From Clostridiales bacterium CCNA10 (GTDB lineage Bacteria > Bacillota > Clostridia > Oscillospirales > Oscillospiraceae), in assembly GCA_003573975.1 (NCBI GenBank), contig AP018533.1:3286319-3350318 (forward strand): DNA of 64,000 nt. The letters are read 5' to 3'. The notes beneath the pieces were generated by a model. That model did not search any database, was not told where the DNA came from, and saw only the letters and a program-made list of their open reading frames with translations. Positions 1-64,000 of the stretch are shown here, one piece after another. The first letter of the stretch is position 1, and every line of letters begins with the position of its first letter. The position numbers and the translations under genes are program-made.

Positions 1-429
1 ACGCTGTTCTCCCGGTCCGGAGTCCGCTGGGTCGCCCCGGACCAGATCGACCGCTATATCTCCGGGGATGGGGTGGAAGTGACGTCTTATCCCGAGGGTT
101 CCCCTGTAGAGGGCAGCCTCTATGTGGACAGATTTTTGCAGGAAAAGGACCAGTATTCCTCCTTTCTGGGCGGGAACCAGCCCCTGTGTGTGATTCGGAC
201 GGAGCACACGGACGCCCCCCGGGTGCTTGTCATTCGGGACTCCTATACCGACAGCCTGGCTCCCTTCCTCACGCAGAATTTTTCTGAGATCCACCTGTTC
301 GATCCCCGTATGAATCTGACCAGCGTAAAGGGCTATGTGGAGGAGAATCAGATCGACTCCGTCGTGGTGCTGTACAGCATCGCCAACTTTACGGCAGAGG
401 GAAACCAGATGTTCGTCTTGGGCTGGTAG
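1..429 (+). CDS. DHHW-like surface/exopolysaccharide protein, C-terminal part
   Basis: The frame is open from the first base, so the gene begins upstream of the window; 142 codons are visible. The motif VLVIRDSYTDSLAPFL followed by HLFDPR and a closing hydrophobic VVVLYSIANF stretch matches the C-terminal part of the DHHW/AlgX-like SGNH-type proteins found in Gram-positive cell-surface and exopolysaccharide loci. The Asp-Ser pair in RDSY is typical of this fold. The stop codon TAG lies inside the first arm of a TGGTAGACC/GGTCTACCA inverted repeat and is followed by a strong terminator. The family call rests on a short fragment, and the substrate is unknown. Confidence 0.6.
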   Translation, partial: TLFSRSGVRWVAPDQIDRYISGDGVEVTSYPEGSPVEGSLYVDRFLQEKDQYSSFLGGNQPLCVIRTEHTDAPRVLVIRDSYTDSLAPFLTQNFSEIHLFDPRMNLTSVKGYVEENQIDSVVVLYSIANFTAEGNQMFVLGW

Positions 430-545
430 ACCGCGGCGGTCTACCAAATGTCTACCAGACACAGCCCCCGGAAGCCTTGCGGCGCAAGGCTTCCGGGGTT
501 TTTTCTTTTGCCCGTTTTTGTGGCCGGTCTACCAGAGGTCTACCA
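424..545. repeat. GGTCTACCA repeat cluster, copy A
   Basis: Five copies of an 8-9 base motif: TGGTAGACC (424-432, inverted), GGTCTACCA (438-446), GTCTACCA (450-457), GGTCTACCA (526-534) and GGTCTACCA (537-545). The first two form a 9-bp inverted repeat with a 5-base loop. Two pairs have their TCTACCA cores exactly 11 bp apart, about one helical turn. The terminator sits between the two pairs. The same arrangement recurs at 37545-37669. Arrangement and conservation suggest a protein-binding array, but no binding protein is known. Confidence 0.8.
466..509 (+). terminator. Rho-independent terminator of the DHHW-like gene
   Basis: A perfect 15-bp stem (466-480 with 484-498), three-base loop GGC, followed by a T-rich run. 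The same stem-loop, with one more base pair, follows aroQ at 37587-37627. Confidence 0.9.
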
Positions 546-753
546 AGGTGATTTTTAGGACGGAAAAGCGGCAGTTTTTTCGGATTTTCTCCTGTTTTCG
601 CACGTTTTCAGAGGTGCAAGGGGCGTTATGCTCCCACAGAATGGGTGCTTCTCTGATCGTTGGTACTCTATACCTGACATTTGGGAAATACGATCCAACT
701 TCTGGAAGAGGATGACCCGCCCCTACAGCTTGAAAAATCAAGGAGGAATTCCA
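546..753 (+). promoter_or_regulatory. Conserved 5' leader of SLH gene 1
   Basis: About 85 bases after the GTCTACCA cluster (to about 630) are nearly identical to the leader of the second SLH gene (37670-37755), including a CGGCAGTTTTTTCGGATTTT block and a GTGCAAGGGGCGTTATGCTCC block. The two copies then diverge until about 25 bases before the start codon, where the AGGAGGAATTCCAATG ribosome site is again identical. I cannot assign a convincing -35/-10 pair in this copy. Confidence 0.5.
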
Positions 754-3606
754 ATGAGAAACCTGAAGCGTGCTCTCAGCCTGGGCCTCACCGCGACCAT
801 GATCTCTGGTCTGATGGTGATGGGCAGCAGCGCCGCGAGCTATGCGGACGTGACTTCCGAGCAGAATCAGGAAGCCATTGAGGTGCTCAAGGCCGTTGAC
901 ATCATGGTCGGCGACGAGAAGGGCAACTTCAATCCTGAGGCCAAGGTCACCCGTAACGAGATGGCCGTTGTCATGTCCAACCTGATGGCTTACAACGTGG
1001 CCAGCTACAAGGACACCAGCCCCTTCACCGACGTGCCCGAGTGGGCTGAGCCCTATGTGGCCGCCTGCTACACCAACGGCATCACCAGCGGCTACGACGC
1101 CAAGACCTACGGCGGCAACGATTCCGTTACCACCGCTCAGGCCGCTCTGATGGTCATGAAGGCTCTGGGCTACTTCCAGTATCAGTCCGACTTCGGCGCT
1201 GACTGGCAGCTGTCCACTGTCGCCCAGGGCAACAAGATCGACCTGTTCGACGATGTTGACTCCGGCGTCAAGGAGGCCATGACCCGCAACGACCTGGCTC
1301 AGCTGGTTCTGAACGCTCTGGAGTCCGGCACCGTTGAGGCCGACGATGACACCATCAAGTTCGAGAACGGCGATACCACCGTCACCGCCGGCAAGGTGAA
1401 GTACAACTTCATCACCAGCGGCAAGGACTATGCCTATGCCATCAACGACAAGCTGGCCACCGACAACAACGGTGAGTACTCCAAGGGCTCCATCGTGGAG
1501 CTGGGCGAGAAGCTGTACTCCGGCGACCTGACCAAGGAAGACGGCTATGACGATTTCGACCGTCCCGCCACCGTGTGGGATTACCAGGCCAAGGAGATCG
1601 GCACCTTCGCTGAGAAGGCCGACCACACCTTCACTGCCAAGGTGACCAGCAAGGAGCTGTACAACGAGGTCGGCAAGACCGCCACTGACAGCTACAAGTG
1701 GACCGTTTCCTTCAACGGCGAGACCGTGAAGTACGACGGCGACAAGCTGAACGCCAACAAGAGCGACGACGACAAGGACTTCTTCGCGAAGGCCACCGGC
1801 GAGAAGGCTCTGACCGGCAACGGCGTGGTCACCGAGGTCTTCGTGGACGGCACCGACAAGACCGTGGACGTGGCCATCATCGAGTACTATGCCGCTGAGG
1901 TCCTGAAGGTCGACGAGGACGACAAGACCATCACCCTGTCCGACTTGGACGAGGGTCCCGCTCTGACCACCGACGAGTTCGACTCCACCCTCTTTGAGGA
2001 GGACGAGATCGTCATCTACTCCTATGCCAATGGCGACATCCAGGATGTCTATGCCGCTGAGAAGATGGAGGGCGAGGTCACCCGCGTCCGCGCTGTCACT
2101 GATGACAGCAACGGCGACAACTTCGTCGTGGGCGGCACCACCTATAAGTACAACAAGACCGCTCTGGCCAACCGTCTGACCACCGACAACGTGGACAACG
2201 ACGTGGTTGCCTATCTGGACGCCAACGGCTATGTGGCCTACATCGATGAGTCCGCCGTGACTTACGATTACGCCTATGTCCTGTCCATGGGCACTGACGA
2301 CGATCAGTACGGCAAGGGCGATAACAAGGGTACCACCGTGTACGCCCGCCTGGTCCTGACCGACGGCACCATGGTCAAGGTTGAGACCGATGTTAAGAAT
2401 GGTGACACCAGCCTGAACAACCACCTCGTGTCCTACACTGTGGACAAGAACGATGTCTACTCCCTGTCCGACCGCAGCAGCGCCAAGATCAGCACTGATA
2501 CGGATCTGAAGATCGAGAACGGCGTGGCTGGCATGAACATCTCCTTCAACAGCAAGGAGCGCTATACCGCCAACTCCAACACCATCTTCGTGGTGGCTGA
2601 TACCGACGAGGACAGCTACGATGACTATGACTTCACTGTCTACACCGGCGTGAAGAACGTTCCTGACATTGACGGTCGTGCTGAGACCGAGGTTGTTGTT
2701 GCTACCGAGAAGGACAGCAACGTGGCCAAGGTGGTCTACATTGAGGACGCTGACACCGCCGGCACCGGCGAGGTCATCTTCGCCGAGGCCAACCCCAAGG
2801 CCAAGCGCGTGAAGGACACCGAGATCGGCAACTGGTATGAGATCAATGCCGTCGTGGGCGGCGAGATCGTCACCCTGCAGGTGAAGGAGAACTCCACCGC
2901 CGCTGACAAGCTGGTGAAGAATGTTGCGGCTGGCGTCGTGGCCCTGAAGAGCGTCACCGAGAACGCTGACGGCCTGGTCACCAGCGTCAAGCTGTACGAT
3001 GGGTACAACGATGGCGACGGCTATGTCACCGGCGTTGGCACCGAGAAGGCTGAGAAGTCCACTGTTATGCTGAAGTCCATCGATCAGATCAACGACAGCA
3101 ATGCTCGCTATGCCTGGACTGACGACGTGGTCGTGGTCCGCTACGACTACAAGGGCGACTTCAACATCTCCCGCATCTCCTCCATCAAGGACGACGACAA
3201 TGACGGTTACATCGCTGTTCTGGACGGCGACGTGATCACCGGCATCTGCGTCCTGGAGAAGGATGACAAGGGTCCTCAGAAGCCTCAGGAGGAAAAGGGC
3301 CTGGCTCTGAACTCCCTGTCCTTCTCTGATAAGGGCATGAAGATCAACTTCACGAACAACTCCGGCGCTGAGTTCCAGACCGGTGCGAAGGCTGACGTTG
3401 TCGTGAAGAACAGCAAGGGCACTCAGGTCTGCTCCATCAAGGGCGTTCAGGTAACCGATGGCAGCGTGGCTGATAAGGCCAGTGCCACCATCACCTTCTC
3501 TGAGTACACCGCTGTCCCCAGCACTACCGGTGAGTACACCGTGACTCTGACCATCACTGCTGGTCACGGCACCTTCACCGTCACTGATGTGCTTGGCACC
3601 ATCTAA
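754..3606 (+). CDS. SLH-domain surface-layer-type protein 1
   Basis: A 950-residue exported protein probably bound to the wall polysaccharide through SLH repeats. The start ATG at 754 is chosen because AGGAGGA lies at 741-747. Residues 1-31 form a signal peptide ending ASYA. Two SLH motifs follow (about 38-95 and 98-150), with FTDVPEWAEPYVAACYTNG marking the second. The rest is a long acidic, Asp/Lys/Thr-rich, probably beta-rich region without a family I recognise. Codon use is strongly biased, as in abundant proteins. It is a paralogue of the product at 37877-40615: the first 150 or so residues are nearly identical and the remainder is divergent but alignable (both contain TIFVV and a YTG-KNVPDI block). 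It converges on a tail-fibre-like gene. The C-terminal function is unknown; an S-layer or adhesin role is inference. Confidence 0.88.
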   Translation: MRNLKRALSLGLTATMISGLMVMGSSAASYADVTSEQNQEAIEVLKAVDIMVGDEKGNFNPEAKVTRNEMAVVMSNLMAYNVASYKDTSPFTDVPEWAEPYVAACYTNGITSGYDAKTYGGNDSVTTAQAALMVMKALGYFQYQSDFGADWQLSTVAQGNKIDLFDDVDSGVKEAMTRNDLAQLVLNALESGTVEADDDTIKFENGDTTVTAGKVKYNFITSGKDYAYAINDKLATDNNGEYSKGSIVELGEKLYSGDLTKEDGYDDFDRPATVWDYQAKEIGTFAEKADHTFTAKVTSKELYNEVGKTATDSYKWTVSFNGETVKYDGDKLNANKSDDDKDFFAKATGEKALTGNGVVTEVFVDGTDKTVDVAIIEYYAAEVLKVDEDDKTITLSDLDEGPALTTDEFDSTLFEEDEIVIYSYANGDIQDVYAAEKMEGEVTRVRAVTDDSNGDNFVVGGTTYKYNKTALANRLTTDNVDNDVVAYLDANGYVAYIDESAVTYDYAYVLSMGTDDDQYGKGDNKGTTVYARLVLTDGTMVKVETDVKNGDTSLNNHLVSYTVDKNDVYSLSDRSSAKISTDTDLKIENGVAGMNISFNSKERYTANSNTIFVVADTDEDSYDDYDFTVYTGVKNVPDIDGRAETEVVVATEKDSNVAKVVYIEDADTAGTGEVIFAEANPKAKRVKDTEIGNWYEINAVVGGEIVTLQVKENSTAADKLVKNVAAGVVALKSVTENADGLVTSVKLYDGYNDGDGYVTGVGTEKAEKSTVMLKSIDQINDSNARYAWTDDVVVVRYDYKGDFNISRISSIKDDDNDGYIAVLDGDVITGICVLEKDDKGPQKPQEEKGLALNSLSFSDKGMKINFTNNSGAEFQTGAKADVVVKNSKGTQVCSIKGVQVTDGSVADKASATITFSEYTAVPSTTGEYTVTLTITAGHGTFTVTDVLGTI

Positions 3607-3710
3607 TCTGGATCATTCCAAGATTATGATACAAAAGAGCACCCCCGGACTGAACTGCCCCAGATTATGCAGACAGTACAAAAAAGAGCCCTGGTAGGAA
3701 ATATCGAGTT

Positions 3711-4568
3711 TTAGTAGGAGAGGCGTCGCGCAAGCGGCGCCTCTCCAGTCTTTAACTGGATGCGCTCATGGTTATAAAAATGAATATAGCGGTCGATCAT
3801 TTCGTTGGCTTCCGGGAAGGTAGCCGGTTTGTGGCGGTAAATGCACTCCGTTTTGAGGATGGAGAAGAAATTTTCCGCCATGGCGTTGTCATATGGATTT
3901 CCCTTTCTTGACATGGACGGTGTAATGCCGTATGCTTGAGTCAGGTTGAAGTATGCTCGCGAGGTGTACTGAAATCCCTGGTCGCTGTGGAGGTGGAGTT
4001 CTGCAGCGACCTTCTTTTTCTCTCGCTTCATTGCCAGACGAATGGTGTCCAGAACCAGACCCACCGTCTGTTCCGTTCCGGTTTTGTAAGCCACAATACT
4101 GTTGTCGTAGAGATCCCGGATCATGGATAGGTACAGTACGCCCTGCTTGGTGTGGATGTAGGAGATGTCCGTTACCCATTTTCTGTTTGGCCCATCTGCG
4201 TGAAATCCTCTGTTCAGCAGATTCTCATACCTGTGGACCTGCTGCCCCATCTGCTGCCATTTCCTGCGGCGGCGGATCTCTGACAGCAGATCATATTTTT
4301 TCATGATTCGCAGCACAGTTTTAGGATTACAGAAAATGTTCTGACTTTTCAGCCATAGCCACATCCGCCGGTAGCCATAGGTACGGAAGCTGCGTTCCCG
4401 CTGCTGTGCGATAACTTTTGCAAGAGCGGCATCCTTCTCCGGCCTGTCCAGACGGTGGACAAACGCATAGTAGCCGCTTCTGGATACTGCAAAAAACGTG
4501 CACATGACGGATATTGGATATTCCTCTCTGTGACGATATATGATGTGGTATTTTACCCTTGCCCTCAC
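3711..4568 (-). CDS. IS3-family transposase OrfB (DDE integrase domain)
   Basis: A 285-residue catalytic subunit with an rve-type integrase core. The first catalytic Asp lies in WVTDISYIH, the second in LHSDQGFQYTS, and the Glu in NPYDNAMAENFF, giving the complete DDE triad; an N-terminal HTH_21-like region precedes them. The GTG start at 4568 overlaps the orfA stop in GTGA, with AGGAAGG just upstream, so translation is either coupled or joined to orfA by frameshifting. No classic A6G slippery run is visible at the junction. Confidence 0.93.
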   Translation of the reverse strand: MRARVKYHIIYRHREEYPISVMCTFFAVSRSGYYAFVHRLDRPEKDAALAKVIAQQRERSFRTYGYRRMWLWLKSQNIFCNPKTVLRIMKKYDLLSEIRRRRKWQQMGQQVHRYENLLNRGFHADGPNRKWVTDISYIHTKQGVLYLSMIRDLYDNSIVAYKTGTEQTVGLVLDTIRLAMKREKKKVAAELHLHSDQGFQYTSRAYFNLTQAYGITPSMSRKGNPYDNAMAENFFSILKTECIYRHKPATFPEANEMIDRYIHFYNHERIQLKTGEAPLARRLSY

Positions 4569-4879
4569 TTCCTTCCTGTGGACCGCAGAAAATCCCGCAG
4601 CAATTTGTTCTCCATCTGCAAGCGATGGATCTCATACGCCTGCTCTGCCACAATGTTTCTTGGTGCGGCATCTTTCCTCGGTCGTCCTTTGGGCCGTGGA
4701 AGGATTCCGGCTTCCAGCTTGCGTTCTTTTCTCCGCTCACGCTCAAGCAGCCTTTTTACCACCTGCTTATCCCGAAAGCCGTAGTGTTCTGCAACTTCCC
4801 GCTGGGTTTTCCCCTCTGCCAGCATGGCTTTGATCTCAGGCAACAGCGCTTGAATGTGTGTGTAGTTCCGTTTCTCCAT
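4565..4879 (-). CDS. IS3-family transposase OrfA (helix-turn-helix)
   Basis: A 104-residue DNA-binding subunit. Residues 15-50 (AEGKTQREVAEHYGF) form a helix-turn-helix of the kind that recognises the IS ends, followed by a basic region and a Leu-rich helix (IHRLQMENKLLRDFL) that would serve as leucine zipper for OrfA/OrfB assembly. It ends in a 4-base overlap with orfB. Confidence 0.9.
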   Translation of the reverse strand: MEKRNYTHIQALLPEIKAMLAEGKTQREVAEHYGFRDKQVVKRLLERERRKERKLEAGILPRPKGRPRKDAAPRNIVAEQAYEIHRLQMENKLLRDFLRSTGRK

Positions 4880-4984
4880 AATAAGCCCCCCTGATGTAGT
4901 CTATTTTCCTACATCAGGGGGGCTTTTGTCACTGTCCGTTTTTACTGGACCGGTTCAGACTTCGGTCCGGGGTGCTCTTTTTAC

Positions 4985-5533
4985 TTATCCAATGGCAAAG
5001 TAGACATAGTTGGAATCCAGGCGGTTCATCTGACCGGAGTCGCTGTCAGCATACCAGGAGACCCGGTTGCCCGACCATGTAACAGTGTTCTTTGTGTCCA
5101 TGATGTAGCTGTCAGACAGATGGTTGTTGCTGTTGGTCATACCTGGGATCAGGAAGAGACAGCGGTGGTCGCCGTCCTTAGAGCGGACCGCGACAAACTT
5201 AGGGGGACGCCCCAGGGTGGCCGTAAAATCCAGGGTGCGGGGATGGGATTGTCCACAGGACCCATTCCCGGTGTAAGACCCGACCACCAGCTTCGTCACC
5301 GCCGCCCGGACGGCCTCCAGCGCCGCCGTGGTAGCCTTTTTCGCCACCTCCGCGGCCAGAGCGTCCAGGGCCGTCTGGTCGGCTTTTTCCGCCTGCGCGG
5401 CGGCCAGACCGCCCGAAAGATCATTCAGAGCCGCGTCGATCTTGGCGTTGTCCTCGTTGAAATCGGTGCGTTTTACCTGGTCGTCCGCCTGCCATTGATT
5501 GAGTGAGAAATGCTCCGTGTGATTGCTTGCCAT
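4985..5533 (-). CDS. Tail-fibre-like protein 1, constant N-terminus and variable C-terminus
   Basis: A 182-residue protein. The ATG at 5533 is preferred over an in-frame GTG at 5548 because that GTG is part of the ribosome site GGTGGAGGTG. Residues 1-85 (EHFSLNQWQADDQV, FNEDNAKIDAAL, then Ala/Lys-rich heptads) are almost identical to the protein at 40689-41222 and resemble the N-terminal attachment part of phage tail-fibre proteins. The C-terminal part (SYTGNGSC... YVYFAIG) belongs to a small beta-domain type common at the ends of tail and surface proteins, but differs from that of its paralogue. It converges on SLH gene 1. There is no signal peptide and no phage gene nearby. A role as a domesticated or tailocin-like binding protein is speculation. 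Confidence 0.75.
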   Translation of the reverse strand: MASNHTEHFSLNQWQADDQVKRTDFNEDNAKIDAALNDLSGGLAAAQAEKADQTALDALAAEVAKKATTAALEAVRAAVTKLVVGSYTGNGSCGQSHPRTLDFTATLGRPPKFVAVRSKDGDHRCLFLIPGMTNSNNHLSDSYIMDTKNTVTWSGNRVSWYADSDSGQMNRLDSNYVYFAIG

Positions 5534-5577
5534 AAAAAACACCTCCACCTATATTGGGCAGAGGTCAAAAGTAGTAC

Positions 5578-5600
5578 ATTACCATACATTTTATGGTAAT
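5578..5600. promoter_or_regulatory. Palindrome upstream of tail-fibre-like gene 1
   Basis: ATTACCATA-CATTT-TATGGTAAT, a perfect 9-bp inverted repeat 45 bp before the start codon. The same element with one mismatch precedes the paralogue (41267-41289). It contains a possible minus-strand -10 (TAAAAT), so it could be an operator. Confidence 0.55.
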
Positions 5601-5604
5601 TAAG

Positions 5605-5642
5605 CCCCGCCATGCCCTTTTCTCATGGAAAGGATGGCGGGG
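5605..5642. repeat. GC-rich hairpin of the duplicated module
   Basis: CCCCGCCAT (5605-5613) pairs with ATGGCGGGG (5634-5642), extended by CCCTT/AAGG inside. It recurs at about 41294-41331 next to the second tail-fibre-like gene. It may be a terminator on the plus strand (T-rich tail follows) or simply part of the duplicated unit. Confidence 0.6.
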
Positions 5643-5664
5643 TTTGTGTTTTTCCTGTCCTGCC

Positions 5665-5812
5665 GCAGGGGAGGGACTTGCCCCTCCCGCCTGGTTTCGG
5701 AATTTTTCGGTCAACGCTGGGGTTTCGCCCTGCGGAGGTGAACCGGCGGGCGGGTCAGGAGACCCGCCCGTCACCCCGTTGCGGGATGTTTTCCCACCCC
5801 TCCCCTACCACA
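5665..5812 (+). repeat. Dispersed intergenic repeat, copy 1 (partial)
   Basis: Contains the hairpins GAGGGACTTGCCCCTC and GCGGGTCAGGAGACCCGC joined by GGTTTCGGAATTTTTCGGTC and GCGGAGGTGAACCGGCGGGC. The same blocks occur at 41381-41590 and, inverted, at 49482-49695. This copy has only the left half of the longer element. No open frame is present; together with the hairpin it fills the gap between the tail-fibre-like gene and dus. Confidence 0.8.
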
Positions 5813-5880
5813 TTTCAGGAAAATGATGAAAAAATTGAACGGCGGACAGCCCGGAAAAGGCCATCCGCCGTTTGTTCCTC

Positions 5881-6837
5881 CTATTGTCCCTCCCAGCAGG
5901 CGTCCTGCCGCAGAGGCAGAGCAAAAATCTGAGCGACCGCCGCCTCGTATGCAGGGGAGTCCGCCGCCTTGCGGATCTGCTTCAGCGGCTTCTCCGCCCC
6001 CTGGAACAGGCGGCCCAGATAGCTCCAAAGCTCCTTCATGTGAAATACCGTGTTGCGCTGGCTGGCGAAGATCTCCAGATAGGTGTGGTAGAGCTCATCG
6101 TGAAAGGCCCGCAGGGCCTCCCGTCCGGCTCCGGGCCCGCCTTTGGCCTTTTGGACCAGAGCGGGGTCCGCCAGAAGCCCCTGACCGATCATCACACGGT
6201 CCACCTGGGGAAAACGGCGGGCAAACCGGGCGCAGTCCTCCGCAGTCACCAGGCCGCCGTTGAAGCACAGCGGCCCATGGTAGGCATCCACCGCCTGCTC
6301 AAAATACTCCACCCGCACCGGGTGCCGGTAAAAGCCCTTCCGCACCCGGGGGTGGACGATGAGCAGGGAGACGGGATACCGCCCAAAAATCTCCAGCAGA
6401 CGGGCGAACTCCTCCGGGTCCTCCAGGCCCAGCCTGGTTTTCAGCGACACCGCCACCGGGGAACCGGAAAAGATCCGGTCCAGCATCCGGTCCAGCGCCT
6501 CCGGCGCGCCCAGCAGGCCGGAGCCCTTCCCCTTGGCCACCACCGTCCCGGAGGGACAGCCCAAATTCAGGTTGACCTCGTCATAGCCCATGGCGGCCAG
6601 CTCCCCAGCGCACCAGAGAAAATCATCCGCGTTTTTCGTCAGAAGCTGAGGCACCGCGCGAAAGCCCTGGTTGTGCTCCGGCAGGACATTGCGCAGCTCC
6701 CGCTGGGTAAACACATGGTCCTGAGTGGGGGAGAGAAAGGGCATATAGTAGGCGTCCACCCCGGGGAACCAGCGGTGGTGGGCCCGGCGGAATTCCGAGC
6801 CGGTCACGCCCTCCAGGGGGGCAAAGTAATACTGCAT
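5881..6837 (-). CDS. dus: tRNA-dihydrouridine synthase
   Basis: A 318-residue FMN/NADPH enzyme that reduces uridines in the tRNA D-loop. The N-terminal TIM barrel opens with YYFAPLEGVTGSEFR, and the catalytic Cys lies in NLGCPSG (Cys94). KTRLG, VHPR and CFNGG are the expected FMN and RNA-contact loops. The C-terminal helical part (HMKELWSYLGRLFQ) is also typical. GGGAGGAG precedes the start. It follows trxB by 16 bases on the same strand, so the two are probably co-transcribed. The subgroup and the uridines modified cannot be told from sequence alone. Confidence 0.93.
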   Translation of the reverse strand: MQYYFAPLEGVTGSEFRRAHHRWFPGVDAYYMPFLSPTQDHVFTQRELRNVLPEHNQGFRAVPQLLTKNADDFLWCAGELAAMGYDEVNLNLGCPSGTVVAKGKGSGLLGAPEALDRMLDRIFSGSPVAVSLKTRLGLEDPEEFARLLEIFGRYPVSLLIVHPRVRKGFYRHPVRVEYFEQAVDAYHGPLCFNGGLVTAEDCARFARRFPQVDRVMIGQGLLADPALVQKAKGGPGAGREALRAFHDELYHTYLEIFASQRNTVFHMKELWSYLGRLFQGAEKPLKQIRKAADSPAYEAAVAQIFALPLRQDACWEGQ

Positions 6838-6853
6838 GGCAGGCTCCTCCCAG

Positions 6854-7771
6854 TCAGGACTGGCGCTCGTCCACCCAGCGGCAGGCTGCCAGTCCGGCTA
6901 CCGCCCCGTCGCCCACCGCGGTGGTGAGCTGGCGGACCGCCTTCCCGCGGCAGTCCCCCGCGGCGAACACGCCGGGCAGGCTGGCCTTGCAGTCCTCCCC
7001 GGCCATGACATAGCCCCCTTCGTCCAGCAGGAGCAGGTCGGTGAGGGCGCGGTTGCGGGGCTCCTGGCCCACGGCGACAAACAGGGCGTCCACATCCAGC
7101 TCCCGTTCCTCCCCGGCGGCCCCGTCCCGCACCCGCAGGCCGGTGAGGCGGCCGTCCCGGGTGAGGAGCTCCTCCACGGTGGAATCCATCCAGCAGCGGA
7201 TATTCTCCCGGCGTTCCACCTGGTCCACCAGACGCTGCTCGCCCCGGAACCGGTCCCGGCGATGGATCAGGGTGACCTGGGAGCAGGTCCCGGCCAGAAA
7301 CAGGGCGTCCTGAAGAGCAGTGTCGCCGCCCCCCACCACAGCCACCGGACGGCCGGGGTAAAAGGGGCCGTCGCACACGGCGCAGTAGGAAATACCCTGG
7401 CCCACCAGCTCTTCCTCGCCGGGCAGTCCAAGGGCACGGTGGCGCACACCGGCGGCCAGGATCAGCGCCCGGCATTCCCGCACCGCACAGTCGGTGATAA
7501 CCTGGAAGCCGGGGACGCGGGTCTGGAAGTCGGTCACCGTCTCATACTCCAGCTCCACCCCCAGGTCCTCCGCCTGACGGAGCAGGTCCTCCGCCAGCTT
7601 GATCCCGGGCACAGAGGGGACGCCGGGATAGTTTTCCACCAGGGGAGAGAAGTTGATCTGTCCCCCGGGGGCGTCTCCCTCCAGCACCAGGACGCGCTTG
7701 CCCGCCCGGGCAGCGTACATGGCGGCCGTCAGGCCGGCAGGCCCTGCGCCCACCACAATAATATCTGTCAT
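6854..7771 (-). CDS. trxB: Thioredoxin reductase (NADPH)
   Basis: A 305-residue flavoprotein. FAD is bound by GAGPAGLTAAMYAA near the N-terminus, NADPH by VVGGGDTALQDA, and the redox-active pair is CAVC at residues 130-133 followed by DGPFYPG. The second FAD motif VFAAGDCRG is close to the end. ATG at 7771 is preferred to the in-frame GTG at 7777 because GAGGTG fits the ATG spacing. No thioredoxin gene is adjacent. It leads dus in a likely two-gene unit. Confidence 0.95.
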   Translation of the reverse strand: MTDIIVVGAGPAGLTAAMYAARAGKRVLVLEGDAPGGQINFSPLVENYPGVPSVPGIKLAEDLLRQAEDLGVELEYETVTDFQTRVPGFQVITDCAVRECRALILAAGVRHRALGLPGEEELVGQGISYCAVCDGPFYPGRPVAVVGGGDTALQDALFLAGTCSQVTLIHRRDRFRGEQRLVDQVERRENIRCWMDSTVEELLTRDGRLTGLRVRDGAAGEERELDVDALFVAVGQEPRNRALTDLLLLDEGGYVMAGEDCKASLPGVFAAGDCRGKAVRQLTTAVGDGAVAGLAACRWVDERQS

Positions 7772-7911
7772 ATCCACACCTCATTTTGATCTGTGCGCCG
7801 GCGCCGCACAGAATAGCGGCATTGGAACGCCGATCTACACACGGTTTTCCCCATTTTACCGCAGAACGGTGGAAAAATCCAGAGGAGATCCCACGCTTCC
7901 GGGCCCGGGGC

Positions 7912-7945
7912 AAAAAAATCCGGGGAGCCCCTGTGGGACTCCCCG
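7912..7945 (-). terminator. Terminator of the rpsF-ssb-rpsR operon
   Basis: On the minus strand CGGGGAGTCCC-ACA-GGGGCTCCCCG is followed by GATTTTTTT; it lies 20 bases beyond the rpsR stop codon. The 140 bases on to trxB hold no gene. Confidence 0.88.
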
Positions 7946-7967
7946 AATCGGTACTCGTTGCGTTGGA

Positions 7968-8213
7968 TCAGTCAGTGACGTAGGGCAGCAGGGCGACCTG
8001 GCGGGCGCGCTTGATGGCCTCGGTCAGCTGGCGCTGATGCATGGCGCAGGTGCCGGTGGTGCGGCGGGGCAGGATCTTGCCGCGCTCAGAAGTGTAGCGG
8101 CGCAGCTTGGCAGCATCCTTATAGTCAATGCACTCCACCTTATCCACGCAGAAGGCGCAGACCTTGCGGCGCTTACGGCCGCGGGGGGCGCGGTTTTCAC
8201 GTTCCATAGCCAT
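7968..8213 (-). CDS. rpsR: 30S ribosomal protein S18
   Basis: An 81-residue basic protein with the S18 signature: KVCAFCVDK at the N-terminal side, [19 protein letters not shown], then [15 protein letters not shown]18 binds S6 in the platform of the small subunit. The Cys pair CAFC with a later Cys suggests a zinc-containing form. It is the last gene of rpsF-ssb-rpsR. Confidence 0.98.
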
Positions 8214-8250
8214 GAGAGAAACCTCCTTTTATGACCAGATACGGTCAAAG

Positions 8251-8739
8251 TTAGAACGGCAGTTCGCCGTCATCATCAGAAAGCTCGGCAAACTGGTCGC
8301 CGCCGGAGGGGGCGCCATAGCCGGAGGGGGCGGGAGCTGAGGGGGCGGCATAACCGCCGGAATAACCGCCGCCGGACGCATAGCCGGCATTGGAATAGCC
8401 TCCGCCGTCGCTGTCCCGCTTGGAGTCCCCGAAGTACACCTGATCGGCGATCACCTCGGCGCTGCGGCGCTTGCCGCCCTCCTTGTCGGTCCAGTCGCGG
8501 ATCTGAAGGCGGCCCTCCACCACGGCCATACGGCCCTTGGTGAAGTAGCGGCTGACAAACTCAGCCGTCTGCCGCCAGGCCACCACATCGATAAAATCGG
8601 TGCTGCGTTCGCCGGTGGCCTTGTCTTTAAAATCCCGGTCCACCGCCAGAGAGAAGGAGGCCACAGGGGTCCCCGTCTGCGTCCGGCGCAGCTCCGGGTC
8701 ACGGGTCAGACGTCCCATGAGGAAAATCTTGTTGAGCAT
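8251..8739 (-). CDS. ssb: Single-stranded DNA-binding protein
   Basis: A 162-residue SSB. The OB fold covers residues 1-105 (MLNKIFLMGRLTRDPELR, FIDVVAWRQTAEF, GRLQIRDW). It is followed by a Gly/Tyr/Ser-rich linker and the acidic tip DDDGELPF that recruits repair and replication partners. It sits between rpsF and rpsR, the classic arrangement that couples SSB supply with ribosomal protein synthesis. Confidence 0.98.
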   Translation of the reverse strand: MLNKIFLMGRLTRDPELRRTQTGTPVASFSLAVDRDFKDKATGERSTDFIDVVAWRQTAEFVSRYFTKGRMAVVEGRLQIRDWTDKEGGKRRSAEVIADQVYFGDSKRDSDGGGYSNAGYASGGGYSGGYAAPSAPAPSGYGAPSGGDQFAELSDDDGELPF

Positions 8740-8752
8740 ATCCGCCCTCTCC

Positions 8753-9049
8753 TTACTGGTCCTTGCAGACGATCAGGGAACGCATCACGCCGTCGGTGAT
8801 CCGGAAGATACGGTCCAGCTCGGCGGGGATGGCGGCGGCGGCGTTGAAGGTCATCAGCACGTAGTAGCCCTCCATCAGATCGTTGATGGGATAGGCCAGA
8901 CGGCGCTTGCCCCACTCATCGACCTCAGAGACGGTACCATTCGCCTCCACCACGGCCTTGAACTTGGCCACCAGAGCGGCGACGGCCTCTTCGTTCAGAG
9001 AGGGATCCAGGATATACATCGCCTCGTAGTTTGCGTTGATCTTTGCCAT
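8753..9049 (-). CDS. rpsF: 30S ribosomal protein S6
   Basis: A 98-residue protein with the S6 ferredoxin-like fold: YEAMYILDPSL, WGKRRLAYPIND and EGYYVLMTF. It is the first gene of the operon, with AAGGAGG before the ATG. In many bacteria the S6:S18 complex binds the operon leader and lowers translation; here the leader carries a GC-rich hairpin that could play this role. Confidence 0.98.
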   Translation of the reverse strand: MAKINANYEAMYILDPSLNEEAVAALVAKFKAVVEANGTVSEVDEWGKRRLAYPINDLMEGYYVLMTFNAAAAIPAELDRIFRITDGVMRSLIVCKDQ

Positions 9050-9167
9050 ATTCTTGCACCTCCTTATGGTCTTGTGGCCCCCGGACGCGCCGGGAGCAAG
9101 GATTCGGTCGCCGGGAAAGACCCGGTAACAGACTTTACAATTATATAAGTTTTTGCTGAAAAGTCAA
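9050..9167 (-). promoter_or_regulatory. Promoter and leader of rpsF-ssb-rpsR
   Basis: On the minus strand, -35 TTGACT (9162-9167), a 16-base gap and -10 TATAAT (9140-9145). The leader then forms a hairpin CTTG..CCCGG-CGCGT-CCGGG..CAAG (about 9071-9100) just before the ribosome site. The promoter is clear; reading the hairpin as the S6:S18-binding motif is inference. Confidence 0.75.
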
Positions 9168-9257
9168 GAACTTTTTTGAATTTTCTTCTGCCCTTTGCGT
9201 GTTTTGGACAGATTTACGACACATATCTTGTCCCCGCCTCTTCCTGTGGCCGGGTGT

Positions 9258-10052
9258 TCAGTCTGTTTCCTCCGGATTCCTGGCCGGGAGACGGTTGACC
9301 ATACAGAAATACTGATAGAAGATCCCGGACTCCGGCCCATCCCCCGGCTGGGTCCAGCAGGCGCGCAGATCGAAGAGGATCTTCTCGGCGATCTCAGTAG
9401 AAAAATACTTCAGTGAAGCATTCCCCCAGCTCCGTCTGGCAGTTTTCTCCGAAAAATAAGGCCAGAAAAGTGGCTGTTCCTCTTTTTTCAGGGTCAAACG
9501 ATACACAGGGTGGGCTTTGATCTGCCCGTCCACGCAGCAGGACCCAATAAAATCCTCCCTCACCATGCACATACCAAGGATGCGCCGCTCTGTCTCTGGT
9601 TCATTCGTTCCCCGGTGGGTGATCAGACAGAGGGAGTTTGGCTTCATCCGGGCGGGGACCCGCGGTTCCCCTTTGGATGCGCCGCTGATATAGGTCCCGG
9701 TGGAGATGACCCACTCAGAGAAGAGCGCGTTCAGCTGTCCTTCTTCCACATCAAACGCTGCCTGGGACATTTTTGAGAGCTTCATGTGCTGCAAAAGCGC
9801 CCGCCGCTCCTGCTCCTCCTGCATGGCCTGCTGCGCCTCCTGCTTTTCAGCCTCCTTGGCCAGCAGCAGTTCCTGGATCTCAGCCTGCATCTCTTGGTTC
9901 CGCAGGGTCAGGTGGCGCCGGGCAAATGCGTCCGGGTAGAGGAACCGCTTGTCTCCCCCGGGGAAACAAACCGTGAGGATGTTCCGGTTCCAGCCGGTCA
10001 CGATCCCCTTTCCAAAGGTTTCATGGCGGATCGCCTGTCCAATCAACTGCAT
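9258..10052 (-). CDS. Uncharacterised protein with N-terminal FGKG motif and coiled coil
   Basis: A 264-residue protein of unknown function. ATG at 10052 is chosen (AAAGGAG seven bases before it) over an in-frame GTG 21 bases upstream. Residues 1-45 (AIRHETFGKGIVTGW, then an LTVCFPGGDKRFLYP strand) look like the small beta domain with a FGKG loop found at the ends of some helicases and DNA-associated proteins. Residues 50-95 are a Glu/Gln/Ala-rich helix likely to form a coiled coil. The C-terminal half contains Cys residues (MCMVREDFIGSCC) and no motif I recognise. It is transcribed alone, from a promoter with an attenuator-like leader. Confidence 0.7.
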   Translation of the reverse strand: MQLIGQAIRHETFGKGIVTGWNRNILTVCFPGGDKRFLYPDAFARRHLTLRNQEMQAEIQELLLAKEAEKQEAQQAMQEEQERRALLQHMKLSKMSQAAFDVEEGQLNALFSEWVISTGTYISGASKGEPRVPARMKPNSLCLITHRGTNEPETERRILGMCMVREDFIGSCCVDGQIKAHPVYRLTLKKEEQPLFWPYFSEKTARRSWGNASLKYFSTEIAEKILFDLRACWTQPGDGPESGIFYQYFCMVNRLPARNPEETD

Positions 10053-10211
10053 AAACTGCTCCTTTCTTCCCACGCGGAATATGGCCGCTCACGTTCCGCG
10101 GCTGCCAGCTTCCGCATTGCCTACACACTTGCCTCCAGCCAGGCCTCATCCCGGCGCAGGACCAGAGCCGCCCCCTCCCAAGGCACAAATACGGTCAAAC
10201 GCCGGAGATAT

Positions 10212-10330
10212 AGAAAAAAGAAGGGCTTTTCATACAGCGCTGTACCGCGCAATACCAAAAGCCCTTCTTCAGACAAGACGGTTCTTTTTATGATTGATGA
10301 TAGTATAGCACAGCCGATCCGGAAAAGCAA
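10212..10330 (-). promoter_or_regulatory. Promoter with early terminator/attenuator for the 10052 gene
   Basis: Minus strand: -35 TTGCTT (10325-10330), 17 bases, -10 TATACT (10302-10307). About 30 bases after the expected start comes a 12-bp perfect stem AGAAGGGCTTTT (plus 10219-10230) with AAAAGCCCTTCT (10257-10268), a loop holding a second hairpin CAGCGCTG, then a T-run on the minus strand. This would give a short RNA of about 85 nt, or an attenuator. The 150 bases between the hairpin and the gene contain no frame of note. Confidence 0.6.
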
Positions 10331-10447
10331 ATGGGGCAGGCTGGGGCGGGGGAACGGCATCTGTGGGCAGGGAAACGTGCGGCCGGCGCTTTTCTCCCGG
10401 GCCGTTTCATGGTACAATGGGGCAAACGCATGGAGGAGGGGAGGACC

Positions 10448-11449
10448 TTGTCAAATACGACAACGCAGGACAGGCCGGTGTGCGGCCGCTTCGCCCCCAG
10501 CCCCAGCGGGCGGATGCACCTGGGCAACCTCTGGTCCGCGCTGCTGGCCTGGCTGGCCGCCCGGAGCCGGGGTGGGCGGATGGTGCTGCGGCTGGAGGAC
10601 CTGGACCCAGACCGCTGTACCCAGACCTGGTGCGATCAGGTGATGCGGGATCTGGAGTGGCTTGGACTGGACTGGGACAACGAGCCGGTGTATCAGAGCC
10701 GCCGGACCGACGCCTACCGGGCCGCTTTTGCCCGGCTGGAGGAGGCCGGACTGATCTATCCCTGCTACTGCACCCGGGCGGAGCGGCTGGCCGCCTCCGC
10801 CCCCCACCGGTCCGACGGCGTCCCCGTCTATGACGGGCGGTGCCGCCGCCTGCCGCCGGAGGAGCTGGCCCGTCTGGCCCGGAGCCGCCGCCCGGCCTGG
10901 CGGGTCCGGGTCCCGGAGGAGGTCCTGAGCTTCCGCGACCTGCTTCAGGGAGGCGTTTCCCAGGACCTCTCCCTGGACTGCGGCGACTTCATCCTCCGCC
11001 GCTCCGACGGGGTGTACGCCTATCAGCTGGCGGTGGTGGTGGACGACGGGGCCATGGGGGTGACCCAGGTGGTGCGGGGCAGCGATCTGCTGGACTCCAC
11101 CCCGCGGCAGCTGTGGCTCCAGGAGCGGCTGGGCCTGCCCCACCCGGAGTACGGCCATGTGCCCCTGCTCCTGGCCCCCGATGGCCGCCGCCTGGCCAAA
11201 CGGGACCGGGACCAGGAGCTGGGAGCGCTCCAGAGCTGTTACTCCGCCCAGGAGCTGGTGGGGCAGCTGGCCCTGCTGGCCGGATTGATCCCGGAGTACG
11301 CCCCCATCTCCCCCGCTGAGCTGATCCCTCTGTTTTCCTGGGAGAAGCTGCCCCAGGCGGACTGCGCGGTCCATTGGGCGGATGGAATTTGTACATTTTT
11401 TACAAAAACCATCCGAAGCCCTGTTCAAAGAGACCGGCCTCCTGTATAA
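10448..11449 (+). CDS. gluQ: Glutamyl-Q tRNA(Asp) synthetase
   Basis: About 333 residues. Contains GRFAPSPSGRMHLGN (HIGH-type signature), DLDPDR, a CYC pair and a later Cys for the zinc site, and LAKRDRD in place of KMSKS. It is short and lacks the anticodon-binding half of GluRS, as expected for the enzyme that puts glutamate on queuosine at position 34 of tRNA(Asp). A TTG start at 10448 is proposed because GGAGGAGGGGAGG lies directly upstream; an in-frame ATG at 10430 is the alternative. A TACAAT -10 at about 10413 fits. The last 20 residues are unusual for the family and may be a strain-specific tail. Confidence 0.88.
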   Translation: MSNTTTQDRPVCGRFAPSPSGRMHLGNLWSALLAWLAARSRGGRMVLRLEDLDPDRCTQTWCDQVMRDLEWLGLDWDNEPVYQSRRTDAYRAAFARLEEAGLIYPCYCTRAERLAASAPHRSDGVPVYDGRCRRLPPEELARLARSRRPAWRVRVPEEVLSFRDLLQGGVSQDLSLDCGDFILRRSDGVYAYQLAVVVDDGAMGVTQVVRGSDLLDSTPRQLWLQERLGLPHPEYGHVPLLLAPDGRRLAKRDRDQELGALQSCYSAQELVGQLALLAGLIPEYAPISPAELIPLFSWEKLPQADCAVHWADGICTFFTKTIRSPVQRDRPPV

Positions 11450-11543
11450 TAGTGCTGAACGACCTCCCGCGGCCTGCCCAGTCCGCCGCGGAAACGTCCA
11501 CAGGAGAGAGACAAATTTATCAAAGAAAGTGAGTGTGTGTATT

Positions 11544-12872
11544 GTGATCGACAAATTGATCGGCGACATCAGCACTGTGATGTACAGCTATGTGCTCATC
11601 ATCCTGCTGCTGGCTACGGGTCTGTACTTCACCTTCCGGACCCGCTTCGTCCAGTTCCGTATGTTCCTGGAATCCATCCGTGTGGTGGGAGAAAAACCGG
11701 AGAAGGCCGGGGCGACCTCTTCCTTCCAGGCGCTGATGGTATCCACCGCGTCCCGGGTGGGCACGGGCAACATCATCGGCATCTCCACCGCCATCTGTGC
11801 CGGCGGCTTCGGCGCGGTGTTCTGGATGTGGGTCATCGCCATCATCGGCGGCGCCTCCTATTATATCGAGGCCGCCCTTCACAGCCGCCCCCTGGCGATC
11901 ATCTTCGCCTTCTCCCTGATCCTGACCTACGCCGGCGGCTTCAATATGCTGGCCTCCTACAATCTCCAGTCCACCTTCTCCGGATACAGCTTCTATGACC
12001 CGGAGACCACCCCCTGGGTCATCGGCGCCATCCTGGCCCTGCTGGTGGGCTACTGCGTCATGGGCGGCGGCAAGCGCATCGTGAAGGTCACCTCCACCCT
12101 GGTCCCCTTCATGGGCGGCCTGTATGTGCTGGTCTCTCTGATCGTCATTGTGATGAACTTCGGCCTGCTGCCCCAGGTGCTGGGCCGCATCTTCTCCGAG
12201 GCCTTTGACTTCCAGGCCATCTTCGGCGGCCTGGCCGGCTCCTGCCTGATGTACGGCATCAAGCGCGGCCTCTACTCCAACGAGGCCGGCGTGGGCTCCG
12301 CCCCCAACGCGGCTGCCTCCGCCAATGTCAGCCACCCGGTGAAGCAGGGCCTGGTCCAGATGCTCTCCGTGTTCATCGACACCCTGCTCATCTGCACCGC
12401 CACCGCCTTCATGCTGCTGTGCTCCGGCGTGGAGCCCGACGCGGCGCTGGAGGGCGCCCCCTATGTCCAGGCGGCCCTGAGCGCGGTGTTCGGTCCCATC
12501 GGCCCCATGTTCATTACGGTGGCGATGGTGCTCTTCGCCTTCACCACCCTCATCGGCAACCTCTACTATGTGGACAACTGCCTGAATTACATCGTCAAGA
12601 AGGTCCCCGCCAAGGAGTTCATGGTCCTCTTCCGCATCGATGCCATGCTCCTGATCTTCATCGGCGCCGGGATGCAGATCGGCACCGTGTGGAACCTGGC
12701 CGATGTGCTCATGGGCGTGATGGCCCTGATCAACCTGCCGGTCATCATCCTCCTCAGCCGCCCCGCCCTGCTGGCTCTGAAGGATTACACTGCGCAGAAG
12801 AACACCGGCCGCAACCCGGTGTTCAAGGCCGAGACTGTGGGCCTCAAGGGCAAGACCGAATACTGGAACTGA
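11544..12872 (+). CDS. Sodium:alanine symporter family (AGCS) transporter
   Basis: An integral membrane protein of about 442 residues that imports alanine or glycine with sodium. AGCS signatures are the Gly-rich TASRVGTGNIIGISTAI segment near the N-terminus and GLYSNEAGVGSAPNAAA mid-protein; about 11 hydrophobic helices are visible. Possible starts are GTG at 11529, 11535 or 11544; the last fits the usual N-terminal length best but no strong ribosome site decides. A strong terminator follows. The exact substrate is not determinable. Confidence 0.9.
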   Translation: MIDKLIGDISTVMYSYVLIILLLATGLYFTFRTRFVQFRMFLESIRVVGEKPEKAGATSSFQALMVSTASRVGTGNIIGISTAICAGGFGAVFWMWVIAIIGGASYYIEAALHSRPLAIIFAFSLILTYAGGFNMLASYNLQSTFSGYSFYDPETTPWVIGAILALLVGYCVMGGGKRIVKVTSTLVPFMGGLYVLVSLIVIVMNFGLLPQVLGRIFSEAFDFQAIFGGLAGSCLMYGIKRGLYSNEAGVGSAPNAAASANVSHPVKQGLVQMLSVFIDTLLICTATAFMLLCSGVEPDAALEGAPYVQAALSAVFGPIGPMFITVAMVLFAFTTLIGNLYYVDNCLNYIVKKVPAKEFMVLFRIDAMLLIFIGAGMQIGTVWNLADVLMGVMALINLPVIILLSRPALLALKDYTAQKNTGRNPVFKAETVGLKGKTEYWN

Positions 12873-12887
12873 TCCCATCGGCATCTC

Positions 12888-12922
12888 AAACAGGCTGGCC
12901 CCAACCGGGGCCAGCCTGTTTT
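12888..12922 (+). terminator. Terminator of the AGCS transporter gene
   Basis: AAACAGGCTGGCCCC-AACC-GGGGCCAGCCTGTTTT, a 15-bp stem that also works on the minus strand for the convergent ABC permease gene. Confidence 0.92.
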
Positions 12923-12952
12923 CTGCGTTCTGTACGTCGGCGCGGTCCCCGC

Positions 12953-14821
12953 TCACCCGCATCCGCCAGGTGCGCCGCCGCCTTCCAGAGCCAGGCGGCG
13001 GCAGGCCAGTGCGGTCGCCAGAAAGTACCCCCCATACACCGCCAGCAGAACTCCGCCGGTGACCAGGGCGCTGTGGACCGTGTCCACCTTGGCCGCCGTG
13101 GAGATCAGGTCGTTGGCCGCCTTCATGCCCACCACAGTGTGGAGCAGGGCCAGGGCCAGCGGGAGCAGGAAGGCCAGGGCCACCTGCTGCACCGCAGAGC
13201 GGGAGAGCATCCCCTCCTCCGCGCCCAGGCGGCGCAGGACGGCGTACCGTGCGGCGTTGTCGGCGGCCTGGCTCAGCTGCTGGAGGGCCAGAACCGCGGC
13301 GGCGGCCAGCAGGAAGGTGAGGCCCAGATACAACCCCAGAAACAGGGCCAGGAGCTTGTTTCCCATGATCTCCTGATAGAGGGACAGGCGGCTCTCCACC
13401 CGCAGGTAGGCGGTGGTCTCCTGATACTCCGCCAGGGCGGCCTGGACCTGTTTCTCAGTCTCCTCCGGGTCCCCGGCGTAGTCGGCGGACCACACCTGAC
13501 GCCGGAGGGACAGCTTCTCCGCCATCTCGTCCGGGATGACCACGCAGGTCAGCCCCAGGTTTCCGGTGGCCAGGGGCGCGCTTCCCTCCGCCAGAAGGCC
13601 GGGCAGGGGGCCGGGGTAGGCCGGCGCGCCCTGCCGCGCCAGCAGACCATTGCAGTCGGACAGGCGGATGGCCGCGGAGGCGTCTTCTATCCCAGTGACC
13701 GCGGGATTGTTGTAATAGATCGGGGTGTCCTGCCGCCAGGCCAGGGCGTCAGACTCCATGCCGTGGGCGGTCAGCAGGGCATCAAAGTCCACGCAACCCA
13801 GGTGGTCGGCGTTCTGGTTCTGGACGGTGATGTCAAAGGGGGCCTGCCCGTCGGCGGCGGCCTCGATGGTGCGGTTGAGGCCGATGGAGCTGGCGGTGAT
13901 GCCCATAGCCAGGAGCAGGAGGATGCAGATCACGGTCTGGGACAGGTAAGTAGAATGGACCCGGCTGATCCACTGGCGCAGGGTAAAGAGATGCAGGTCC
14001 CGGTAGTAGAAGCCGGGGTAGCTCCGGGCCAGCCGCAGCACAAAGCCGGACAGGGAGCGAAAGACCAGCAGGGTGCCCACTGTCCCCAGAGTCAGCATAG
14101 GGATGCACAGGAAGGGGAGCACCACGGCGAAGGCCATCCCGAAGGTGAGCAGAATGGCGTAGGCCGCCGCCAGGCACACCCCGCCCAGGACCAGCTGGAG
14201 CACAGAGGTCCGGAGGGGGCGGGGGCGAAGCTCCTCATTTTTCCGTCCTCCCTGCATCAGATCCAGCAGCTTGGCTCTGGAGATCTGGATGCCGCTGAAG
14301 CCCATGACCAACAGGAAAATCAGGCCGAAGTAGAGCACAGTGCGCCCCGCCGCCCGGGGGGAGAGGGCCAGCCCGAAGGCGTCCATCCGAAGGGAGAACA
14401 TGGACAAGGTGAGGGCGGACAGGCCCTGAGAGGCCGCCAGTCCCAGCAGCAGGCCCAGGGCCAGGGAGGCCGCGCCGATCAGCCCCGTCTCCAGCACCAG
14501 CAGAAGGGATACCTGCCCCTGGCTCAGGCCAAGAAGCAGATAGGTGCCCAGCTCCCGCTTCCGCCGGCGCATGAGGAACCGGTCGGCGTACAGGATCAGA
14601 CAGGCCAGAACCACCGCCACAAAGACGGAAAAGACGTCGATGCAGGACTGGATGACCTGGGCCATGGGATTTTGGCTCTGGGTCAGGTAGATCATCGCCC
14701 CCTGTCCATCCAGAGAGCTGAAGGTATAGAACAGGCACACGCCGAAGGTGAGGGTAAGCAGATACACGCCGTAGTCCCGAAAGGAGCGGCGGACGTTGCG
14801 CAGGGCCAGCTTACAGAACAT
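12953..14821 (-). CDS. BceB-like ABC transporter permease
   Basis: A 622-residue FtsX-superfamily permease. It starts KLALRNVRRSFRDYGVYLLT, the hallmark of BceB-type permeases, and has about ten hydrophobic helices with a large non-membrane domain (about residues 310-520) between later helices, as in the antimicrobial-peptide detoxification pumps. It overlaps the ATPase gene by 11 bases. No histidine kinase or response regulator gene adjoins it, which is unusual for a Bce module, so its inducer and substrate are open. Confidence 0.9.
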   Translation of the reverse strand: MFCKLALRNVRRSFRDYGVYLLTLTFGVCLFYTFSSLDGQGAMIYLTQSQNPMAQVIQSCIDVFSVFVAVVLACLILYADRFLMRRRKRELGTYLLLGLSQGQVSLLLVLETGLIGAASLALGLLLGLAASQGLSALTLSMFSLRMDAFGLALSPRAAGRTVLYFGLIFLLVMGFSGIQISRAKLLDLMQGGRKNEELRPRPLRTSVLQLVLGGVCLAAAYAILLTFGMAFAVVLPFLCIPMLTLGTVGTLLVFRSLSGFVLRLARSYPGFYYRDLHLFTLRQWISRVHSTYLSQTVICILLLLAMGITASSIGLNRTIEAAADGQAPFDITVQNQNADHLGCVDFDALLTAHGMESDALAWRQDTPIYYNNPAVTGIEDASAAIRLSDCNGLLARQGAPAYPGPLPGLLAEGSAPLATGNLGLTCVVIPDEMAEKLSLRRQVWSADYAGDPEETEKQVQAALAEYQETTAYLRVESRLSLYQEIMGNKLLALFLGLYLGLTFLLAAAAVLALQQLSQAADNAARYAVLRRLGAEEGMLSRSAVQQVALAFLLPLALALLHTVVGMKAANDLISTAAKVDTVHSALVTGGVLLAVYGGYFLATALACRRLALEGGGAPGGCG

Positions 14822-15578
14822 CTTCCATCTCTCCTCCCAGCTGGGTGACCACCCGGATGATCTGCTGGAAAAAGGCCCGGCGGTCCCCGCCGTCCCGCTC
14901 CAGCTGCGCGAAGATCTTTCCGTCCCGGAGGAATACCACCCGGCGGCAGCAGCTGGCGGTGAAGGCGTCGTGGGTGACCATCAGAATGGTGGCCCCCCGC
15001 TCCCGGTTGAGCACCTCCAGCCGCTCCAGCAGCAGCCTGGAGGATTTGGAGTCCAGGGCCCCGGTGGGCTCGTCGGCCAGCACCAGGGCGGGCCGGGTGA
15101 CGATGGCCCGGGCGGCGGCGCAGCGCTGCTGCTGTCCGCCGGACATCTGATAGGGATACTTGTCCAGACAGTCCCCGATGCCCAGCAGCTCCGCCGTCTC
15201 CTCCACCCGGTCCCGGATCTGGGCGGCCGGGGTGCGGAGGATGGACAGGGACAGGGCAATGTTTTCAAAGGCGGTAAGGGTGTCCAGCAGATTGCAGTCC
15301 TGGAAGATGAAGCCCAGCCGCTCCCGGCGGAAGCGGGTGAGGGCCCTGCCCCGCAGGCCGGTCAGCTCCTCCCCATCCACCTGGATGGAACCGGAGGTGG
15401 GCCGGTCGATGGTGGAGATGCAGTTGAGCAGGGTGGTCTTGCCGGAGCCGGAGGCCCCCATGATCCCCACATACTCCCCCGCCTCCAGGGACAGGTCCAC
15501 GCCGTCCAGGGCGCGGGTGACCGCCCCCCGCTTTCCATATACCTTCGTCAGATCCTTTACACACAGCAGCTCCGCCAT
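14811..15578 (-). CDS. BceA-like ABC transporter ATP-binding protein
   Basis: A 255-residue MacB/LolD/BceA-group ATPase. Walker A is GASGSGKTT, the signature MSGGQQQR, Walker B VLADEPTGALDS, and the switch His lies in MVTHD. It energises the permease encoded just downstream. It is the promoter-proximal gene, with AGGAGG before the ATG. Confidence 0.95.
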   Translation of the reverse strand: MAELLCVKDLTKVYGKRGAVTRALDGVDLSLEAGEYVGIMGASGSGKTTLLNCISTIDRPTSGSIQVDGEELTGLRGRALTRFRRERLGFIFQDCNLLDTLTAFENIALSLSILRTPAAQIRDRVEETAELLGIGDCLDKYPYQMSGGQQQRCAAARAIVTRPALVLADEPTGALDSKSSRLLLERLEVLNRERGATILMVTHDAFTASCCRRVVFLRDGKIFAQLERDGGDRRAFFQQIIRVVTQLGGEMEDVL

Positions 15579-15620
15579 GTTGGAACTCCTCCTTTCGCCG
15601 GGCGTGGTCCGCCCGGGCTG

Positions 15621-15647
15621 AACTGTATGACATCATAGCATACAGTT
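15621..15647. promoter_or_regulatory. Inverted repeat before the BceAB-like operon
   Basis: AACTGTATG-N9-CATACAGTT, perfect 9-bp arms, about 45 bases upstream of the ATPase start. On the minus strand a TATGAT hexamer lies in its spacer, so a regulator bound here would cover the promoter. The rest of the 15579-15807 gap also holds TTAGGA-N13-TCCTAA at 15672-15696, without a clear function. Confidence 0.5.
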
Positions 15648-15807
15648 TTGAAAAATACCCGAAAGGTTCTCTTAGGAATTTCTTAAGTTATCCTAAAGAC
15701 ATCTCTCGGCCGCTCCGGTTTTGACAAAGAGCGGCCAGCATGATAAAATATCCGCCGGAACGGCGGCCCGATCCGCCGATCTTTCTGACAGAAATGAGGT
15801 TTTTACC

Positions 15808-16866
15808 ATGAAACACAACAAACTCACACGGTGGGCCGCCCTGATCCTGGCGGCCGCCCTGACCCTCTCCCTCACCGCCTGCGGCGGGGCGGGCGGCTCC
15901 TCCTCCGCGGGCAGCGCCTCTGCCAGTCAGAGCGCCCCCGCCTCCGCCATCACCCTTACCGACCAGGCAGGCCGTCAGGTGGAGCTGGACGCCCCGGCGG
16001 ACACTCTGGTCAGCTGCTACTATGTGACCACCTATGCCACCATGGCCCTGGGGATCTCCGACCGGGTGGTGGGCCTGGAGAAAAAGGCGGATACCCGCCC
16101 CATTTACGCCATGGCCGCCCCGGACCTGCTGGAGAAGGAGCAGGTGGGCACCATGAAGGAGCTGGACCTGGAGGCGGTGGCCGCCCTGGAGCCCGACCTG
16201 GTGGTGATGCCCAAGAAGCTGATGGACTACGCCGCTCCCCTGGAGGAGCTGGGCATCCCTGTCCTGGTGGTCAACCCCGAATCCCACGAGGCACTCACCG
16301 GAATGCTGGAGCTGCTGGGACAGGCCTGCGGCGTGGAGGACCGGGCCCAGGCTCTGACGGACTACTATGAGGAGCAACTGGCCCGGGTAGCCCAGCTGGT
16401 GGACGGCCTGGAGCGGCCCACGGTCTACATGGGCGGCAACTCCTCCTACCTCACCGCCGCCCCCGGCGATATGTACCAGAGCAGCCTCATTGAGACCGCC
16501 GGAGGGGTGAACGCCGCCGCCGATCTGACGGGGGGCTATTGGACCGAGGTCTCCTATGAGTCCATTCTGGCTATGGCCCCGCAGGTCATCCTGATCCCCG
16601 CCGGCGCAGACTATACCGCCCAGGACATCCTGGGCGATCCCCAGCTGGCCACGGTGCCCGCCGTCCAGTCCGGTGCGGTCTATGAGATGCCAAGCGGCAT
16701 TGAGGAGTGGGACTCCCCCATTCCCTCCGGCATCCTGGGCACCCTTTGGATGACCAGCGTTCTCCACGGGGACGCCTATCCCTTCGACACCTTTACCGCC
16801 GACGTCCAGGACTTTTACAAGACCTTCTACGGATTTGAGATCGACCCGGCGCTCATCACCAAGTAA
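15808..16866 (+). CDS. Substrate-binding lipoprotein of a FecCD-type ABC importer
   Basis: 352 residues. The signal peptide ends in the lipobox LSLTAC (lipidated Cys25). The mature part has the two-lobed BtuF/FhuD fold: ITLTDQAGRQVELD, then ALEPDLVVMPKK and later EVSYESILAMAPQVILIP. It captures an iron-siderophore, cobamide or similar chelate outside the membrane. It is followed by permease and ATPase genes. No riboswitch or clear metal box was found upstream, so the ligand is unassigned. Confidence 0.88.
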   Translation: MKHNKLTRWAALILAAALTLSLTACGGAGGSSSAGSASASQSAPASAITLTDQAGRQVELDAPADTLVSCYYVTTYATMALGISDRVVGLEKKADTRPIYAMAAPDLLEKEQVGTMKELDLEAVAALEPDLVVMPKKLMDYAAPLEELGIPVLVVNPESHEALTGMLELLGQACGVEDRAQALTDYYEEQLARVAQLVDGLERPTVYMGGNSSYLTAAPGDMYQSSLIETAGGVNAAADLTGGYWTEVSYESILAMAPQVILIPAGADYTAQDILGDPQLATVPAVQSGAVYEMPSGIEEWDSPIPSGILGTLWMTSVLHGDAYPFDTFTADVQDFYKTFYGFEIDPALITK

Positions 16867-16902
16867 GAACGGACCAGACGCTGCGGAGAGGGGGGAGGAC
16901 CG

Positions 16903-17907
16903 GTGAGAGAGAAGGGACGGGAACGGCTCGCCCTGGGGGCGGCCATCCTGCTGACAGCGGTCCTGGCGCTCCTGTCTGTCCGGGTGGGCAGCTACCCCCT
17001 CTCCACCGGGCAGATCCTGGAGATCCTCTCCGGCGGGCTGGCGGGCACGACTCCCGCCCATGTGCTGTGGAATCTCCGCCTGCCCCGGGTGGGGATGGGG
17101 CTGCTGGCGGGCTGGGCGCTGGGCATGGCCGGCGGCGTCTATCAGACCGTGTTCCGCAACCCCCTGGCCTCCCCCGACCTGACCGGGGTGGCCTCCGGGG
17201 CCTCCTTCGGCGCGGCCTGGGCCATCGTGCTGGGGGCGGGGACCTCCCTTCAGATCATGGGGGGCGCCTTTATCATGGGCAGCCTGTCCCTGCTGCTGGT
17301 GCTGGCCCTGGTCCGGTGGGCCGGGATGGAACGCACCGGGGCCTATATCCTGGCGGGGGTCATCGTCTCCTCGGCGGCGGACGCGGGCCTGATGGTGCTC
17401 AAGACCATCGCCGACCCGGAGGGGGAACTGGCCGCCATCGAGTTTTGGACCATGGGCAGCCTGTCCGCCATGACCGGAGACAAGCTCCGGGGGGCTGCGT
17501 CTGCCATCCTGATCCCACTGGCTCTGCTCCTGCTGTTCCGCCGGCAGGCCCTCACCCTCTCCCTCGGGGAGGAGGGGGCCCGCGCCCTGGGGCTGGAGCC
17601 CCGGCGGTGGCGGGGGCTGCTGCTGGGACTGACCACCCTGATGGTGGCGGCGGTGGCCTCCGTGGCCGGGGTGATCGCTTTTCTGGGCCTGATCGCCCCC
17701 CACATCGCCTTTCTGCTGCTGGGGCGGCGGGGCGGCCCCTATCTTCCGCTGTGCGCCCTGATGGGGGGAGCCATTCTGCTGGCCGCCGACCTGCTGGCCC
17801 GGGGGTTCTCCCAGGGGACGGAGCTCCCGCTGAGCATCTGGACCGTGCTGTTCGGGGCCCCGGTGCTCACCGCACTGCTTCTTCGGGGAAGGGAGGAGAG
17901 CCTATGA
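16903..17907 (+). CDS. FecCD-type ABC importer permease
   Basis: A 334-residue membrane protein with about ten helices. LRLPRVGMGLLAGWALGMAG and the RNPLASPDLTGVASGA block are characteristic of BtuC/FhuB/FecCD permeases, as is the C-terminal GVIAFLGLIAPHIA. It starts with GTG at 16903 after GGGGGGAGG and ends in an ATGA overlap with the ATPase gene. The partner lipoprotein gene lies 36 bases upstream. Confidence 0.93.
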   Translation: MREKGRERLALGAAILLTAVLALLSVRVGSYPLSTGQILEILSGGLAGTTPAHVLWNLRLPRVGMGLLAGWALGMAGGVYQTVFRNPLASPDLTGVASGASFGAAWAIVLGAGTSLQIMGGAFIMGSLSLLLVLALVRWAGMERTGAYILAGVIVSSAADAGLMVLKTIADPEGELAAIEFWTMGSLSAMTGDKLRGAASAILIPLALLLLFRRQALTLSLGEEGARALGLEPRRWRGLLLGLTTLMVAAVASVAGVIAFLGLIAPHIAFLLLGRRGGPYLPLCALMGGAILLAADLLARGFSQGTELPLSIWTVLFGAPVLTALLLRGREESL

Positions 17908-18680
17908 GCGCGCTGCTGGAGGTACAGGGCCTCACTGCCGGCTACCGCCGGCCGGTGATCCGCGATATCTCCTTTGCCCTCCGTCCGGGCGAGATCACCG
18001 CGGTACTGGGCCGCAACGGCTGCGGCAAGACCACCCTGCTTCGGAGCCTCACCGGGGGGGCGCGGATCCTGTCCGGCACGGTGTGGGCGGCGGGGGAGGA
18101 CTGTCTGGACTGGTCCGCCCGGAGGCGGGCCAGGAGCATCGCCCTGCTGTCCCAGCACAGCCAGCTGCTCCCCGGCCTGCGGGCGGAGGAGGTCATCGCC
18201 ATGGGCCGCACCCCCTGGCTGGGGCCGCTCTCCGGGCCCGGGCCGGAGGACCGGGCCATGGTCCGGGCGGCGGCGGAGCGCTTCGGCGTGGCGGAGCTTC
18301 TTGACCGGGACTGCGCCCAGCTCAGCGATGGGCAGCGCCAGCTGGTCCATCTGGCCCGTCTGGCCGTCCAGGACGCCCCCATCCTGCTGCTGGACGAGCC
18401 CAACAGTGCTTTGGACTTTGAAAACACCGGCCTGCTGTTCCGCAGGGTGCGGGAGCTGGTGGAGACCGGGGAGCGGACCGCCCTGATCGTCCTCCACGAC
18501 CCGGCCCTGGCCCTGCGCTGGTGCCGCCGGCTGCTTTTGTTGGCTGGGGGACGGCTGGTGGATAACGTCGCCACAGAGGGGATGGGAGCGGAGGCCCTTC
18601 AGGCTGTTCTGAGACAACTGTACCCCACCATTCAGGTCCGCCGGGACAAGAGCGGTCGGTTCTACTGCCTGCCGGACTGA
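17904..18680 (+). CDS. FecE/BtuD-type ABC importer ATP-binding protein
   Basis: A 258-residue ATPase with Walker A GRNGCGKTT, signature LSDGQRQ and Walker B ILLLDEPNSALD, then VLHDPALALRWC for the switch His. ATG at 17904 overlaps the permease stop and follows AAGGAGGAG, so it begins well inside a longer open frame. It completes the three-gene importer. Confidence 0.93.
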   Translation: MSALLEVQGLTAGYRRPVIRDISFALRPGEITAVLGRNGCGKTTLLRSLTGGARILSGTVWAAGEDCLDWSARRRARSIALLSQHSQLLPGLRAEEVIAMGRTPWLGPLSGPGPEDRAMVRAAAERFGVAELLDRDCAQLSDGQRQLVHLARLAVQDAPILLLDEPNSALDFENTGLLFRRVRELVETGERTALIVLHDPALALRWCRRLLLLAGGRLVDNVATEGMGAEALQAVLRQLYPTIQVRRDKSGRFYCLPD

Positions 18681-18732
18681 CGCTGTGGGAAGTTGGCCGA
18701 AAAAGCGGCATACTACTTTTGTGGTACACTCG

Positions 18733-18792
18733 GGCGCGCCCTTCCAAAAGGGCGTGCCTTTCATTGTCAAGCAGACAAATCGATGTTATAAT
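18733..18792 (+). promoter_or_regulatory. Weak terminator and xanthine-dehydrogenase operon promoter
   Basis: A stem GGCGCGCCCTT/AAGGGCGTGCC (18733-18758) followed by TTTC could end the ABC operon. Immediately after, -35 TTGTCA (18764-18769), exactly 17 bases, and -10 TATAAT (18787-18792) form a near-consensus promoter for the molybdenum hydroxylase genes. Confidence 0.82.
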
Positions 18793-18844
18793 TTCAATCA
18801 GATCATGTTGGCTGTTGGGCCAACCAGACAGGAGGAGAGCAGCT

Positions 18845-19636
18845 TTGCTGACCATCGACCAGTATGTGAGGGCCGAAAGCCTGGAACAGGCCTATGAGCT
18901 GTGTCAAAAACGAAATCATGTGGTGCTGGGCGGGATGCTCTGGCTGAAAATGCAGGATCGGAAGGTGGGGACCGCCATCGACCTGTGCGGCCTGGGGCTG
19001 GACCGGATCACCGAGACGGAGCGCGCCTTCGAGCTGGGGGCCATGGTCCCCCTGCGCGCCCTGGAGACCCACGAGGGGCTCAATGCCATGACCCGGGGGG
19101 CCTTCGCCCGCAGCGTGGAGCACATCGTGGGGGTGCAGTTCCGCAACTGCGCCACCGTGGGGGGCAGCGTCTTTGGCCGCTTCGGCTTCTCCGACGTGCT
19201 CACCCTGCTGCTGGCCCTGGACGCCCGGGTGGTGCTCCAGGGGGCGGGGGAACTGAGCCTGGAGGAGTTCTGCGCCCGTCCGCCCTTCCGGGACATCCTG
19301 GTCCGGGTCATCGTTCCCAAGGGAGCGGAGGGGACGGTCTATCTGTCCCAGCGGAACAGCGCCACAGACTTTCCCGTCCTCACCTGCGCCATCGCCCGCC
19401 GGGAGGGCGCGTTCCGCTTCGCCATCGGGGCCCGGCCGGGGCGGGCCAGGGTCTATCTGGATGAGAAGGGGCTGCTGTCTGGCAGGATCACCCGGGACAG
19501 CGCCCTGGCCATGGGGGAGGATCTGTCCCGCCGGGTCCCCATGGGGGACAACCTGCGTGCCGGGGCGGAGTACCGGACAAAGATCTGCCAGGCCCTGGTG
19601 CGCCGGGGCCTGCTGAAGCTGGAGGAGGCGCGCTGA
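18845..19636 (+). CDS. Molybdenum hydroxylase FAD-binding subunit (XdhB/CoxM-like)
   Basis: A 263-residue FAD subunit of a three-subunit xanthine-dehydrogenase-family enzyme. The TTG start at 18845 is chosen because AGGAGGAG ends seven bases before it. FAD-binding features are LGGMLWLKM near residue 30, the diagnostic QFRNCATVGGSV near residue 100 and a CO-dehydrogenase flavoprotein C-terminal domain. It carries electrons from the iron-sulfur subunit to an acceptor. It is the first gene of the operon, one base before the 2Fe-2S subunit. Confidence 0.88.
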   Translation: MLTIDQYVRAESLEQAYELCQKRNHVVLGGMLWLKMQDRKVGTAIDLCGLGLDRITETERAFELGAMVPLRALETHEGLNAMTRGAFARSVEHIVGVQFRNCATVGGSVFGRFGFSDVLTLLLALDARVVLQGAGELSLEEFCARPPFRDILVRVIVPKGAEGTVYLSQRNSATDFPVLTCAIARREGAFRFAIGARPGRARVYLDEKGLLSGRITRDSALAMGEDLSRRVPMGDNLRAGAEYRTKICQALVRRGLLKLEEAR

Positions 19637-19637
19637 T

Positions 19638-20105
19638 ATGGAGATCCATCTGAATTTGAACGGAAAGCCCCTGGACGCCGAGGTCCGGGCCGACACCCTG
19701 CTGCTGGACTTTCTGCGGGCCCACGGCTGCCTCAGCGTCAAGCGGGGGTGCGAGACCGCCAACTGCGGCCTGTGTACCGTCCTGCTGGACGGGACCCCCG
19801 TGCTGTCCTGCAGCCTGCTGGCCGCCCGGGTGGACGGCCGCTGCGTCCAGACCCTGGAGGGCCTTCAGGAGGAGGCGGGCGGCTTTGTCACCTTCATTGC
19901 CGACCAGGGGGCGGAGCAGTGCGGCTTCTGCAACCCCGGCTTCGTGATGAACACCATCGCCCTGCTCCGGGAGTATCCAGATCCCACCGACGACCAGATC
20001 CGGGCCTATCTGGCGGGCAACCTGTGCCGGTGCTCCGGCTATGAGGGGCAGCTCCGGGGCATCCGGGCCTATCTGAACCATAAAAAAGCAGAGGAGGCGC
20101 AGTGA
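19638..20105 (+). CDS. Molybdenum hydroxylase 2Fe-2S subunit (XdhC/CoxS-like)
   Basis: 155 residues binding two [2Fe-2S] clusters. The plant-ferredoxin-type cluster uses the Cys residues in GCETANCGLCTVLLDG plus a later one near SCSLLA; the second cluster uses CGFCNPG and CRCSGYEG. All eight expected cysteines are present, so the electron path between molybdenum and FAD looks intact. It overlaps the large subunit start in TGATG. Confidence 0.95.
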   Translation: MEIHLNLNGKPLDAEVRADTLLLDFLRAHGCLSVKRGCETANCGLCTVLLDGTPVLSCSLLAARVDGRCVQTLEGLQEEAGGFVTFIADQGAEQCGFCNPGFVMNTIALLREYPDPTDDQIRAYLAGNLCRCSGYEGQLRGIRAYLNHKKAEEAQ

Positions 20106-22396
20106 TGGCACAGCAGGATTGGAGCACCGTGGGCAAGCCGGTGCGGAAAAAGGACGCAATGGCCCTCTTGTTGGGCAAGCCCGCCTATCTGGACGACCTG
20201 ACCCCGAAGGACTGCCTGGTGGTCAAAGTGCTGCGCAGCCCCCACGCCCACGCCCTCATTGAGGAGATCGATACGGAGAACGCCGAGCAGATCCCCGGCG
20301 TTGCCGCCATCTTCACCTACAGGGATGTGCCACAGAAGCGGTTCACCATGGCGGGACAGACCTATCCGGAGCCCTCCCCCTATGACCGGCTCATCCTGGA
20401 CCGGCGGGTCCGCTTTGTGGGAGACGCGGTGGCCATCGTGGCCGGGGAGAACGAGGCGGCGGTGGACCGGGCGCTGAAGCGCATCCGGGTCCGGTATCAG
20501 GTCCTGGAGCCGGTGCTGGACTTCCACACCGCCAAGGACAACCTGATCCTGGTCCACCCGGAGGAGAGCTGGCGGTCCCTGTGCCCTGTGGGGGCGGACA
20601 ACCGCCGGAACCTGTGTGCCAGCGAGACCTGTCAGGACGGGGATGTGGACCGGATCCTGGCCGGCTGCGACCAGGTGGTGGAGGGAGTCTACCACACCAA
20701 GGCCTGCCAGCAGGCCATGATGGAGACCTTCCGCACCTATACAGAGATCGACCCCTATGGCCGCCTCCATGTTGTCAGCTCCACCCAGATCGTCTTTCAC
20801 GTCCGGCGGATCCTGGCCAACGCCCTGGACATCCCAAAATCCAAGGTCCATGTGGAAAAGTTCCGCATTGGTGGAGGCTTCGGCGCCAAACAGACGGTGG
20901 TGGCTGAGGTCTATCCTGCTTTGGTCACTTGGAAGACCGGCCGCCCCGCCAAGATGATCTACACCCGTCAGGAGTGCCAGACCGCCGGGACCCCCCGGCA
21001 TGAGATGGAGGTCCGGGTGCGCCTGGGCGCCTCCAACGACGGCACCATCCGGGCCCTGGATGTGTACACCCTGTCCAACACCGGGGCCTACGGAGAGCAC
21101 GGCCCCACCACGGTGGGCCTGTCGGGCCACAAGTCCATTCCCCTGTACACCCACAGCCTGGAGGCATTCCGCTTCGCCTATGATGTGGTTTACACCAACC
21201 ACCAGTCCGCCGGGGCCTACCGGGGCTACGGCGCCACCCAGGGCATCTTCGCCGTGGAGACGGCGGTGAATGAGCTGGCGGACCGCCTGGGCATGGATCC
21301 GGTGGCTCTTCGGGAGAAAAACATGGTCCGGGAGGGGCAGGTCATGCCCGCCTATTACAACGAGCGGGCGGACGCCTGTGCCCTGGACCGGTGCATGACC
21401 CGGTGCAAGGAGCTCTTCCACTGGGAGGAGAAGTTCCCTGTTCGGGATATGGGCAACGGAAAGGTGCGGGCTGCCGGAGTAGCCATGGCTATGCAGGGCT
21501 CCGGCATCTCCGGCGTGGATGTGGGCTCCGCCACCATCAAGCTCAGTGACGAGGGCTTCTTCAACCTCTCCATCGGCGCGGCCGATATGGGTACCGGCTG
21601 CGACACCATTCTGGCCCAGATGGCCGCCGAGTGCATGGAGTGTAGTCTGGACGACGTGGCCGTCTTTGGCGCAGACTCTGACGCCTCCCCCTACGACTCC
21701 GGCTCCTATGCCTCCAGCACCACCTATGTCACCGGGAAGGCGGTGGAAAAGGCCTGTGAGGAGCTGAAGGACCGCCTGTGCCAGGTGGGGGCGGAGCTGC
21801 TGAACTGCCCCCGGGAGGAGGTGGAGTACGCCCGGAAGGCGGTGCGCCGCCTGGACGGCTCCGCCCAGGTCTCCCTGGCCGACATCGCCACCAAGTCCAT
21901 GTGCGGCAACGGCACCGCTGTTCAGGCCACCTGCTCCCACACCTCGCCCATCTCCCCGCCCCCCTTCATGGTGGGTATGGCCGAGGTGGAGGTGGACCGG
22001 GAGACCGGCTCCGTCCAGGTGCTGGACTACACCGCCGTGGTGGACTGCGGCACCCCCATCAACCCCAATCTGGCCCGGGTGCAGACCGAGGGCGGCATTG
22101 TCCAGGGCATTGGCATGGCCCTGTTCGAGGATGTGACCTATACCCCGGAGGGGCGCATCCTGGAGGACTCCCTGATGCAGTATAAGCTCCCCACCCGGCT
22201 GGATATGGGACATCTCCAGGTGGAGTTTGAATCCAGCTATGAACAGACCGGCCCCTTCGGGGCCAAGTCCATCGGAGAGATCGTCATCAACACCCCCGCC
22301 CCCGCTTTGGCTCAGGCCATCTTCCGGGCCACCGGGACATGGCACCGGAATCTCCCCATCACCCCGGAGAAGGTCCTGCTGGGCCGGGATGAATAA
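20105..22396 (+). CDS. Molybdenum hydroxylase molybdopterin-binding subunit (XdhA-like)
   Basis: A 763-residue catalytic subunit. The N-terminal aldehyde-oxidase/xanthine-dehydrogenase a/b hammerhead domain is followed by the molybdopterin-binding domain with GGGFGAKQ, GAYRGYGATQ and a C-terminal FGAKSIGEI that carries the catalytic Glu. No in-frame TGA suggests selenocysteine. Substrate residues differ enough between subfamilies that xanthine, hypoxanthine or an aromatic N-heterocycle are all possible; purine oxidation is the default guess. ATG at 20105 overlaps the previous stop. Confidence 0.9.
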   Translation: MAQQDWSTVGKPVRKKDAMALLLGKPAYLDDLTPKDCLVVKVLRSPHAHALIEEIDTENAEQIPGVAAIFTYRDVPQKRFTMAGQTYPEPSPYDRLILDRRVRFVGDAVAIVAGENEAAVDRALKRIRVRYQVLEPVLDFHTAKDNLILVHPEESWRSLCPVGADNRRNLCASETCQDGDVDRILAGCDQVVEGVYHTKACQQAMMETFRTYTEIDPYGRLHVVSSTQIVFHVRRILANALDIPKSKVHVEKFRIGGGFGAKQTVVAEVYPALVTWKTGRPAKMIYTRQECQTAGTPRHEMEVRVRLGASNDGTIRALDVYTLSNTGAYGEHGPTTVGLSGHKSIPLYTHSLEAFRFAYDVVYTNHQSAGAYRGYGATQGIFAVETAVNELADRLGMDPVALREKNMVREGQVMPAYYNERADACALDRCMTRCKELFHWEEKFPVRDMGNGKVRAAGVAMAMQGSGISGVDVGSATIKLSDEGFFNLSIGAADMGTGCDTILAQMAAECMECSLDDVAVFGADSDASPYDSGSYASSTTYVTGKAVEKACEELKDRLCQVGAELLNCPREEVEYARKAVRRLDGSAQVSLADIATKSMCGNGTAVQATCSHTSPISPPPFMVGMAEVEVDRETGSVQVLDYTAVVDCGTPINPNLARVQTEGGIVQGIGMALFEDVTYTPEGRILEDSLMQYKLPTRLDMGHLQVEFESSYEQTGPFGAKSIGEIVINTPAPALAQAIFRATGTWHRNLPITPEKVLLGRDE

Positions 22397-23006
22397 GCAC
22401 ATCATCTATCTGGCGGCGGGCAGCGGCAGCCGCTTCGGGAGCAACAAGCTGCTGTGTCCACTGGAGGGAAAGCCCCTGTTCCGCCACGGGCTGGACACTC
22501 TGGCCGGCCTGGTCCGGGCCCGGAAGGACTGTGATCTGACCATCGTGTCCCGCTATGGCCCTGTTCTTGAGGCCGCCCAGGCGGCGGGGGCCCGGGCGGT
22601 GGACAGCCCGGACAGCGCCCGGGGCCTGTCCTTCACCATCCGGGCGGGGCTCTCCGCCCTGAGCCCCATTTCTCCGGAGGATTTTCTCCTGTTCGCGGCA
22701 GCCGACCAGCCCCGCCTGGGGAGCGGGACGGCGGCCCGGCTGCTGGACGCCGCCCGACCGGGGGTCCTCACAGCGGCGGCCTGCTGGGAGGGTCAGCCGG
22801 GCAACCCGGTCCTGTTCTCCGCCGCCCTGCTGCCGGAACTGGAGGCCCTCACCGGCGATCAGGGGGGACGGGTGGTGCTGCGCCGCCACTGGGACCGCTG
22901 TATCCTTCTCCCGGCAGAGGACCCTCTGGAGCTGGCTGATGCGGATACTCCAGAGGCGCTGCTGGCCCTCCGGCAGGGAGAATCGGACACCTTGAAATCA
23001 TATTGA
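22389..23006 (+). CDS. Molybdopterin nucleotidyltransferase (MocA/MobA-like)
   Basis: A 205-residue NTP-transferase. The N-terminal LAAGSGSRFGSNKLL is the nucleotide-binding loop of MocA-type cytidylyltransferases, followed by LFAAADQPRL and GQPGNPVLFS, both family hallmarks. It probably attaches CMP (less likely GMP) to the molybdenum cofactor for the adjacent hydroxylase. The start overlaps the end of the large subunit gene by 8 bases, so the two are translationally coupled. Confidence 0.88.
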   Translation: MNKHIIYLAAGSGSRFGSNKLLCPLEGKPLFRHGLDTLAGLVRARKDCDLTIVSRYGPVLEAAQAAGARAVDSPDSARGLSFTIRAGLSALSPISPEDFLLFAAADQPRLGSGTAARLLDAARPGVLTAAACWEGQPGNPVLFSAALLPELEALTGDQGGRVVLRRHWDRCILLPAEDPLELADADTPEALLALRQGESDTLKSY

Positions 23007-23018
23007 GCCATCATAAAC

Positions 23019-23058
23019 AGACGCCCGGCCTGCCGCTTTTACGGCAGGCCGGGCGTCT
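23019..23058. terminator. Bidirectional terminator between the hydroxylase operon and the importer ATPase gene
   Basis: A perfect 17-bp stem AGACGCCCGGCCTGCCG/CGGCAGGCCGGGCGTCT with a CTTTTA loop. It ends both the plus-strand hydroxylase operon and the minus-strand cobalamin-riboswitch operon. Confidence 0.92.
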
Positions 23059-24188
23059 TATTGACAAAAATCAGGTTTGGGCTTCGGTTGGTCATCCAGA
23101 TAGACGGTCCGGTCCCCGCCGGCCTGGGCCAGGCGGCGGTTGGCCTCATTGAGGGGGCCAAACTCCCGCAGACAGCAGAGCACCTGACTGCACCTCTCCA
23201 AAACGGACAGGGCCCGCTGGAAGGTATCCTCCCCGATGGGGTGATAGGCCCGCTGGGCGATCACCTCCACAGCCAGGGCGGAGGCCACCGGATGATCCAC
23301 GTCGTTTTCCGGCAGGATCCCGGCGGCAAAGGGCACTCCCTGCCGCTGGAGCCTGCGGTAGACCGGGATCCCGGTGCCGTTTCCTCCGATGACAAAGATC
23401 TGGGGTGCGCCCCGAATGGGCTCCAGCTCCGGACAGCCGAAGGACTCGCAGTAGCTGCCCCGCTCCACGCCGTACAGCCGCCGGATATAGCCCCCGGAGA
23501 AGATCTCCTCCGGCGTTCCGCACCGGTCGATCCCCTCGCCCCGGACGCACAGGATCCGGTCGGAAATCCGCTGGGCCAGGTCCAGCTCATGGAGGGAGAG
23601 GACGACGGCCACCCGGCGTTCCCGCACCAGCTCCTTCAAAATGTCCAGAAGCTCCAGCTTTCCGCGCAGGTCCAGGAAGGAGGTGGGCTCGTCCAGGACC
23701 AGGACTTCCGGCTCCTGACAGATGGCCCGGGCCAGCAGCACCCGCTGCCGCTGGCCATCGCTGATCTGATCGAAGGGGGCGTCCCACAGTTCCAGGGCGC
23801 GGACCCGCTCCAGGGCCGCCCGCACCGCCGCCCGGTCCCCAGGGCCGAGGATCCCCAGCCGCCCGGTATAGGGATAGCGACCGGCGGCGGCCACCTCCCA
23901 GCAGGTCATCCGATCCGGCTGTGCCCGGCCGGTCATCATCACCGACAGGCTCCGGGCGATCTCCCGCTCGCTCAGCCGGACGATGTCCCGGCCCAGCAGG
24001 CTGACTTGCCCGCCCAGCAGGCGCAGCTGCCCGATCAGGCTGTTCAAAATCGTGGATTTGCCCGCGCCGTTTGGCCCGATGAGGGTCAGGATCTCCCCCG
24101 GATGCACCTGGAGACAGATCTCCCGGAGCAGAGGGCGTCCGTGATACCCCACCGACAGATCCCGGGCGGACAGCAGCGTCTCGCTCAC
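23058..24188 (-). CDS. ABC importer ATPase with fused C-terminal domain (riboswitch operon)
   Basis: 376 residues, about 120 longer than a plain BtuD/FhuC ATPase. Residues 1-250 are the ATPase: Walker A GPNGAGKST, signature ISDGQRQR, Walker B VLVLDEPTSFLD, switch SLHELDLA. Residues 255-376 form an extra domain (IFVIGGNGTGIPVYRR, then GVPFAAGILPENDVDHPVA) with a Gly-rich loop and a Cys pair CSQVLCC. I cannot name it; it looks nucleotide- or ligand-binding. The operon is under a cobalamin riboswitch, pointing to corrinoid transport. It is the last gene, 16 bases after the permease. Confidence 0.88.
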   Translation of the reverse strand: MSETLLSARDLSVGYHGRPLLREICLQVHPGEILTLIGPNGAGKSTILNSLIGQLRLLGGQVSLLGRDIVRLSEREIARSLSVMMTGRAQPDRMTCWEVAAAGRYPYTGRLGILGPGDRAAVRAALERVRALELWDAPFDQISDGQRQRVLLARAICQEPEVLVLDEPTSFLDLRGKLELLDILKELVRERRVAVVLSLHELDLAQRISDRILCVRGEGIDRCGTPEEIFSGGYIRRLYGVERGSYCESFGCPELEPIRGAPQIFVIGGNGTGIPVYRRLQRQGVPFAAGILPENDVDHPVASALAVEVIAQRAYHPIGEDTFQRALSVLERCSQVLCCLREFGPLNEANRRLAQAGGDRTVYLDDQPKPKPDFCQ

Positions 24189-24204
24189 GGGGCGTTTCCT
24201 CCTC

Positions 24205-25221
24205 TCATTCGCCGGGGCGGAGCCGCCGGCGCAGCATGATCCAGATCACGATGGGCGCGCCCAGCACGGCGGTCACCGCGCTGATGCTCAGCTCGGTGGG
24301 GGCAAATACTGTCCGGGCCAGTCCATCGCAGAACAGGCAGAAGGCCGCCCCGCCCAGAAAACAGGCCGGGATCATCAGGATGGGCTGCGCAGTGCCAAAC
24401 AGCCCCTTTGCCAGGTGAGGGACCGCAATGCCCACAAAGGAGATGGGGCCGGCAAAGGCGGTCACGCTGGCGGACAGCACGCTGGACAGCAGGATCAGCG
24501 CCGTCCGAAAGGCCCGGATGTTCACCCCCATGCTTCGGGCGCAGCCCTCCCCCAGCTGATAGGCCCCCATGGGCTTGGACAGCAGGAAGCTTCCAACCAG
24601 CGCCGCCCCGATGACCGGCAGGAGCACCCGCAGGTTGGCCCAGGACACCCCGGAAAAGCTGCCCATGGACCAGTTGTGCAGGTTGACGATGTTGGCGTCG
24701 CTGGCGAAGGTGACCACAAACTCGGTGACTGCGGAGCAGAGATACCCGATCATCACCCCGCTTACCACCAGCAGGGACATCTGGTGCAGCCACCTGGACA
24801 GGAGCAGCACAAAGCCCATGGACAGCATGGCCCCTGCGAAAGCGGCCAGGATCATCCCTCCGGAGCTCATCACCACCCCCCGGGAGAGCAGGCCCACCAT
24901 AGCCAGGGAGACCGTCAGCTTGGCCCCGGAGGAGATCCCCAGCACAAAGGGGCTGGCGATGGGGTTGGCAAAGAAGGTCTGGAGGAGAAAGCCGGACACC
25001 GACAGGGCGCCCCCCAGCAGGGCGGCGGCCAGGGTCCGGGGCAGGCGGAGCTTCCAGATCACGGCGGCGTACTCCCCCTCCTGCCGGACCAGGATGTCCC
25101 ACACCTCGCACGGCGTCAGGGGGAGGCTGCCGGCGTTCAGGCTCCAGAGAAACAGGCCGGCCAGCAGCAGGGCCAGCAGCAGAAACGCCAGGCACCAGCG
25201 CCGGGCACGGGGCTCCTCCAC
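24205..25221 (-). CDS. FecCD/BtuC-type permease (riboswitch operon)
   Basis: A 338-residue membrane protein with about ten helices. LRLPRTLAAALLGGALSVSG and FFANPIASPFVLGISSGA are the family signatures, and FAGPISFVGIAVPHLAKGL is the C-terminal one. Together with the ATPase and lipoprotein genes it forms a complete importer, probably for cobamides or related tetrapyrroles given the upstream riboswitch. Confidence 0.93.
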   Translation of the reverse strand: MEEPRARRWCLAFLLLALLLAGLFLWSLNAGSLPLTPCEVWDILVRQEGEYAAVIWKLRLPRTLAAALLGGALSVSGFLLQTFFANPIASPFVLGISSGAKLTVSLAMVGLLSRGVVMSSGGMILAAFAGAMLSMGFVLLLSRWLHQMSLLVVSGVMIGYLCSAVTEFVVTFASDANIVNLHNWSMGSFSGVSWANLRVLLPVIGAALVGSFLLSKPMGAYQLGEGCARSMGVNIRAFRTALILLSSVLSASVTAFAGPISFVGIAVPHLAKGLFGTAQPILMIPACFLGGAAFCLFCDGLARTVFAPTELSISAVTAVLGAPIVIWIMLRRRLRPGE

Positions 25222-25224
25222 GGG

Positions 25225-26394
25225 TCATCCCTCCTTCGTCAAGCGGTACAGATAGGTCAGCGATTCCGGCTCCGGATCCTCCTGGGTCAGGACGGTATGG
25301 ATGTCCAGCAGCAGGTCCCCCAGTCCCATGGAGGACTGGAACAGGTCCTGCCCGGTACACCAGACGTTCCCCTCCTGTACCGCCCGGAACTCGGCCAGCA
25401 CCTCATTTTTCTCCAGCAGCTCGTCCAGGGTGCGCAGCCCGCCGTCCACGGCGCTGTTATAGATCAGAAGGTCCGCATCCTTCGCCCCGGCGTAAAACGC
25501 CTCCATCTGGAGGTTCATGGTGGACAGGGCATTCTCCTCCCCGCCCAGGTCCTGGAACACATACTCCCCGCCGGCCATCCCGATCAGCTTGGAGATATAG
25601 TCCCCCGGCTTGCGTACGTTGACCCCTCCGTTGGAGGTGATGTAGAAGAAGGCCACGGTCTTTCCGGTCCCCTCCTGGTCCAGGACGGGAGCCAGGCGGT
25701 CCAGGGTCTGCTGGAAGCGCTCCTGAGCCTGGTCCTCCTTTCCTAAGAGGACCCCATACAGCTTCAGCCACTCCATGCGCCCCAGGGGGTGGCCCTCATA
25801 GCTGGAGCGCTCCACCAGCACCGGGACGCCCAGCTCCTCCAGCTGCTCCTTTACCTCCGGGGTGTGGTAGATCATGGTGGACTCCACCGCCAGGTCGCAC
25901 CCCTCGGCATAGATCCGCTCGTAGTCCGGGGCGCTGTACTTCCCGGCATACAGGATCTCGCCCGCCTCCATGGCCGCCCGGGCCTCCTCCACATACCAGC
26001 CCTGGGCCTCCGTACCGGACAGACGGATAGCATCCAGGCCGTCCAGCTCCCGGAACAGGTCCATGGCCGAGGTGGCCGCCAGATAGATCCGGTCCAGGGG
26101 CTGTTGGAGGACCGTGACCCCCTCGTCCAGCCCGGAGGGCACGTCCGCCTCCGGCGGGACCACCAGATAGGTCCCGGTCTCCCGGATCTCCACCAGCGCA
26201 TACCCGCCCTGATAGTAGTCCACGGAGAACTGCTGGGCGTATTGCAGCTCCAGGCTGTGGTCATACTCCAGGTCCTCCCAGCGGAGACCCCCGCCGCCGG
26301 CGGAACTGTTTCCCGCCGGGCCGCAGGCCGTCAGCAGCTGGGCCGCCAGAACCGCCGTGAGGAACGCCGCCCCCAGCCGCCGGAGGGGGCTCAA
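25225..26394 (-). CDS. Substrate-binding lipoprotein (riboswitch operon)
   Basis: 389 residues, signal peptide with lipobox LLTAC (Cys24). The mature protein has a BtuF/FepB-like two-lobed fold, with GTYLVVPPEA, the helix-spanning middle region and a C-terminal NVWCTGQDLFQSS. Similar lipoproteins sit beside CbiK and FecCD permeases in riboswitch loci. Its start overlaps the stop of the preceding lipoprotein gene by 4 bases; the permease follows three bases later. Confidence 0.85.
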   Translation of the reverse strand: MSPLRRLGAAFLTAVLAAQLLTACGPAGNSSAGGGGLRWEDLEYDHSLELQYAQQFSVDYYQGGYALVEIRETGTYLVVPPEADVPSGLDEGVTVLQQPLDRIYLAATSAMDLFRELDGLDAIRLSGTEAQGWYVEEARAAMEAGEILYAGKYSAPDYERIYAEGCDLAVESTMIYHTPEVKEQLEELGVPVLVERSSYEGHPLGRMEWLKLYGVLLGKEDQAQERFQQTLDRLAPVLDQEGTGKTVAFFYITSNGGVNVRKPGDYISKLIGMAGGEYVFQDLGGEENALSTMNLQMEAFYAGAKDADLLIYNSAVDGGLRTLDELLEKNEVLAEFRAVQEGNVWCTGQDLFQSSMGLGDLLLDIHTVLTQEDPEPESLTYLYRLTKEG

Positions 26395-27290
26395 CCCTCC
26401 GCCTCCTTCAGGGAGTTTGAATCAAACCTCAGGGTGTAGTCGATCTCGTGGGGGGTGCTCATGGCGGTGGTATTCGCCTGGACCGGAAGAGCCCGGTCGA
26501 AGCAGGCCACCGGGACCACGAAGCGGGAGCGGCCCTCCACCAGCTCCGCGTCATACTGCGTCCCATCCACCTTCATATAGTCATAGTTCCCGCTGCTCCA
26601 CAGCAGCTCCGCCTCCGCCTGACCATCCCGGACGGTCAGCTTTGCCGGAGAATCCACCCCGGCCCGGCCGGAGCCCCCCTCCAGGGCCACATCCACCCAG
26701 TAGCTGCCATCCTCCAGGCCCAGACTGTCCGGGGTGGCCACGGCGTCCTCTTTCCACGCATCCAAAGGAAGAGAGTCTGCCCGGAAGAGTAAAGTCCGGT
26801 CATACCACTTCTCCTTTTTCTTGCTGAAGGCTGCGTAGGGGAGTCCCTGATCCAGCGCCTCTACCGGTACGGTAAAGACATGGCTTCCGTCTGCCTGCTG
26901 GGTGTAGGAGATCCAGTCTGTCTCTGGCGCCGCAGCGGCTTCCTCGCCAGTTCCGGGAAAGACCCAGAGATAGCCAGTGCCTCCCATGGTCATTTCTGCC
27001 GTCATCTCTCCGTTCAAAACGGTCAGCTCACAGCGGACCACCCGGAACATGGAGGAGCTGGAGTCCACAGTGATCGGATAGGTCCCGTCCTTCAGGCTGT
27101 CCCCGGAGACGGGGACCATCCCCTCCTCCACCACATCGGTCACACCGGCCATCTCGCTGCCGGAGGCCACTTGGCTGCTCTCCGGCGGAACGGAGGATGT
27201 TCCGGCGGGTGTCCCCTGACTGCACCCCGCAGTGAGCAGCATCCAGGCGCTCAGCAGCAGAGCCATCCCCTTTTTTCTCATCTCAGTCAT
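26391..27290 (-). CDS. Two-repeat lipoprotein of unknown function (NEAT-like?)
   Basis: 299 residues. The signal peptide ends in LLTAGC (Cys23), followed by a Ser/Pro-rich linker. Two related units of about 105 residues follow. Each opens with a DGTY or DGSYW strand, has a central charged strand (LTVLNGEMTAEMTM; LTVRDGQAEAELLW), a FTVPVEALD or FVVPVACFD strand, and ends in RTLLF or YTLRF. This resembles a NEAT-type beta sandwich that could bind haem or another tetrapyrrole, but I cannot confirm it. The gene lies between cbiK and the importer, so a surface capture role is likely. ATG at 27290 follows GAGGAG. Confidence 0.7.
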   Translation of the reverse strand: MTEMRKKGMALLLSAWMLLTAGCSQGTPAGTSSVPPESSQVASGSEMAGVTDVVEEGMVPVSGDSLKDGTYPITVDSSSSMFRVVRCELTVLNGEMTAEMTMGGTGYLWVFPGTGEEAAAAPETDWISYTQQADGSHVFTVPVEALDQGLPYAAFSKKKEKWYDRTLLFRADSLPLDAWKEDAVATPDSLGLEDGSYWVDVALEGGSGRAGVDSPAKLTVRDGQAEAELLWSSGNYDYMKVDGTQYDAELVEGRSRFVVPVACFDRALPVQANTTAMSTPHEIDYTLRFDSNSLKEAEG

Positions 27291-27365
27291 CCTTTCTCTC
27301 CTCTTTGGAATGGGCGGGACCGCCCCGGAGCGCCGCCCCGGTCCGGTCCCGCCTGCCTCTTTTCC

Positions 27366-28367
27366 TCAGCTTTCCAGAGTATCCATGGCCGCCTGGGCGT
27401 GGGCCGCAAAAAGCTGCTGGATGGCCTCCAGCTCCCCCAGCCCCTTCAGGACACACTCAACCTCATAGCCGGCATCCTGGAAGGCGCGCTTCCAGGAGCC
27501 CTCCTCGTCGCCGGCCATGTCGTTGTTGGCGTGGTCTCCGGCCACGATCATCAGCGGCTGGAGCACCACTCTGTGCGCCCCGCTGTCCTTCACCCCGGCC
27601 AGCACATCCTCCAGCGTGGGCTCCGCCTCCACGGTCCCCACATAATAGCGGTCGTGCCCAGCCGCCTCTAGCACCTGCTGCATCTCTCCGTAAATGCGGT
27701 TGGACTCCGCCTCGGTCCCGTGGCCCATGAAGCAGATGGCGGTGTCGCCGTCATCGTACTGGGCGGTCGCCTGGGTGATGGCGTCGGCCACCGCCTGGAA
27801 GTCCCCATCACTGGTCAGCAGGGGCGCGCCTACCGCGATATGCTCAAAGGCGTCGGTGTACTGGGCCAGCTCGTCCACCAGGTCCGTGTACTCCAGGCCG
27901 TCCATCAGGTGGGTGGGCTGGACCACCAGCGTTTTGACGCCGTTGTCCACCGCCCGGTCCAGGGCCGCCTTGACATTGTCGATCTCCACGCCGTCCCGCT
28001 CCCGCACCCGGTCAATGATGATCTGGCTGGTGAAGGCCCGGCGGACCGACCAGTCCGGGAAGGCCTCCGCCAGGGCCGTTTCAATGGCGCCGATGGTCAG
28101 GCGGCGGCTGTCGTTGTAGCTGGTGCCGAAGCTGACCACCAGCAGCTCCTTCTCCCCGATCTGGTCCTGATTGCGGGGGTCGTCCAGGCTGGCGTCTCCG
28201 GTGTCCACCTCCTCCGTATCCTGGGAGAGATCCGGGGCCGCGCTGCTTCCGACACCGGACTCGGTCCCACTTCCGGAAGCGGAAGGGGCCCCGGAGCCGC
28301 AGGCGGCCAGCGGGGTCATCAGCAGCGCCGCGGAAAGCAGCAGGGACAGCAGTTTCTTGATTTTCAT
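27366..28367 (-). CDS. cbiK: Lipoprotein CbiK-type sirohydrochlorin cobaltochelatase
   Basis: 333 residues. The signal peptide ends in LAACG (Cys23), so this chelatase is placed outside the membrane, unlike the usual cytoplasmic CbiK. After a Ser/Gly/Asp linker the chelatase fold begins at ELLVVSFGTSYNDSRR. The metal-site histidines are seen in CFMGHGTEAESN and VAGDHANNDM, and QPTHLMDGLEY and QPLMIVAGDH are family hallmarks. CbiK inserts cobalt into sirohydrochlorin for anaerobic B12 synthesis; exported forms, as known in Desulfovibrio, may act in metal or haem handling. It is the first gene after a cobalamin riboswitch. Confidence 0.9.
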   Translation of the reverse strand: MKIKKLLSLLLSAALLMTPLAACGSGAPSASGSGTESGVGSSAAPDLSQDTEEVDTGDASLDDPRNQDQIGEKELLVVSFGTSYNDSRRLTIGAIETALAEAFPDWSVRRAFTSQIIIDRVRERDGVEIDNVKAALDRAVDNGVKTLVVQPTHLMDGLEYTDLVDELAQYTDAFEHIAVGAPLLTSDGDFQAVADAITQATAQYDDGDTAICFMGHGTEAESNRIYGEMQQVLEAAGHDRYYVGTVEAEPTLEDVLAGVKDSGAHRVVLQPLMIVAGDHANNDMAGDEEGSWKRAFQDAGYEVECVLKGLGELEAIQQLFAAHAQAAMDTLES

Positions 28368-28448
28368 GATTTTTCCTCCTTTTTGCTCGACATGGTAAAA
28401 CTGGAACCTTTGTTTGTATGTAAAACACCTGTTTTCAGCAAAAGGACA

Positions 28449-28492
28449 GGAAAAGCAAGATCCTTTTCCCTCTCAAAAAGGGCAAAAGGATC
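28449..28492 (-). terminator. Expression-platform terminator of the cobalamin riboswitch
   Basis: Minus strand: GATCCTTTTGCCCT and AGGGAAAAGGATC form a stem (plus 28459-28492), followed by TTGCTTTT. It lies between the aptamer and cbiK, suggesting control by transcription termination. Confidence 0.7.
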
Positions 28493-28554
28493 ACCGAAGC
28501 AGATGGCCGCATCAGTACAATCAATTCCTCGTGATCTGGAAGTCTCTTCCCGTA

Positions 28555-28765
28555 CCCACAGACGGCAGGTCTCCTGGCTCACAGATCCTCACATATCGCC
28601 GCCTTCCCAATTTTCATCAGTGGCCGCACCTTGCGTTGGCGATATACTCCCTGCTTACAGTGACGAGATCGCACAGGTTTTGCACCTGTTTCCCTTTTAA
28701 CCTCCGCCCACAGGATCTGTCTCCAGCTCCCGGGGCGTCGGCACCGGCTGTTTGCCTGATTCAGT
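28555..28765 (-). promoter_or_regulatory. Cobalamin riboswitch
   Basis: On the minus strand the B12-box core GAGCCAGGAGACCTGCC is at plus 28563-28580. Upstream in the RNA come AAAAGGGAAACAGGTGCAAA and CTCGTCACTGTAAGCAGGG, the conserved aptamer blocks in the right order, with the peripheral GGCGG and GCCACTG helices. It precedes cbiK and its transporter genes and should lower their expression when adenosylcobalamin or another cobamide is plentiful. Confidence 0.93.
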
Positions 28766-28774
28766 TGTACTGAT

Positions 28775-28804
28775 AGTGTAACCTGTTTTGCAGTACTGTG
28801 TCAA
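28775..28804 (-). promoter_or_regulatory. Promoter of the cobalamin-riboswitch operon
   Basis: Minus strand -35 TTGACA (28799-28804), 18 bases, -10 TACACT (28775-28780). Transcription would start just before the aptamer. The next 290 bases (28805-29095) up to the aroF promoter have no gene I can support; their last 100 bases are AT-rich. Confidence 0.8.
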
Positions 28805-29099
28805 TCGTTTCATTGCGGTCCTTTCGAGTTTGGAACACATCTCCGGTCTGTCCAGGGGCTTGAAAGGAAAATCTTCACAGCGTGTCCATTGACCTTCCGG
28901 GTGCTTCTCGCGACCTCTGCGCGCGTTCAGGATCCTGTTATAACGATGCCGGCCCCCTGCGGCGTCTGGGCGTGCCCGGAATGGGGGTAGTTTGCCGCTT
29001 TTTACTTCAAAAGTGTAAAGCAAAAAAGAATTTTATGTGTTTTGCTGGTTTTATCAGAATTTTACCTTTATATTTCGGCGTAATACCGCAAATTTTGAA

Positions 29100-29128
29100 T
29101 TGACAGTTGGGAACTCCAGTGCTAACAT
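29100..29128 (+). promoter_or_regulatory. Promoter of the shikimate operon
   Basis: -35 TTGACA (29100-29105), exactly 17 bases, -10 TAACAT (29123-29128), preceded by AT-rich sequence that could act as an UP element. The start of transcription would be near 29135, about 37 bases before the leader peptide. Confidence 0.88.
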
Positions 29129-29171
29129 AAGACCAACGAACAGAAATTTTCAGGAAAGGAGCCATATCAAC

Positions 29172-29282
29172 ATGAAGCGGTTTGCAGCGTTCTTTTATGG
29201 CTACTTTTACTTTTTCGGCTTTTGGGCGAAACAAGTAAAAGTGTTTTTTGCTGCAAATAATTGGCTCCCCTCTGCTGTATAA
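29172..29282 (+). CDS. Aromatic-amino-acid leader peptide of the shikimate operon
   Basis: 36 codons with ATG at 29172 and AAAGGAG upstream. The sequence begins MKRFAAFFYGYFYFFGFW. In all there are 9 Phe, 3 Tyr and 2 Trp, so 14 of 36 residues are aromatic. The coding stretch lies in an imperfect hairpin: TTTGCAGC (29181-29188) with GCTGCAAA (29250-29257), ACTTTTAC (29203-29210) with GTAAAAGT (29235-29242) and TTTCG with CGAAA inside. A terminator follows 18 bases after the stop codon. Ribosome stalling when charged aromatic tRNAs are scarce would open this hairpin. This is the layout of translation-coupled attenuation, here feeding the gene for the first shikimate enzyme. Confidence 0.88.
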   Translation: MKRFAAFFYGYFYFFGFWAKQVKVFFAANNWLPSAV

Positions 29283-29299
29283 GCGGGATGACTGGATCC

Positions 29300-29342
29300 A
29301 AAGGGCCTGCGGTGAATGACACTTCACCGCGGGCCCTTTTTC
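29300..29342 (+). terminator. Attenuator terminator before aroF
   Basis: AAAGGGCCTGCGGTGAA (29300-29316) pairs with TTCACCGCGGGCCCTTT (about 29323-29339) with one mismatch, followed by TT. It stands between the leader peptide and aroF, where it must be read through for the operon to be expressed. The competing antiterminator is not obvious by eye; GCTGC and GGCTC (29250-29267) have only short wobble pairing to the 5' arm. Confidence 0.88.
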
Positions 29343-29381
29343 ATTCCTGCATATCTGCAGCGGAAAGAAAGGAATGGTAAT

Positions 29382-30398
29382 ATGGTCATCATTGTCAAAC
29401 AGAATACCAAGGAAGAGCGGATCCGGGAGCTGATTCAATGGATCGAGTCCCAAAACCTGCGCACCCACATCTCCACTGGCGATTTTTCCACGGTCATCGG
29501 TGTGATCGGCGACACCAGCAAGCTGGACGAGGACCTGATCAGCGGGCTGGATATTGTAGAGGGGGTCAAACGCGTGTCTGAGCCGTTCAAGAGCGCAAAC
29601 CGGAAGTTCCATCCTCTGGACTCTGTCATTGAGGTCGGGGCGGACAAGATCAAGGTGGGACACGGGAATTTCGCCATCATCGCCGGTCCCTGCTCCGTGG
29701 AGAGCGAGGATCAGATCATCTCCGTGGCCAAAAGCGTCAAGGCCGCCGGAGCCACCATGCTCCGGGGCGGCGCGTTCAAGCCCCGCACCTCCCCCTATGA
29801 CTTCCAGGGACTGAAGGCGGACGGTATTGAGCTGCTGCTGGAGGCCAAGCGGGAGACCGGCCTGCCCATCGTCACTGAAATCATGAACGCCAACCACCTG
29901 CCCCTCTTCGAGGATGTGGATGTGATTCAGGTGGGGGCCCGAAATATGCAGAATTTCGAGCTGCTCAAGGAACTGGGCAAGACCCGCAAACCCATCCTCC
30001 TCAAGCGTGGGCTGGCCAACACCATCAAGGAGCTGCTGATGAGCGCCGAGTACATCATGGCCAGCGGCAACGAAAACGTCATCCTGTGCGAGCGCGGGAT
30101 CCGCACCTTTGAGACGGCCACCCGCAACACCCTGGACCTGTCCGCAGTCCCCGTCCTCCATGAGCTGACCCATCTGCCTGTCATTGTGGACCCCAGCCAC
30201 GCCACCGGCGTGGCCCGCTATGTCAAGCCTATGGCTCTGGCCGCAGCAGCCTGCGGTGCGGACGGCCTGATCATCGAGGTACACAACGATCCCCCCCACG
30301 CCCTGTGCGACGGGGCCCAGTCCCTGCGGCCGGAGCAGTTTGAGGATGTGGCTAAGGCGGTCCGCCGGGTGCAGGCGGCGGCTCTGGCTGAGGATTGA
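29382..30398 (+). CDS. aroF: 3-deoxy-7-phosphoheptulonate (DAHP) synthase
   Basis: 338 residues. Joins phosphoenolpyruvate and erythrose 4-phosphate, the first step of aromatic synthesis. An N-terminal ferredoxin-like regulatory domain (about 1-70) precedes the barrel, which marks the type I-beta subgroup that can be feedback-inhibited through that domain. [23 protein letters not shown] and VDPSHATG are catalytic and metal-site motifs. It is the first structural gene after the aromatic leader. Confidence 0.95.
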
Positions 30399-30415
30399 CA
30401 GGAGGGGTGCTGGAT

Positions 30416-31249
30416 ATGAAGGTCGGCATTGCGGGCCTGGGACTGATCGGTGGTTCCCTGGCCAAGGCATATGAAAAGAGCGGAGCCGCGGTATACGGCT
30501 ATGACGGAAACCGGGTGGTCCAGGATTACGCCAAGCTCCAGGGCACCCTGACCGGAGATCTGGATCGGGAAACGATCGGAGACTGCGACTTGCTTCTGGT
30601 GGCACTGTATCCCCAAGTCTCCATCGACTATCTGAAGGAGATGGCCCCCTATATTTCCAAGGACACCCTGGTCATGGACTGCTGCGGCGTGAAGCGGGAG
30701 GTCTGCCGGGTGGGCTTCGCCCTGGCGGAGAAGCACGGCTTCACCTTTGTGGGCGGCCACCCCATGGCGGGCACCCAGTACTCCGGCTTTGCCAACAGCA
30801 AGGCCGACCTGTTTCAGGGGGCGCCCATGGTGGTCATCCCCAGAGAGCGGGACGACATCCTGCTGCTGGACCGGGTGAAAAAGCTGCTCACCCCCGCCGG
30901 CTTCAGCCATATGACAGTGACCACGGCGGAGCACCACGACGCGATGATCGCGTATACCTCCCAGATGTGCCATGTCCTGTCCAACGCCTATGTAAAAAGC
31001 CCCTGGGCCCAGATGCACAAGGGATACTCCGCCGGGAGCTACCGGGATCTGACCCGGGTGGCCTGGCTGAACGAGACCATGTGGACCGACCTGTTCCTGG
31101 AGAACCGGGATTATCTGCTGGAGGAGCTGGACCGGATGATCGGCTATCTGGGCGAGTACCGGGACGCCCTGGAGCAGGGCAACGGGGACCGGCTGTGCAC
31201 CCTGTTGGCTGAGGGACGGATCTGTAAGGAGAAGGTGGACGCGGAATGA
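30416..31249 (+). CDS. tyrA: Prephenate dehydrogenase
   Basis: 277 residues. NAD(P) is bound by GIAGLGLIGGSLAKAY at the N-terminus; GGHPMAGTQYSG carries the conserved catalytic His region, and TTAEHHDAMIAYTSQ is another family hallmark. It oxidises prephenate to 4-hydroxyphenylpyruvate, the tyrosine branch. There is no C-terminal ACT domain, so it is probably controlled mainly by expression. The ATG at 30416 follows GGAGG and its end overlaps aroB in ATGA. Confidence 0.93.
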   Translation: MKVGIAGLGLIGGSLAKAYEKSGAAVYGYDGNRVVQDYAKLQGTLTGDLDRETIGDCDLLLVALYPQVSIDYLKEMAPYISKDTLVMDCCGVKREVCRVGFALAEKHGFTFVGGHPMAGTQYSGFANSKADLFQGAPMVVIPRERDDILLLDRVKKLLTPAGFSHMTVTTAEHHDAMIAYTSQMCHVLSNAYVKSPWAQMHKGYSAGSYRDLTRVAWLNETMWTDLFLENRDYLLEELDRMIGYLGEYRDALEQGNGDRLCTLLAEGRICKEKVDAE

Positions 31250-32328
31250 AAAAGACGCTGACTGTGGCCCTCCCGGGCCGGGAATATCAAATCGAGATCC
31301 AGCGTGGCCTGCTGGATCAGGCGGGGGAGCGCTGTCGGGCGCTGCTCCCCCGGGCCCGGAAGCTGGCGGTGGTGACCGACAGCAATGTGCTGCCCCTGTA
31401 TCTGGAGCGGACGGCGGACAGCCTGAAGCGGGCGGGCTTTCAGGTCCTCTGCTGCTCCGTCCCCGCCGGAGAGGCGGCCAAGTGTCCAGAACAGCTGGTC
31501 CTGCTGTGGGAAAAAATGATGGCCTTCGGTATGACACGCACTGACGGGGTGGCAGCCCTGGGCGGCGGCGTGGTGGGCGACCTGGCGGGCTTTGCCGCTG
31601 CCACCCTCCTCCGGGGGGTGGACTTCATCCAGATCCCCACCACTCTGCTGGCCCAGGTGGACTCCTCCGTGGGGGGCAAGGTGGCCATCGACCTTCAGGC
31701 CGGAAAAAATCTGGCCGGGGCCTTCTGGCAGCCCAAGGGGGTGCTGATCGATCCGGACTGTCTCAACACCCTCAGCGACCGCGCCTTCTCCGACGGCATG
31801 GCCGAGGTGATCAAATACGGCTGCATCCGGGAACGGGAGTTCTTTGAGCTGCTGGACCGCTGCGGCAGCCGGGCTGGCGTAATGGATTACATTGAGCAGG
31901 TGATCTGCACCTGCTGCGATCTGAAGCGGCAGGTAGTGCTTCAGGACGAGCGGGACACCGGCCTGCGGATGACGCTGAACTTCGGCCACACCATCGGCCA
32001 CGCCTTTGAGCTGGCGGGACACTATGAGACCTGGACCCACGGACAGGGGGTGGCCGCCGGGATGAACTGGGCCGCCCAGCTGGGCGTCGGACTTGGGATC
32101 ACGCCGCCGGAGGTGGTGGAGCAGATCCGCTCCATTTTGAACAAGTTCGGCCTGCCTCAGGACATCCCCTGTCCCTGGGAGACTATGACGGAGGCAGTGG
32201 GCCTGGACAAGAAGCGCACCGGGGATTCCATTACGCTGATCCTGCTGGAGCGGCTGGGCCAGGCGGTGCCGCGGCGCATGAAGAAGGACCAGCTTTTGGA
32301 ACTGCTGGAACCCATGTGCGGGAGATAA
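31246..32328 (+). CDS. aroB: 3-dehydroquinate synthase
   Basis: 360 residues, the second shikimate step, an NAD- and zinc- or cobalt-dependent cyclisation of DAHP. GGGVVGDLAGFAAATLLRGV and PTTLLAQVDSSVGGK are signature segments; the metal-binding residues are in DGMAEVIKYG, LNFGHTIGHAFE and the following HGQGVAAG. Full length for the family. It overlaps tyrA by 4 bases. Confidence 0.97.
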   Translation: MKKTLTVALPGREYQIEIQRGLLDQAGERCRALLPRARKLAVVTDSNVLPLYLERTADSLKRAGFQVLCCSVPAGEAAKCPEQLVLLWEKMMAFGMTRTDGVAALGGGVVGDLAGFAAATLLRGVDFIQIPTTLLAQVDSSVGGKVAIDLQAGKNLAGAFWQPKGVLIDPDCLNTLSDRAFSDGMAEVIKYGCIREREFFELLDRCGSRAGVMDYIEQVICTCCDLKRQVVLQDERDTGLRMTLNFGHTIGHAFELAGHYETWTHGQGVAAGMNWAAQLGVGLGITPPEVVEQIRSILNKFGLPQDIPCPWETMTEAVGLDKKRTGDSITLILLERLGQAVPRRMKKDQLLELLEPMCGR

Positions 32329-32332
32329 CGAT

Positions 32333-33589
32333 ATGGATCTTACCATCTATCCCAGCAAGCTGGCCGGGGAGGTGACCCCGCCGTCCAGCAAGTCCCAGGC
32401 CCACCGGGCGCTCATCGCCGCCGCCCTCGGCGGCGGGATCAGCACCATTTCCAATCTGGCGGACTCACAGGACATCCAGGCCACCCGCCGGTGCCTGTCT
32501 GCCCTGGGGGCTCTGGTGGAGGACCTGGGGCCTGGAACACTCCGGGTCCACGGCCTGGGGAACTCCATCCCCCAGGCGGGACCTTTCCCCACCCTGGACT
32601 GCGGGGAGAGCGGCTCCACGCTGCGGTTTCTCATCCCGGTGGCCCTTCTGGTACAGGGACAGGCCGCCTTCACCGGACGGGGCCGCCTCATGGAGCGCCC
32701 CCTTGCCCCATACGAGGATCTGTTCCGGGGGAAGGGGATCGGCTGGAGCATGGAGCACGGCGTGCTCACCCTGGACTGCGGACGGGGTTATGACCGGCTG
32801 GCTCTGGACCCGGGGGAGTATCGCCTGCCGGGGGATGTGTCCAGTCAGTTTATCACCGGGCTGCTCTTTGCCCTGCCCCTGCTGGAGGGAGACAGCGACC
32901 TGCTTCTCACCGCTCCCCTGGAGTCCCGGGGCTATGTGGATCTGACTCTGGACGTGCTGGACAGGTTCGGGGTCGTCGCAGAGCCCCGGGAGAACGGCTT
33001 CCACATCCCGAGCGGGCAGATGTACCAGGCCAGAGACCTGGCTGTTGAGGCCGACTGGTCCCAGGCCGCCTTCTGGTACGCCGCCAACCACCTGGGCGGT
33101 CAGGTAGACATCCTGGGGATGGATCCAGCCTCCCGGCAGGGGGACCGTGAGATCGCCGCGTACAGCCGTATGCTGGCCCGATCCGGCCAGGTGGAGCTGG
33201 ACGTGTCCCAGTGCCCCGACCTGGCTCCCCCTCTGGCGGCCATGGCCGCTGTGCGCACCGGGACCACCCGCCTCACCAACGCAGCCCGCCTGCGGGCGAA
33301 GGAGAGCGACCGCCTCGCCTCGGTCACCCGGGCCCTCCGGGCCATGGGGGGGCAGGTGGAGGAGTACGCCGATTCCTTGACCATCCACGGGGTGAAGCGT
33401 CTGCCGGGAGGCGGCGTTGTGGACTGCGCCAATGACCACCGCATTGCCATGATGGCGGCGGTCTGCGCCGCCTCTGCGGAGGCTCCGGTGAAGCTGCTGG
33501 GGGCGGAGTGCGTCAGAAAATCCTATCCGGAATTCTGGACCCATTTTCAATCGTTAGGAGGAGAGCTCCATGGCCTCATACTTCGGTAA
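32333..33589 (+). CDS. aroA: 3-phosphoshikimate 1-carboxyvinyltransferase (EPSP synthase)
   Basis: 418 residues with the two-domain fold of the family. SKSQAHRALIAAAL binds shikimate 3-phosphate, DCGESGSTLRFLIP is the first signature, and RLRAKESDRLASV together with DCANDHRIAMM lies in the C-terminal half. It adds enolpyruvate to shikimate 3-phosphate. It overlaps aroC by 20 bases, so translation of the two is coupled. Confidence 0.96.
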   Translation: MDLTIYPSKLAGEVTPPSSKSQAHRALIAAALGGGISTISNLADSQDIQATRRCLSALGALVEDLGPGTLRVHGLGNSIPQAGPFPTLDCGESGSTLRFLIPVALLVQGQAAFTGRGRLMERPLAPYEDLFRGKGIGWSMEHGVLTLDCGRGYDRLALDPGEYRLPGDVSSQFITGLLFALPLLEGDSDLLLTAPLESRGYVDLTLDVLDRFGVVAEPRENGFHIPSGQMYQARDLAVEADWSQAAFWYAANHLGGQVDILGMDPASRQGDREIAAYSRMLARSGQVELDVSQCPDLAPPLAAMAAVRTGTTRLTNAARLRAKESDRLASVTRALRAMGGQVEEYADSLTIHGVKRLPGGGVVDCANDHRIAMMAAVCAASAEAPVKLLGAECVRKSYPEFWTHFQSLGGELHGLILR

Positions 33590-34694
33590 GCACATCCATA
33601 TCTCCATCTTCGGCCAGTCCCACTCGGAGGCCATCGGGGTGACGGTGGACGGCCTTCCCGCCGGGGAGGCCGTGGAGCTGGCGCAGCTTCAGGCGTTTCT
33701 CCGCCGCAGGGCGCCCGGCCGGGACGCAACCTCCACCCCCCGAAAGGAAGGGGACGTCCCCCGGATCCTGTGCGGGCTGGTGGATGGGGTGACCTGCGGC
33801 GCACCCCTGGCCGCCGTCATCGAGAACACAAACACCCGCTCCAAGGACTACGACGAGCTGCGGGACAAGCCCCGCCCGGCTCATGCCGATTTCACCGCCC
33901 ATATCAAGTACGGCGGTTTTCAGGATGTGCGGGGGGGCGGCCATTTCTCCGGCCGGCTCACCGCGCCCCTGTGCATCGCCGGCGGGATCTGCGCCCAGCT
34001 GCTGGCCCGGCGGGGGATCACCGTGGCGGCCCATATCCGCTCCATCGCTCAGGTGGAGGACCGCCCCTTCTCTCCGCTCGGGGAGGCGCGGGACACCCTG
34101 CTGGCGGTGCAGCAAGCCCCCTTCCCCGTTCTGGAGGAAAAGGCCGGAGAGCGGATGCGGGCAGAGATCCTCCGGGCCCGGGAGGCCGGGGACTCGGTGG
34201 GCGGCGTGGTGGAGTGCATAGTCACCGGCCTGCCCGCTGGGGTGGGCAGCCCCATGTTTCAGGGGCTGGAGAGCCATCTGGCCGCCGCCCTGTTTGCCAT
34301 CCCCGCGGTGAAAGGCGTGGAGTTCGGCTCCGGCTTCGGGGCCGCCGGGATGCGGGGCTCTGCGCATAACGACCCCTTCATCCTGGAGGATGGGGCCATC
34401 CGCACCGCCAGCAATCACGCAGGCGGGATCCTGGGCGGGATCTCCAGCGGGATGCCGGTGGTGTTTCGGGCGGCCTTCAAGCCCACACCATCCATCGCGC
34501 AAAAACAGCACACCGTCCGCCTGTCCGCGGGGACAGAGACGGACCTTCAGATCACCGGACGGCACGACCCCTGTATCGTGCCCCGGGCGGTCCCCGTGGT
34601 GGAGGCCGCCGCCGCTCTGGTCCTTCTGGACGCACTGCTGGACCGGAATACAGACCAGATCGCATGGAGCGCGCCCCAGGGTGCGCGGCCTTGA
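33570..34694 (+). CDS. aroC: Chorismate synthase
   Basis: 374 residues. Uses reduced FMN to make chorismate, the branch point of the pathway. HIHISIFGQSHSEAIGVTVD at the start, VRGGGHFSGR in the middle and GSAHNDPFILEDG are conserved active-site and FMN-contact segments. ATG at 33570 follows AGGAGGAG and lies inside the end of aroA. Confidence 0.97.
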   Translation: MASYFGKHIHISIFGQSHSEAIGVTVDGLPAGEAVELAQLQAFLRRRAPGRDATSTPRKEGDVPRILCGLVDGVTCGAPLAAVIENTNTRSKDYDELRDKPRPAHADFTAHIKYGGFQDVRGGGHFSGRLTAPLCIAGGICAQLLARRGITVAAHIRSIAQVEDRPFSPLGEARDTLLAVQQAPFPVLEEKAGERMRAEILRAREAGDSVGGVVECIVTGLPAGVGSPMFQGLESHLAAALFAIPAVKGVEFGSGFGAAGMRGSAHNDPFILEDGAIRTASNHAGGILGGISSGMPVVFRAAFKPTPSIAQKQHTVRLSAGTETDLQITGRHDPCIVPRAVPVVEAAAALVLLDALLDRNTDQIAWSAPQGARP

Positions 34695-34715
34695 ATCGAG
34701 GGAGGAGAAATTGAC

Positions 34716-35867
34716 ATGGATCAGAATTTGACGCAGCTGCGGGATCAGATCGACGGTATCGACCAGAAGCTGGTGGAGCTGTTCAAGCAGCGGATGGCGG
34801 TCTCCCGTGAGGTGGCCGCCTATAAGCAGGAGCACGGCCTGCCCACGCTGGACGCGGGGCGGGAGCGGGCGCTGCTGGCCAAGGTGGGCAGTCTGGCCGG
34901 GGAGGATCTGGCCGACTATACGGAGTCGGTGTTCCGTTCCATCATGGCGGCCAGCCGCTCCTACCAGAAGCAGTGCGAAGGGTCCGGCTCTCCGGTCTAT
35001 GAGGGCATCCGCACCGCGCTGAGTACTACGCCGGACCTCTTTCCCCAGCGGGCCACCGTGGCCTGCCAGGGCATTGAGGGGGCTTATTCCCAGATCGCCT
35101 GCGATAGTATCTTTAAATCCCCCACCATCCTCTATTTTGACACCTTCGACCATGTGTTCAAGGCGGTGGAGAGTGGGATGTGTCAGTACGGCATCCTGCC
35201 CATCGAAAACAGCACTGCCGGTTCGGTCAATGCGACCTATGATTTGATGACCCGTCATAACTTCTCTATCGTCCGTTCCGCCCGGCTGAAGGTGAGCCAC
35301 AACCTGCTGGCAAAGGCCGGGACCGGTCTGCCGGATATCAAAGAGGTATTCTCCCACGAGCAGGCCATCAACCAGTGCTCCGCCTTCCTGAGCGGGCTGA
35401 AGGGGGTCAAGGTGACCGTGGTGCCCAACACCGCCGTTGCCGCCCGCATGGTCTCTCAGTCGGAGCGGCGGGACGTGGCCGCCCTCTCCTCCCGCTTCTG
35501 CGGAAAGACCTACGGCCTGGAGCTGCTGCGCGCCAATGTGCAGAACCGGGACAACAACTATACCCGCTTCATCTGTATCTCCCAAAAGCCGGAGATCTAT
35601 CCCGGGGCCGACCGAACCTCTCTGATGATGACCCTGCCACACAAGCCGGGAGCGCTTTACCACGTTTTATCCAAGTTCTACGCCCTGGGCATCAACCTGC
35701 AAAAGCTGGAGAGCCGCCCCCTCCCGGACCGGGAGTTTGAGTTCATGTTCTACTTCGATCTGGAGTGCTCTGTCTACGCCCCGGAGATGGAGCGGCTGTT
35801 CCGGGATCTGGAGGAGGAGAGCGAGCAGTGCCGCTATCTGGGGACCTATCAGGAGGTCATCTGCTGA
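34716..35867 (+). CDS. pheA: Bifunctional chorismate mutase / prephenate dehydratase
   Basis: 383 residues in three parts. An AroQ-type chorismate mutase (1-88; LRDQIDGIDQKLVELFKQRM) makes prephenate for both branches. Prephenate dehydratase follows (about 108-285; GIEGAYSQIA, LPIENSTAGSV), leading to phenylpyruvate. A C-terminal ACT domain (about 295-383; HKPGALYHVLSKFYALGINL, then ESRP) would sense phenylalanine. With tyrA in the same operon this enzyme's mutase supplies both phenylalanine and tyrosine. Confidence 0.96.
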   Translation: MDQNLTQLRDQIDGIDQKLVELFKQRMAVSREVAAYKQEHGLPTLDAGRERALLAKVGSLAGEDLADYTESVFRSIMAASRSYQKQCEGSGSPVYEGIRTALSTTPDLFPQRATVACQGIEGAYSQIACDSIFKSPTILYFDTFDHVFKAVESGMCQYGILPIENSTAGSVNATYDLMTRHNFSIVRSARLKVSHNLLAKAGTGLPDIKEVFSHEQAINQCSAFLSGLKGVKVTVVPNTAVAARMVSQSERRDVAALSSRFCGKTYGLELLRANVQNRDNNYTRFICISQKPEIYPGADRTSLMMTLPHKPGALYHVLSKFYALGINLQKLESRPLPDREFEFMFYFDLECSVYAPEMERLFRDLEEESEQCRYLGTYQEVIC

Positions 35868-37105
35868 TGGGCCCGAAGGATCTGGAGTTCGGCCTGCTGG
35901 GCGAGCGGCTGGGCCACAGCTTTTCTCCCGCCATCCACCGGCAGCTGGCCGGCTATGACTACCGGCTGGTGGAGCTCCCCCCAGAGGAGGTGGAGCCATT
36001 CCTCCGGGCGGGGCGGTTCCGCGGGCTGAATGTGACCATCCCCTATAAAAAGACGGTGATGGCCTGCTGTGATGCCCTCTCCCCCGCTGCCCGGCGAATT
36101 GGCAGCGTCAACACCCTTCTCCGCCGCCCGGACGGGACTCTCTACGGAGATAACACGGACTACGACGGGTTCCGCTACCTGCTCCAGGCCGCCGGGGCCC
36201 AGGTGCGCGGAAAAAAAGTTCTGGTGCTGGGGTCCGGCGGAGCCTCCCTTACCGTCCATGCGGTGCTGGCCGACCTGGGCGCCCGGGAGACGGTGAGTAT
36301 CTCCCGCAGCGGCCCGGACAACTATGAAAATCTGGACCGCCACGCCGACGCACAGCTTATCGTCAACGCCACTCCCGTGGGAATGTACCCCAACACCGGG
36401 GTGTCTCCGGTGGAGCTGGATCAGTTCCCTGACTGCGAAGGCGTGTTCGATCTGATCTACAACCCTGCCCGCACCCAGCTTCTGCTGGATGCAGAGCGCC
36501 GGGGCCTGTTGTGTTCCAATGGGCTTGGGATGCTGGTGGCTCAGGCCAAGGCTGCGGCGGAGCGCTTCCTGGGCCGGACGATCCCGGACAGCCGGGTGGA
36601 GGAGATCACCCGGCAGGTGGAGGGGCAGACACAGAATCTGCTGCTGATCGGGATGCCGGGCTGCGGCAAGACCACAGTGGGACAGTTCCTGGCAGACCGC
36701 CTGGGCCGCCCCCTGGCCGATGTGGACCATCAGGTGGAAGCGGAGGCCGGCTGCTCCATCCCGGACCTTTTCAAGAAAGAAGGGGAGGAGGGCTTCCGAA
36801 TCCGGGAGCACCGGGCTCTGTGCCAGCTGTCCAAGCAGTCCGGACAGGTCATCGCCTGCGGCGGCGGCATAGTCACCCGCCGTGAGAACTGGGATCCCAT
36901 GCGTCAGAATTCCACAGTGATCTATCTCCGCCGGGACCTGGAGCTGCTTCCCACCAGCGGCCGGCCGGTGTCCCAGGCCATCCCGCCGGAAGAACTGTAC
37001 CGCAGACGGGCCCCGCTCTATGAGGAATTGGCCGATCTGACGGTCGAAAACCGGGGCACGCCGGAGGAGACGGCGGAAGAAATTATCAGGAGGCTTGCGC
37101 TATGA
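35867..37105 (+). CDS. aroE-aroK: Shikimate dehydrogenase-shikimate kinase fusion
   Basis: 412 residues joining two enzymes usually encoded apart. Residues 1-245 are shikimate dehydrogenase: LGHSFSPAIHRQL, NVTIPYKK with the catalytic Lys, NTDYDGF and the nucleotide loop VLGSGGASLTV. Residues 255-412 are shikimate kinase with Walker A GMPGCGKTT near 263, DVDHQVE for metal and shikimate, and CGGGIVTR. The joint is a short linker (RQVEGQTQN) with no stop codon or frameshift. This would pass shikimate directly to the kinase. ATG overlaps the pheA stop in TGATG. Confidence 0.95.
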   Translation: MGPKDLEFGLLGERLGHSFSPAIHRQLAGYDYRLVELPPEEVEPFLRAGRFRGLNVTIPYKKTVMACCDALSPAARRIGSVNTLLRRPDGTLYGDNTDYDGFRYLLQAAGAQVRGKKVLVLGSGGASLTVHAVLADLGARETVSISRSGPDNYENLDRHADAQLIVNATPVGMYPNTGVSPVELDQFPDCEGVFDLIYNPARTQLLLDAERRGLLCSNGLGMLVAQAKAAAERFLGRTIPDSRVEEITRQVEGQTQNLLLIGMPGCGKTTVGQFLADRLGRPLADVDHQVEAEAGCSIPDLFKKEGEEGFRIREHRALCQLSKQSGQVIACGGGIVTRRENWDPMRQNSTVIYLRRDLELLPTSGRPVSQAIPPEELYRRRAPLYEELADLTVENRGTPEETAEEIIRRLAL

Positions 37106-37542
37106 AATTACTTGTGATCAACGGACCCAATCTGAATCTGCTGGGGATCCGGGAGCCCGACATCTATGGCCGGCAGGATTTTTCCGCGCTGGAGGACTTC
37201 ATCCGCGCCTCCGCGGCGGAATTTGGGGTGGAGGTGGAGCTGTTCCAATCCAACTATGAGGGGGCCATTGTGGAGAAGATCCAGGAGGCTTACGGCAAAA
37301 TGGACGGCATCGTCATTAATCCCGCCGCCTACACCCACACCAGCGTTGCCATTCTGGACGCGCTGAAAGCCGTTGCTCTGCCTGCTGTGGAGGTCCACCT
37401 CTCAAACGTCAGCGCCCGGGAACCCTTCCGCCAGATCTCCTATCCCGGCATGGCCTGTGAAAAGCGGTTTATCGGTCTCGGCTTCGAGGGATACCGCCGG
37501 GCCATCTGCCATCTGGCGAAACAGGAGAAAACCGCCTGCTGA
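37102..37542 (+). CDS. aroQ: 3-dehydroquinate dehydratase, type II
   Basis: 146 residues, the small dodecameric class. KLLVINGPNLNLLGIREPDI contains the conserved Asn and Arg, and the catalytic Tyr comes just after, in DIYG. Other signature parts are SNYEGAIVEKIQEAYG, NPAAYTHTSVAI and EVHLSNVSAREPFR. It completes the shikimate steps in the operon. It overlaps the fusion gene by 4 bases and is followed by a terminator. Confidence 0.97.
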   Translation: MKLLVINGPNLNLLGIREPDIYGRQDFSALEDFIRASAAEFGVEVELFQSNYEGAIVEKIQEAYGKMDGIVINPAAYTHTSVAILDALKAVALPAVEVHLSNVSAREPFRQISYPGMACEKRFIGLGFEGYRRAICHLAKQEKTAC

Positions 37543-37544
37543 GT

Positions 37545-37669
37545 TTGGTAGACCACCGCGGTCTACCAAATGTCTACCAGACGCATCCCCCGGAAGCCTT
37601 GCGGCGCAAGGCTTCCGGGGGCTTTTTCTTTGTGTCCGTTTTTGGGGCTGGTCTACCAGAGGTCTACCA
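37545..37669. repeat. GGTCTACCA repeat cluster, copy B
   Basis: TTGGTAGACC (37545-37554) and GGTCTACCAA (37560-37569) form a perfect 10-bp inverted repeat; further GTCTACCA copies lie at 37572-37579, 37650-37658 and 37661-37669, again with cores 11 bp apart in each pair. It surrounds the aroQ terminator just as copy A surrounds the terminator of the DHHW-like gene. Confidence 0.8.
37587..37627 (+). terminator. Terminator of the shikimate operon
   Basis: CCCCCGGAAGCCTTGC-GGC-GCAAGGCTTCCGGGGG then CTTTTTCTTT; virtually identical to the terminator at 466-509. Confidence 0.93.
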
Positions 37670-37876
37670 AGGTGATTTTTGGGGCGGAAAAGCGGCAGTT
37701 TTTTCGGATTTTTTCCTGTTTTTCGCACGTTTTCGGAGGTGCAAGGGGCGTTATGCTCCTATAATTAGTATTTCACCTATTTATGCCGGATACGGCTTAA
37801 TATAAGGAGAAATAAACTAATTTTGGGAGAAAATAACAAATCCCCCGCAGCTTGAAAAAATCAAGGAGGAATTCCA
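37670..37876 (+). promoter_or_regulatory. Leader and possible promoter of SLH gene 2
   Basis: The first 85 bases match the leader of SLH gene 1. A TATAAT hexamer at 37760-37765 lies at the point where the two leaders diverge, but its -35 is poor. Ribosome site AGGAGGAATTCCAATG is identical to copy A. Confidence 0.4.
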
Positions 37877-40615
37877 ATGAGAAACCTGAAGCGTGCTCTC
37901 AGCCTGGGCCTCACCGCCACCATGATCTCTGGTCTGATGGTAATGGGCAGCAGCGCCGCGAGCTATGCCGATGTGACTTCCAAGCAGAACGAGGAAGCCA
38001 TTGAGGTCCTGAAGACCGTCGGCATCATGGTCGGCGATGAGAACGGCAAGTTCAATCCCGAGGCCAAGGTCACCCGTAACGAGATGGCGGTTGTGATGTG
38101 CAACCTGCTGGACTACACTGTGGCCAGCTACAAGGGCACCAGCCCCTTCACCGACGTGCCCGAGTGGGCTGAGCCCTATGTGGCTGCCTGCTACACCAAC
38201 GGCATCACCAGCGGCTACGACGCCAAGACCTACGGCGGCAGCGACACTGTCACCACCGGTCAGGCTGCCCTGATGCTGCTGAAGGCCCTGGGCTACTTCC
38301 AGTACAGCGCCGACTTCGGCTCTGACTGGCTGGTGGAGACCACCAAGAACGGTAGCACCGCCGGTCTGTTCGACGGTGTTGCCACCGGCGCCAAGGAGGC
38401 CCTGACCCGTAACGACGTGGCTCAGATGGTCCTGAACGCCCTGGAGGCTGATCTGGTTAAGGCCGAGAAGAACGGCAGCGACGTGCAGGTGGGTGACATC
38501 GTCATCTCCGGCGGCAAGGCTACCTATGATTCCCGCACCGGCACCGACAGCAAGTACGCCAAGATCGACAACACCAAGGTGGACGGCAAGTACACCATCC
38601 AGCTGGGTGAGGATCTGTACGACGGCGACCTGGTCAAGGCCGACGGTGCGGATGACGACTTCGGCCGTCCTTCCGTGAAGTGGACCTATGAGAACAAGGA
38701 GATCGGCACCTACGCTGACGACGCTGACGCTGTTTACACCGCCACCGTCGAGAAGCAGGACCTGTACGATCTGGTGGGCAGCGACGTCTACAACGACCTG
38801 AAGAACGGCGACGCCGACTTCACCGTGGTCGTGGACGGCGTGGCTCAGAAGGTGAATCTGAGCGACTACATCGTCAAGAACAACGACGATGATGCCGGCA
38901 AGGATGTCATCAAGAAGGGTGCCACCACCGAGGTGTTCATCGACGATGACTCCAACGACGTGGTCATCACCGTCATCAACTCCTATGTGGCTCAGGTTGA
39001 CGGCGACTACGACAAGAACGACGAGGAGCTGGAGTTGGACATTCTGGACGAGGCCTTCGTGGACGTCAAGGATACCACTCTGTCCTCCGATGACTTTGAT
39101 TACCTGGACAGCTACTCCGATGAGGACTATGTCCTGATCACTGTGGCCAACAAGGAGATCAAGACCATCGACCTGGCTGAGACCGTCGAGGGCAAGGTGA
39201 CCGCTTACACTGAGAAGAAGAATGTCACCGTGGACGGCACCAAGTACGAGTACTCCAAGAACTACACTGACGCCGTGAAGGACGACAGCAATCTGTCCTA
39301 CGACCTGAACGACGCCTACACCCTGGTTCTGGACGCCAACGGCTATGTGATCTACACCGACGGCACTGCCGGCCACAACGACTATGTCTATGTGGCTGAG
39401 ATTGCTCCTACCGGTGGCGCGAAGGCCGACCTGGAGGCCGACGCCTACTTCATCGACGGCACCAACAAGGTTGTTGTGGTGGACAACGATGATGAGATCA
39501 AGGACAATACCTCGCTTGAGAACAAGTGGTACTCCTACAACGAGAAGAGCAACGGCAAGTACGAGCTGGAGGCGATCACTGGCGAGAAGAACGAGACTTA
39601 CACAGTGAGCGCTGATAACCAGAAGATCGTTGAGAATGGCAAGAGCTCCATCTATACTGGTAGCACTGCCGCCAAGGCCAACAACGACACCATCTTCGTG
39701 GTGAACGACGATGACGATGTGACTGCTTACACCGGCATCAAGAATGTCCCCGACATCACCTCCAAGACTGCTGATGTGACTGTGGCTGTGGTGAATGACG
39801 GTGCCTACGCCGACGTGGTCTACATCTACTCTGCTGATATGTCCATCTCCGGCGACAGCGGCGACCGTGTCTACCTCCTGGAGGAGAGCCCCAACGCCAG
39901 CGTTGACAAGGATGACAACAAGTACTATGAGTACGACGCCATCGTGAACGGCGAGATCACCACCGTCAAGGCTACCGATAAGAACCTGAAGATCGGCCTG
40001 TACCAGAACGTCTCCTATGACGAGAACGGCTACATGGACGACCAGGATCTGGTGAAGGACGCCAGCGATGATGACTTCAAGGTCTACACTGGCATCAAGA
40101 CCATCTCCTACAAGAGCGGCGTGCTGAGCCTGGGCAGCAACGATGTGGTCCTGGCCGACAGCTACAAGATCTTCGTCAACGATGACGGCGACGGCAAGAC
40201 CACCACTCCCAGCAGCCTGGCTAAGAACTTCGGCGTGGACGGCACCTACTCTGAGAACGTCTTCGTGTTCGAGGATGACAACGACGAGGCCGTTGAGGTC
40301 TATGTCTACAAGATCAAGGACGCCGACAAGAACGATGCCGATAAGGTTGACGCCAAGATCGACCATGTTCAGATGTGGGCTGACGGTGGCTTCAACATCG
40401 TCATGAACCAGAAGGCCGAGCAGGATACTAACTTCACCGTGGAGCTGCAGCAGCGCGTGGACGGCAAGTACGTCTCCGCTGGCACCAAGAAGGTGACCCT
40501 GAAGAAGGATGCCACCACTGTGAGCGATGACGGCGATAAGTTCCTGCTGGATACCGGCAGCGTTTACAAGGTCGTTGTGAACGGCGTCGAGTCCAACGAG
40601 GTCAAGGGTGCGTAA
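37877..40615 (+). CDS. SLH-domain surface-layer-type protein 2
   Basis: A 912-residue exported protein. The signal peptide (1-31, ending ASYA) and two SLH motifs (about 38-150) are almost identical to those of the protein encoded at 754-3606, at DNA level as well. The remaining part is acidic and rich in Asp, Lys, Val and Tyr, related to but clearly diverged from its paralogue; DDDVTAYTGIKNVPDI is a shared block. No cysteine-based or catalytic motif is visible. Likely wall-bound through SLH; the downstream portion may be an S-layer, adhesin or ligand-binding region. Confidence 0.88.
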   Translation: MRNLKRALSLGLTATMISGLMVMGSSAASYADVTSKQNEEAIEVLKTVGIMVGDENGKFNPEAKVTRNEMAVVMCNLLDYTVASYKGTSPFTDVPEWAEPYVAACYTNGITSGYDAKTYGGSDTVTTGQAALMLLKALGYFQYSADFGSDWLVETTKNGSTAGLFDGVATGAKEALTRNDVAQMVLNALEADLVKAEKNGSDVQVGDIVISGGKATYDSRTGTDSKYAKIDNTKVDGKYTIQLGEDLYDGDLVKADGADDDFGRPSVKWTYENKEIGTYADDADAVYTATVEKQDLYDLVGSDVYNDLKNGDADFTVVVDGVAQKVNLSDYIVKNNDDDAGKDVIKKGATTEVFIDDDSNDVVITVINSYVAQVDGDYDKNDEELELDILDEAFVDVKDTTLSSDDFDYLDSYSDEDYVLITVANKEIKTIDLAETVEGKVTAYTEKKNVTVDGTKYEYSKNYTDAVKDDSNLSYDLNDAYTLVLDANGYVIYTDGTAGHNDYVYVAEIAPTGGAKADLEADAYFIDGTNKVVVVDNDDEIKDNTSLENKWYSYNEKSNGKYELEAITGEKNETYTVSADNQKIVENGKSSIYTGSTAAKANNDTIFVVNDDDDVTAYTGIKNVPDITSKTADVTVAVVNDGAYADVVYIYSADMSISGDSGDRVYLLEESPNASVDKDDNKYYEYDAIVNGEITTVKATDKNLKIGLYQNVSYDENGYMDDQDLVKDASDDDFKVYTGIKTISYKSGVLSLGSNDVVLADSYKIFVNDDGDGKTTTPSSLAKNFGVDGTYSENVFVFEDDNDEAVEVYVYKIKDADKNDADKVDAKIDHVQMWADGGFNIVMNQKAEQDTNFTVELQQRVDGKYVSAGTKKVTLKKDATTVSDDGDKFLLDTGSVYKVVVNGVESNEVKGA

Positions 40616-40647
40616 TTCCTGACGGTTTTACAGATCTCTTAAAATCC

Positions 40648-40690
40648 AATCAGTGCGGCCCCTCCCGTATGGGAGGGGCCCTCTGATTTT
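40648..40690. terminator. Bidirectional terminator between SLH gene 2 and tail-fibre-like gene 2
   Basis: GGCCCCTCCC-GTAT-GGGAGGGGCC with outer AATCAG/CTGATT pairing and T-rich sequence on both sides. This is the counterpart of the terminator interrupted by the IS in copy A, though its sequence is different. Confidence 0.9.
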
Positions 40691-41222
40691 ATTTCCAGGC
40701 CAAATAGTAGTAATTGGCCTCCTTCTGATTGCTGATGGTGTGCCTGCTATTGTTATAGTAGACCCGGAAGCCCTTGGATTCGATGGTCAAAATATAATCG
40801 GTCCCATAGCTGGTTTGCAGGCATACCGGCTTCCCCGGCAGGGCCAGGCCGCCGTAGTAGTCATTGGTATACGGACGGGCGGAGTAGCCCTCCTCCCGCA
40901 TCACCAGCAGAGCCTTGGGCTGGAAGCCCAGGGAGATCAGGCGGCTTTCCGCCCCGTCTCCGGTGTAGGTCCCCGTCACCAGGCAGGGCATGGATGCCAG
41001 CTTTTTGCTGAGGGCGTCCAGCGCCGCCGTGGCAGCCTTTTTCGCCACCTCTGCGGCCAGAGCGTCCAGGGCCGACTGGTCGGCTTTTTCCGCCTGCGCG
41101 GCGGCCAGATCCTTGAGAGCGCTGTCGATCTTGGCGTTGTCCTCGTTGAAATCGGTGCGGAGTACCTGGTCGTCCGCCTGCCATTGATTGAGTGAAAAAT
41201 GCTCCGTGTGATTGCTTGCCAT
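40689..41222 (-). CDS. Tail-fibre-like protein 2, constant N-terminus and variable C-terminus
   Basis: 177 residues; ATG at 41222 for the same reason as in the paralogue (the in-frame GTG at 41237 is in the ribosome site GGTGGAGGTG). The first 80 residues are nearly identical to those encoded at 4985-5533, with a 4-residue length change in DLAAAQAEK. The C-terminal part (TGTYTGDGAESRLISLGFQPK ... NYYYLAWK) keeps only the outline of the other copy: a YTG-G opening and an aromatic ending. This suggests replacement of the recognition domain. Convergent with SLH gene 2. Confidence 0.75.
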   Translation of the reverse strand: MASNHTEHFSLNQWQADDQVLRTDFNEDNAKIDSALKDLAAAQAEKADQSALDALAAEVAKKAATAALDALSKKLASMPCLVTGTYTGDGAESRLISLGFQPKALLVMREEGYSARPYTNDYYGGLALPGKPVCLQTSYGTDYILTIESKGFRVYYNNSRHTISNQKEANYYYLAWK

Positions 41223-41266
41223 AAAAAACACCTCCACCTATATTGAGCAGAGGTCAAAAGTGGTAC

Positions 41267-41289
41267 ATTATCATACATTTTATGGTAAT
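41267..41289. promoter_or_regulatory. Palindrome upstream of tail-fibre-like gene 2
   Basis: ATTATCATA-CATTT-TATGGTAAT, the same element as 5578-5600 with one mismatch in the left arm; the GC-rich CCCCGCCAT hairpin follows at about 41294-41331. Confidence 0.5.
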
Positions 41290-41380
41290 TAAGCCCCGCC
41301 ATGCCCTTTTCTCATGGAAAGGATGGCGGGGGTTGTGTTTTTGTGTGCTTCCTCCGGCGCAGAATGTTTTCCCATCATCC

Positions 41381-41590
41381 CGTAGGGGAGGGGCTTGCCC
41401 CTCCCGCCTGGTTTCGGAATTTTTCGGTCAACGCTGGGGTTTCGCCCTGCGGAGGTGAACCGGCGGGCGGGTCAGGAGACCCACCCCCACAAGGCAATTT
41501 CGGTCATGCGTGATATGGCGACCGCCGCAGCCTTGAAACCGCGCCTGTCCCTCTGGAACCAAACGGGGTCATGAAAACGCCGTAGGGGCG
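41381..41590 (+). repeat. Dispersed intergenic repeat, copy 2 (full)
   Basis: Begins GTAGGGGAGGGGCTTGCCCC and ends CGCCGTAGGGGCGG. It contains the hairpin blocks of copy 1 and continues through GGCAATTTCGGTCATGCGTG and a segment with AACCAAACGGGG. The whole unit recurs inverted at 49482-49695. No open frame; with the flanking bases it fills the 41290-41700 gap. Confidence 0.82.
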
Positions 41591-41668
41591 GGGGAAACAT
41601 TCTGCGGCGGGGACAGCCATTTCTCTGGCGCGCTATCCCTGATTTCCCCAAAAAGCGGACAGGCTCTC

Positions 41669-41677
41669 TGCTATAAT
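41669..41677 (+). promoter_or_regulatory. Extended -10 promoter of the P-type ATPase gene
   Basis: TGCTATAAT, an extended -10 element 28 bases before the start codon; no good -35 is seen, as is usual for extended -10 promoters. Confidence 0.5.
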
Positions 41678-41704
41678 GGGAAAACATGGAAGGAGCGTGA
41701 TGGT

Positions 41705-44389
41705 ATGAGCAGCTGGCACAGCAAGCCTCTGCCCCGGCTTTTGGAGGAATTGGACGCCCGCCCCGGCGGACTGTCCCAGCACCAGGCGGAGGAGCGCCTG
41801 CGGCGCACAGGTCCCAACGAACTGGAGCCGCCGCCTCAGGCGGGGCTTCTGGGGCGGCTTTTGGAGCAGATGCGGGACCCCATGATCCTGGTGCTTCTGG
41901 GGGCGGCGGGACTGTCCCTGGCGGCCAGCGGCGGGGAGGAGTGGCTGGACGCGGCCATCATTCTGGTGATCGTGGCGGTCAACAGCGTGATCTCAATTTT
42001 TCAGGAGGATCGGGCCCAGCACGCCCTGGAGGAACTGCGCAGGCTGTCCGCGCCCCAGGCCACCGTTCTTCGGGGCGGCCGCCCGGTGAAGCTGCCCGCG
42101 GCCCAGCTGGTCCCCGGGGACGCGATCCTTCTGGAGGCCGGCGATCTGGTCCCCGCTGACGCCCGGATCCTGGAGTGCAGCCGCCTCCAGGCGGATGAGT
42201 CCGCCATGACCGGGGAGTCCATCCCCGTGGAAAAGGCTCCCGCCGAGGCCCTGGCAGAGGGCGCGCCCCTGGGAGACTGGACCAACATGGTCATCTCCGG
42301 CACCCTCATCACCGCGGGCCGGGGGACTGCCCTGGTGTGTGCCACCGGAATGGACACCCAGATGGGGCACATCGCCGGACTGCTCCTGGGGGACGAGGGG
42401 ACGGACACCCCCCTTCAGCAGAAGATGGGGGAGATCTCCCGGACTCTGTCCTTCCTGTGCCTGTCGGTGTGCGCGGTCATGTTTGGGGTGGGATTGATCC
42501 AGGGAAAACGGATGCTGGATATGTTCCTCACTGCCGTGTCACTGGCGGTGGCCGCCATCCCGGAGGGCCTGCCCGCCATCGTTACCATCGTGCTGGCCCT
42601 GGGGGTGGGGCGGATGGCCGCCCGGGGGGCCATCGTGAAGAAGCTGCCCGCCGTGGAGACCCTGGGGTGCGCCGGTGTGATCTGCTCCGACAAGACCGGG
42701 ACCCTCACCCAGAACCGGATGACGGTGCAGGAGGTGTGGATCCCCGCCGGAGGACGGCGGAGAGATGCGCTGCTGGCTGGGGCCCTGTGCAACGACGCGC
42801 GGCTGGAGTGGCGGGCGGGCGCGCCCGCCGCCCAGGGGGACCCCACAGAGGGGGCCCTCATCGTGGCCGCCGCCCGGGAGGGGCTGGACCGGAACAAGCT
42901 GGACGAGCAGTGGCCCCGGCAGGGGGAGCTCCCCTTTGACTCCAGCCGGAAGCTCATGTCCACCATCCACCCCAGGCCGGAGGGCGGCTTTCGGGTGTTC
43001 GTCAAGGGTGCGCCGGACGTTCTGCTGGAACGCTGCGCAGCCGGCCCTCAGGGGGTTCTCACCCCCCGGCAGCGGGAGGGGATCCTCCGGGCCAACGAGG
43101 AGATGGCCGGGCGGGCTCTGCGGGTGCTGGGGGTGGCCAGCCGGGATCTGGCCTTCCTGCCTCCCACCGTGGTCCCCGGGACCATTGAGAGCGGGCTGAC
43201 CTTCCTGGGGCTGTTCGGCATGATGGACCCGCCCCGCCCCGAGGTACGGGAGGCGGTGGCCCTGTGCCACCGGGCGGGAGTCCGGCCGGTGATGATCACC
43301 GGGGACCACAAGGCCACGGCCCTGGCGGTGGCCCGGGAGCTGGACATCTATCGCCCGGGCGACCTGGCGGTGACCGGGGCGGAGCTGGAATTCCTGCCTC
43401 AGGAGGCCCTGGAGGAGGACATCCACCGCTTTTCTGTATTCGCCCGGGTATCTCCTGAGCACAAAATGCGCATTGTGAAAGCCTGGCAGAAGCGGGGCTG
43501 TGTGGTGGCTATGACAGGGGACGGGGTGAACGACGCCCCGGCCCTGAAGGCGGCGGACATCGGCTGCGCTATGGGGCGCTCCGGCACCGATGTGGCCAAG
43601 GGGGCGGCCGACCTCATTCTCACCGATGACAACTTTTCCACCATCGTGTCCGCCATCGAGGAGGGCCGCGGGATCTGGTCCAACATCCGCAAGGCCATCC
43701 ACTATCTCCTCTCCTGCAACATCGGGGAGATCCTCACCATCTTCACCGCCACCCTGCTGGATTTTGGGCAGATGCCCCTGGCTCCGGTGCAGCTTCTGTG
43801 GCTCAATCTGGTCACCGACTCCCTCCCGGCGCTGGCCCTGGGGGTGGAGCCGGTGGAGGAGGGCGCCATGGAGCAGCCGCCCCGCCCGGCGGACCGGGGG
43901 CTGTTCGACCGGAGCTTCTCCCTGCGCCTGGCCTGGCAGGGGCTGATGGTGGGCGGGCTGACCCTGGCGGCCTATTTCCTGGGCTTCACCCGGCTGGCCG
44001 CCCCGGGCCTGGAGGGGGCGGTAGCCAACACCATGGCCTTTGCCACCCTCACCCTGTGCCAGCTGTTCCACGCCTTCAATGTGCGCAGTGAGGACCGCTC
44101 TCTGCTGGAGCAGGGTCTGTTGTCCAACCCCGCCATGAACAAGGCGTTTTTGGCCGGGGCGTCCATGCAGCTGGCGGTGCTCCTGTTCCCGCCCCTCCAA
44201 AGCGTGTTTTCCGTGGTCCCCATGGATGGGGGCCAGTGGCTCACCGTTCTGCTGCTGGCCGCGGCCCCCATCCCCATCTGCGAGCTGGCCAAGGCGCTGG
44301 GCCGCCGCCGGGAGATGGCGGAGACCCGGGGGGTCCCGCCCGACCATGGGACAGGCCGGCCAGTGAGCGGCGCGGGCGCGGCGAAATAG
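41705..44389 (+). CDS. P2A-type calcium-transporting ATPase
   Basis: 894 residues. The phosphorylation site is DKTGTLTQN; TGES in the actuator domain, KGAPDVLLERC in the nucleotide domain and MTGDGVNDAPALK in the hinge are all present. PEGLPAIVTIVLALG in helix 4 is the motif of SERCA/PMR-type calcium pumps. An N-terminal cation-ATPase domain and ten helices fit a full-length enzyme. It probably expels calcium (or manganese). The start ATG follows AAGGAGCG. It is transcribed alone. Confidence 0.92.
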   Translation: MSSWHSKPLPRLLEELDARPGGLSQHQAEERLRRTGPNELEPPPQAGLLGRLLEQMRDPMILVLLGAAGLSLAASGGEEWLDAAIILVIVAVNSVISIFQEDRAQHALEELRRLSAPQATVLRGGRPVKLPAAQLVPGDAILLEAGDLVPADARILECSRLQADESAMTGESIPVEKAPAEALAEGAPLGDWTNMVISGTLITAGRGTALVCATGMDTQMGHIAGLLLGDEGTDTPLQQKMGEISRTLSFLCLSVCAVMFGVGLIQGKRMLDMFLTAVSLAVAAIPEGLPAIVTIVLALGVGRMAARGAIVKKLPAVETLGCAGVICSDKTGTLTQNRMTVQEVWIPAGGRRRDALLAGALCNDARLEWRAGAPAAQGDPTEGALIVAAAREGLDRNKLDEQWPRQGELPFDSSRKLMSTIHPRPEGGFRVFVKGAPDVLLERCAAGPQGVLTPRQREGILRANEEMAGRALRVLGVASRDLAFLPPTVVPGTIESGLTFLGLFGMMDPPRPEVREAVALCHRAGVRPVMITGDHKATALAVARELDIYRPGDLAVTGAELEFLPQEALEEDIHRFSVFARVSPEHKMRIVKAWQKRGCVVAMTGDGVNDAPALKAADIGCAMGRSGTDVAKGAADLILTDDNFSTIVSAIEEGRGIWSNIRKAIHYLLSCNIGEILTIFTATLLDFGQMPLAPVQLLWLNLVTDSLPALALGVEPVEEGAMEQPPRPADRGLFDRSFSLRLAWQGLMVGGLTLAAYFLGFTRLAAPGLEGAVANTMAFATLTLCQLFHAFNVRSEDRSLLEQGLLSNPAMNKAFLAGASMQLAVLLFPPLQSVFSVVPMDGGQWLTVLLLAAAPIPICELAKALGRRREMAETRGVPPDHGTGRPVSGAGAAK

Positions 44390-44420
44390 GCTCTCGGCCT
44401 GCTGTCTGATCCAAAGAACA

Positions 44421-44454
44421 TATCCCCCCGGCCGCTCAGCGGCCGGGGGGATAT
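44421..44454. terminator. Terminator between the calcium ATPase gene and dnaI
   Basis: TATCCCCCCGGCCGCT-CA-GCGGCCGGGGGGATA, a very stable stem placed between two convergent genes. Confidence 0.85.
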
Positions 44455-44461
44455 GTATTCA

Positions 44462-45466
44462 TTACAGCTTATTCTTTTTCAGCAGACGGATGTCATCCCC
44501 GAAGAAGTGGAGGACATGATACTCCCCGATGAGGCGGGAGGCGATCTGGGGGGAGTAGCGCCGTGCGGCCTCCTCCATGGTGAGGTTGGAGGAGATCACC
44601 GTGTGGCGGTTGGCTACCAGCCGGGTGTTCAGCAGCTCATACAGGGCGGACTGGACGAACTGGGTGGTCAGCTCGCTGCCCAGGTCGTCCAGAATGAGCA
44701 GGTCACAGGTGAGGTACCGCCGGGTCTCGTCCAGGGCGGTCTGCACGCCCTCCGCATCCCGCTGGAACTTCCGGGTCTCAAACTGGGCGAAGATGTTGCC
44801 TGCGGTGTCGTACACCACAGAGCGCCCCTGCTCGGACACCGAGCGGGCGATGCAGGCGGACAGGAAGGTCTTGCCCAATCCGGGCGCGCCGGAGAGAAAC
44901 AGGTTTTTGAAATAGAAGCGGCCAAATTTCTGGGCGTAGTTCAGACACACCTCATACACCAGGTCCATGTTGTCCCGGGGAGAGGTGCCCCGTCCGGGCC
45001 ATACGGACTGGCTGTAATAGTCCAGCCGGAAGGTGTCGAAGGACTGCTCCCCCAGATCCAGCAGCTTGGACAGTTCCCGGATCTGCTCCTGGGTGCAGAG
45101 AGACCTCAGACAGTCGCACATCTGGGCCCCCCGCCAGCCGGTGTCTCCGCACTTGGGACAAGCGGGCTTGTCGTCCAGGGCGTCCTCCGGCAGGCCCAGC
45201 GCGCCCAGCAGCACGGCCCGCTCCTGCTGGAGCTCCAGATTCTTGTCCCGGATGGCGCGCACCGCGTCGCCGGCGTTCTCTCCCTTTCGGAGAGAGGCGG
45301 CCACCAGTTCGGCCATGGTGCCCTGGAGGCGCCGGTCCAGCTGGGCCAGCCGGGGCTCCCGGGCATAGGTCTGCCGCCGGAGCAGCTCCCGCTCATCCTC
45401 CCGGCGGCGCTTCTCCTCCTCCAGCCGGGCGGAGGCCCGGCGCAGTACATCGGGGTCGTAAGCCAT
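44462..45466 (-). CDS. dnaI: DnaI/DnaC-like helicase loader
   Basis: 334 residues. The N-terminal half is a charged helical region followed by a zinc-finger-like CPKCGDTGW...CDC. The AAA+ part has Walker A SGAPGLGKTF, Walker B LLILDDLG and the arginine-bearing end VISSNLTMEEAARRYSPQIASRL. It would load the replicative helicase at origins or stalled forks. It directly follows a DnaD-domain gene (4 bases apart), giving a primosome pair. Confidence 0.9.
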   Translation of the reverse strand: MAYDPDVLRRASARLEEEKRRREDERELLRRQTYAREPRLAQLDRRLQGTMAELVAASLRKGENAGDAVRAIRDKNLELQQERAVLLGALGLPEDALDDKPACPKCGDTGWRGAQMCDCLRSLCTQEQIRELSKLLDLGEQSFDTFRLDYYSQSVWPGRGTSPRDNMDLVYEVCLNYAQKFGRFYFKNLFLSGAPGLGKTFLSACIARSVSEQGRSVVYDTAGNIFAQFETRKFQRDAEGVQTALDETRRYLTCDLLILDDLGSELTTQFVQSALYELLNTRLVANRHTVISSNLTMEEAARRYSPQIASRLIGEYHVLHFFGDDIRLLKKNKL

Positions 45467-45470
45467 GGGT

Positions 45471-46424
45471 TCAGCCCTCCCTCTGCTTCATCTGTTCCAT
45501 CAGGCGGCGCATCCGCTCCATATCCTCCCGGGCCTGTTCCGCCTCCCGGGAGGCGGCGGCGGGAGAGGATGGTGCGGCGGCCTGCACCGGCCTGGGGTCC
45601 CGGTCCCCGGCCTGGATGGCCGCCAGGGTGTGCAGGCCCTTCTCGTGCCACCGGCGGAGAATGCCGTTCATATAGCTCCAGTCCATGGACTGCTTCTTCA
45701 TCACCGTGCGCTCATAGGCCGCCCGGAGGGCCTCGTCGTCAAAGCCCATCTGATCCCATGCGGCAATGTAATTCTTCTCCCGCTCCACCAGAGGCCGGGG
45801 CGGGATGTCCAGCAGCCGCAGCACCTCCGCCCCGCGGCCCCGCAGCCGCACCAGGGTCTGGAGATAGCGCTCCGCCGCCTCCACCGTGTCGATCCCCTTC
45901 CGGGCCCAGACAAAGCCCTCCCGGCGGATCTGGGAGAGGAAGGGCTTGCGACCGGGGCCGTATTTGCGCTCCATCTCCTCCACACACCAGTTGACCAGAA
46001 GAAAGATGACCTCGGTGGGCAGGGCCAGGTGGTCGTACAGGGTGTACAGGATCTTCAAATCGTTGGCGGTGAGCTTTTTGCCCAGCCGCCGCTCCACTTC
46101 ATCGGCCAGGGCCGGGAAGGTGGAGGCCGGGTCGCTGAGGGCGGCGGTGATATCCTCCGCCCCATACTCCGGGGGCGGGGCCTCCGCGGGGACGGCCGGG
46201 GCGGCCGGAGCGGCGGACAGAGCGGCCGGGGCCAGGCCGTGCTCCTTCAGCTGGTCCAGCGCCCGCTGCTTCCGGTCCTCCGGCCAGCGCAGGCCGTCCG
46301 GCGTGCCCCAGCGCAGCAGGTGCAGGTACAGCAGGGCAGCGTCGCCGCTGTCCAGCTTCAAAAGCCGGTCAGCCGCCTGGTCCGTCATGGCGACCACGCT
46401 GCCCGGCATCAACAGTTGGGCCAT
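45471..46424 (-). CDS. DnaD-domain replication initiation protein
   Basis: 317 residues. The middle part (about 95-265) is a DnaB_2/DnaD domain: LTANDLKILYTLYDHLALPTE, a YIAAWDQMGFDDEALRAAYE helix and MNGILRRWHEKGLHT, the YxxxIxxxW-type end of the family. An Ala/Pro-rich linker precedes it and a charged helix follows. Works with the helicase loader encoded next. The N-terminal winged-helix part is less clear. Confidence 0.88.
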   Translation of the reverse strand: MAQLLMPGSVVAMTDQAADRLLKLDSGDAALLYLHLLRWGTPDGLRWPEDRKQRALDQLKEHGLAPAALSAAPAAPAVPAEAPPPEYGAEDITAALSDPASTFPALADEVERRLGKKLTANDLKILYTLYDHLALPTEVIFLLVNWCVEEMERKYGPGRKPFLSQIRREGFVWARKGIDTVEAAERYLQTLVRLRGRGAEVLRLLDIPPRPLVEREKNYIAAWDQMGFDDEALRAAYERTVMKKQSMDWSYMNGILRRWHEKGLHTLAAIQAGDRDPRPVQAAAPSSPAAASREAEQAREDMERMRRLMEQMKQREG

Positions 46425-46882
46425 CCTCCGCCCTCCCTTCGCATCTTGATCTGCTCCATTTTACCGCAAAATCCGCCGGGAGTAAACAGGAAATCTGTGC
46501 GGTTTCCAGTCCGCCGCACCGAGGCGGCTGATTTTCAACGAGAGAAGGCTCCAGCTGTCCCGGGATGACACAAGGCCCGGCGGGTCACAGTCCGAGCGGC
46601 GTGGCGTACATCTATTTCCGAGCCTTGGAATAGCAGTAGACCGCACGCCACCACGAAAACAAGCAAAAAATAGGAATATAACAGATCTTCAGGACCATGC
46701 ACCAAAATAGAAAAGGTTTCTTCCTTCTGTTCAATACAGGATCCAGACGGACATATCCGGCACGGGCTTCTATGGAATGGCCCGAGCCGTTGAAAATACA
46801 CTGCCGCCCGCCGTTTCCGGTTTACAAGCCGCCCCCGTCTGTGATAAAATAGCAACCATCTCAAGGAAGGGGGCGGGGTCCG
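46425..46882. other. Intergenic region between dnaD and yfbR
   Basis: 458 bases between two divergent genes. It should hold both promoters; TGTGATAAAAT at about 46840 could be the yfbR -10. A possible 55-codon minus-strand frame (46535-46702, GTG start) encodes one hydrophobic helix but has no convincing ribosome site, so it is not called as a gene. Confidence 0.5.
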
Positions 46883-47458
46883 GTGGCCCACAACTTTTTT
46901 CCCATGATCGCCCGGATGCGGTATATCGCCCGGTGGGGCCTGATGCGCAACACCCAGCCGGAGAACATTCAGGAGCACTCCCACCAGGTGGCGGTGCTGG
47001 CCCACGCCCTGGCCGTGATCCAGAACCAATATTTCGGCGGAAGCGTGGACCCCGGCCGGGTGGCCGTGGCAGCCCTGTACCACGACGCCAGCGAGATCCT
47101 CACCGGCGACCTGCCCACCCCCATCAAATATGACAACCCGGACATCCAGAGCGCCTACCAGCAGGTGGAGGCGGTGGCGGTGGGAAAGCTGCTGTCCATG
47201 CTGCCGGAGGAGCTGCGCCCCGCCTATGAGGAGGCGCTGACCATCCCGGACCCGGAGGTGCGGGCCCTGGTCAAGGCGGCGGACAAGCTCTCCGCCTATC
47301 TCAAATGTGTGGAGGAGCTGAAGGCGGGGAATTCGGAGTTCAAAAAGGCCCGGGAACAGACCTATGCCGCCCTGTGCCGGAACCCCATCCCGGCGCTGAG
47401 CTACTTTATGGAGCACTTCTTGGATGGGTTTGAATTGACCCTGGACGAATTGAATTGA
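46883..47458 (+). CDS. yfbR: YfbR-like 5'-deoxynucleotidase (HD domain)
   Basis: 191 residues. The metal-binding HD motifs are EHSHQVAVLAHALA and LYHDASEILTGDLPTPIKY; the later VKAADKLSAYLKCVEEL supplies the last Asp. This matches YfbR, which hydrolyses deoxyribonucleoside 5'-monophosphates in pyrimidine salvage. Start is GTG at 46883, followed by AHNFFPMIARMRYIARW, the usual N-terminus. Confidence 0.9.
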   Translation: MAHNFFPMIARMRYIARWGLMRNTQPENIQEHSHQVAVLAHALAVIQNQYFGGSVDPGRVAVAALYHDASEILTGDLPTPIKYDNPDIQSAYQQVEAVAVGKLLSMLPEELRPAYEEALTIPDPEVRALVKAADKLSAYLKCVEELKAGNSEFKKAREQTYAALCRNPIPALSYFMEHFLDGFELTLDELN

Positions 47459-47518
47459 GCGCCTGATCCCTTGCAGACAGGCGGCGCATGATATGAAGAA
47501 TAAGGAAGGTAGATACCT

Positions 47519-47788
47519 ATGAAAGCGATCGTAACCGTCATTGGAAAGGATCAGGTGGGGATCACCGCCGCGGTGTGCTCCCTGCTGGCCCAGCACAGCA
47601 TCAACATTCTGGACATCAGCCAGACCATTTTGCAGGAGTATTTCACCATGGTGATGCTGGTGGATACCGCCGCCTGCGACAAGTCCATTGTGGAGATCTC
47701 TCAGCTGCTGGAGCAGGCCGGTCAAGAGCGGGGGCTGTCCATCCGCATCCAGCGGGAGGATATTTTTAACGCAATGCACCGGATCTAA
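47519..47788 (+). CDS. ACT-domain protein, UPF0237 family
   Basis: 89 residues, one ACT domain: MKAIVTVIGKDQVGITAAVC, then NILDISQTILQEYFTMVMLVD. It would bind an amino acid or similar ligand. It is almost always found just before a UPF0210 gene, as here. AAGGAAGG precedes the ATG. Confidence 0.93.
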   Translation: MKAIVTVIGKDQVGITAAVCSLLAQHSINILDISQTILQEYFTMVMLVDTAACDKSIVEISQLLEQAGQERGLSIRIQREDIFNAMHRI

Positions 47789-47948
47789 AAAGAAGCGCGG
47801 AGGATAGGCGCGCAGGGGGGACAGACTCCGAAGCGGATGGGCAGAGCCCAGGGGCCGCCGAAGGCGGGACTGGGCCTGCCCGGAGTCGGAGGAGTTGTCT
47901 CCCCGGCCGCGCGCCTAATCCACAGCGTGACAAAAAGAAGCGCGGAGG
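47787..47948. repeat. Nested hairpin flanked by 17-bp direct repeats
   Basis: Direct repeats AAAAAGAAGCGCGGAGG at 47787-47803 and 47932-47948 flank a 120-base nested inverted repeat: GGATAGGCGCGC (47802-47813) with GCGCGCCTAATCC (47909-47921), GACTCCG (47824-47830) with CGGAGTC (47881-47887), and GGGCAGAGCCCAG with CTGGGCCTGCCC near the tip. The first repeat overlaps the stop codon of the ACT gene. It lies between the ACT and UPF0210 genes. It could be a structured mRNA element, or a small mobile hairpin element with a long target duplication. Confidence 0.75.
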
Positions 47949-47996
47949 CGAGCAGAGCAGCCGCAGTCATGTGACAACAATTAGGAGGGGCAATTC

Positions 47997-49355
47997 ATGC
48001 TCAGTCAACACGAAATCATGCAGACCATCCAGATGATCGACCAGCAGCACCTGGATGTGCGGACCATCACGATGGGGATCTCCCTGCTGTCCTGCGCCCG
48101 CAGCGACCCGAAGGCGGCCTGCAATGCGATCTACGACAAAATCACCCGGTATGCCGAAAAGCTGGTGGCCACCGGAGAGGCCATCGAGGCGGAGTTCGGC
48201 ATCCCCATCGTCAACAAGCGGATCTCCGTTACCCCCATCGCCCTGGTGGCCGCCGCCGCGGAGACTGACGATTACGCGCCCTTTGCCGCCGCCCTGGACC
48301 GGGCTGCCAAGGCCACCGGCGTCAACTTCATCGGCGGCTTCTCCGCCCTGGTGCAGAAGGGGATGACAGAGGCCGACCGGAAGCTCATCGCCTCCATCCC
48401 GGAGGCCCTGTCTACCACCGACCTGGTGTGCGCCAGTGTGAATGTGGGCTCCACCAAGGCGGGCATCGACATGGACGCGGTGGCCCTGATGGGCCGCACC
48501 ATCAAGGACCTGGCCCAGCGCACCGCAGATCAGGGCGGCTTCGGCTGTGCCAAGCTGGTGGTGTTCTGCAACGCCGTGGAAGACAACCCCTTCATGGCCG
48601 GCGCCTTCCACGGGGTGGGCGAGCCGGAGAAGGTCATCAACGTGGGCGTCTCCGGCCCCGGCGTGGTCCACCACGCCCTTCAGGCGGTGAAGGGCCAGCC
48701 CTTTGATGTGGTGGCCGAGACCATCAAAAAGACCGCCTTCCGCATCACCCGCATGGGGCAGCTGGTGGCCCAGGAGGCCAGCCGCCGCCTGGACACCCCC
48801 TTCGGCATCGTGGATCTCTCCCTGGCCCCCACCCCGGCGGTGGGTGACAGCGTGGCCCGGATCCTGGAGGAGATGGGCCTGGAGGTGTGCGGCACCCACG
48901 GCACCACTGCGGCCCTGGCCCTGCTCAACGACGCGGTGAAAAAGGGCGGCGTTATGGCTTCCTCCCATGTAGGCGGCCTGTCCGGCGCCTTCATCCCGGT
49001 GAGCGAGGACGAAGGCATGATCGCCGCCGCCAGCTCCGGCGCCCTCACCCTGGATAAGCTGGAGGCCATGACCTGCGTGTGCTCGGTGGGTCTGGATATG
49101 ATCGCCGTCCCCGGAAATACCTCCGCCGAAACCCTGTCCGCCATCATCGCCGACGAGGCGGCCATCGGCATGGTCAACTCCAAGACCACTGCGGTCCGCC
49201 TGATCCCCGCCCCCGGCAGGCAGGTGGGCGACCTGGTGGAGTTCGGCGGCCTGCTGGGCTCCGCCCCGGTGCAGCCGGTCCATCCCTTCTCCGCCCGGGA
49301 CTTTGTGGCCCGGGGGGGACGCATTCCCGCCCCCATGCAGAGTCTGAAAAACTGA
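47997..49355 (+). CDS. UPF0210 (DUF711) family protein
   Basis: 452 residues. The opening ([20 protein letters not shown]) and [30 protein letters not shown] and [19 protein letters not shown] are hallmarks of the UPF0210/DUF711 family, whose members have a formate-lyase-like barrel and an unsettled function. The preceding ACT protein is its usual partner and may sense a ligand for it. TAGGAGGGG precedes the ATG at 47997. Confidence 0.92.
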
Positions 49356-49387
49356 GCGGGGCGTCTGCGTTTCGTCACGATTTCAAA

Positions 49388-49414
49388 CAGCGGAAGGGCA
49401 TGTCCCTTCCGCTG
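49388..49414 (+). terminator. Terminator of the UPF0210 gene
   Basis: CAGCGGAAGGG-CATGT-CCCTTCCGCTG followed by CTTCGTT, 33 bases after the stop codon. Confidence 0.8.
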
Positions 49415-49481
49415 CTTCGTTATGAGAGGTTTTCCACATCCTGAAACATTGTAGGGCAGGGAAAACGTCCCGCAACAGGGG

Positions 49482-49695
49482 ACGGGCGGCCACAGAGGGC
49501 CGCCCCTACGGCGGTTTTAACAGCCCCGTTTGGTTTCAGAGAGATAGGCGCGGTTTCATGGCTGCGGTGGCTGGCATATCACACATGACCGAAATTACCT
49601 TGTAGGGGCGGGTCTCCTGACCCGCCCACCGGTTCACCTCCGCATTGACCGAAAAATTCCGAAAACCGGCGGGAGGGGCAAGCCCCTCCCCTACG
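49482..49695 (-). repeat. Dispersed intergenic repeat, copy 3 (full, inverted)
   Basis: Reverse complement of 41381-41590 with scattered changes; its hairpins are GCGGGTCTCCTGACCCGC and GAGGGGCAAGCCCCTC. It occupies most of the gap between the UPF0210 gene and the hrcA promoter; nothing else is seen there up to 49860. Confidence 0.82.
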
Positions 49696-49869
49696 GATTT
49701 TCAGAAAAATCCCGGCGGAACGGGAGGGCAGACAGCCGCCGGAGAGATCCCTTGAACTGCCGTGGGGGACCTAGGCCGGCCAGAGATTAGCAAAGAGATG
49801 ATTTCTCTGCAAATCTTGAAAAGTTTGCGCTTCTCAGTGTTTGTTTATAATAAATTCATAAAGTGCCTA

Positions 49870-49929
49870 TTGACAATCCAGGGGGCAGGTGGTACATTAT
49901 CTTTAGCACTCAGAGATAGTGAGTGCTAA
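49870..49929 (+). promoter_or_regulatory. Heat-shock promoter with CIRCE operator
   Basis: -35 TTGACA (49870-49875), 17 bases, -10 TACATT (49893-49898), then a perfect CIRCE element TTAGCACTC-N9-GAGTGCTAA at 49903-49929. HrcA binds CIRCE and represses the operon that encodes it. Confidence 0.97.
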
Positions 49930-49960
49930 ACCAACCAAACGAAGTACAGGAGGTGAGCGT

Positions 49961-51034
49961 ATGGAGTTGACCAACCGGAAAAAGCGGATCCTGCGGGCCA
50001 TCGTGGAGATCTACATCATCACAGCGGAGCCGGTGGGCTCCAAGGCCGTGGCCCAGCAGGCCGGCCTGGACATCTCCACCGCCACCATTCGCAATGAGAT
50101 GGCCGACCTCACCGAGATGGGGTATCTGGAGCAGCCCCACACCTCCGCCGGGCGGGTGCCCTCCCCTATGGGCTACCGGCTGTACGTCAATGAGCTGATG
50201 GGCGAGCATCAGCTGACCATCCAGGAGACCCAGCGGATCAACGAGGCGCTGAACCTGAAGATGGAGGAGCTGGACCGGTGCCTGGATCAGGCGGGAAAGG
50301 TGCTCTCCCAGATCAGCGACTACCCGGTCTTTACCGCCGCCGCCCCCCGGATGCGGGTGACCGTAAAGCGGTACGATCTGCTGATGGTGGAGGAGAACGC
50401 TTTTATCGCGGTGGTGATGACGGACAACAGCGTGGTGAAAAACAAGCTGATCCGCATCCCGGACACCCTCTCCGACACCCAGCTCCAGCTGTTGTCCACC
50501 GTACTGAACAGTTCCTTTGTGGGTTTGACCCTGGAGGAGATGGAGGACACTCTGGACAAGATGGAGACCCGCTCCGCCCCGGGGGCCTTCCAGCTGATCT
50601 CCCTGGTGGTCCAGTTTGCCATCGAGGTGCTGGTGGAGCAGCGCAACCAGCCGGTCCACACGGCGGGGATCACCCACCTGCTGGAGCATCCGGAGTACCG
50701 GAGCCTGGACAAGGCCAAGCCGCTGATGAACTACCTGGCGGAGGAAAAAGAGGCCTCCCGCCTCCCGGTCACCCTGGGGGACGGACAGAACATGAACATC
50801 CTCATCGGACCGGAGAACGTGAACGAGGCGCTGAAGGACACCAGCGTGGTCATGGCCAGCTATGACATTGGAGATAATATGCGGGGCGTCATCGGGGTGG
50901 TGGGACCCACCCGGATGGATTACGCCAAAGTGACAGCCCGCCTGTCCTACTTCGCCGACAGCCTGACCCGGATGTTCGGCAAGGGGGAGCTCCCCGCCGG
51001 CGGCGACGGCGGAGACGGGCAGGATCAGGAATAG
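49961..51034 (+). CDS. hrcA: Heat-inducible transcription repressor HrcA
   Basis: 357 residues. ATG at 49961 follows AGGAGGTGAG. The winged helix-turn-helix (MELTNRKKRILRAIVEIYI, STATIRNEMADLTEMGYLEQ, HTSAGRVPS) is followed by the GAF-like and C-terminal domain (VNEALKDTSVVMASYDIGD, GVVGPTRMDYAKV). It represses its own operon through CIRCE. Confidence 0.98.
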   Translation: MELTNRKKRILRAIVEIYIITAEPVGSKAVAQQAGLDISTATIRNEMADLTEMGYLEQPHTSAGRVPSPMGYRLYVNELMGEHQLTIQETQRINEALNLKMEELDRCLDQAGKVLSQISDYPVFTAAAPRMRVTVKRYDLLMVEENAFIAVVMTDNSVVKNKLIRIPDTLSDTQLQLLSTVLNSSFVGLTLEEMEDTLDKMETRSAPGAFQLISLVVQFAIEVLVEQRNQPVHTAGITHLLEHPEYRSLDKAKPLMNYLAEEKEASRLPVTLGDGQNMNILIGPENVNEALKDTSVVMASYDIGDNMRGVIGVVGPTRMDYAKVTARLSYFADSLTRMFGKGELPAGGDGGDGQDQE

Positions 51035-51049
51035 GAGGAACAGTAGCCC

Positions 51050-51616
51050 ATGAGCAGGAAAGAGAAGCGGCCGGAGGAGACGACGGCCGAGGAGCAGAAG
51101 GCCCCCGAGACAGCAGAGCCCGTCCAGACCGAACAGCCGGCCCCGGAGGCCGGAGAAGCGGAGACGGATCCCCTGCTGACCGAGCTGGAGGCCCTGAAGG
51201 ACCAGGCGGCCCAGCAGGAGGACAAATACCTCCGTCTGGCAGCCGAGTACGACAACTACCGCCGGCGCACCACCAAAGAAAAGGAGTCCATCTGGAACGA
51301 CGCCAAGGCGGACGCCGCATTGGCCTTCCTCCCGGTGTATGACAACCTGGAGCGGGCCCTGAAGCAGGAGACCGCCGACGAGGCCTATAAGAAGGGCGTG
51401 GAAATGACCATGACCCAGCTGCGGTCCGTGCTGGAGAAGCTGGGGATCACAGAGATCCCCGCCCTGGGCCAGCCCTTTGACCCCACCCTCCACAACGCGG
51501 TGATGCACGTGGAGGACGAGAGCCTGGGCGAAAATACCGTGGCTGAGGTGTTCCAGGCCGGCTTTAAGCTGGGGGACAAGGTCATCCGGTTCTCCATGGT
51601 AAAGGTGGCCAACTAA
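51050..51616 (+). CDS. grpE: Nucleotide exchange factor GrpE
   Basis: 188 residues. A disordered acidic N-terminus (1-50), then the long dimerising helix (LRLAAEYDNYRRRTTKEKE) and the C-terminal beta domain (PFDPTLHNAVMHVED, GFKLGDKVIRFSMVKVA). It releases ADP from DnaK. ATG at 51050 follows AGGAGG. Confidence 0.97.
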   Translation: MSRKEKRPEETTAEEQKAPETAEPVQTEQPAPEAGEAETDPLLTELEALKDQAAQQEDKYLRLAAEYDNYRRRTTKEKESIWNDAKADAALAFLPVYDNLERALKQETADEAYKKGVEMTMTQLRSVLEKLGITEIPALGQPFDPTLHNAVMHVEDESLGENTVAEVFQAGFKLGDKVIRFSMVKVAN

Positions 51617-51704
51617 AGCGAAGTGTATCGCCGCAGCATGGCAGCCAGATCCAAAACTCATTTTATAAACAACAATCTTTCATATATTTAGGAGGAAAAA
51701 CATT

Positions 51705-53561
51705 ATGTCCAAGATCATCGGTATTGACTTAGGTACTACCAACAGCTGTGTGGCTGTCATGGAGGGCGGCGAGTCTGTCGTCATCCCCAACGCGGAGGGT
51801 AACCGTACGACCCCCTCTGTGGTCGCCTTCTCCAAGGACGGCGAGCGCATGGTGGGCCAGGTGGCCAAGCGCCAGGCCATCACCAACCCGGACCGGACTG
51901 TCATCTCCATCAAGCGTGAAATGGGCTCTGACTATAAGGTGGACATCGACGGCAAGAAGTACACCCCCCAGGAGATCAGCGCCATGATCCTTCAGAAGCT
52001 AAAGGCAGACGCCGAGGCCTATCTGGGCGAGAAGGTCACCGAGGCGGTCATCACCGTCCCCGCCTACTTCACCGACGCCCAGCGTCAGGCCACCAAGGAC
52101 GCCGGCCGGATCGCCGGTCTGGACGTGAAGCGTATCATCAACGAGCCCACCGCCGCGGCCCTGGCCTATGGCGTGGACAAGGAGAACGCCCAGAAGGTCA
52201 TGGTCTATGACCTGGGCGGCGGCACCTTCGATGTGTCCATCCTGGACATCGATGATGGCGTCATCGAGGTGCTGGCCACCGCCGGCAACAACCGTCTGGG
52301 CGGCGACGACTTTGACAAGTGTGTTATGGACTGGATGGCCGCCGAGTTCAAGAAGGCTGAGGGCATCGACCTCACCGGCGACAAGGTTGCCATGCAGCGC
52401 CTGAAGGAGGCTGCTGAGAAGGCCAAGATCGAGCTGTCCGGCGTCACCTCCACCAACATCAACCTGCCCTATATCACCGCCGACGCCACCGGACCCAAGC
52501 ACTTGGATCTGACCCTGAGCCGCGCCAAGTTCAATGAGCTGACCCACCACCTGGTGGAGGCCACCGCCGGCCCCGTCAAGCAGGCTATGAGCGATGCCGG
52601 CCTGTCCGGCAGTCAGATCTCCAAGGTCCTGATGGTGGGCGGCTCCAGCCGGATCCCCGCCGTTCAGGATGAGGTGAAGAAGCTCACCGGCAAGGAGGGC
52701 TTCAAGGGCATCAACCCCGATGAGTGCGTGGCCTCCGGCGCGGCCCTCCAGGGCGGCGTGTTCACCGGCGACGTGAAGGATTTGCTGCTGCTGGACGTCA
52801 CCCCCCTGTCCCTGGGCATCGAGACCATGGGCGGCGTGATGACCAAGCTCATCGAGCGTAACACCACCATCCCCGTGAAGAAGAGCCAGACCTTTACCAC
52901 CGCCGCCGACAACCAGACCTCCGTGGAGGTCCATGTGCTCCAGGGCGAGCGTGAGATGGCTCAGTACAACAAGACCCTGGGCCGCTTCAACCTGGACGGG
53001 ATCGCCCCCGCCCGCCGCGGCGTGCCTCAGATCGAGGTCACCTTCGATATCGACGCCAACGGCATCGTGAACGTGTCCGCCAAGGACCTGGGCACCGGCA
53101 AGGAGCAGCACATCACCATCACCTCCTCCACCAATATGTCCAAGGAGGACATCGACAAGGCCGTCCATGAGGCTGAGCAGTTCGCCGCCGAGGACAAGAA
53201 GCAGCGCGAGGCAGCCGATGTGCGCAACCAGGCTGACCAGATGGTGTTCCAGACGGAAAAGACTCTGGAGGATATGGGTGACAAGCTGGACGCCGGGGAC
53301 AAGGCTAATGTGGAGTCCGCCCTGGGCAAGCTGAAGGAGACCTTGAAGGGGAGCGACACCGAGGCCATTAAGAATGCTACCGAGGAGCTGACCAAGGCCT
53401 TCTATGCTGTCAGCGAGAAGCTGTACCAGCAGAACGGCCAGCAGGCCGGCGGCCCCGATATGGGCGGCGCCAACTTCGGCGGCGGCCAGGCCGGTGGGAA
53501 CGACGCGGGCCCCGACGTGGTGGACGCGGACTACACCGTGGTGGATGACGATAACAAGTAA
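51705..53561 (+). CDS. dnaK: Chaperone protein DnaK (Hsp70)
   Basis: 618 residues. [18 protein letters not shown] opens the ATPase domain; [15 protein letters not shown] and [14 protein letters not shown] are the other Hsp70 signatures. The substrate-binding domain ([29 protein letters not shown]) is followed by the helical lid and a Gly-rich tail ending [11 protein letters not shown]. Codon choice fits high expression. Confidence 0.99.
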
Positions 53562-53755
53562 GAATGATCTATGGTCCGCGCGGGCGGGGCATCGCCCCGC
53601 CTGCGCGGCGTCTTGCCTGTACAACGGCTAGGAATTAGACATGAGGAATTGAGGCGTCCGGCCAAGCCGGACGAATTTCAATTCTTATGCCGGAGGTGGA
53701 TCCCGCAATTCCTCATTCCTAACTCCTCATTCCTAATTCAGAAGTTGGTGATATT
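53562..53755. repeat. Inverted-repeat insert between dnaK and dnaJ
   Basis: GAATTAGACATGAGGAATTG (about 53632-53652) faces CAATTCCTCATTCCTAACTC and a second CTCATTCCTAATTC (53707-53740). Inside lies the hairpin GCGTCCGGCC-AA-GCCGGACG. It is AT-richer than its surroundings and looks like a small mobile or REP-like hairpin element sitting in the operon. No promoter was clear. Confidence 0.55.
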
Positions 53756-54916
53756 ATGCCAGAACAGAAACGTGATTACTATGAAGTCCTGGGCGTGAGC
53801 AAGGGCGCTTCGGACGATGAAATAAAAAAGGCTTACCGAAAGCTGGCGAAAAAGTACCACCCGGACGTCAACCCCGGGGACCAGGCCGCAGAGGCCAAAT
53901 TCAAGGAAGTGAACGAGGCGTACAGCATCCTCTCCGACAAGGAGAAGCGGGCCCGGTACGACCAGTTCGGACACGCGGGGGTGGATCCCAACTATGGAGC
54001 GGGCGGCCCCGGCGGCGGCTTTGGCTTCGACATGGGGGACATCGACCTGGGCGACATCTTCGGCTCCTTCTTCGGAGGGGGCTTCGGGGGCTTCGGCGGA
54101 TCCTCCTCCGCCCGGCGCAACGGCCCCCAGAAGGGGGAGAGCCTGCGGGCCAACCTTACAATAACCTTTGAGGAGGCCGCCTTCGGCTGCGAGAAGGAGA
54201 TCAGCCTGAACCGCAGCGAGGAGTGTGGGGCCTGCCACGGCTCCGGCTGTGAGCCTGGGACCACCGCGGAGACCTGCCCCGACTGCCGGGGCACCGGCGT
54301 GGTGCGGGTGCAGCAGCGCACCGGCGGCTTCGCCTTCTCCAGTACGGCGGCCTGTGCCCGCTGCCGGGGCACCGGAAAGATCATCCACAGCCCCTGTAAG
54401 GCCTGCAGCGGCAGCGGCAGCGTGAAAAAGAGCAAGCGGGTCACCGTCAGCATCCCCGCCGGTATCGACGACGGGCAGGCCGTCTCCCTGCGGGGCCAGG
54501 GCAACGCAGGCAAAAACGGCGGCCCCGCCGGCGACCTGATCGTGGGGGTGCGGGTGAAGCCCAGCAATCAGTTCCGCCGGGACGGGACCACCGTCCTGTA
54601 TGAGCAGCCGGTGACCTTCTATCAGGCGGTCATGGGCGCGGAGCTGGAGATCCCCACCATTGACGGCAAGGTGAAGTACAACCTGCCCGCCGGGACCCAG
54701 CCGGGAACCACCTTCCGCCTGCGGGGCAAGGGCATCCCGGAGCTGCGGGGCCGGGGCCGGGGCGACCAGTATGTCACCGTCCGGGTCCAGGTTCCCTCCT
54801 CCCTCACCGGGGAGCAGAAGGAGGCCCTGCGGGCCTATGCCGAGGCCATGGGCGAGGACGTCCCGGAGGAGAGCGGCCTGAAGGGCTTCTTCGACAAGCA
54901 CAAAAAGCGGAAATAA
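53756..54916 (+). CDS. dnaJ: Chaperone protein DnaJ (Hsp40)
   Basis: 386 residues. J domain at 1-70 ([23 protein letters not shown] in [11 protein letters not shown]), a Gly/Phe-rich region, then four zinc-binding units [24 protein letters not shown] and CKACSGSG, followed by the substrate-binding C-terminal domains. Stimulates DnaK ATP hydrolysis. Confidence 0.98.
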
Positions 54917-54932
54917 ACCGCAGGATTCAGAA

Positions 54933-54980
54933 CATAAGCAGCCCGCCGGGCCCCAAAAGGGGCCCGGCGGGCTGCTTATG
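54933..54980. terminator. Bidirectional terminator between dnaJ and rnj
   Basis: A perfect 22-bp stem (54933-54954 with 54959-54980) and AAAA loop, between two convergent genes. Confidence 0.93.
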
Positions 54981-54997
54981 TTTCTGCCGCATGGGCG

Positions 54998-56656
54998 TTA
55001 CACTTCCATGATGACAGGCAGGATCATGGGGGAGCGCTTGGTCTTTTTATAGAGATAGTTGGACAGGTCGGCCTTGATGGACTGCTTGATGGCGGACCAG
55101 TCAGTGGCATACCGGGTGTCTACGTCCAGAATGGCGTCCAGAGCCACCTGCCGCAGCTCATCCATCAGGCCCTCGGACTCCTTCACATACACGAAGCCCC
55201 GGGTGATGATGTCCGGGCCAGAGACCAGGGCCCCGTCCTCGCCGGACATGGAGACCACCACGACCACCATACCGTCCTGGGCCAGGTGGCGGCGGTCCCG
55301 CAGGACCACGCTGCCCACATCGCCCACGCCGGAGCCGTCCACGAACACCTTGCCCGCGGTGACGGTGCCGCCCAGCTTGCAGGTCTTGGGCGTCAGCTCG
55401 ATCACCCGGCCGATGTCGCTGATGAGGATGTCCCGGGGGTCCATGCCCATCTGGCGGGCCAGCTTGGCGTGGAGCTTCAGGTGGCGCTGCTCTCCGTGGA
55501 CCGGGATGAAGAATTTGGGCTTCACCAGGCCGTGGATGATCTTCAGCTCCTCCTGGCAGGCGTGGCCGGACACATGGAGGGGGAGCTCCCGCTCGTTGAC
55601 CACGTCGGCCCCCTTGCGGTAGAGCTCATTGATGACGTTGCCCATGGCGTTCTCGTTGCCCGGGATGGTGGAGGCGGAAACGATCACTTTATCACCGGGC
55701 TGGATGTCTACCTGGCGGTGGGTGGAGAAGGCCATCCTGGACAGGGCGGACATAGTCTCGCCCTGACTGCCGGTGGTGATGATGCACACCTTGTTTTTGG
55801 GCAGAGACTTGATGTGATTTAGATCCATCAGCACCCCGTCCGGGATATTCATATAACCCAGGGCGGTGGAGACTTTCATGGCGTTCTCCATAGAGCGGCC
55901 TGTGACTGCAACCCGCCGGCCATACCGAGCCGCCACGTTGATGATTTGCTGGAGACGGTCCACATTGGAGGCGAAAGTCGTAACGATGATACGTTCCTCA
56001 CAACCCTTGAACAGTACATCGAAAGAGTTGCCCACACTGCTCTCGCTGCGGGTATATCCCGGGCGTTCCACATTGGTGGAGTCAGCCAGCAGGGCCAGCA
56101 CACCATCACGCCCCAGAGCACCGAAGCGGGCCAAATCGATCATTCCGCCTTGGATAGGGGTGGTGTCGATCTTGAAGTCACCAGTATGGACCACAGTGCC
56201 CACTGGGGACTTGATGGCGAAGGCCACAGCATCCGCAATGGAGTGGTTCACATGGATAAACTCCACAGAGAACTTGCCTGCCTGGATCACATCTCCTGCC
56301 TCACAGGTAATCATCTTGGTCTTAGATACCAGACGGTGCTCCTCCAGCTTCAGCTGGATCAGCCCGGCACTCATCCGGGTGGCATAGATGGGCGCATTCA
56401 CAGAACGCAGCACATAGGGGATGGCCCCAATGTGGTCTTCGTGCCCGTGGGTGATAAAGATGCCCCGGATCTTGCTCTGGTTCTTGATGAGATAGCTTAC
56501 GTCAGGGATGACCACATCGATGCCATACATATCGTCATCCGGGAACCCCATGCCGCAGTCCACAACAATGATGTCGTTGCCGTACTCGTAGACTGTCAGG
56601 TTCTTGCCGATCTCATTCAGACCGCCCAGAGAGATGATTTTCAATTTTTCAGCCAT
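54998..56656 (-). CDS. rnj: Ribonuclease J
   Basis: 552 residues. The metallo-beta-lactamase motif HGHEDHIG is at 70-77, with later metal ligands in VNHSIADAVAF and VHTGDFKID. The beta-CASP parts (SDIG..., VSGHACQEELK, FIPVHGE) and the C-terminal domain give a full-length RNase J, the 5'-3' exonuclease and endonuclease of Gram-positive mRNA decay. It has a long 5' region (see 56657-57005). Confidence 0.97.
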   Translation of the reverse strand: MAEKLKIISLGGLNEIGKNLTVYEYGNDIIVVDCGMGFPDDDMYGIDVVIPDVSYLIKNQSKIRGIFITHGHEDHIGAIPYVLRSVNAPIYATRMSAGLIQLKLEEHRLVSKTKMITCEAGDVIQAGKFSVEFIHVNHSIADAVAFAIKSPVGTVVHTGDFKIDTTPIQGGMIDLARFGALGRDGVLALLADSTNVERPGYTRSESSVGNSFDVLFKGCEERIIVTTFASNVDRLQQIINVAARYGRRVAVTGRSMENAMKVSTALGYMNIPDGVLMDLNHIKSLPKNKVCIITTGSQGETMSALSRMAFSTHRQVDIQPGDKVIVSASTIPGNENAMGNVINELYRKGADVVNERELPLHVSGHACQEELKIIHGLVKPKFFIPVHGEQRHLKLHAKLARQMGMDPRDILISDIGRVIELTPKTCKLGGTVTAGKVFVDGSGVGDVGSVVLRDRRHLAQDGMVVVVVSMSGEDGALVSGPDIITRGFVYVKESEGLMDELRQVALDAILDVDTRYATDWSAIKQSIKADLSNYLYKKTKRSPMILPVIMEV

Positions 56657-57005
56657 AAAATTTTCGTTACTTCCTTTCTGATCGTTACATCATAGCACTG
56701 TTTTGTTATCAACAGGCGCAAAATATCCCGCCCTGTTCTGTGCGGTCTGTAAAACGACCAGACGAAGAAACCTGCCCCCGTAGCCCTGCCTCGCCTAGGG
56801 AGATCCGCTTTTCTTCGTCTTTGGTGAGATGTTTGAAACGCCCGGCGCAGTCCCGGACCAGCCTGTTCCGCATCGTTCGGGAATACGCTATTTAAACGCG
56901 GGGGGCGAGCGCAGCCGCTCGAGCGCTCCATCCGCGTATAAATCCACTCCGGGGCCGCACAGAAAATGCGGCCCATCTGGGAATCAATTAAATTTAGTAT
57001 ACCAC
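56657..57005 (-). promoter_or_regulatory. Long upstream region of rnj with a stable hairpin
   Basis: On the minus strand a TATACT -10 with extended TGG lies near 56997-57005, and another possible -10 (TGCTATGAT) near 56695. Between them AGACGAAGAAA (56760-56770) and TTTCTTCGTCT (56811-56821) are perfect 11-bp arms around about 40 GC-rich bases. If transcription starts at the distal site, the mRNA has a structured leader of about 340 nt. No credible gene is present. Confidence 0.4.
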
Positions 57006-57102
57006 AACTTTCCTCTGCTGTATACCTCTGAAACAAAAACTGACAGAAAGTTTGCCAAGTTGACGTTTTTCTGGGAAAGGCCTGTTTCTTACGGGAAGTA
57101 TC

Positions 57103-57131
57103 TTGTCTCTCCCGGCAAAATATGGTATACT
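57103..57131 (+). promoter_or_regulatory. Promoter upstream of the ArsC/Spx-like gene
   Basis: -35 TTGTCT (57103-57108), 17 bases, -10 TATACT (57126-57131). The transcript would cover the small frame at 57169 and then the ArsC/Spx-like gene. Confidence 0.8.
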
Positions 57132-57168
57132 TTTCCCAGTAAATTCAGAAGTGGAGGGGGAGCGCCGA

Positions 57169-57359
57169 TGAGCGGGGGAAAACCGGGACAGGATCTCTGG
57201 GATCTGCGGGGCGGATGTGCTGCGTTTGCGGCCGATTTCTTCCTTTTTATTCCTTTTTTCAGAAATCTACTCCGGTCTGCGCGGTCCGTACCCGCTCCGC
57301 TGGTCCCCGGGAGGTCTATGTATGAATATCCAGATTTTTGGGAGCTCCAAGAGCTTTGA
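57169..57359 (+). CDS. Possible small protein or leader frame
   Basis: 63 codons. ATG at 57169 has a strong GTGGAGGGGG site and lies about 35 bases after the predicted start of transcription. It encodes a hydrophobic stretch (AADFFLFIPFFRNLL) and then a Pro-rich tail, and overlaps the next gene by 38 bases in another frame. It may be a real small membrane protein, a translation-coupling leader, or chance. Confidence 0.3.
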
Positions 57360-57654
57360 CACGAAAAAGGCGGAACGATGGTTCAAGGAGCGGCGGATCC
57401 GCGTTCAGTCTGTGGATGTCAGAAAATATGGCATGAGCCTGGGAGAGCTGACCAGTGTGCGCCAGGCTGTCGGTCTGGAGGCTATGGTGGACCCCAAGCA
57501 TCCGGACACCGTGCTGCTCCAGTATCTGGCCTCTGACCAGGCCAAGCTGGACAAGCTGTTCCAGGATCCTGCCCTGCTCCGCACTCCAATCGTCCGAAAC
57601 GGGAAGCAGGCCACTGTGGGCTACTGCCCCGAAATTTGGGTGTCCTGGTCCTGA
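57322..57654 (+). CDS. ArsC/Spx-family thioredoxin-fold protein
   Basis: 110 residues. MNIQIFGSSKSFDTKKAERWFKERRI has the ArsC/Spx thioredoxin-like start, but the usual N-terminal Cys is replaced by SSKS, so arsenate reduction by that Cys is not possible. RTPIVRNGKQATVGYCPEIW is the expected C-terminal cis-Pro region. Likely a regulator-like or degenerate family member. GGGAGG precedes the ATG. Confidence 0.82.
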   Translation: MNIQIFGSSKSFDTKKAERWFKERRIRVQSVDVRKYGMSLGELTSVRQAVGLEAMVDPKHPDTVLLQYLASDQAKLDKLFQDPALLRTPIVRNGKQATVGYCPEIWVSWS

Positions 57655-57678
57655 TCCCATTCTGCGGAGGTGGTCCCC

Positions 57679-58674
57679 ATGGCCCGGAGTGCCAATCAGA
57701 AGCTGAAGCTGCTATACCTGTGTCAGATCCTCACCCAGCAGACCGATGAGGAACATCCCATGACGGTGCAGGAGCTGATCTCCCAGCTGGCCCGCTATGA
57801 CATTCAGGCAGAGCGCAAAAGCGTTTATGATGACCTGGACGCCCTGTCCCGCTTTGGCGTGGACGTCCAATGCCGGAAGGGGAAGCACCCCGGGTGGTTT
57901 GTAGGCGCTCGGGATTTTGAACTGCCGGAGCTGAAGCTACTGGTGGACGCGGTCCAGTCCTCGCGGTTCATCACCCGGCGGAAGAGCGACGCGCTGATTC
58001 GCAAGCTGGAGCACCTGGCCAGCGTTTACCAGGCCCGCCAGTTACAGCGGCAGGTGTTTGTCAGCGGCCGGGTCAAAGTGATGAATGAGAGCATTTACTT
58101 CAATGTGGACCGGCTGCATGCTGCCATCGCCGCCCGGCGCGCCATCACCTTTCAGTATTTTGACTATGACCTCCAGCGAAAAAAGGTCCTGCGCCGCGGG
58201 GGACAGCAGTACGCCGTCTCCCCATACGGCCTGATCTGGAACAGTGACAACTACTATCTGGTGGCGTACGACAGCGCGAACCGGGAGATGCGCCACTACC
58301 GTGTGGATAAGATGACGGGGATCACTGTTACGGACAAACCCCTTGAGGGCACAGAGCAATACTCCGCCTTTGATATTGCCGTCTATGGACAAAAGCATTT
58401 TGGAATGTACAGCGGGGAGGAGATGACTGTCACGCTGCGGGGAACGCGCGCCATGGTAGGCGTGGTCCTGGACCGCTTTGGCCAAGATGTGATCCTGGTC
58501 CCGGACGGACCGGAGCATTTCACCGTCAGCATCCCCCTGGTGCTGAGCCCACAGTTTTTCGGCTGGCTGTTTGCGCTGGAGCCAGAGCTCACGCTCGTGG
58601 CGCCGCCGCAGGCCGTTGACCAATACCGGGAAAGGCTCCGCCTGGTCCAGGCCCAATATCGCCAAGATCAATAG
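57679..58674 (+). CDS. WYL-domain transcriptional regulator
   Basis: 331 residues. An N-terminal winged helix-turn-helix (KLLYLCQILTQQTDEEHPMT, ERKSVYDDLDALSRFGVDVQ) is followed by a WYL domain (about 140-215; ITFQYFDYDLQRKKVLRRGGQ, AVSPYGLIWNSDNYYLVAYD) and a C-terminal extension. WYL regulators sense ligands, often nucleic-acid related. ATG at 57679 is preferred to an in-frame GTG at 57670 that lies in the ribosome site. Confidence 0.92.
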   Translation: MARSANQKLKLLYLCQILTQQTDEEHPMTVQELISQLARYDIQAERKSVYDDLDALSRFGVDVQCRKGKHPGWFVGARDFELPELKLLVDAVQSSRFITRRKSDALIRKLEHLASVYQARQLQRQVFVSGRVKVMNESIYFNVDRLHAAIAARRAITFQYFDYDLQRKKVLRRGGQQYAVSPYGLIWNSDNYYLVAYDSANREMRHYRVDKMTGITVTDKPLEGTEQYSAFDIAVYGQKHFGMYSGEEMTVTLRGTRAMVGVVLDRFGQDVILVPDGPEHFTVSIPLVLSPQFFGWLFALEPELTLVAPPQAVDQYRERLRLVQAQYRQDQ

Positions 58675-58704
58675 GCGGTTCAGAAATCGAGAGGAGGTAG
58701 TTCT

Positions 58705-59385
58705 ATGAAGCGTATCCTGATCGTAGACGGCGATATGGCCGTCCGTGCTCAGATCGGGCGGTATGCCCGGCTGGAGGGATATGATGTAGCCGAGGCCAGC
58801 GATGGCTATACCGCCGTGGCGCTCTTCCGGCAGAGCACATTTGATTTCGTGATCCTCGCCGTGATGCTGCCGGAGCTGGATGGGTTTTCCGTCTGCCAGA
58901 CGATCCGCAGTTTTTCCCAGGTCCCGATTTTGATCCTGTCCGAGCGGGGAGACGAGGCTGACCGGATCCGCGGCCTGGAGTTGGGGGCGGATGACTATGT
59001 AGTCAAACCCTTCTCCCCCAGGGAACTAATGCTGCGCATCTCCGCCATCATGAAGCGCGGCCCCCTTCTGGACTCCATGCGCCAGCGGAGCATCGAGCAG
59101 GACGGCATTTATATCGACCTGATCGCCCGCCGGGTCATGGTGGATGGAAACCAGGTCAGCCTGACACCGAAGGAATTTGATGTGCTGGCCCTGTTGGCCG
59201 CCAATCCAGATGTGGTGGTTTCCCGGAAAAAGATCCTGGATACCGTCTGGGGCGGCGACCTTCCCGAAGATACCCGCACGCTGGACACCCACATCAAGCA
59301 GGTCCGCCGGGCCATCACGCCGTATAGTGACCGGATCGTCACCCTGCGCGGAGTGGGCTACCGCTTTGAGAAAAATAATGGGTAG
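58705..59385 (+). CDS. OmpR-family response regulator lacking the phosphoacceptor Asp
   Basis: 226 residues. A receiver domain (1-118) is joined to a winged-helix DNA-binding domain (about 130-224; LTPKEFDVLALLAANPDVVV, then TLDTHIKQVRRAI and RGVGYRFE). The usual phosphorylation site is altered: FDFVILAVMLPELDG has Ala52 (codon GCC) where Asp is expected, and the acidic pair is VDGD instead of VDDD. The conserved Ser79 and Lys101 remain. No histidine kinase is adjacent. It probably acts without phosphorylation, like known atypical OmpR-type regulators. Confidence 0.92.
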   Translation: MKRILIVDGDMAVRAQIGRYARLEGYDVAEASDGYTAVALFRQSTFDFVILAVMLPELDGFSVCQTIRSFSQVPILILSERGDEADRIRGLELGADDYVVKPFSPRELMLRISAIMKRGPLLDSMRQRSIEQDGIYIDLIARRVMVDGNQVSLTPKEFDVLALLAANPDVVVSRKKILDTVWGGDLPEDTRTLDTHIKQVRRAITPYSDRIVTLRGVGYRFEKNNG

Positions 59386-59397
59386 GATCAGAGCAGA

Positions 59398-59432
59398 CCA
59401 TCAGAAACCTTGTGCCGCAAGGCTTCTGATGG
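59398..59432 (+). terminator. Terminator of the response regulator gene
   Basis: CCATCAGAAACCTTG-TGC-CGCAAGGCTTCTGATGG then CCTGCTTTT, with one mismatch in the stem. Confidence 0.8.
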
Positions 59433-59526
59433 CCTGCTTTTGTTCCGGCCCGCCCCAGGGGAACACGGGGGACTGTGCGCTCCGGGCGGGGCGGCGTCTG
59501 GCCGCGCCTCCGCCCCGTGATACTCA

Positions 59527-59555
59527 TTGCGAAGCCGGTTTGAGTGTGGTACAAT
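59527..59555 (+). promoter_or_regulatory. Promoter of the 2-hydroxyacid dehydrogenase gene
   Basis: -35 TTGCGA (59527-59532), 17 bases, -10 TACAAT (59550-59555); 52 bases before the start codon. Confidence 0.72.
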
Positions 59556-59607
59556 AGGTCCACGAAACACCCCACAGCGTACCGCATGGACAGTAAGGAG
59601 AATCGTC

Positions 59608-60552
59608 ATGAGTGAAACGATTTTGAATATGCTCCCCCTCACGGAGGAGGAAAAAGCCGTCTTTGAAGCCGCCGCACCAGACGCCGTCCACCTCTACGCA
59701 GGCCGCCGTACCGCCACGCCGGAGCAGTTTGCCCAGGCCACAGTTATCCTGGGCTGGCCAAGGCCCAATATGGTGGCCCAGGCGGCACATTTGAAGTGGT
59801 TCCACTGTATGTGGGCCGGGACTGAGGAGTACGTGGATGTGATGCCTGCGGGCGCAGCGCTCACCTCCTCCGCGGGGACCAACAGCCAGTCGGTGTCAGA
59901 GCATCTGCTGGCCAGCCTGCTGGCCCTGTACCGCAAGCTCCCCCTGTGCCGGGACCGCCAGAGGGAGCACAAATGGGATCAGGACATCGGCTCGGTGCGC
60001 ACTCTGGTGGGCGCCACTGTCCTGGTGGCCGGGGCTGGCCATGTGGGCTCCGCCTTCGCCCAGCTGTGCAAGGCCCTGGGGGCAAAACGCACCATCGGCC
60101 TGAAGCGTTCGGTGAATGTCCCCGTCCCCGGCTTTGATGAGCTGTTCCCCCTGTCTGAGCTGGACCGCCTGCTGCCCCAGGCCGATGTGGTGGCCCTCAC
60201 CCTGCCCCACACCCCGGAGACCGACGGCCTGATGGACCGGGCGCGGCTGGCCCGCATGAAGGAGGACGCCGTTCTCCTCAGCGCGGGCCGGGGCACTGTT
60301 CTGGACCAGGACGCCCTGGTGGAGCTGATGAATGGCGGACATCTGTGGGGCGCCGCTCTGGACGTCACCACGCCGGAGCCCCTGCCGGAGGACAGCCCCC
60401 TGTGGGATGTGCCCAACCTGCTGCTGACCTCCCATGTGGCGGGCGGCCTGCGCCTGCCGGTCACCCGGGAAAACTGCGTCCGCTTGGCCCTGGAAAACCT
60501 GAAGCGCTATCTGGCCGGAGAGCCCCTGGAAAATGTGGTCCGGCGGGGCTGA
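59608..60552 (+). CDS. D-isomer-specific 2-hydroxyacid dehydrogenase
   Basis: 314 residues. NAD is bound by VAGAGHVGSAFAQLCKALG. ADVVALTLPHTPETDGLMDR and the AGRGTVLDQDALVELM segment are family signatures; the catalytic His is expected in the LLTSHVAGG stretch and Glu in TTPEPLPEDSPLW. It reduces a 2-oxo acid to the D-hydroxy acid or the reverse; the substrate is unknown. ATG at 59608 follows AAGGAG. Confidence 0.9.
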   Translation: MSETILNMLPLTEEEKAVFEAAAPDAVHLYAGRRTATPEQFAQATVILGWPRPNMVAQAAHLKWFHCMWAGTEEYVDVMPAGAALTSSAGTNSQSVSEHLLASLLALYRKLPLCRDRQREHKWDQDIGSVRTLVGATVLVAGAGHVGSAFAQLCKALGAKRTIGLKRSVNVPVPGFDELFPLSELDRLLPQADVVALTLPHTPETDGLMDRARLARMKEDAVLLSAGRGTVLDQDALVELMNGGHLWGAALDVTTPEPLPEDSPLWDVPNLLLTSHVAGGLRLPVTRENCVRLALENLKRYLAGEPLENVVRRG

Positions 60553-60576
60553 GGCAGACCGCATCCTCGAAAATGC

Positions 60577-60610
60577 CAAAAGCGGAAGCCCCGCCGGGCT
60601 TCCGCTTTTG
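60577..60610 (+). terminator. Terminator of the 2-hydroxyacid dehydrogenase gene
   Basis: CAAAAGCGGAAGCCC-CGCC-GGGCTTCCGCTTTTG, T-rich on both sides. The following 225 bases (to mutY) are AT-rich, with no gene and no clear promoter or riboswitch. Confidence 0.9.
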
Positions 60611-60836
60611 ACTGTTTTGTGAGAAGGAAGGAATGGAAAATCGAGCTGCAAAGGTTTTTTGACAAACCCACCGACAAGAGCGGCTATCGGGGGCTCGTTA
60701 ATTTTTTAACCTTTTGCAAGTAGAACTTTACCACCTTTCCAGCGAAAATACTATCCCCAATTTGATTATAGATCGCATAACTAAATGATTATATTTTGAA
60801 CGCTCCGGCAGGCGGAGGTTCGCAAGGAGGAACCCC

Positions 60837-61886
60837 ATGATGAAGGAATTAGAACAACTCCCCATTCCGCTGCTGCTGTGGTATCGGGAAAATGCCCGGG
60901 TGCTGCCCTGGCGGAGCGATCCCACGCCATACCGGGTCTGGATCTCAGAGATCATGCTCCAGCAGACCCGGGTAGCGGCGGTGCTGGACTATTACCGGCG
61001 GTTTTTGGAGGCGGTGCCCACCGTGGCCGACCTGGCCGCTCTGCCGGAGGACGCCCTGATGAAGCTGTGGCAGGGACTGGGCTATTACAGCCGGGCCCGA
61101 AACCTCCAAAAGGCCGCCCGCCAGATCGTGGAGAACTTCGGCGGAGTATTCCCAAATACTTATGATGAGATCCGCTCTCTGGCCGGGGTGGGGGACTATA
61201 CCGCGGGGGCAGTGGCCTCCATCGCCTTCGGACTGCCGGTCCCGGCGGTGGATGGAAACGTCCTGCGGGTGGTGACCCGGATTACCGGGGACACGGGGGA
61301 CATTACGACTCCGGCGGTCAAGCGGCGGATCACGGAGGCGCTGCGTCAGATCATCCCGACGGAAGCGCCCGGCCAGTTCAATCAGGCCATGATGGAGCTG
61401 GGGGCCACCGTATGCCTGCCCAACGGCGCGCCCCTGTGTGACCGCTGCCCCGGGGCGGAGTTCTGCCGGGCCCGGCTGGAGGACCGCATCGAACAGCTGC
61501 CGGTCAAGGCTCCCAAAAAGGCCCGGCGGGTGGAACAGCGGCGGGTCTATCTGATCTTTTCAGATCGGGGGGTGGCCCTGCACCGCAGGCCGGACAAGGG
61601 GCTGCTGGCCGGACTGTGGGAGTACCCCAATGAGCCTGTGGAAGAATGTGCGATCCCCGCTCTCCTCGGGCTTGCGCCGGAGGAACTGGAACCCGCCGGA
61701 CAGGGCAGGCACATTTTTACCCATATCGAGTGGCGGATGCAGGCGCGGACCGCCCGTATCCCGGCGGAAGCCCTTCCGGAGGGGTGGGTGTGGGCCGACC
61801 GGCAGGCCCTGGCCCAGGACTATGCGGTCCCCAACGCGTTCCAGGCTTTTCGGGACGCGGTGGACAGCAGATTGGGATACTTTTGA
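60837..61886 (+). CDS. mutY: A/G-specific adenine DNA glycosylase
   Basis: 349 residues. SEIMLQQTRV carries the catalytic Glu, LAGVGDYTAGAVASIAFG is the helix-hairpin-helix, PAVDGNVLRVV carries the catalytic Asp, and the [4Fe-4S] ligands are Cys residues in CLPNGAPLCDRCPGAEFC. A NUDIX-like C-terminal domain (about 240-345) recognises 8-oxoguanine. Removes adenine mispaired with 8-oxoG. AAGGAGG precedes the ATG. Confidence 0.96.
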   Translation: MMKELEQLPIPLLLWYRENARVLPWRSDPTPYRVWISEIMLQQTRVAAVLDYYRRFLEAVPTVADLAALPEDALMKLWQGLGYYSRARNLQKAARQIVENFGGVFPNTYDEIRSLAGVGDYTAGAVASIAFGLPVPAVDGNVLRVVTRITGDTGDITTPAVKRRITEALRQIIPTEAPGQFNQAMMELGATVCLPNGAPLCDRCPGAEFCRARLEDRIEQLPVKAPKKARRVEQRRVYLIFSDRGVALHRRPDKGLLAGLWEYPNEPVEECAIPALLGLAPEELEPAGQGRHIFTHIEWRMQARTARIPAEALPEGWVWADRQALAQDYAVPNAFQAFRDAVDSRLGYF

Positions 61887-61901
61887 TGGGAGGGATCTGA
61901 G

Positions 61902-62447
61902 ATGAGACGCATCGTGCTCTATATCGCCATGAGCCTGGACGGCTATTTGGCGGACCCCGCAGGGGGCGTGGACTGGCTGACCGGCCAGGATCCATCCTGG
62001 GAGGGGGACGGAGGCTACTCGGACTTCGTCCGGACCGTGGATACGGTGATCCTGGGGCGAAGGACCTACGACCAGATCACCACCCAGCTCTCTCCCAGTG
62101 CCTGGCCCTATGAGGGGCTGTCCGCCTGGGTGCTCACCCACCGGGACGCGCCGGAGCCGGAGGGAGACATCCATTTTACTGACCTGTCACTGGACCGGCT
62201 GGCAGCCCGGCTCCGGGCCCTCCCCGGCCGGGATATATGGCTGTGCGGCGGGGCGGACCTGGTGCGTCAGGCCCTGGAGCTGGACCTGATCAACGAACTG
62301 CGGCTGACCATCATCCCCACCCTGCTGGGGGCGGGGATCCCCCTGTTCCGCGGACTGAGGGGGCCGAAGCTTTTGGAGCTTGTCTCCCACCGTGCTGAGA
62401 ACGGCATGGTGGAGTGTATCTACCGCCGGAGGGGGGCCGCCCAATGA
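61902..62447 (+). CDS. RibD C-terminal / dihydrofolate-reductase-like protein
   Basis: 181 residues. RRIVLYIAMSLDGYLADPAG at the start, TVILGRRTYDQI, and the IWLCGGADLVRQALELDLINEL segment are those of the YyaP/RibD-C NADPH-dependent reductase group. Its substrate is unknown; these proteins resemble dihydrofolate reductase but usually lack that activity. It lies 15 bases after mutY and overlaps the next gene by 4 bases. Confidence 0.88.
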   Translation: MRRIVLYIAMSLDGYLADPAGGVDWLTGQDPSWEGDGGYSDFVRTVDTVILGRRTYDQITTQLSPSAWPYEGLSAWVLTHRDAPEPEGDIHFTDLSLDRLAARLRALPGRDIWLCGGADLVRQALELDLINELRLTIIPTLLGAGIPLFRGLRGPKLLELVSHRAENGMVECIYRRRGAAQ

Positions 62448-63319
62448 TCTGCAACCTCTGTCCCCGCCGGTGCGGGGTCCTGCGCACCGAGACGGAAGGG
62501 GAGGGCTGGTGCCGGATGCCGGCCCTGCCAGTGGCCGCCCGGGCGGCCCTCCACCACTGGGAGGAACCCCCCATCTCCGGTAAGCGGGGCTCCGGGACCG
62601 TGTTCTTCTCTGGCTGCTCTCTTGGCTGTGTGTTCTGCCAGAACGAGGCAATCAGCCACCGGGACTTCGGAAAAGCGCTCACCGTCCCCCGCCTGCGGGA
62701 GATCTGCCTGGAGCTGATCCGCCAGGGGGCCCACAACATCAATTTTGTCAACCCCACCCACTACGCCCACATCGTGCGCCAGGTGCTGGAGGAGCCCCTC
62801 CCGGTTCCGGTGGTGTGGAACACCGGGGGCTATGACCGGGTGAAGACCCTCAGGGCCCTGGAGGGCCGGGTGGACGTCTATCTCCCGGATCTGAAGTACC
62901 TGGACCCGGAGACCGCCGGGCGCTACTCCGCCGCGCCGGATTATCCCGGGGCCGCCCAGGCCGCCATTGAGGAGATGTTCCGCCAGACCGGACCCTGTCA
63001 GTTTGATGAGGCGGGGCTGCTCACCCGGGGCGTGGTGATCCGCCATCTGATCCTTCCGGGACAGACGGCCCAGGCCAAGGCGGTGATGGACTGGGTGGCC
63101 CGGACCTTCCCCAAGGGGGCGGTCCTCTTCTCGCTGATGAGCCAGTACACACCCTGGGGGGACCTGAGCGCGTTTCCCGAGCTGGACCGCCGCCTCCGCC
63201 GGGGGGAGATGGAGAGCTGCGCGGACTATATGCGGAATCTGGATCTGCCCGGTTTTTGTCAGGAGCGCACCAGCGCCCGGGAGGAGTACACCCCTCCCTT
63301 TGACCTCACCGGGCTGTGA
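62444..63319 (+). CDS. Radical SAM protein, pyruvate-formate-lyase-activase-like
   Basis: 291 residues. The SAM cluster motif is CSLGCVFCQN. The N-terminal CNLCPRRCGV with a later Cys (GWCRM) could bind an extra cluster. HNINFVNPTHYAHIV and DVYLPDLKYLDPETA match the PflA-like family of unknown substrate found in many anaerobes. ATG at 62444 overlaps the preceding stop, making a mutY-reductase-radical SAM operon. Confidence 0.9.
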   Translation: MICNLCPRRCGVLRTETEGEGWCRMPALPVAARAALHHWEEPPISGKRGSGTVFFSGCSLGCVFCQNEAISHRDFGKALTVPRLREICLELIRQGAHNINFVNPTHYAHIVRQVLEEPLPVPVVWNTGGYDRVKTLRALEGRVDVYLPDLKYLDPETAGRYSAAPDYPGAAQAAIEEMFRQTGPCQFDEAGLLTRGVVIRHLILPGQTAQAKAVMDWVARTFPKGAVLFSLMSQYTPWGDLSAFPELDRRLRRGEMESCADYMRNLDLPGFCQERTSAREEYTPPFDLTGL

Positions 63320-63600
63320 TGGGGATGTTTTTATAAATTGTTCATAAAGGAGCGGGATTGTTTCCAAAACGTTCACAGGTTGGTCACGATTCTGACGCAA
63401 TTATCCGTTAGGATATAAGCGTACTCAGTGATTACAATCTTTCTCCATTTCTTTTCTCTCTCCTTTTACAACACACACAGGCAAGAGGCCCCGGCGGATC
63501 GCCGGGGCCTCTTGCCGTCCCTCCCTTTACGCCCCCAAAAACTTGTGGTAAAATATTGCCGCTGTACGGGATCCCGCCCGGACGGAAAGGAGGCGCGCCT
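63320..63600 (+). other. Intergenic region before recG
   Basis: 281 bases. A strong terminator GCAAGAGGCCCCGGCG-GAT-CGCCGGGGCCTCTTGC is at 63481-63515. A TAAAAT -10 with GTGG before it lies near 63547 and could start recG transcription. Nothing coding is supported. Confidence 0.75.
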
Positions 63601-64000
63601 ATGGCCATCACACTGGATACCCCCCTGGACCAGTTCCCCGGAGTGGGAGAGGCCCGGGCGAAAAAGCTGGAGAAGCTGGGACTGACCCGGTGCGCCCAGC
63701 TGCTCACCTACTTCCCCCGGGACTACGAGGACCGCCGGGAGATCTACTCCATCCGCTCCGCCCCTCTGGGCCGGAAGGTGTGCGTCCGGGCCATGGCCGC
63801 GGAGCATCCCCGTCTGGCCCGGATCCGCCGGGGGCTGGAGCTGGTCCAGCTGCGGGTGGTGGATCAGGCAGGGGCCCTCCACCTCACCTTTTTCAACCAG
63901 AGCTATGTGGAGCGCGCCCTCCGCGCCGGGGAGGAGTATATCTTTTTCGGAATGGTGGAGGAGCATGGGAGCCGCCGGGCCATGGTCAACCCCATCTTTG
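63601..64000 (+). CDS. recG: ATP-dependent DNA helicase RecG, N-terminal part
   Basis: 133 codons are visible and the frame stays open to the window edge. LDQFPGVGEARAKKLEKLGL, then LLTYFPRDYEDRR, is the classic start of RecG, followed by the OB-fold wedge domain that binds branched DNA (LVQLRVVDQAGALHLTFFNQ). RecG remodels stalled forks and Holliday junctions. ATG at 63601 follows AAAGGAGG. Confidence 0.93.
   Translation, partial: MAITLDTPLDQFPGVGEARAKKLEKLGLTRCAQLLTYFPRDYEDRREIYSIRSAPLGRKVCVRAMAAEHPRLARIRRGLELVQLRVVDQAGALHLTFFNQSYVERALRAGEEYIFFGMVEEHGSRRAMVNPIF

Follow-up and report, generated by a model that had tools for sequence, protein, structure and literature searches.

A candidate leader-peptide attenuator rich in phenylalanine and tyrosine codons before the shikimate operon of a Clostridia-type genome

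The operon and its leader region

The window, meaning the whole stretch of 64,000 nucleotides analysed here, carries an operon in the order aroF-tyrA-aroB-aroA-aroC-pheA-aroE/aroK-aroQ (29382-37542), a complete set of genes for the shikimate pathway and for Phe and Tyr. The genes were assigned by matches to protein families as follows.

29382 to 30398, + strand: aroF, DAHP synthase (NF006421, 1.1e-146)
30419 to 31249, + strand: tyrA, prephenate dehydrogenase (best NCBIfam matches are prephenate dehydrogenases, under curated cut-offs)
31246 to 32328, + strand: aroB, 3-dehydroquinate synthase (TIGR01357, 1.5e-106)
32333 to 33589, + strand: aroA, EPSP synthase (TIGR01356, 2.9e-87)
33570 to 34694, + strand: aroC, chorismate synthase (NF003793, 3.8e-121)
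34716 to 35867, + strand: pheA, chorismate mutase/prephenate dehydratase (both matches just under curated cut-offs)
35867 to 37105, + strand: aroE-aroK in one frame, shikimate dehydrogenase then shikimate kinase (matches under curated cut-offs)
37102 to 37542, + strand: aroQ, type II 3-dehydroquinate dehydratase (NF003805, 1.3e-54)

The stretch 35867-37105 encodes an AroE-AroK fusion; its start at 35867 was our choice, and the two matches cover residues 42-282 and 282-446 of a longer frame (35765-37105). The full gene order of the window is kept in 26 of the 59 named loci whose downstream sequence reaches at least 9 kb, aroE and aroK having been searched for separately.

Between the promoter and aroF lies a leader region with the following features.

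29100 to 29128, + strand: sigma-70-type promoter, TTGACA-17-TAACAT, with TG before the second hexamer (promoter scan)
29156 to 29161, + strand: ribosome-binding site AAGGAG of the leader frame (read from the sequence)
29172 to 29282, + strand: leader peptide frame of 36 codons with 9 Phe, 3 Tyr and 2 Trp (translation; kept in relatives)
29181 to 29225, + strand: control-codon run, Phe4 to Trp18, which is also the 5' side of the protector hairpin
29182 to 29256, + strand: protector hairpin, control-codon region with 29227-29256, blocking the antiterminator (folding, covariation)
29239 to 29255, + strand: antiterminator 5' strand within the leader frame, pairing with 29308-29324 (covariation)
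29263 to 29267, + strand: 5' strand of a possible second antiterminator helix, partner 29303-29307 (duplex prediction, pair check)
29308 to 29324, + strand: antiterminator 3' strand, made of the inner terminator 5' arm, the loop and two bases beyond
29300 to 29341, + strand: intrinsic terminator, stem 29300-29339 and U tract 29337-29341 (arm complementarity, folding)

The promoter, the ribosome site, the frame with 14 aromatic codons out of 36, the nested hairpin and the strong terminator before aroF had all been named in an initial annotation of the sequence, and each was found again here. The predicted peptide of the frame is MKRFAAFFYGYFYFFGFWAKQVKVFFAANNWLPSAV, followed by the stop codon. 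Its best stretch has 10 aromatic residues per 12 codons, a density that does not exceed 7 elsewhere in the 64-kb window on either strand and in any frame; ten dinucleotide shuffles of the window reached a maximum of 7, and did so once. The leader RNA (29135-29345) folds at -82 kcal/mol, compared with -54.7 kcal/mol (sd 4.5) in 200 shuffles (z -6.1). The terminator (29300-29339) has arms of 17 nt that are 94% complementary, at about -32 kcal/mol; it is shown by folding and by a search for complementary arms and was passed over by a simple terminator scan, probably because part of the U tract is counted as stem.

Two minor features of the region were also noted. The ribosome site (29158-29164) can pair with 29262-29268 near the end of the leader (GGAGCC/GGCTCC), in only part of the close relatives as judged by eye, and this pairing is possibly a brake on leader translation. 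Upstream, on the minus strand, a cobalamin riboswitch (28547-28763, 105 bits) faces minus-strand genes, a CbiK-like frame (27366-28367) and then transport-type frames, all named by eye.

Alternative folds and their covariation

The antiterminator, which the initial annotation had left as not clear by eye, can now be placed at 29239-29255 with 29308-29324, where 16 of 17 positions pair, four of them as G-U. It takes up the loop and, of the 17 bases in the terminator 5' arm, the inner 9. Most of the close group retain the loop sequence, ACAC, as is expected if the loop belongs to the antiterminator pairing. The second helix (29263-29267 with 29303-29307) appears in duplex prediction and would occupy more of the terminator arm; the minimum-energy fold of the free RNA has a local hairpin in its place.

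Folding with and without the part of the leader that a stalled ribosome would cover, as had been proposed at the outset, revealed another fold, which takes in the terminator arm and covaries (see below). For the stretch that a stalled ribosome would leave free (29222-29326), the minimum-energy fold (-30.1 kcal/mol) contains the antiterminator, while the ribosome-free RNA of the same end (29135-29326) has the protector in its place. Ribosome-free RNA extended to 29343 forms protector and terminator together (-82.0 kcal/mol). Once the terminator is complete, the stalled state (29222-29339) also folds into the terminator (-48.8 kcal/mol), which is more stable than the antiterminator, and antitermination would therefore have to be kinetic, with the antiterminator forming first.

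The locus thus has a predicted leader frame with a run of end-product codons, an intrinsic terminator between the leader and the first gene, and a mutually exclusive antiterminator that folding and covariation place as free when the control codons are covered; at equilibrium the full terminator wins. We consider, with a probability of about 0.9, that the leader is a ribosome-mediated transcription attenuator, with charged tRNA-Phe and tRNA-Tyr as its signals and the whole shikimate/Phe/Tyr operon under its control. The proposal that a complete shikimate operon of a Clostridia-type genome is governed by a leader-peptide attenuator is in this respect upheld by the frame, the folds and the covariation. 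Sequence and comparison show the frame with its control codons, three alternative pairings that covary, and the gene context, whereas we infer that the leader is translated, that the ribosome stalls, that read-through responds and that the antiterminator wins kinetically.

When Phe and Tyr are ample, the ribosome would run through the leader to the stop codon at 29280. Behind it the control-codon region would pair again with 29227-29256, and this hairpin would tie up the antiterminator strand, the terminator (29300-29339) would fold and RNA polymerase would stop before aroF. If either Phe or Tyr runs low, the ribosome would stall on the codons from 29181 to about 29222, open the hairpin and free 29239-29255. 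This strand would pair with 29308-29324 once the latter is transcribed, before the 3' arm of the terminator is complete, and transcription would continue.

Covariation was examined in distant loci, with segments cut by our script, because the alignment of close relatives is too conserved for internal covariation; partners were permuted among loci. Screening of 129 loci gave 12 without a control run of 5, one that was too short, 8 with a run and no terminator, and 108 with both, from which 99 were retained (at least 6 of 12 codons aromatic and a terminator lying 35 to 110 nt beyond the run). Own antiterminator strands paired at a mean of -19.9 kcal/mol, against -13.9 kcal/mol for permuted partners (10,000 permutations, sd 0.32, z -18.6); arms shuffled for composition gave -12.1 kcal/mol. 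The own partner was among the best tenth of the 99 partners in 61 loci and outside it in 38, a few loci (L052, L006, L019) pairing poorly. Both sides of the antiterminator were altered together in L115 (GTGATTTC/GAAATCAC), L126 (GCGATTTA/TAAATCGC), L130 (GGATAA/TTATCC) and L102 (GGTTTGGCC/GGCCAGACC).

Since related loci inflate such a permutation test, it was repeated with one random member per sequence cluster. The input was 215 usable upstream stretches, of which 170 had at least 6 of 12 codons aromatic and 147 a terminator in range; single linkage placed 108 of these 147 loci in one cluster. Over 25 clusters and three draws, with 5,000 permutations each, own pairs gave -17.35 to -17.92 kcal/mol against -11.0 to -11.1 kcal/mol (z -10.5 to -11.4), and in 18 or 19 of the 25 the own partner ranked within the best tenth. 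The protector hairpin covaried likewise (z -11.7 to -12.2 over the same number of clusters and draws). We read this as both pairings, antiterminator and protector, probably being under selection.

Two arrangements of the leader stop were found. In the window the frame crosses the antiterminator strand, and its stop codon starts 24 nt past that strand and 20 nt before the terminator. Among 127 loci with at least 7 of 12 codons aromatic, a terminator and a duplex of -13 kcal/mol or better, so that the counts are conditioned on pairing, 28 have the stop ahead of the strand or right at its start, no more than 15 nt away; in 11 it falls inside the strand, and in 88 it comes beyond it. With the stop after the strand, as in the window, the hairpin would have to re-form behind the ribosome. 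Both arrangements predict termination when Phe and Tyr are plentiful.

Could the frame instead encode a small peptide with a function of its own, such as a membrane peptide, made before aroF and followed by an ordinary terminator? The frame is indeed conserved, hydrophobic and translatable. However, the tail of the peptide varies, and the stretch that is conserved after the run (KVKV[FL]FAAN, KVKAIYAAK) coincides with the antiterminator RNA, its letters changing with the terminator arm; moreover, the frame ends before this stretch in the 28 loci mentioned above, which belong to a set chosen for good pairing. A small functional peptide is therefore hardly credible. Scarcely more can be said for a riboswitch, a T-box or a protein-bound antiterminator that overlaps a frame by chance, a very improbable reading which the strength of the structure (z about -6) would fit. 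The leader stretch gave no match to any Rfam 15 family at gathering scores, permissive E-values bringing only implausible chance matches, although T-boxes were found elsewhere in the genome, and what is conserved is, in our judgement, codons and alternative pairings and not an aptamer-like core. In 20 further loci no Rfam 15 family was matched at the element at gathering scores. A T-box (RF00230) or other Rfam element at the leader was rejected, its covariance model finding no match there.

Distribution across Clostridia and the amino acids read

The leader was followed through relatives by an AroF protein search, in which 80 named genome contigs were kept and which also covered 64 genus, 300 family and 291 class genomes; a further 60 upstream stretches were cut out by their position. 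AroF was matched in 47 of the 64 genus genomes and in 243 of the 300 family genomes. The genus and family loci are the best-scoring 30 of each search and not a random draw; the class sample consists of 60 matches picked down the class list, one of them too short (L199) and two from one genome (G498). Repeats (L001, L002, L031, L041, L050, L063, L099) were excluded from the run, covariation, leader and geometry counts, and L145-L173 entered the cluster, leader and geometry counts while standing outside the genus, family, named and class leader counts.

Leaders with at least 7 of 12 codons aromatic were found before aroF in 26 of 29 genus and 19 of 25 family loci, both best-scoring sets, in 48 of 74 named loci and in 38 of 59 loci of the class sample. 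A terminator behind the run accompanied them in 26 genus, 19 family, 45 named and 34 class-sample loci. The reverse-strand control gave 0/29, 0/25, 3/74 and 3/59, in the same order, and dinucleotide shuffles gave 1 to 3%. The device is absent from some relatives, with fewer than 7 of 12 codons aromatic in 21 of 59 class-sample and 26 of 74 named loci. Its carriers include records that bear no metagenome-bin label, namely Emergencia sp. (L032, where our script found no terminator), Aminicella lysinilytica (L045), Sporobacter termitidis (L063) and Yanshouia hominis (L064). Aromatic leaders with a similar aroF also occur in bins labelled with other phyla (L018 and L023, Treponema; L042 and L077, Lentisphaerae/Oligosphaeraceae), which would reflect horizontal transfer or mis-binning.

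The frame and its aromatic codons are conserved in relatives, as the alignment suggested in the initial annotation was to establish. In the 20 closest loci (AroF identity at least 84%) the aromatic run, both sides of the hairpin and the terminator with its loop are almost invariant, and the peptide tail is variable. Near-invariant segments are TTTGC(A/G)GC, CTTTTACTT and the strand around AGTG(C/T)TTT and CTGC. The promoter was reached by 18 of the 20 close rows, 17 with TTGACA and one with TTGACG, and the -10 context reads TGCTA in 17 and TGATA in one (by eye; an automated pattern caught another site in L087). A ribosome site with at least 4 matching bases precedes all 19 close leaders and 139 of 149 leaders overall, start codons having been chosen with a preference for such a site.

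A covariance model, R1, was built from the 20 close loci and models this close subgroup. It matched 49 of 200 family genomes at E ≤0.01, against AroF in 243 of 300, so that the family is only partly recovered. In the window's genome it finds a single element, the leader described here, plus two weaker reverse-strand matches at the same place, which we take as products of the palindromic stems; an alignment containing such reverse-strand rows was set aside. Among its best 30 hits in the 200 family genomes, 29 lie directly before an AroF gene (places compared by eye). The remaining hit, in one genome (L249, 1501-1621, minus strand), lies before a separate pheA that is itself preceded by an unrelated frame; its leader is MKSNIFAAEFTFFYFGHTR, and its antiterminator has 14 unbroken pairs at -19.3 kcal/mol.

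Of the leaders in which 7 or more of 12 codons are aromatic, 149 in number and some without a detected terminator, every one contains both Phe and Tyr, and 28 contain Trp. Means per leader (31.7 residues) are 5.9 Phe, 4.2 Tyr and 0.22 Trp; the close group has 9.1, 2.7 and 0.26, and 3 of its 19 leaders contain Trp. The families PF00425 (trpE/pabB; anthranilate synthase component I and relatives) and PF00218 (trpC; indole-glycerol-phosphate synthase) gave no match in the window's genome and both matched in 14 of 14 control genomes. The host is thus very likely unable to make Trp, as judged from its genome sequence, and its chorismate would serve Phe and Tyr. PF00425 occurs in 8 of the 64 genus genomes, five of which have a full-length AroF locus. 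Trp is missing from the leaders of four of these (G006, G030, G049 and G053, the last a weak leader with 5 of 12 codons aromatic) and present in G042; conversely, the window's genome and G005 have Trp codons in the leader and no PF00425 match.

The initial annotation had supposed that Trp is read together with Phe and Tyr for the common pathway, and the window leader does hold two Trp codons; a recurring Ser-Trp within the aromatic run of some leaders of distant families, such as YYFYFSWSYFYF in L202, would agree with it. This part of the proposal found no support. The enrichment and conservation of Trp codons that an attenuator for all three amino acids would display were not seen, the rarity of Trp in the leaders (3 of 19 even among close ones), the absence of PF00425 and PF00218 matches from the host and the failure of leader Trp to follow PF00425 within the genus all pointing the other way. 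In addition, the second Trp codon of the window leader comes after the antiterminator strand, and a ribosome stalled on it would presumably fail to free that strand. Sampling of all three amino acids is accordingly quite improbable, and Trp as a third signal of the window leader was rejected. That Phe alone is the signal, the Tyr codons being a by-product of keeping the pairing TACTTTTAC/GTAAAAGT, is unlikely, if less remote: in close leaders Phe exceeds Tyr by the means given above and the Tyr codons sit in the most constrained stem, yet none of the 149 leaders lacks Tyr, Tyr-rich distant leaders have other sequence contexts (for example AAYYYYYFFF in L045), and the operon holds both tyrA and pheA. 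Joint sensing of Phe and Tyr by the attenuator is therefore preferred.

Ser-Trp recurs within the Phe/Tyr run of leaders from distant members of the class (L185, L202, L209, L210, L217, L225, L231), and these may sense Trp, to judge from their codons.

Known systems and the T-boxes of the same genome

Leader-peptide attenuators are well known from the enteric trp, pheA, pheST, his, thr and ilv systems. The present leader resembles them in being short and rich in the regulated amino acids, in its three exclusive pairings (protector, antiterminator and terminator) and in the biosynthetic operon behind it. It differs in that two amino acids are read, in that one operon holds the common pathway and both branches, and in its occurrence in Clostridia. 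It also differs in geometry. In E. coli trp, a ribosome at the leader stop covers the first strand of the antiterminator, whereas the window frame crosses that strand and stops 24 nt after it, so that a ribosome at the stop should leave the strand uncovered; the arrangement of the 28 loci with an early stop is trp-like.

In Firmicutes, the control of aromatic amino-acid genes has mostly been described through T-boxes and TRAP. The contrast drawn on this ground between T-boxes and leader peptides holds in part, as the genome appears to use both, with a T-box match before pheS. Amino-acid-specific attenuation by leader peptides has been reported in Firmicutes for other amino acids and genes, namely in a His leader before hisS/hisZ of bacilli (PMC2965389) and in a Leu-rich attenuator of Staphylococcus aureus (PMC5794164).

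Upstream frames of the present kind are already in print. Two candidate uORFs encoding Phe and Tyr before shikimate metabolism genes were described in an analysis of five genomes, Clostridium novyi NT among them (PMC6429828). Like the window leader, they are Phe/Tyr frames before shikimate genes, and they may be members of the same family; the sections of that paper drawn on here mention no antiterminator, no taxonomic range and not which of the five genomes carries the uORFs. The motif uORFC-13-1 combines a Phe-coding frame before aroF (at least one Phe) with an intrinsic terminator, and attenuation was proposed for it; its 24 representatives come from Acholeplasma and environmental sequences only (PMC8632094). 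The section on it names another base-paired substructure and neither a Tyr run nor an antiterminator. No prior account of the antiterminator, its covariation, the range in Clostridia or the exclusion of Trp was found in the passages of the literature consulted, and an earlier report is possible.

The principle is therefore known, and the device is widespread in Clostridia. What is offered is a leader-peptide attenuator over much of a class, with strong covariation of the antiterminator and no Rfam family in 21 loci scanned; it allows many genomes to be annotated directly and predicts clearly which starvation switches the pathway on. It is probable that the shikimate operon is controlled across Clostridia mainly by an uncatalogued, class-wide family of Phe/Tyr attenuators, that this family comes in two geometries and follows pathway genes which have become separated (pheA in L249), and that it works beside T-boxes which, within one cell, serve Phe-tRNA synthetase and the import of Trp.

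T-box leaders sense tRNA charging and act on a terminator as well, binding the tRNA directly, without translation. The window's genome has T-box (RF00230) matches at 13 places, five of them above the family cut-off, while the leader before aroF has none. A match with UUC at the specifier place precedes pheS (L144, 1501-1708, minus strand), and another with UGG there precedes a TrpX-like transporter gene (L142, 1501-1758, plus strand), the TrpX match itself being under its curated cut-off. These two reach 81 and 92 bits, respectively, the second just below and both under the Rfam cut-off of 93, and their specifiers were read by eye from the alignments. From these sequences, leader peptide and T-box appear to divide the aromatic amino acids within one cell, which suggests that both kinds of leader share this group of amino acids in a single genome.
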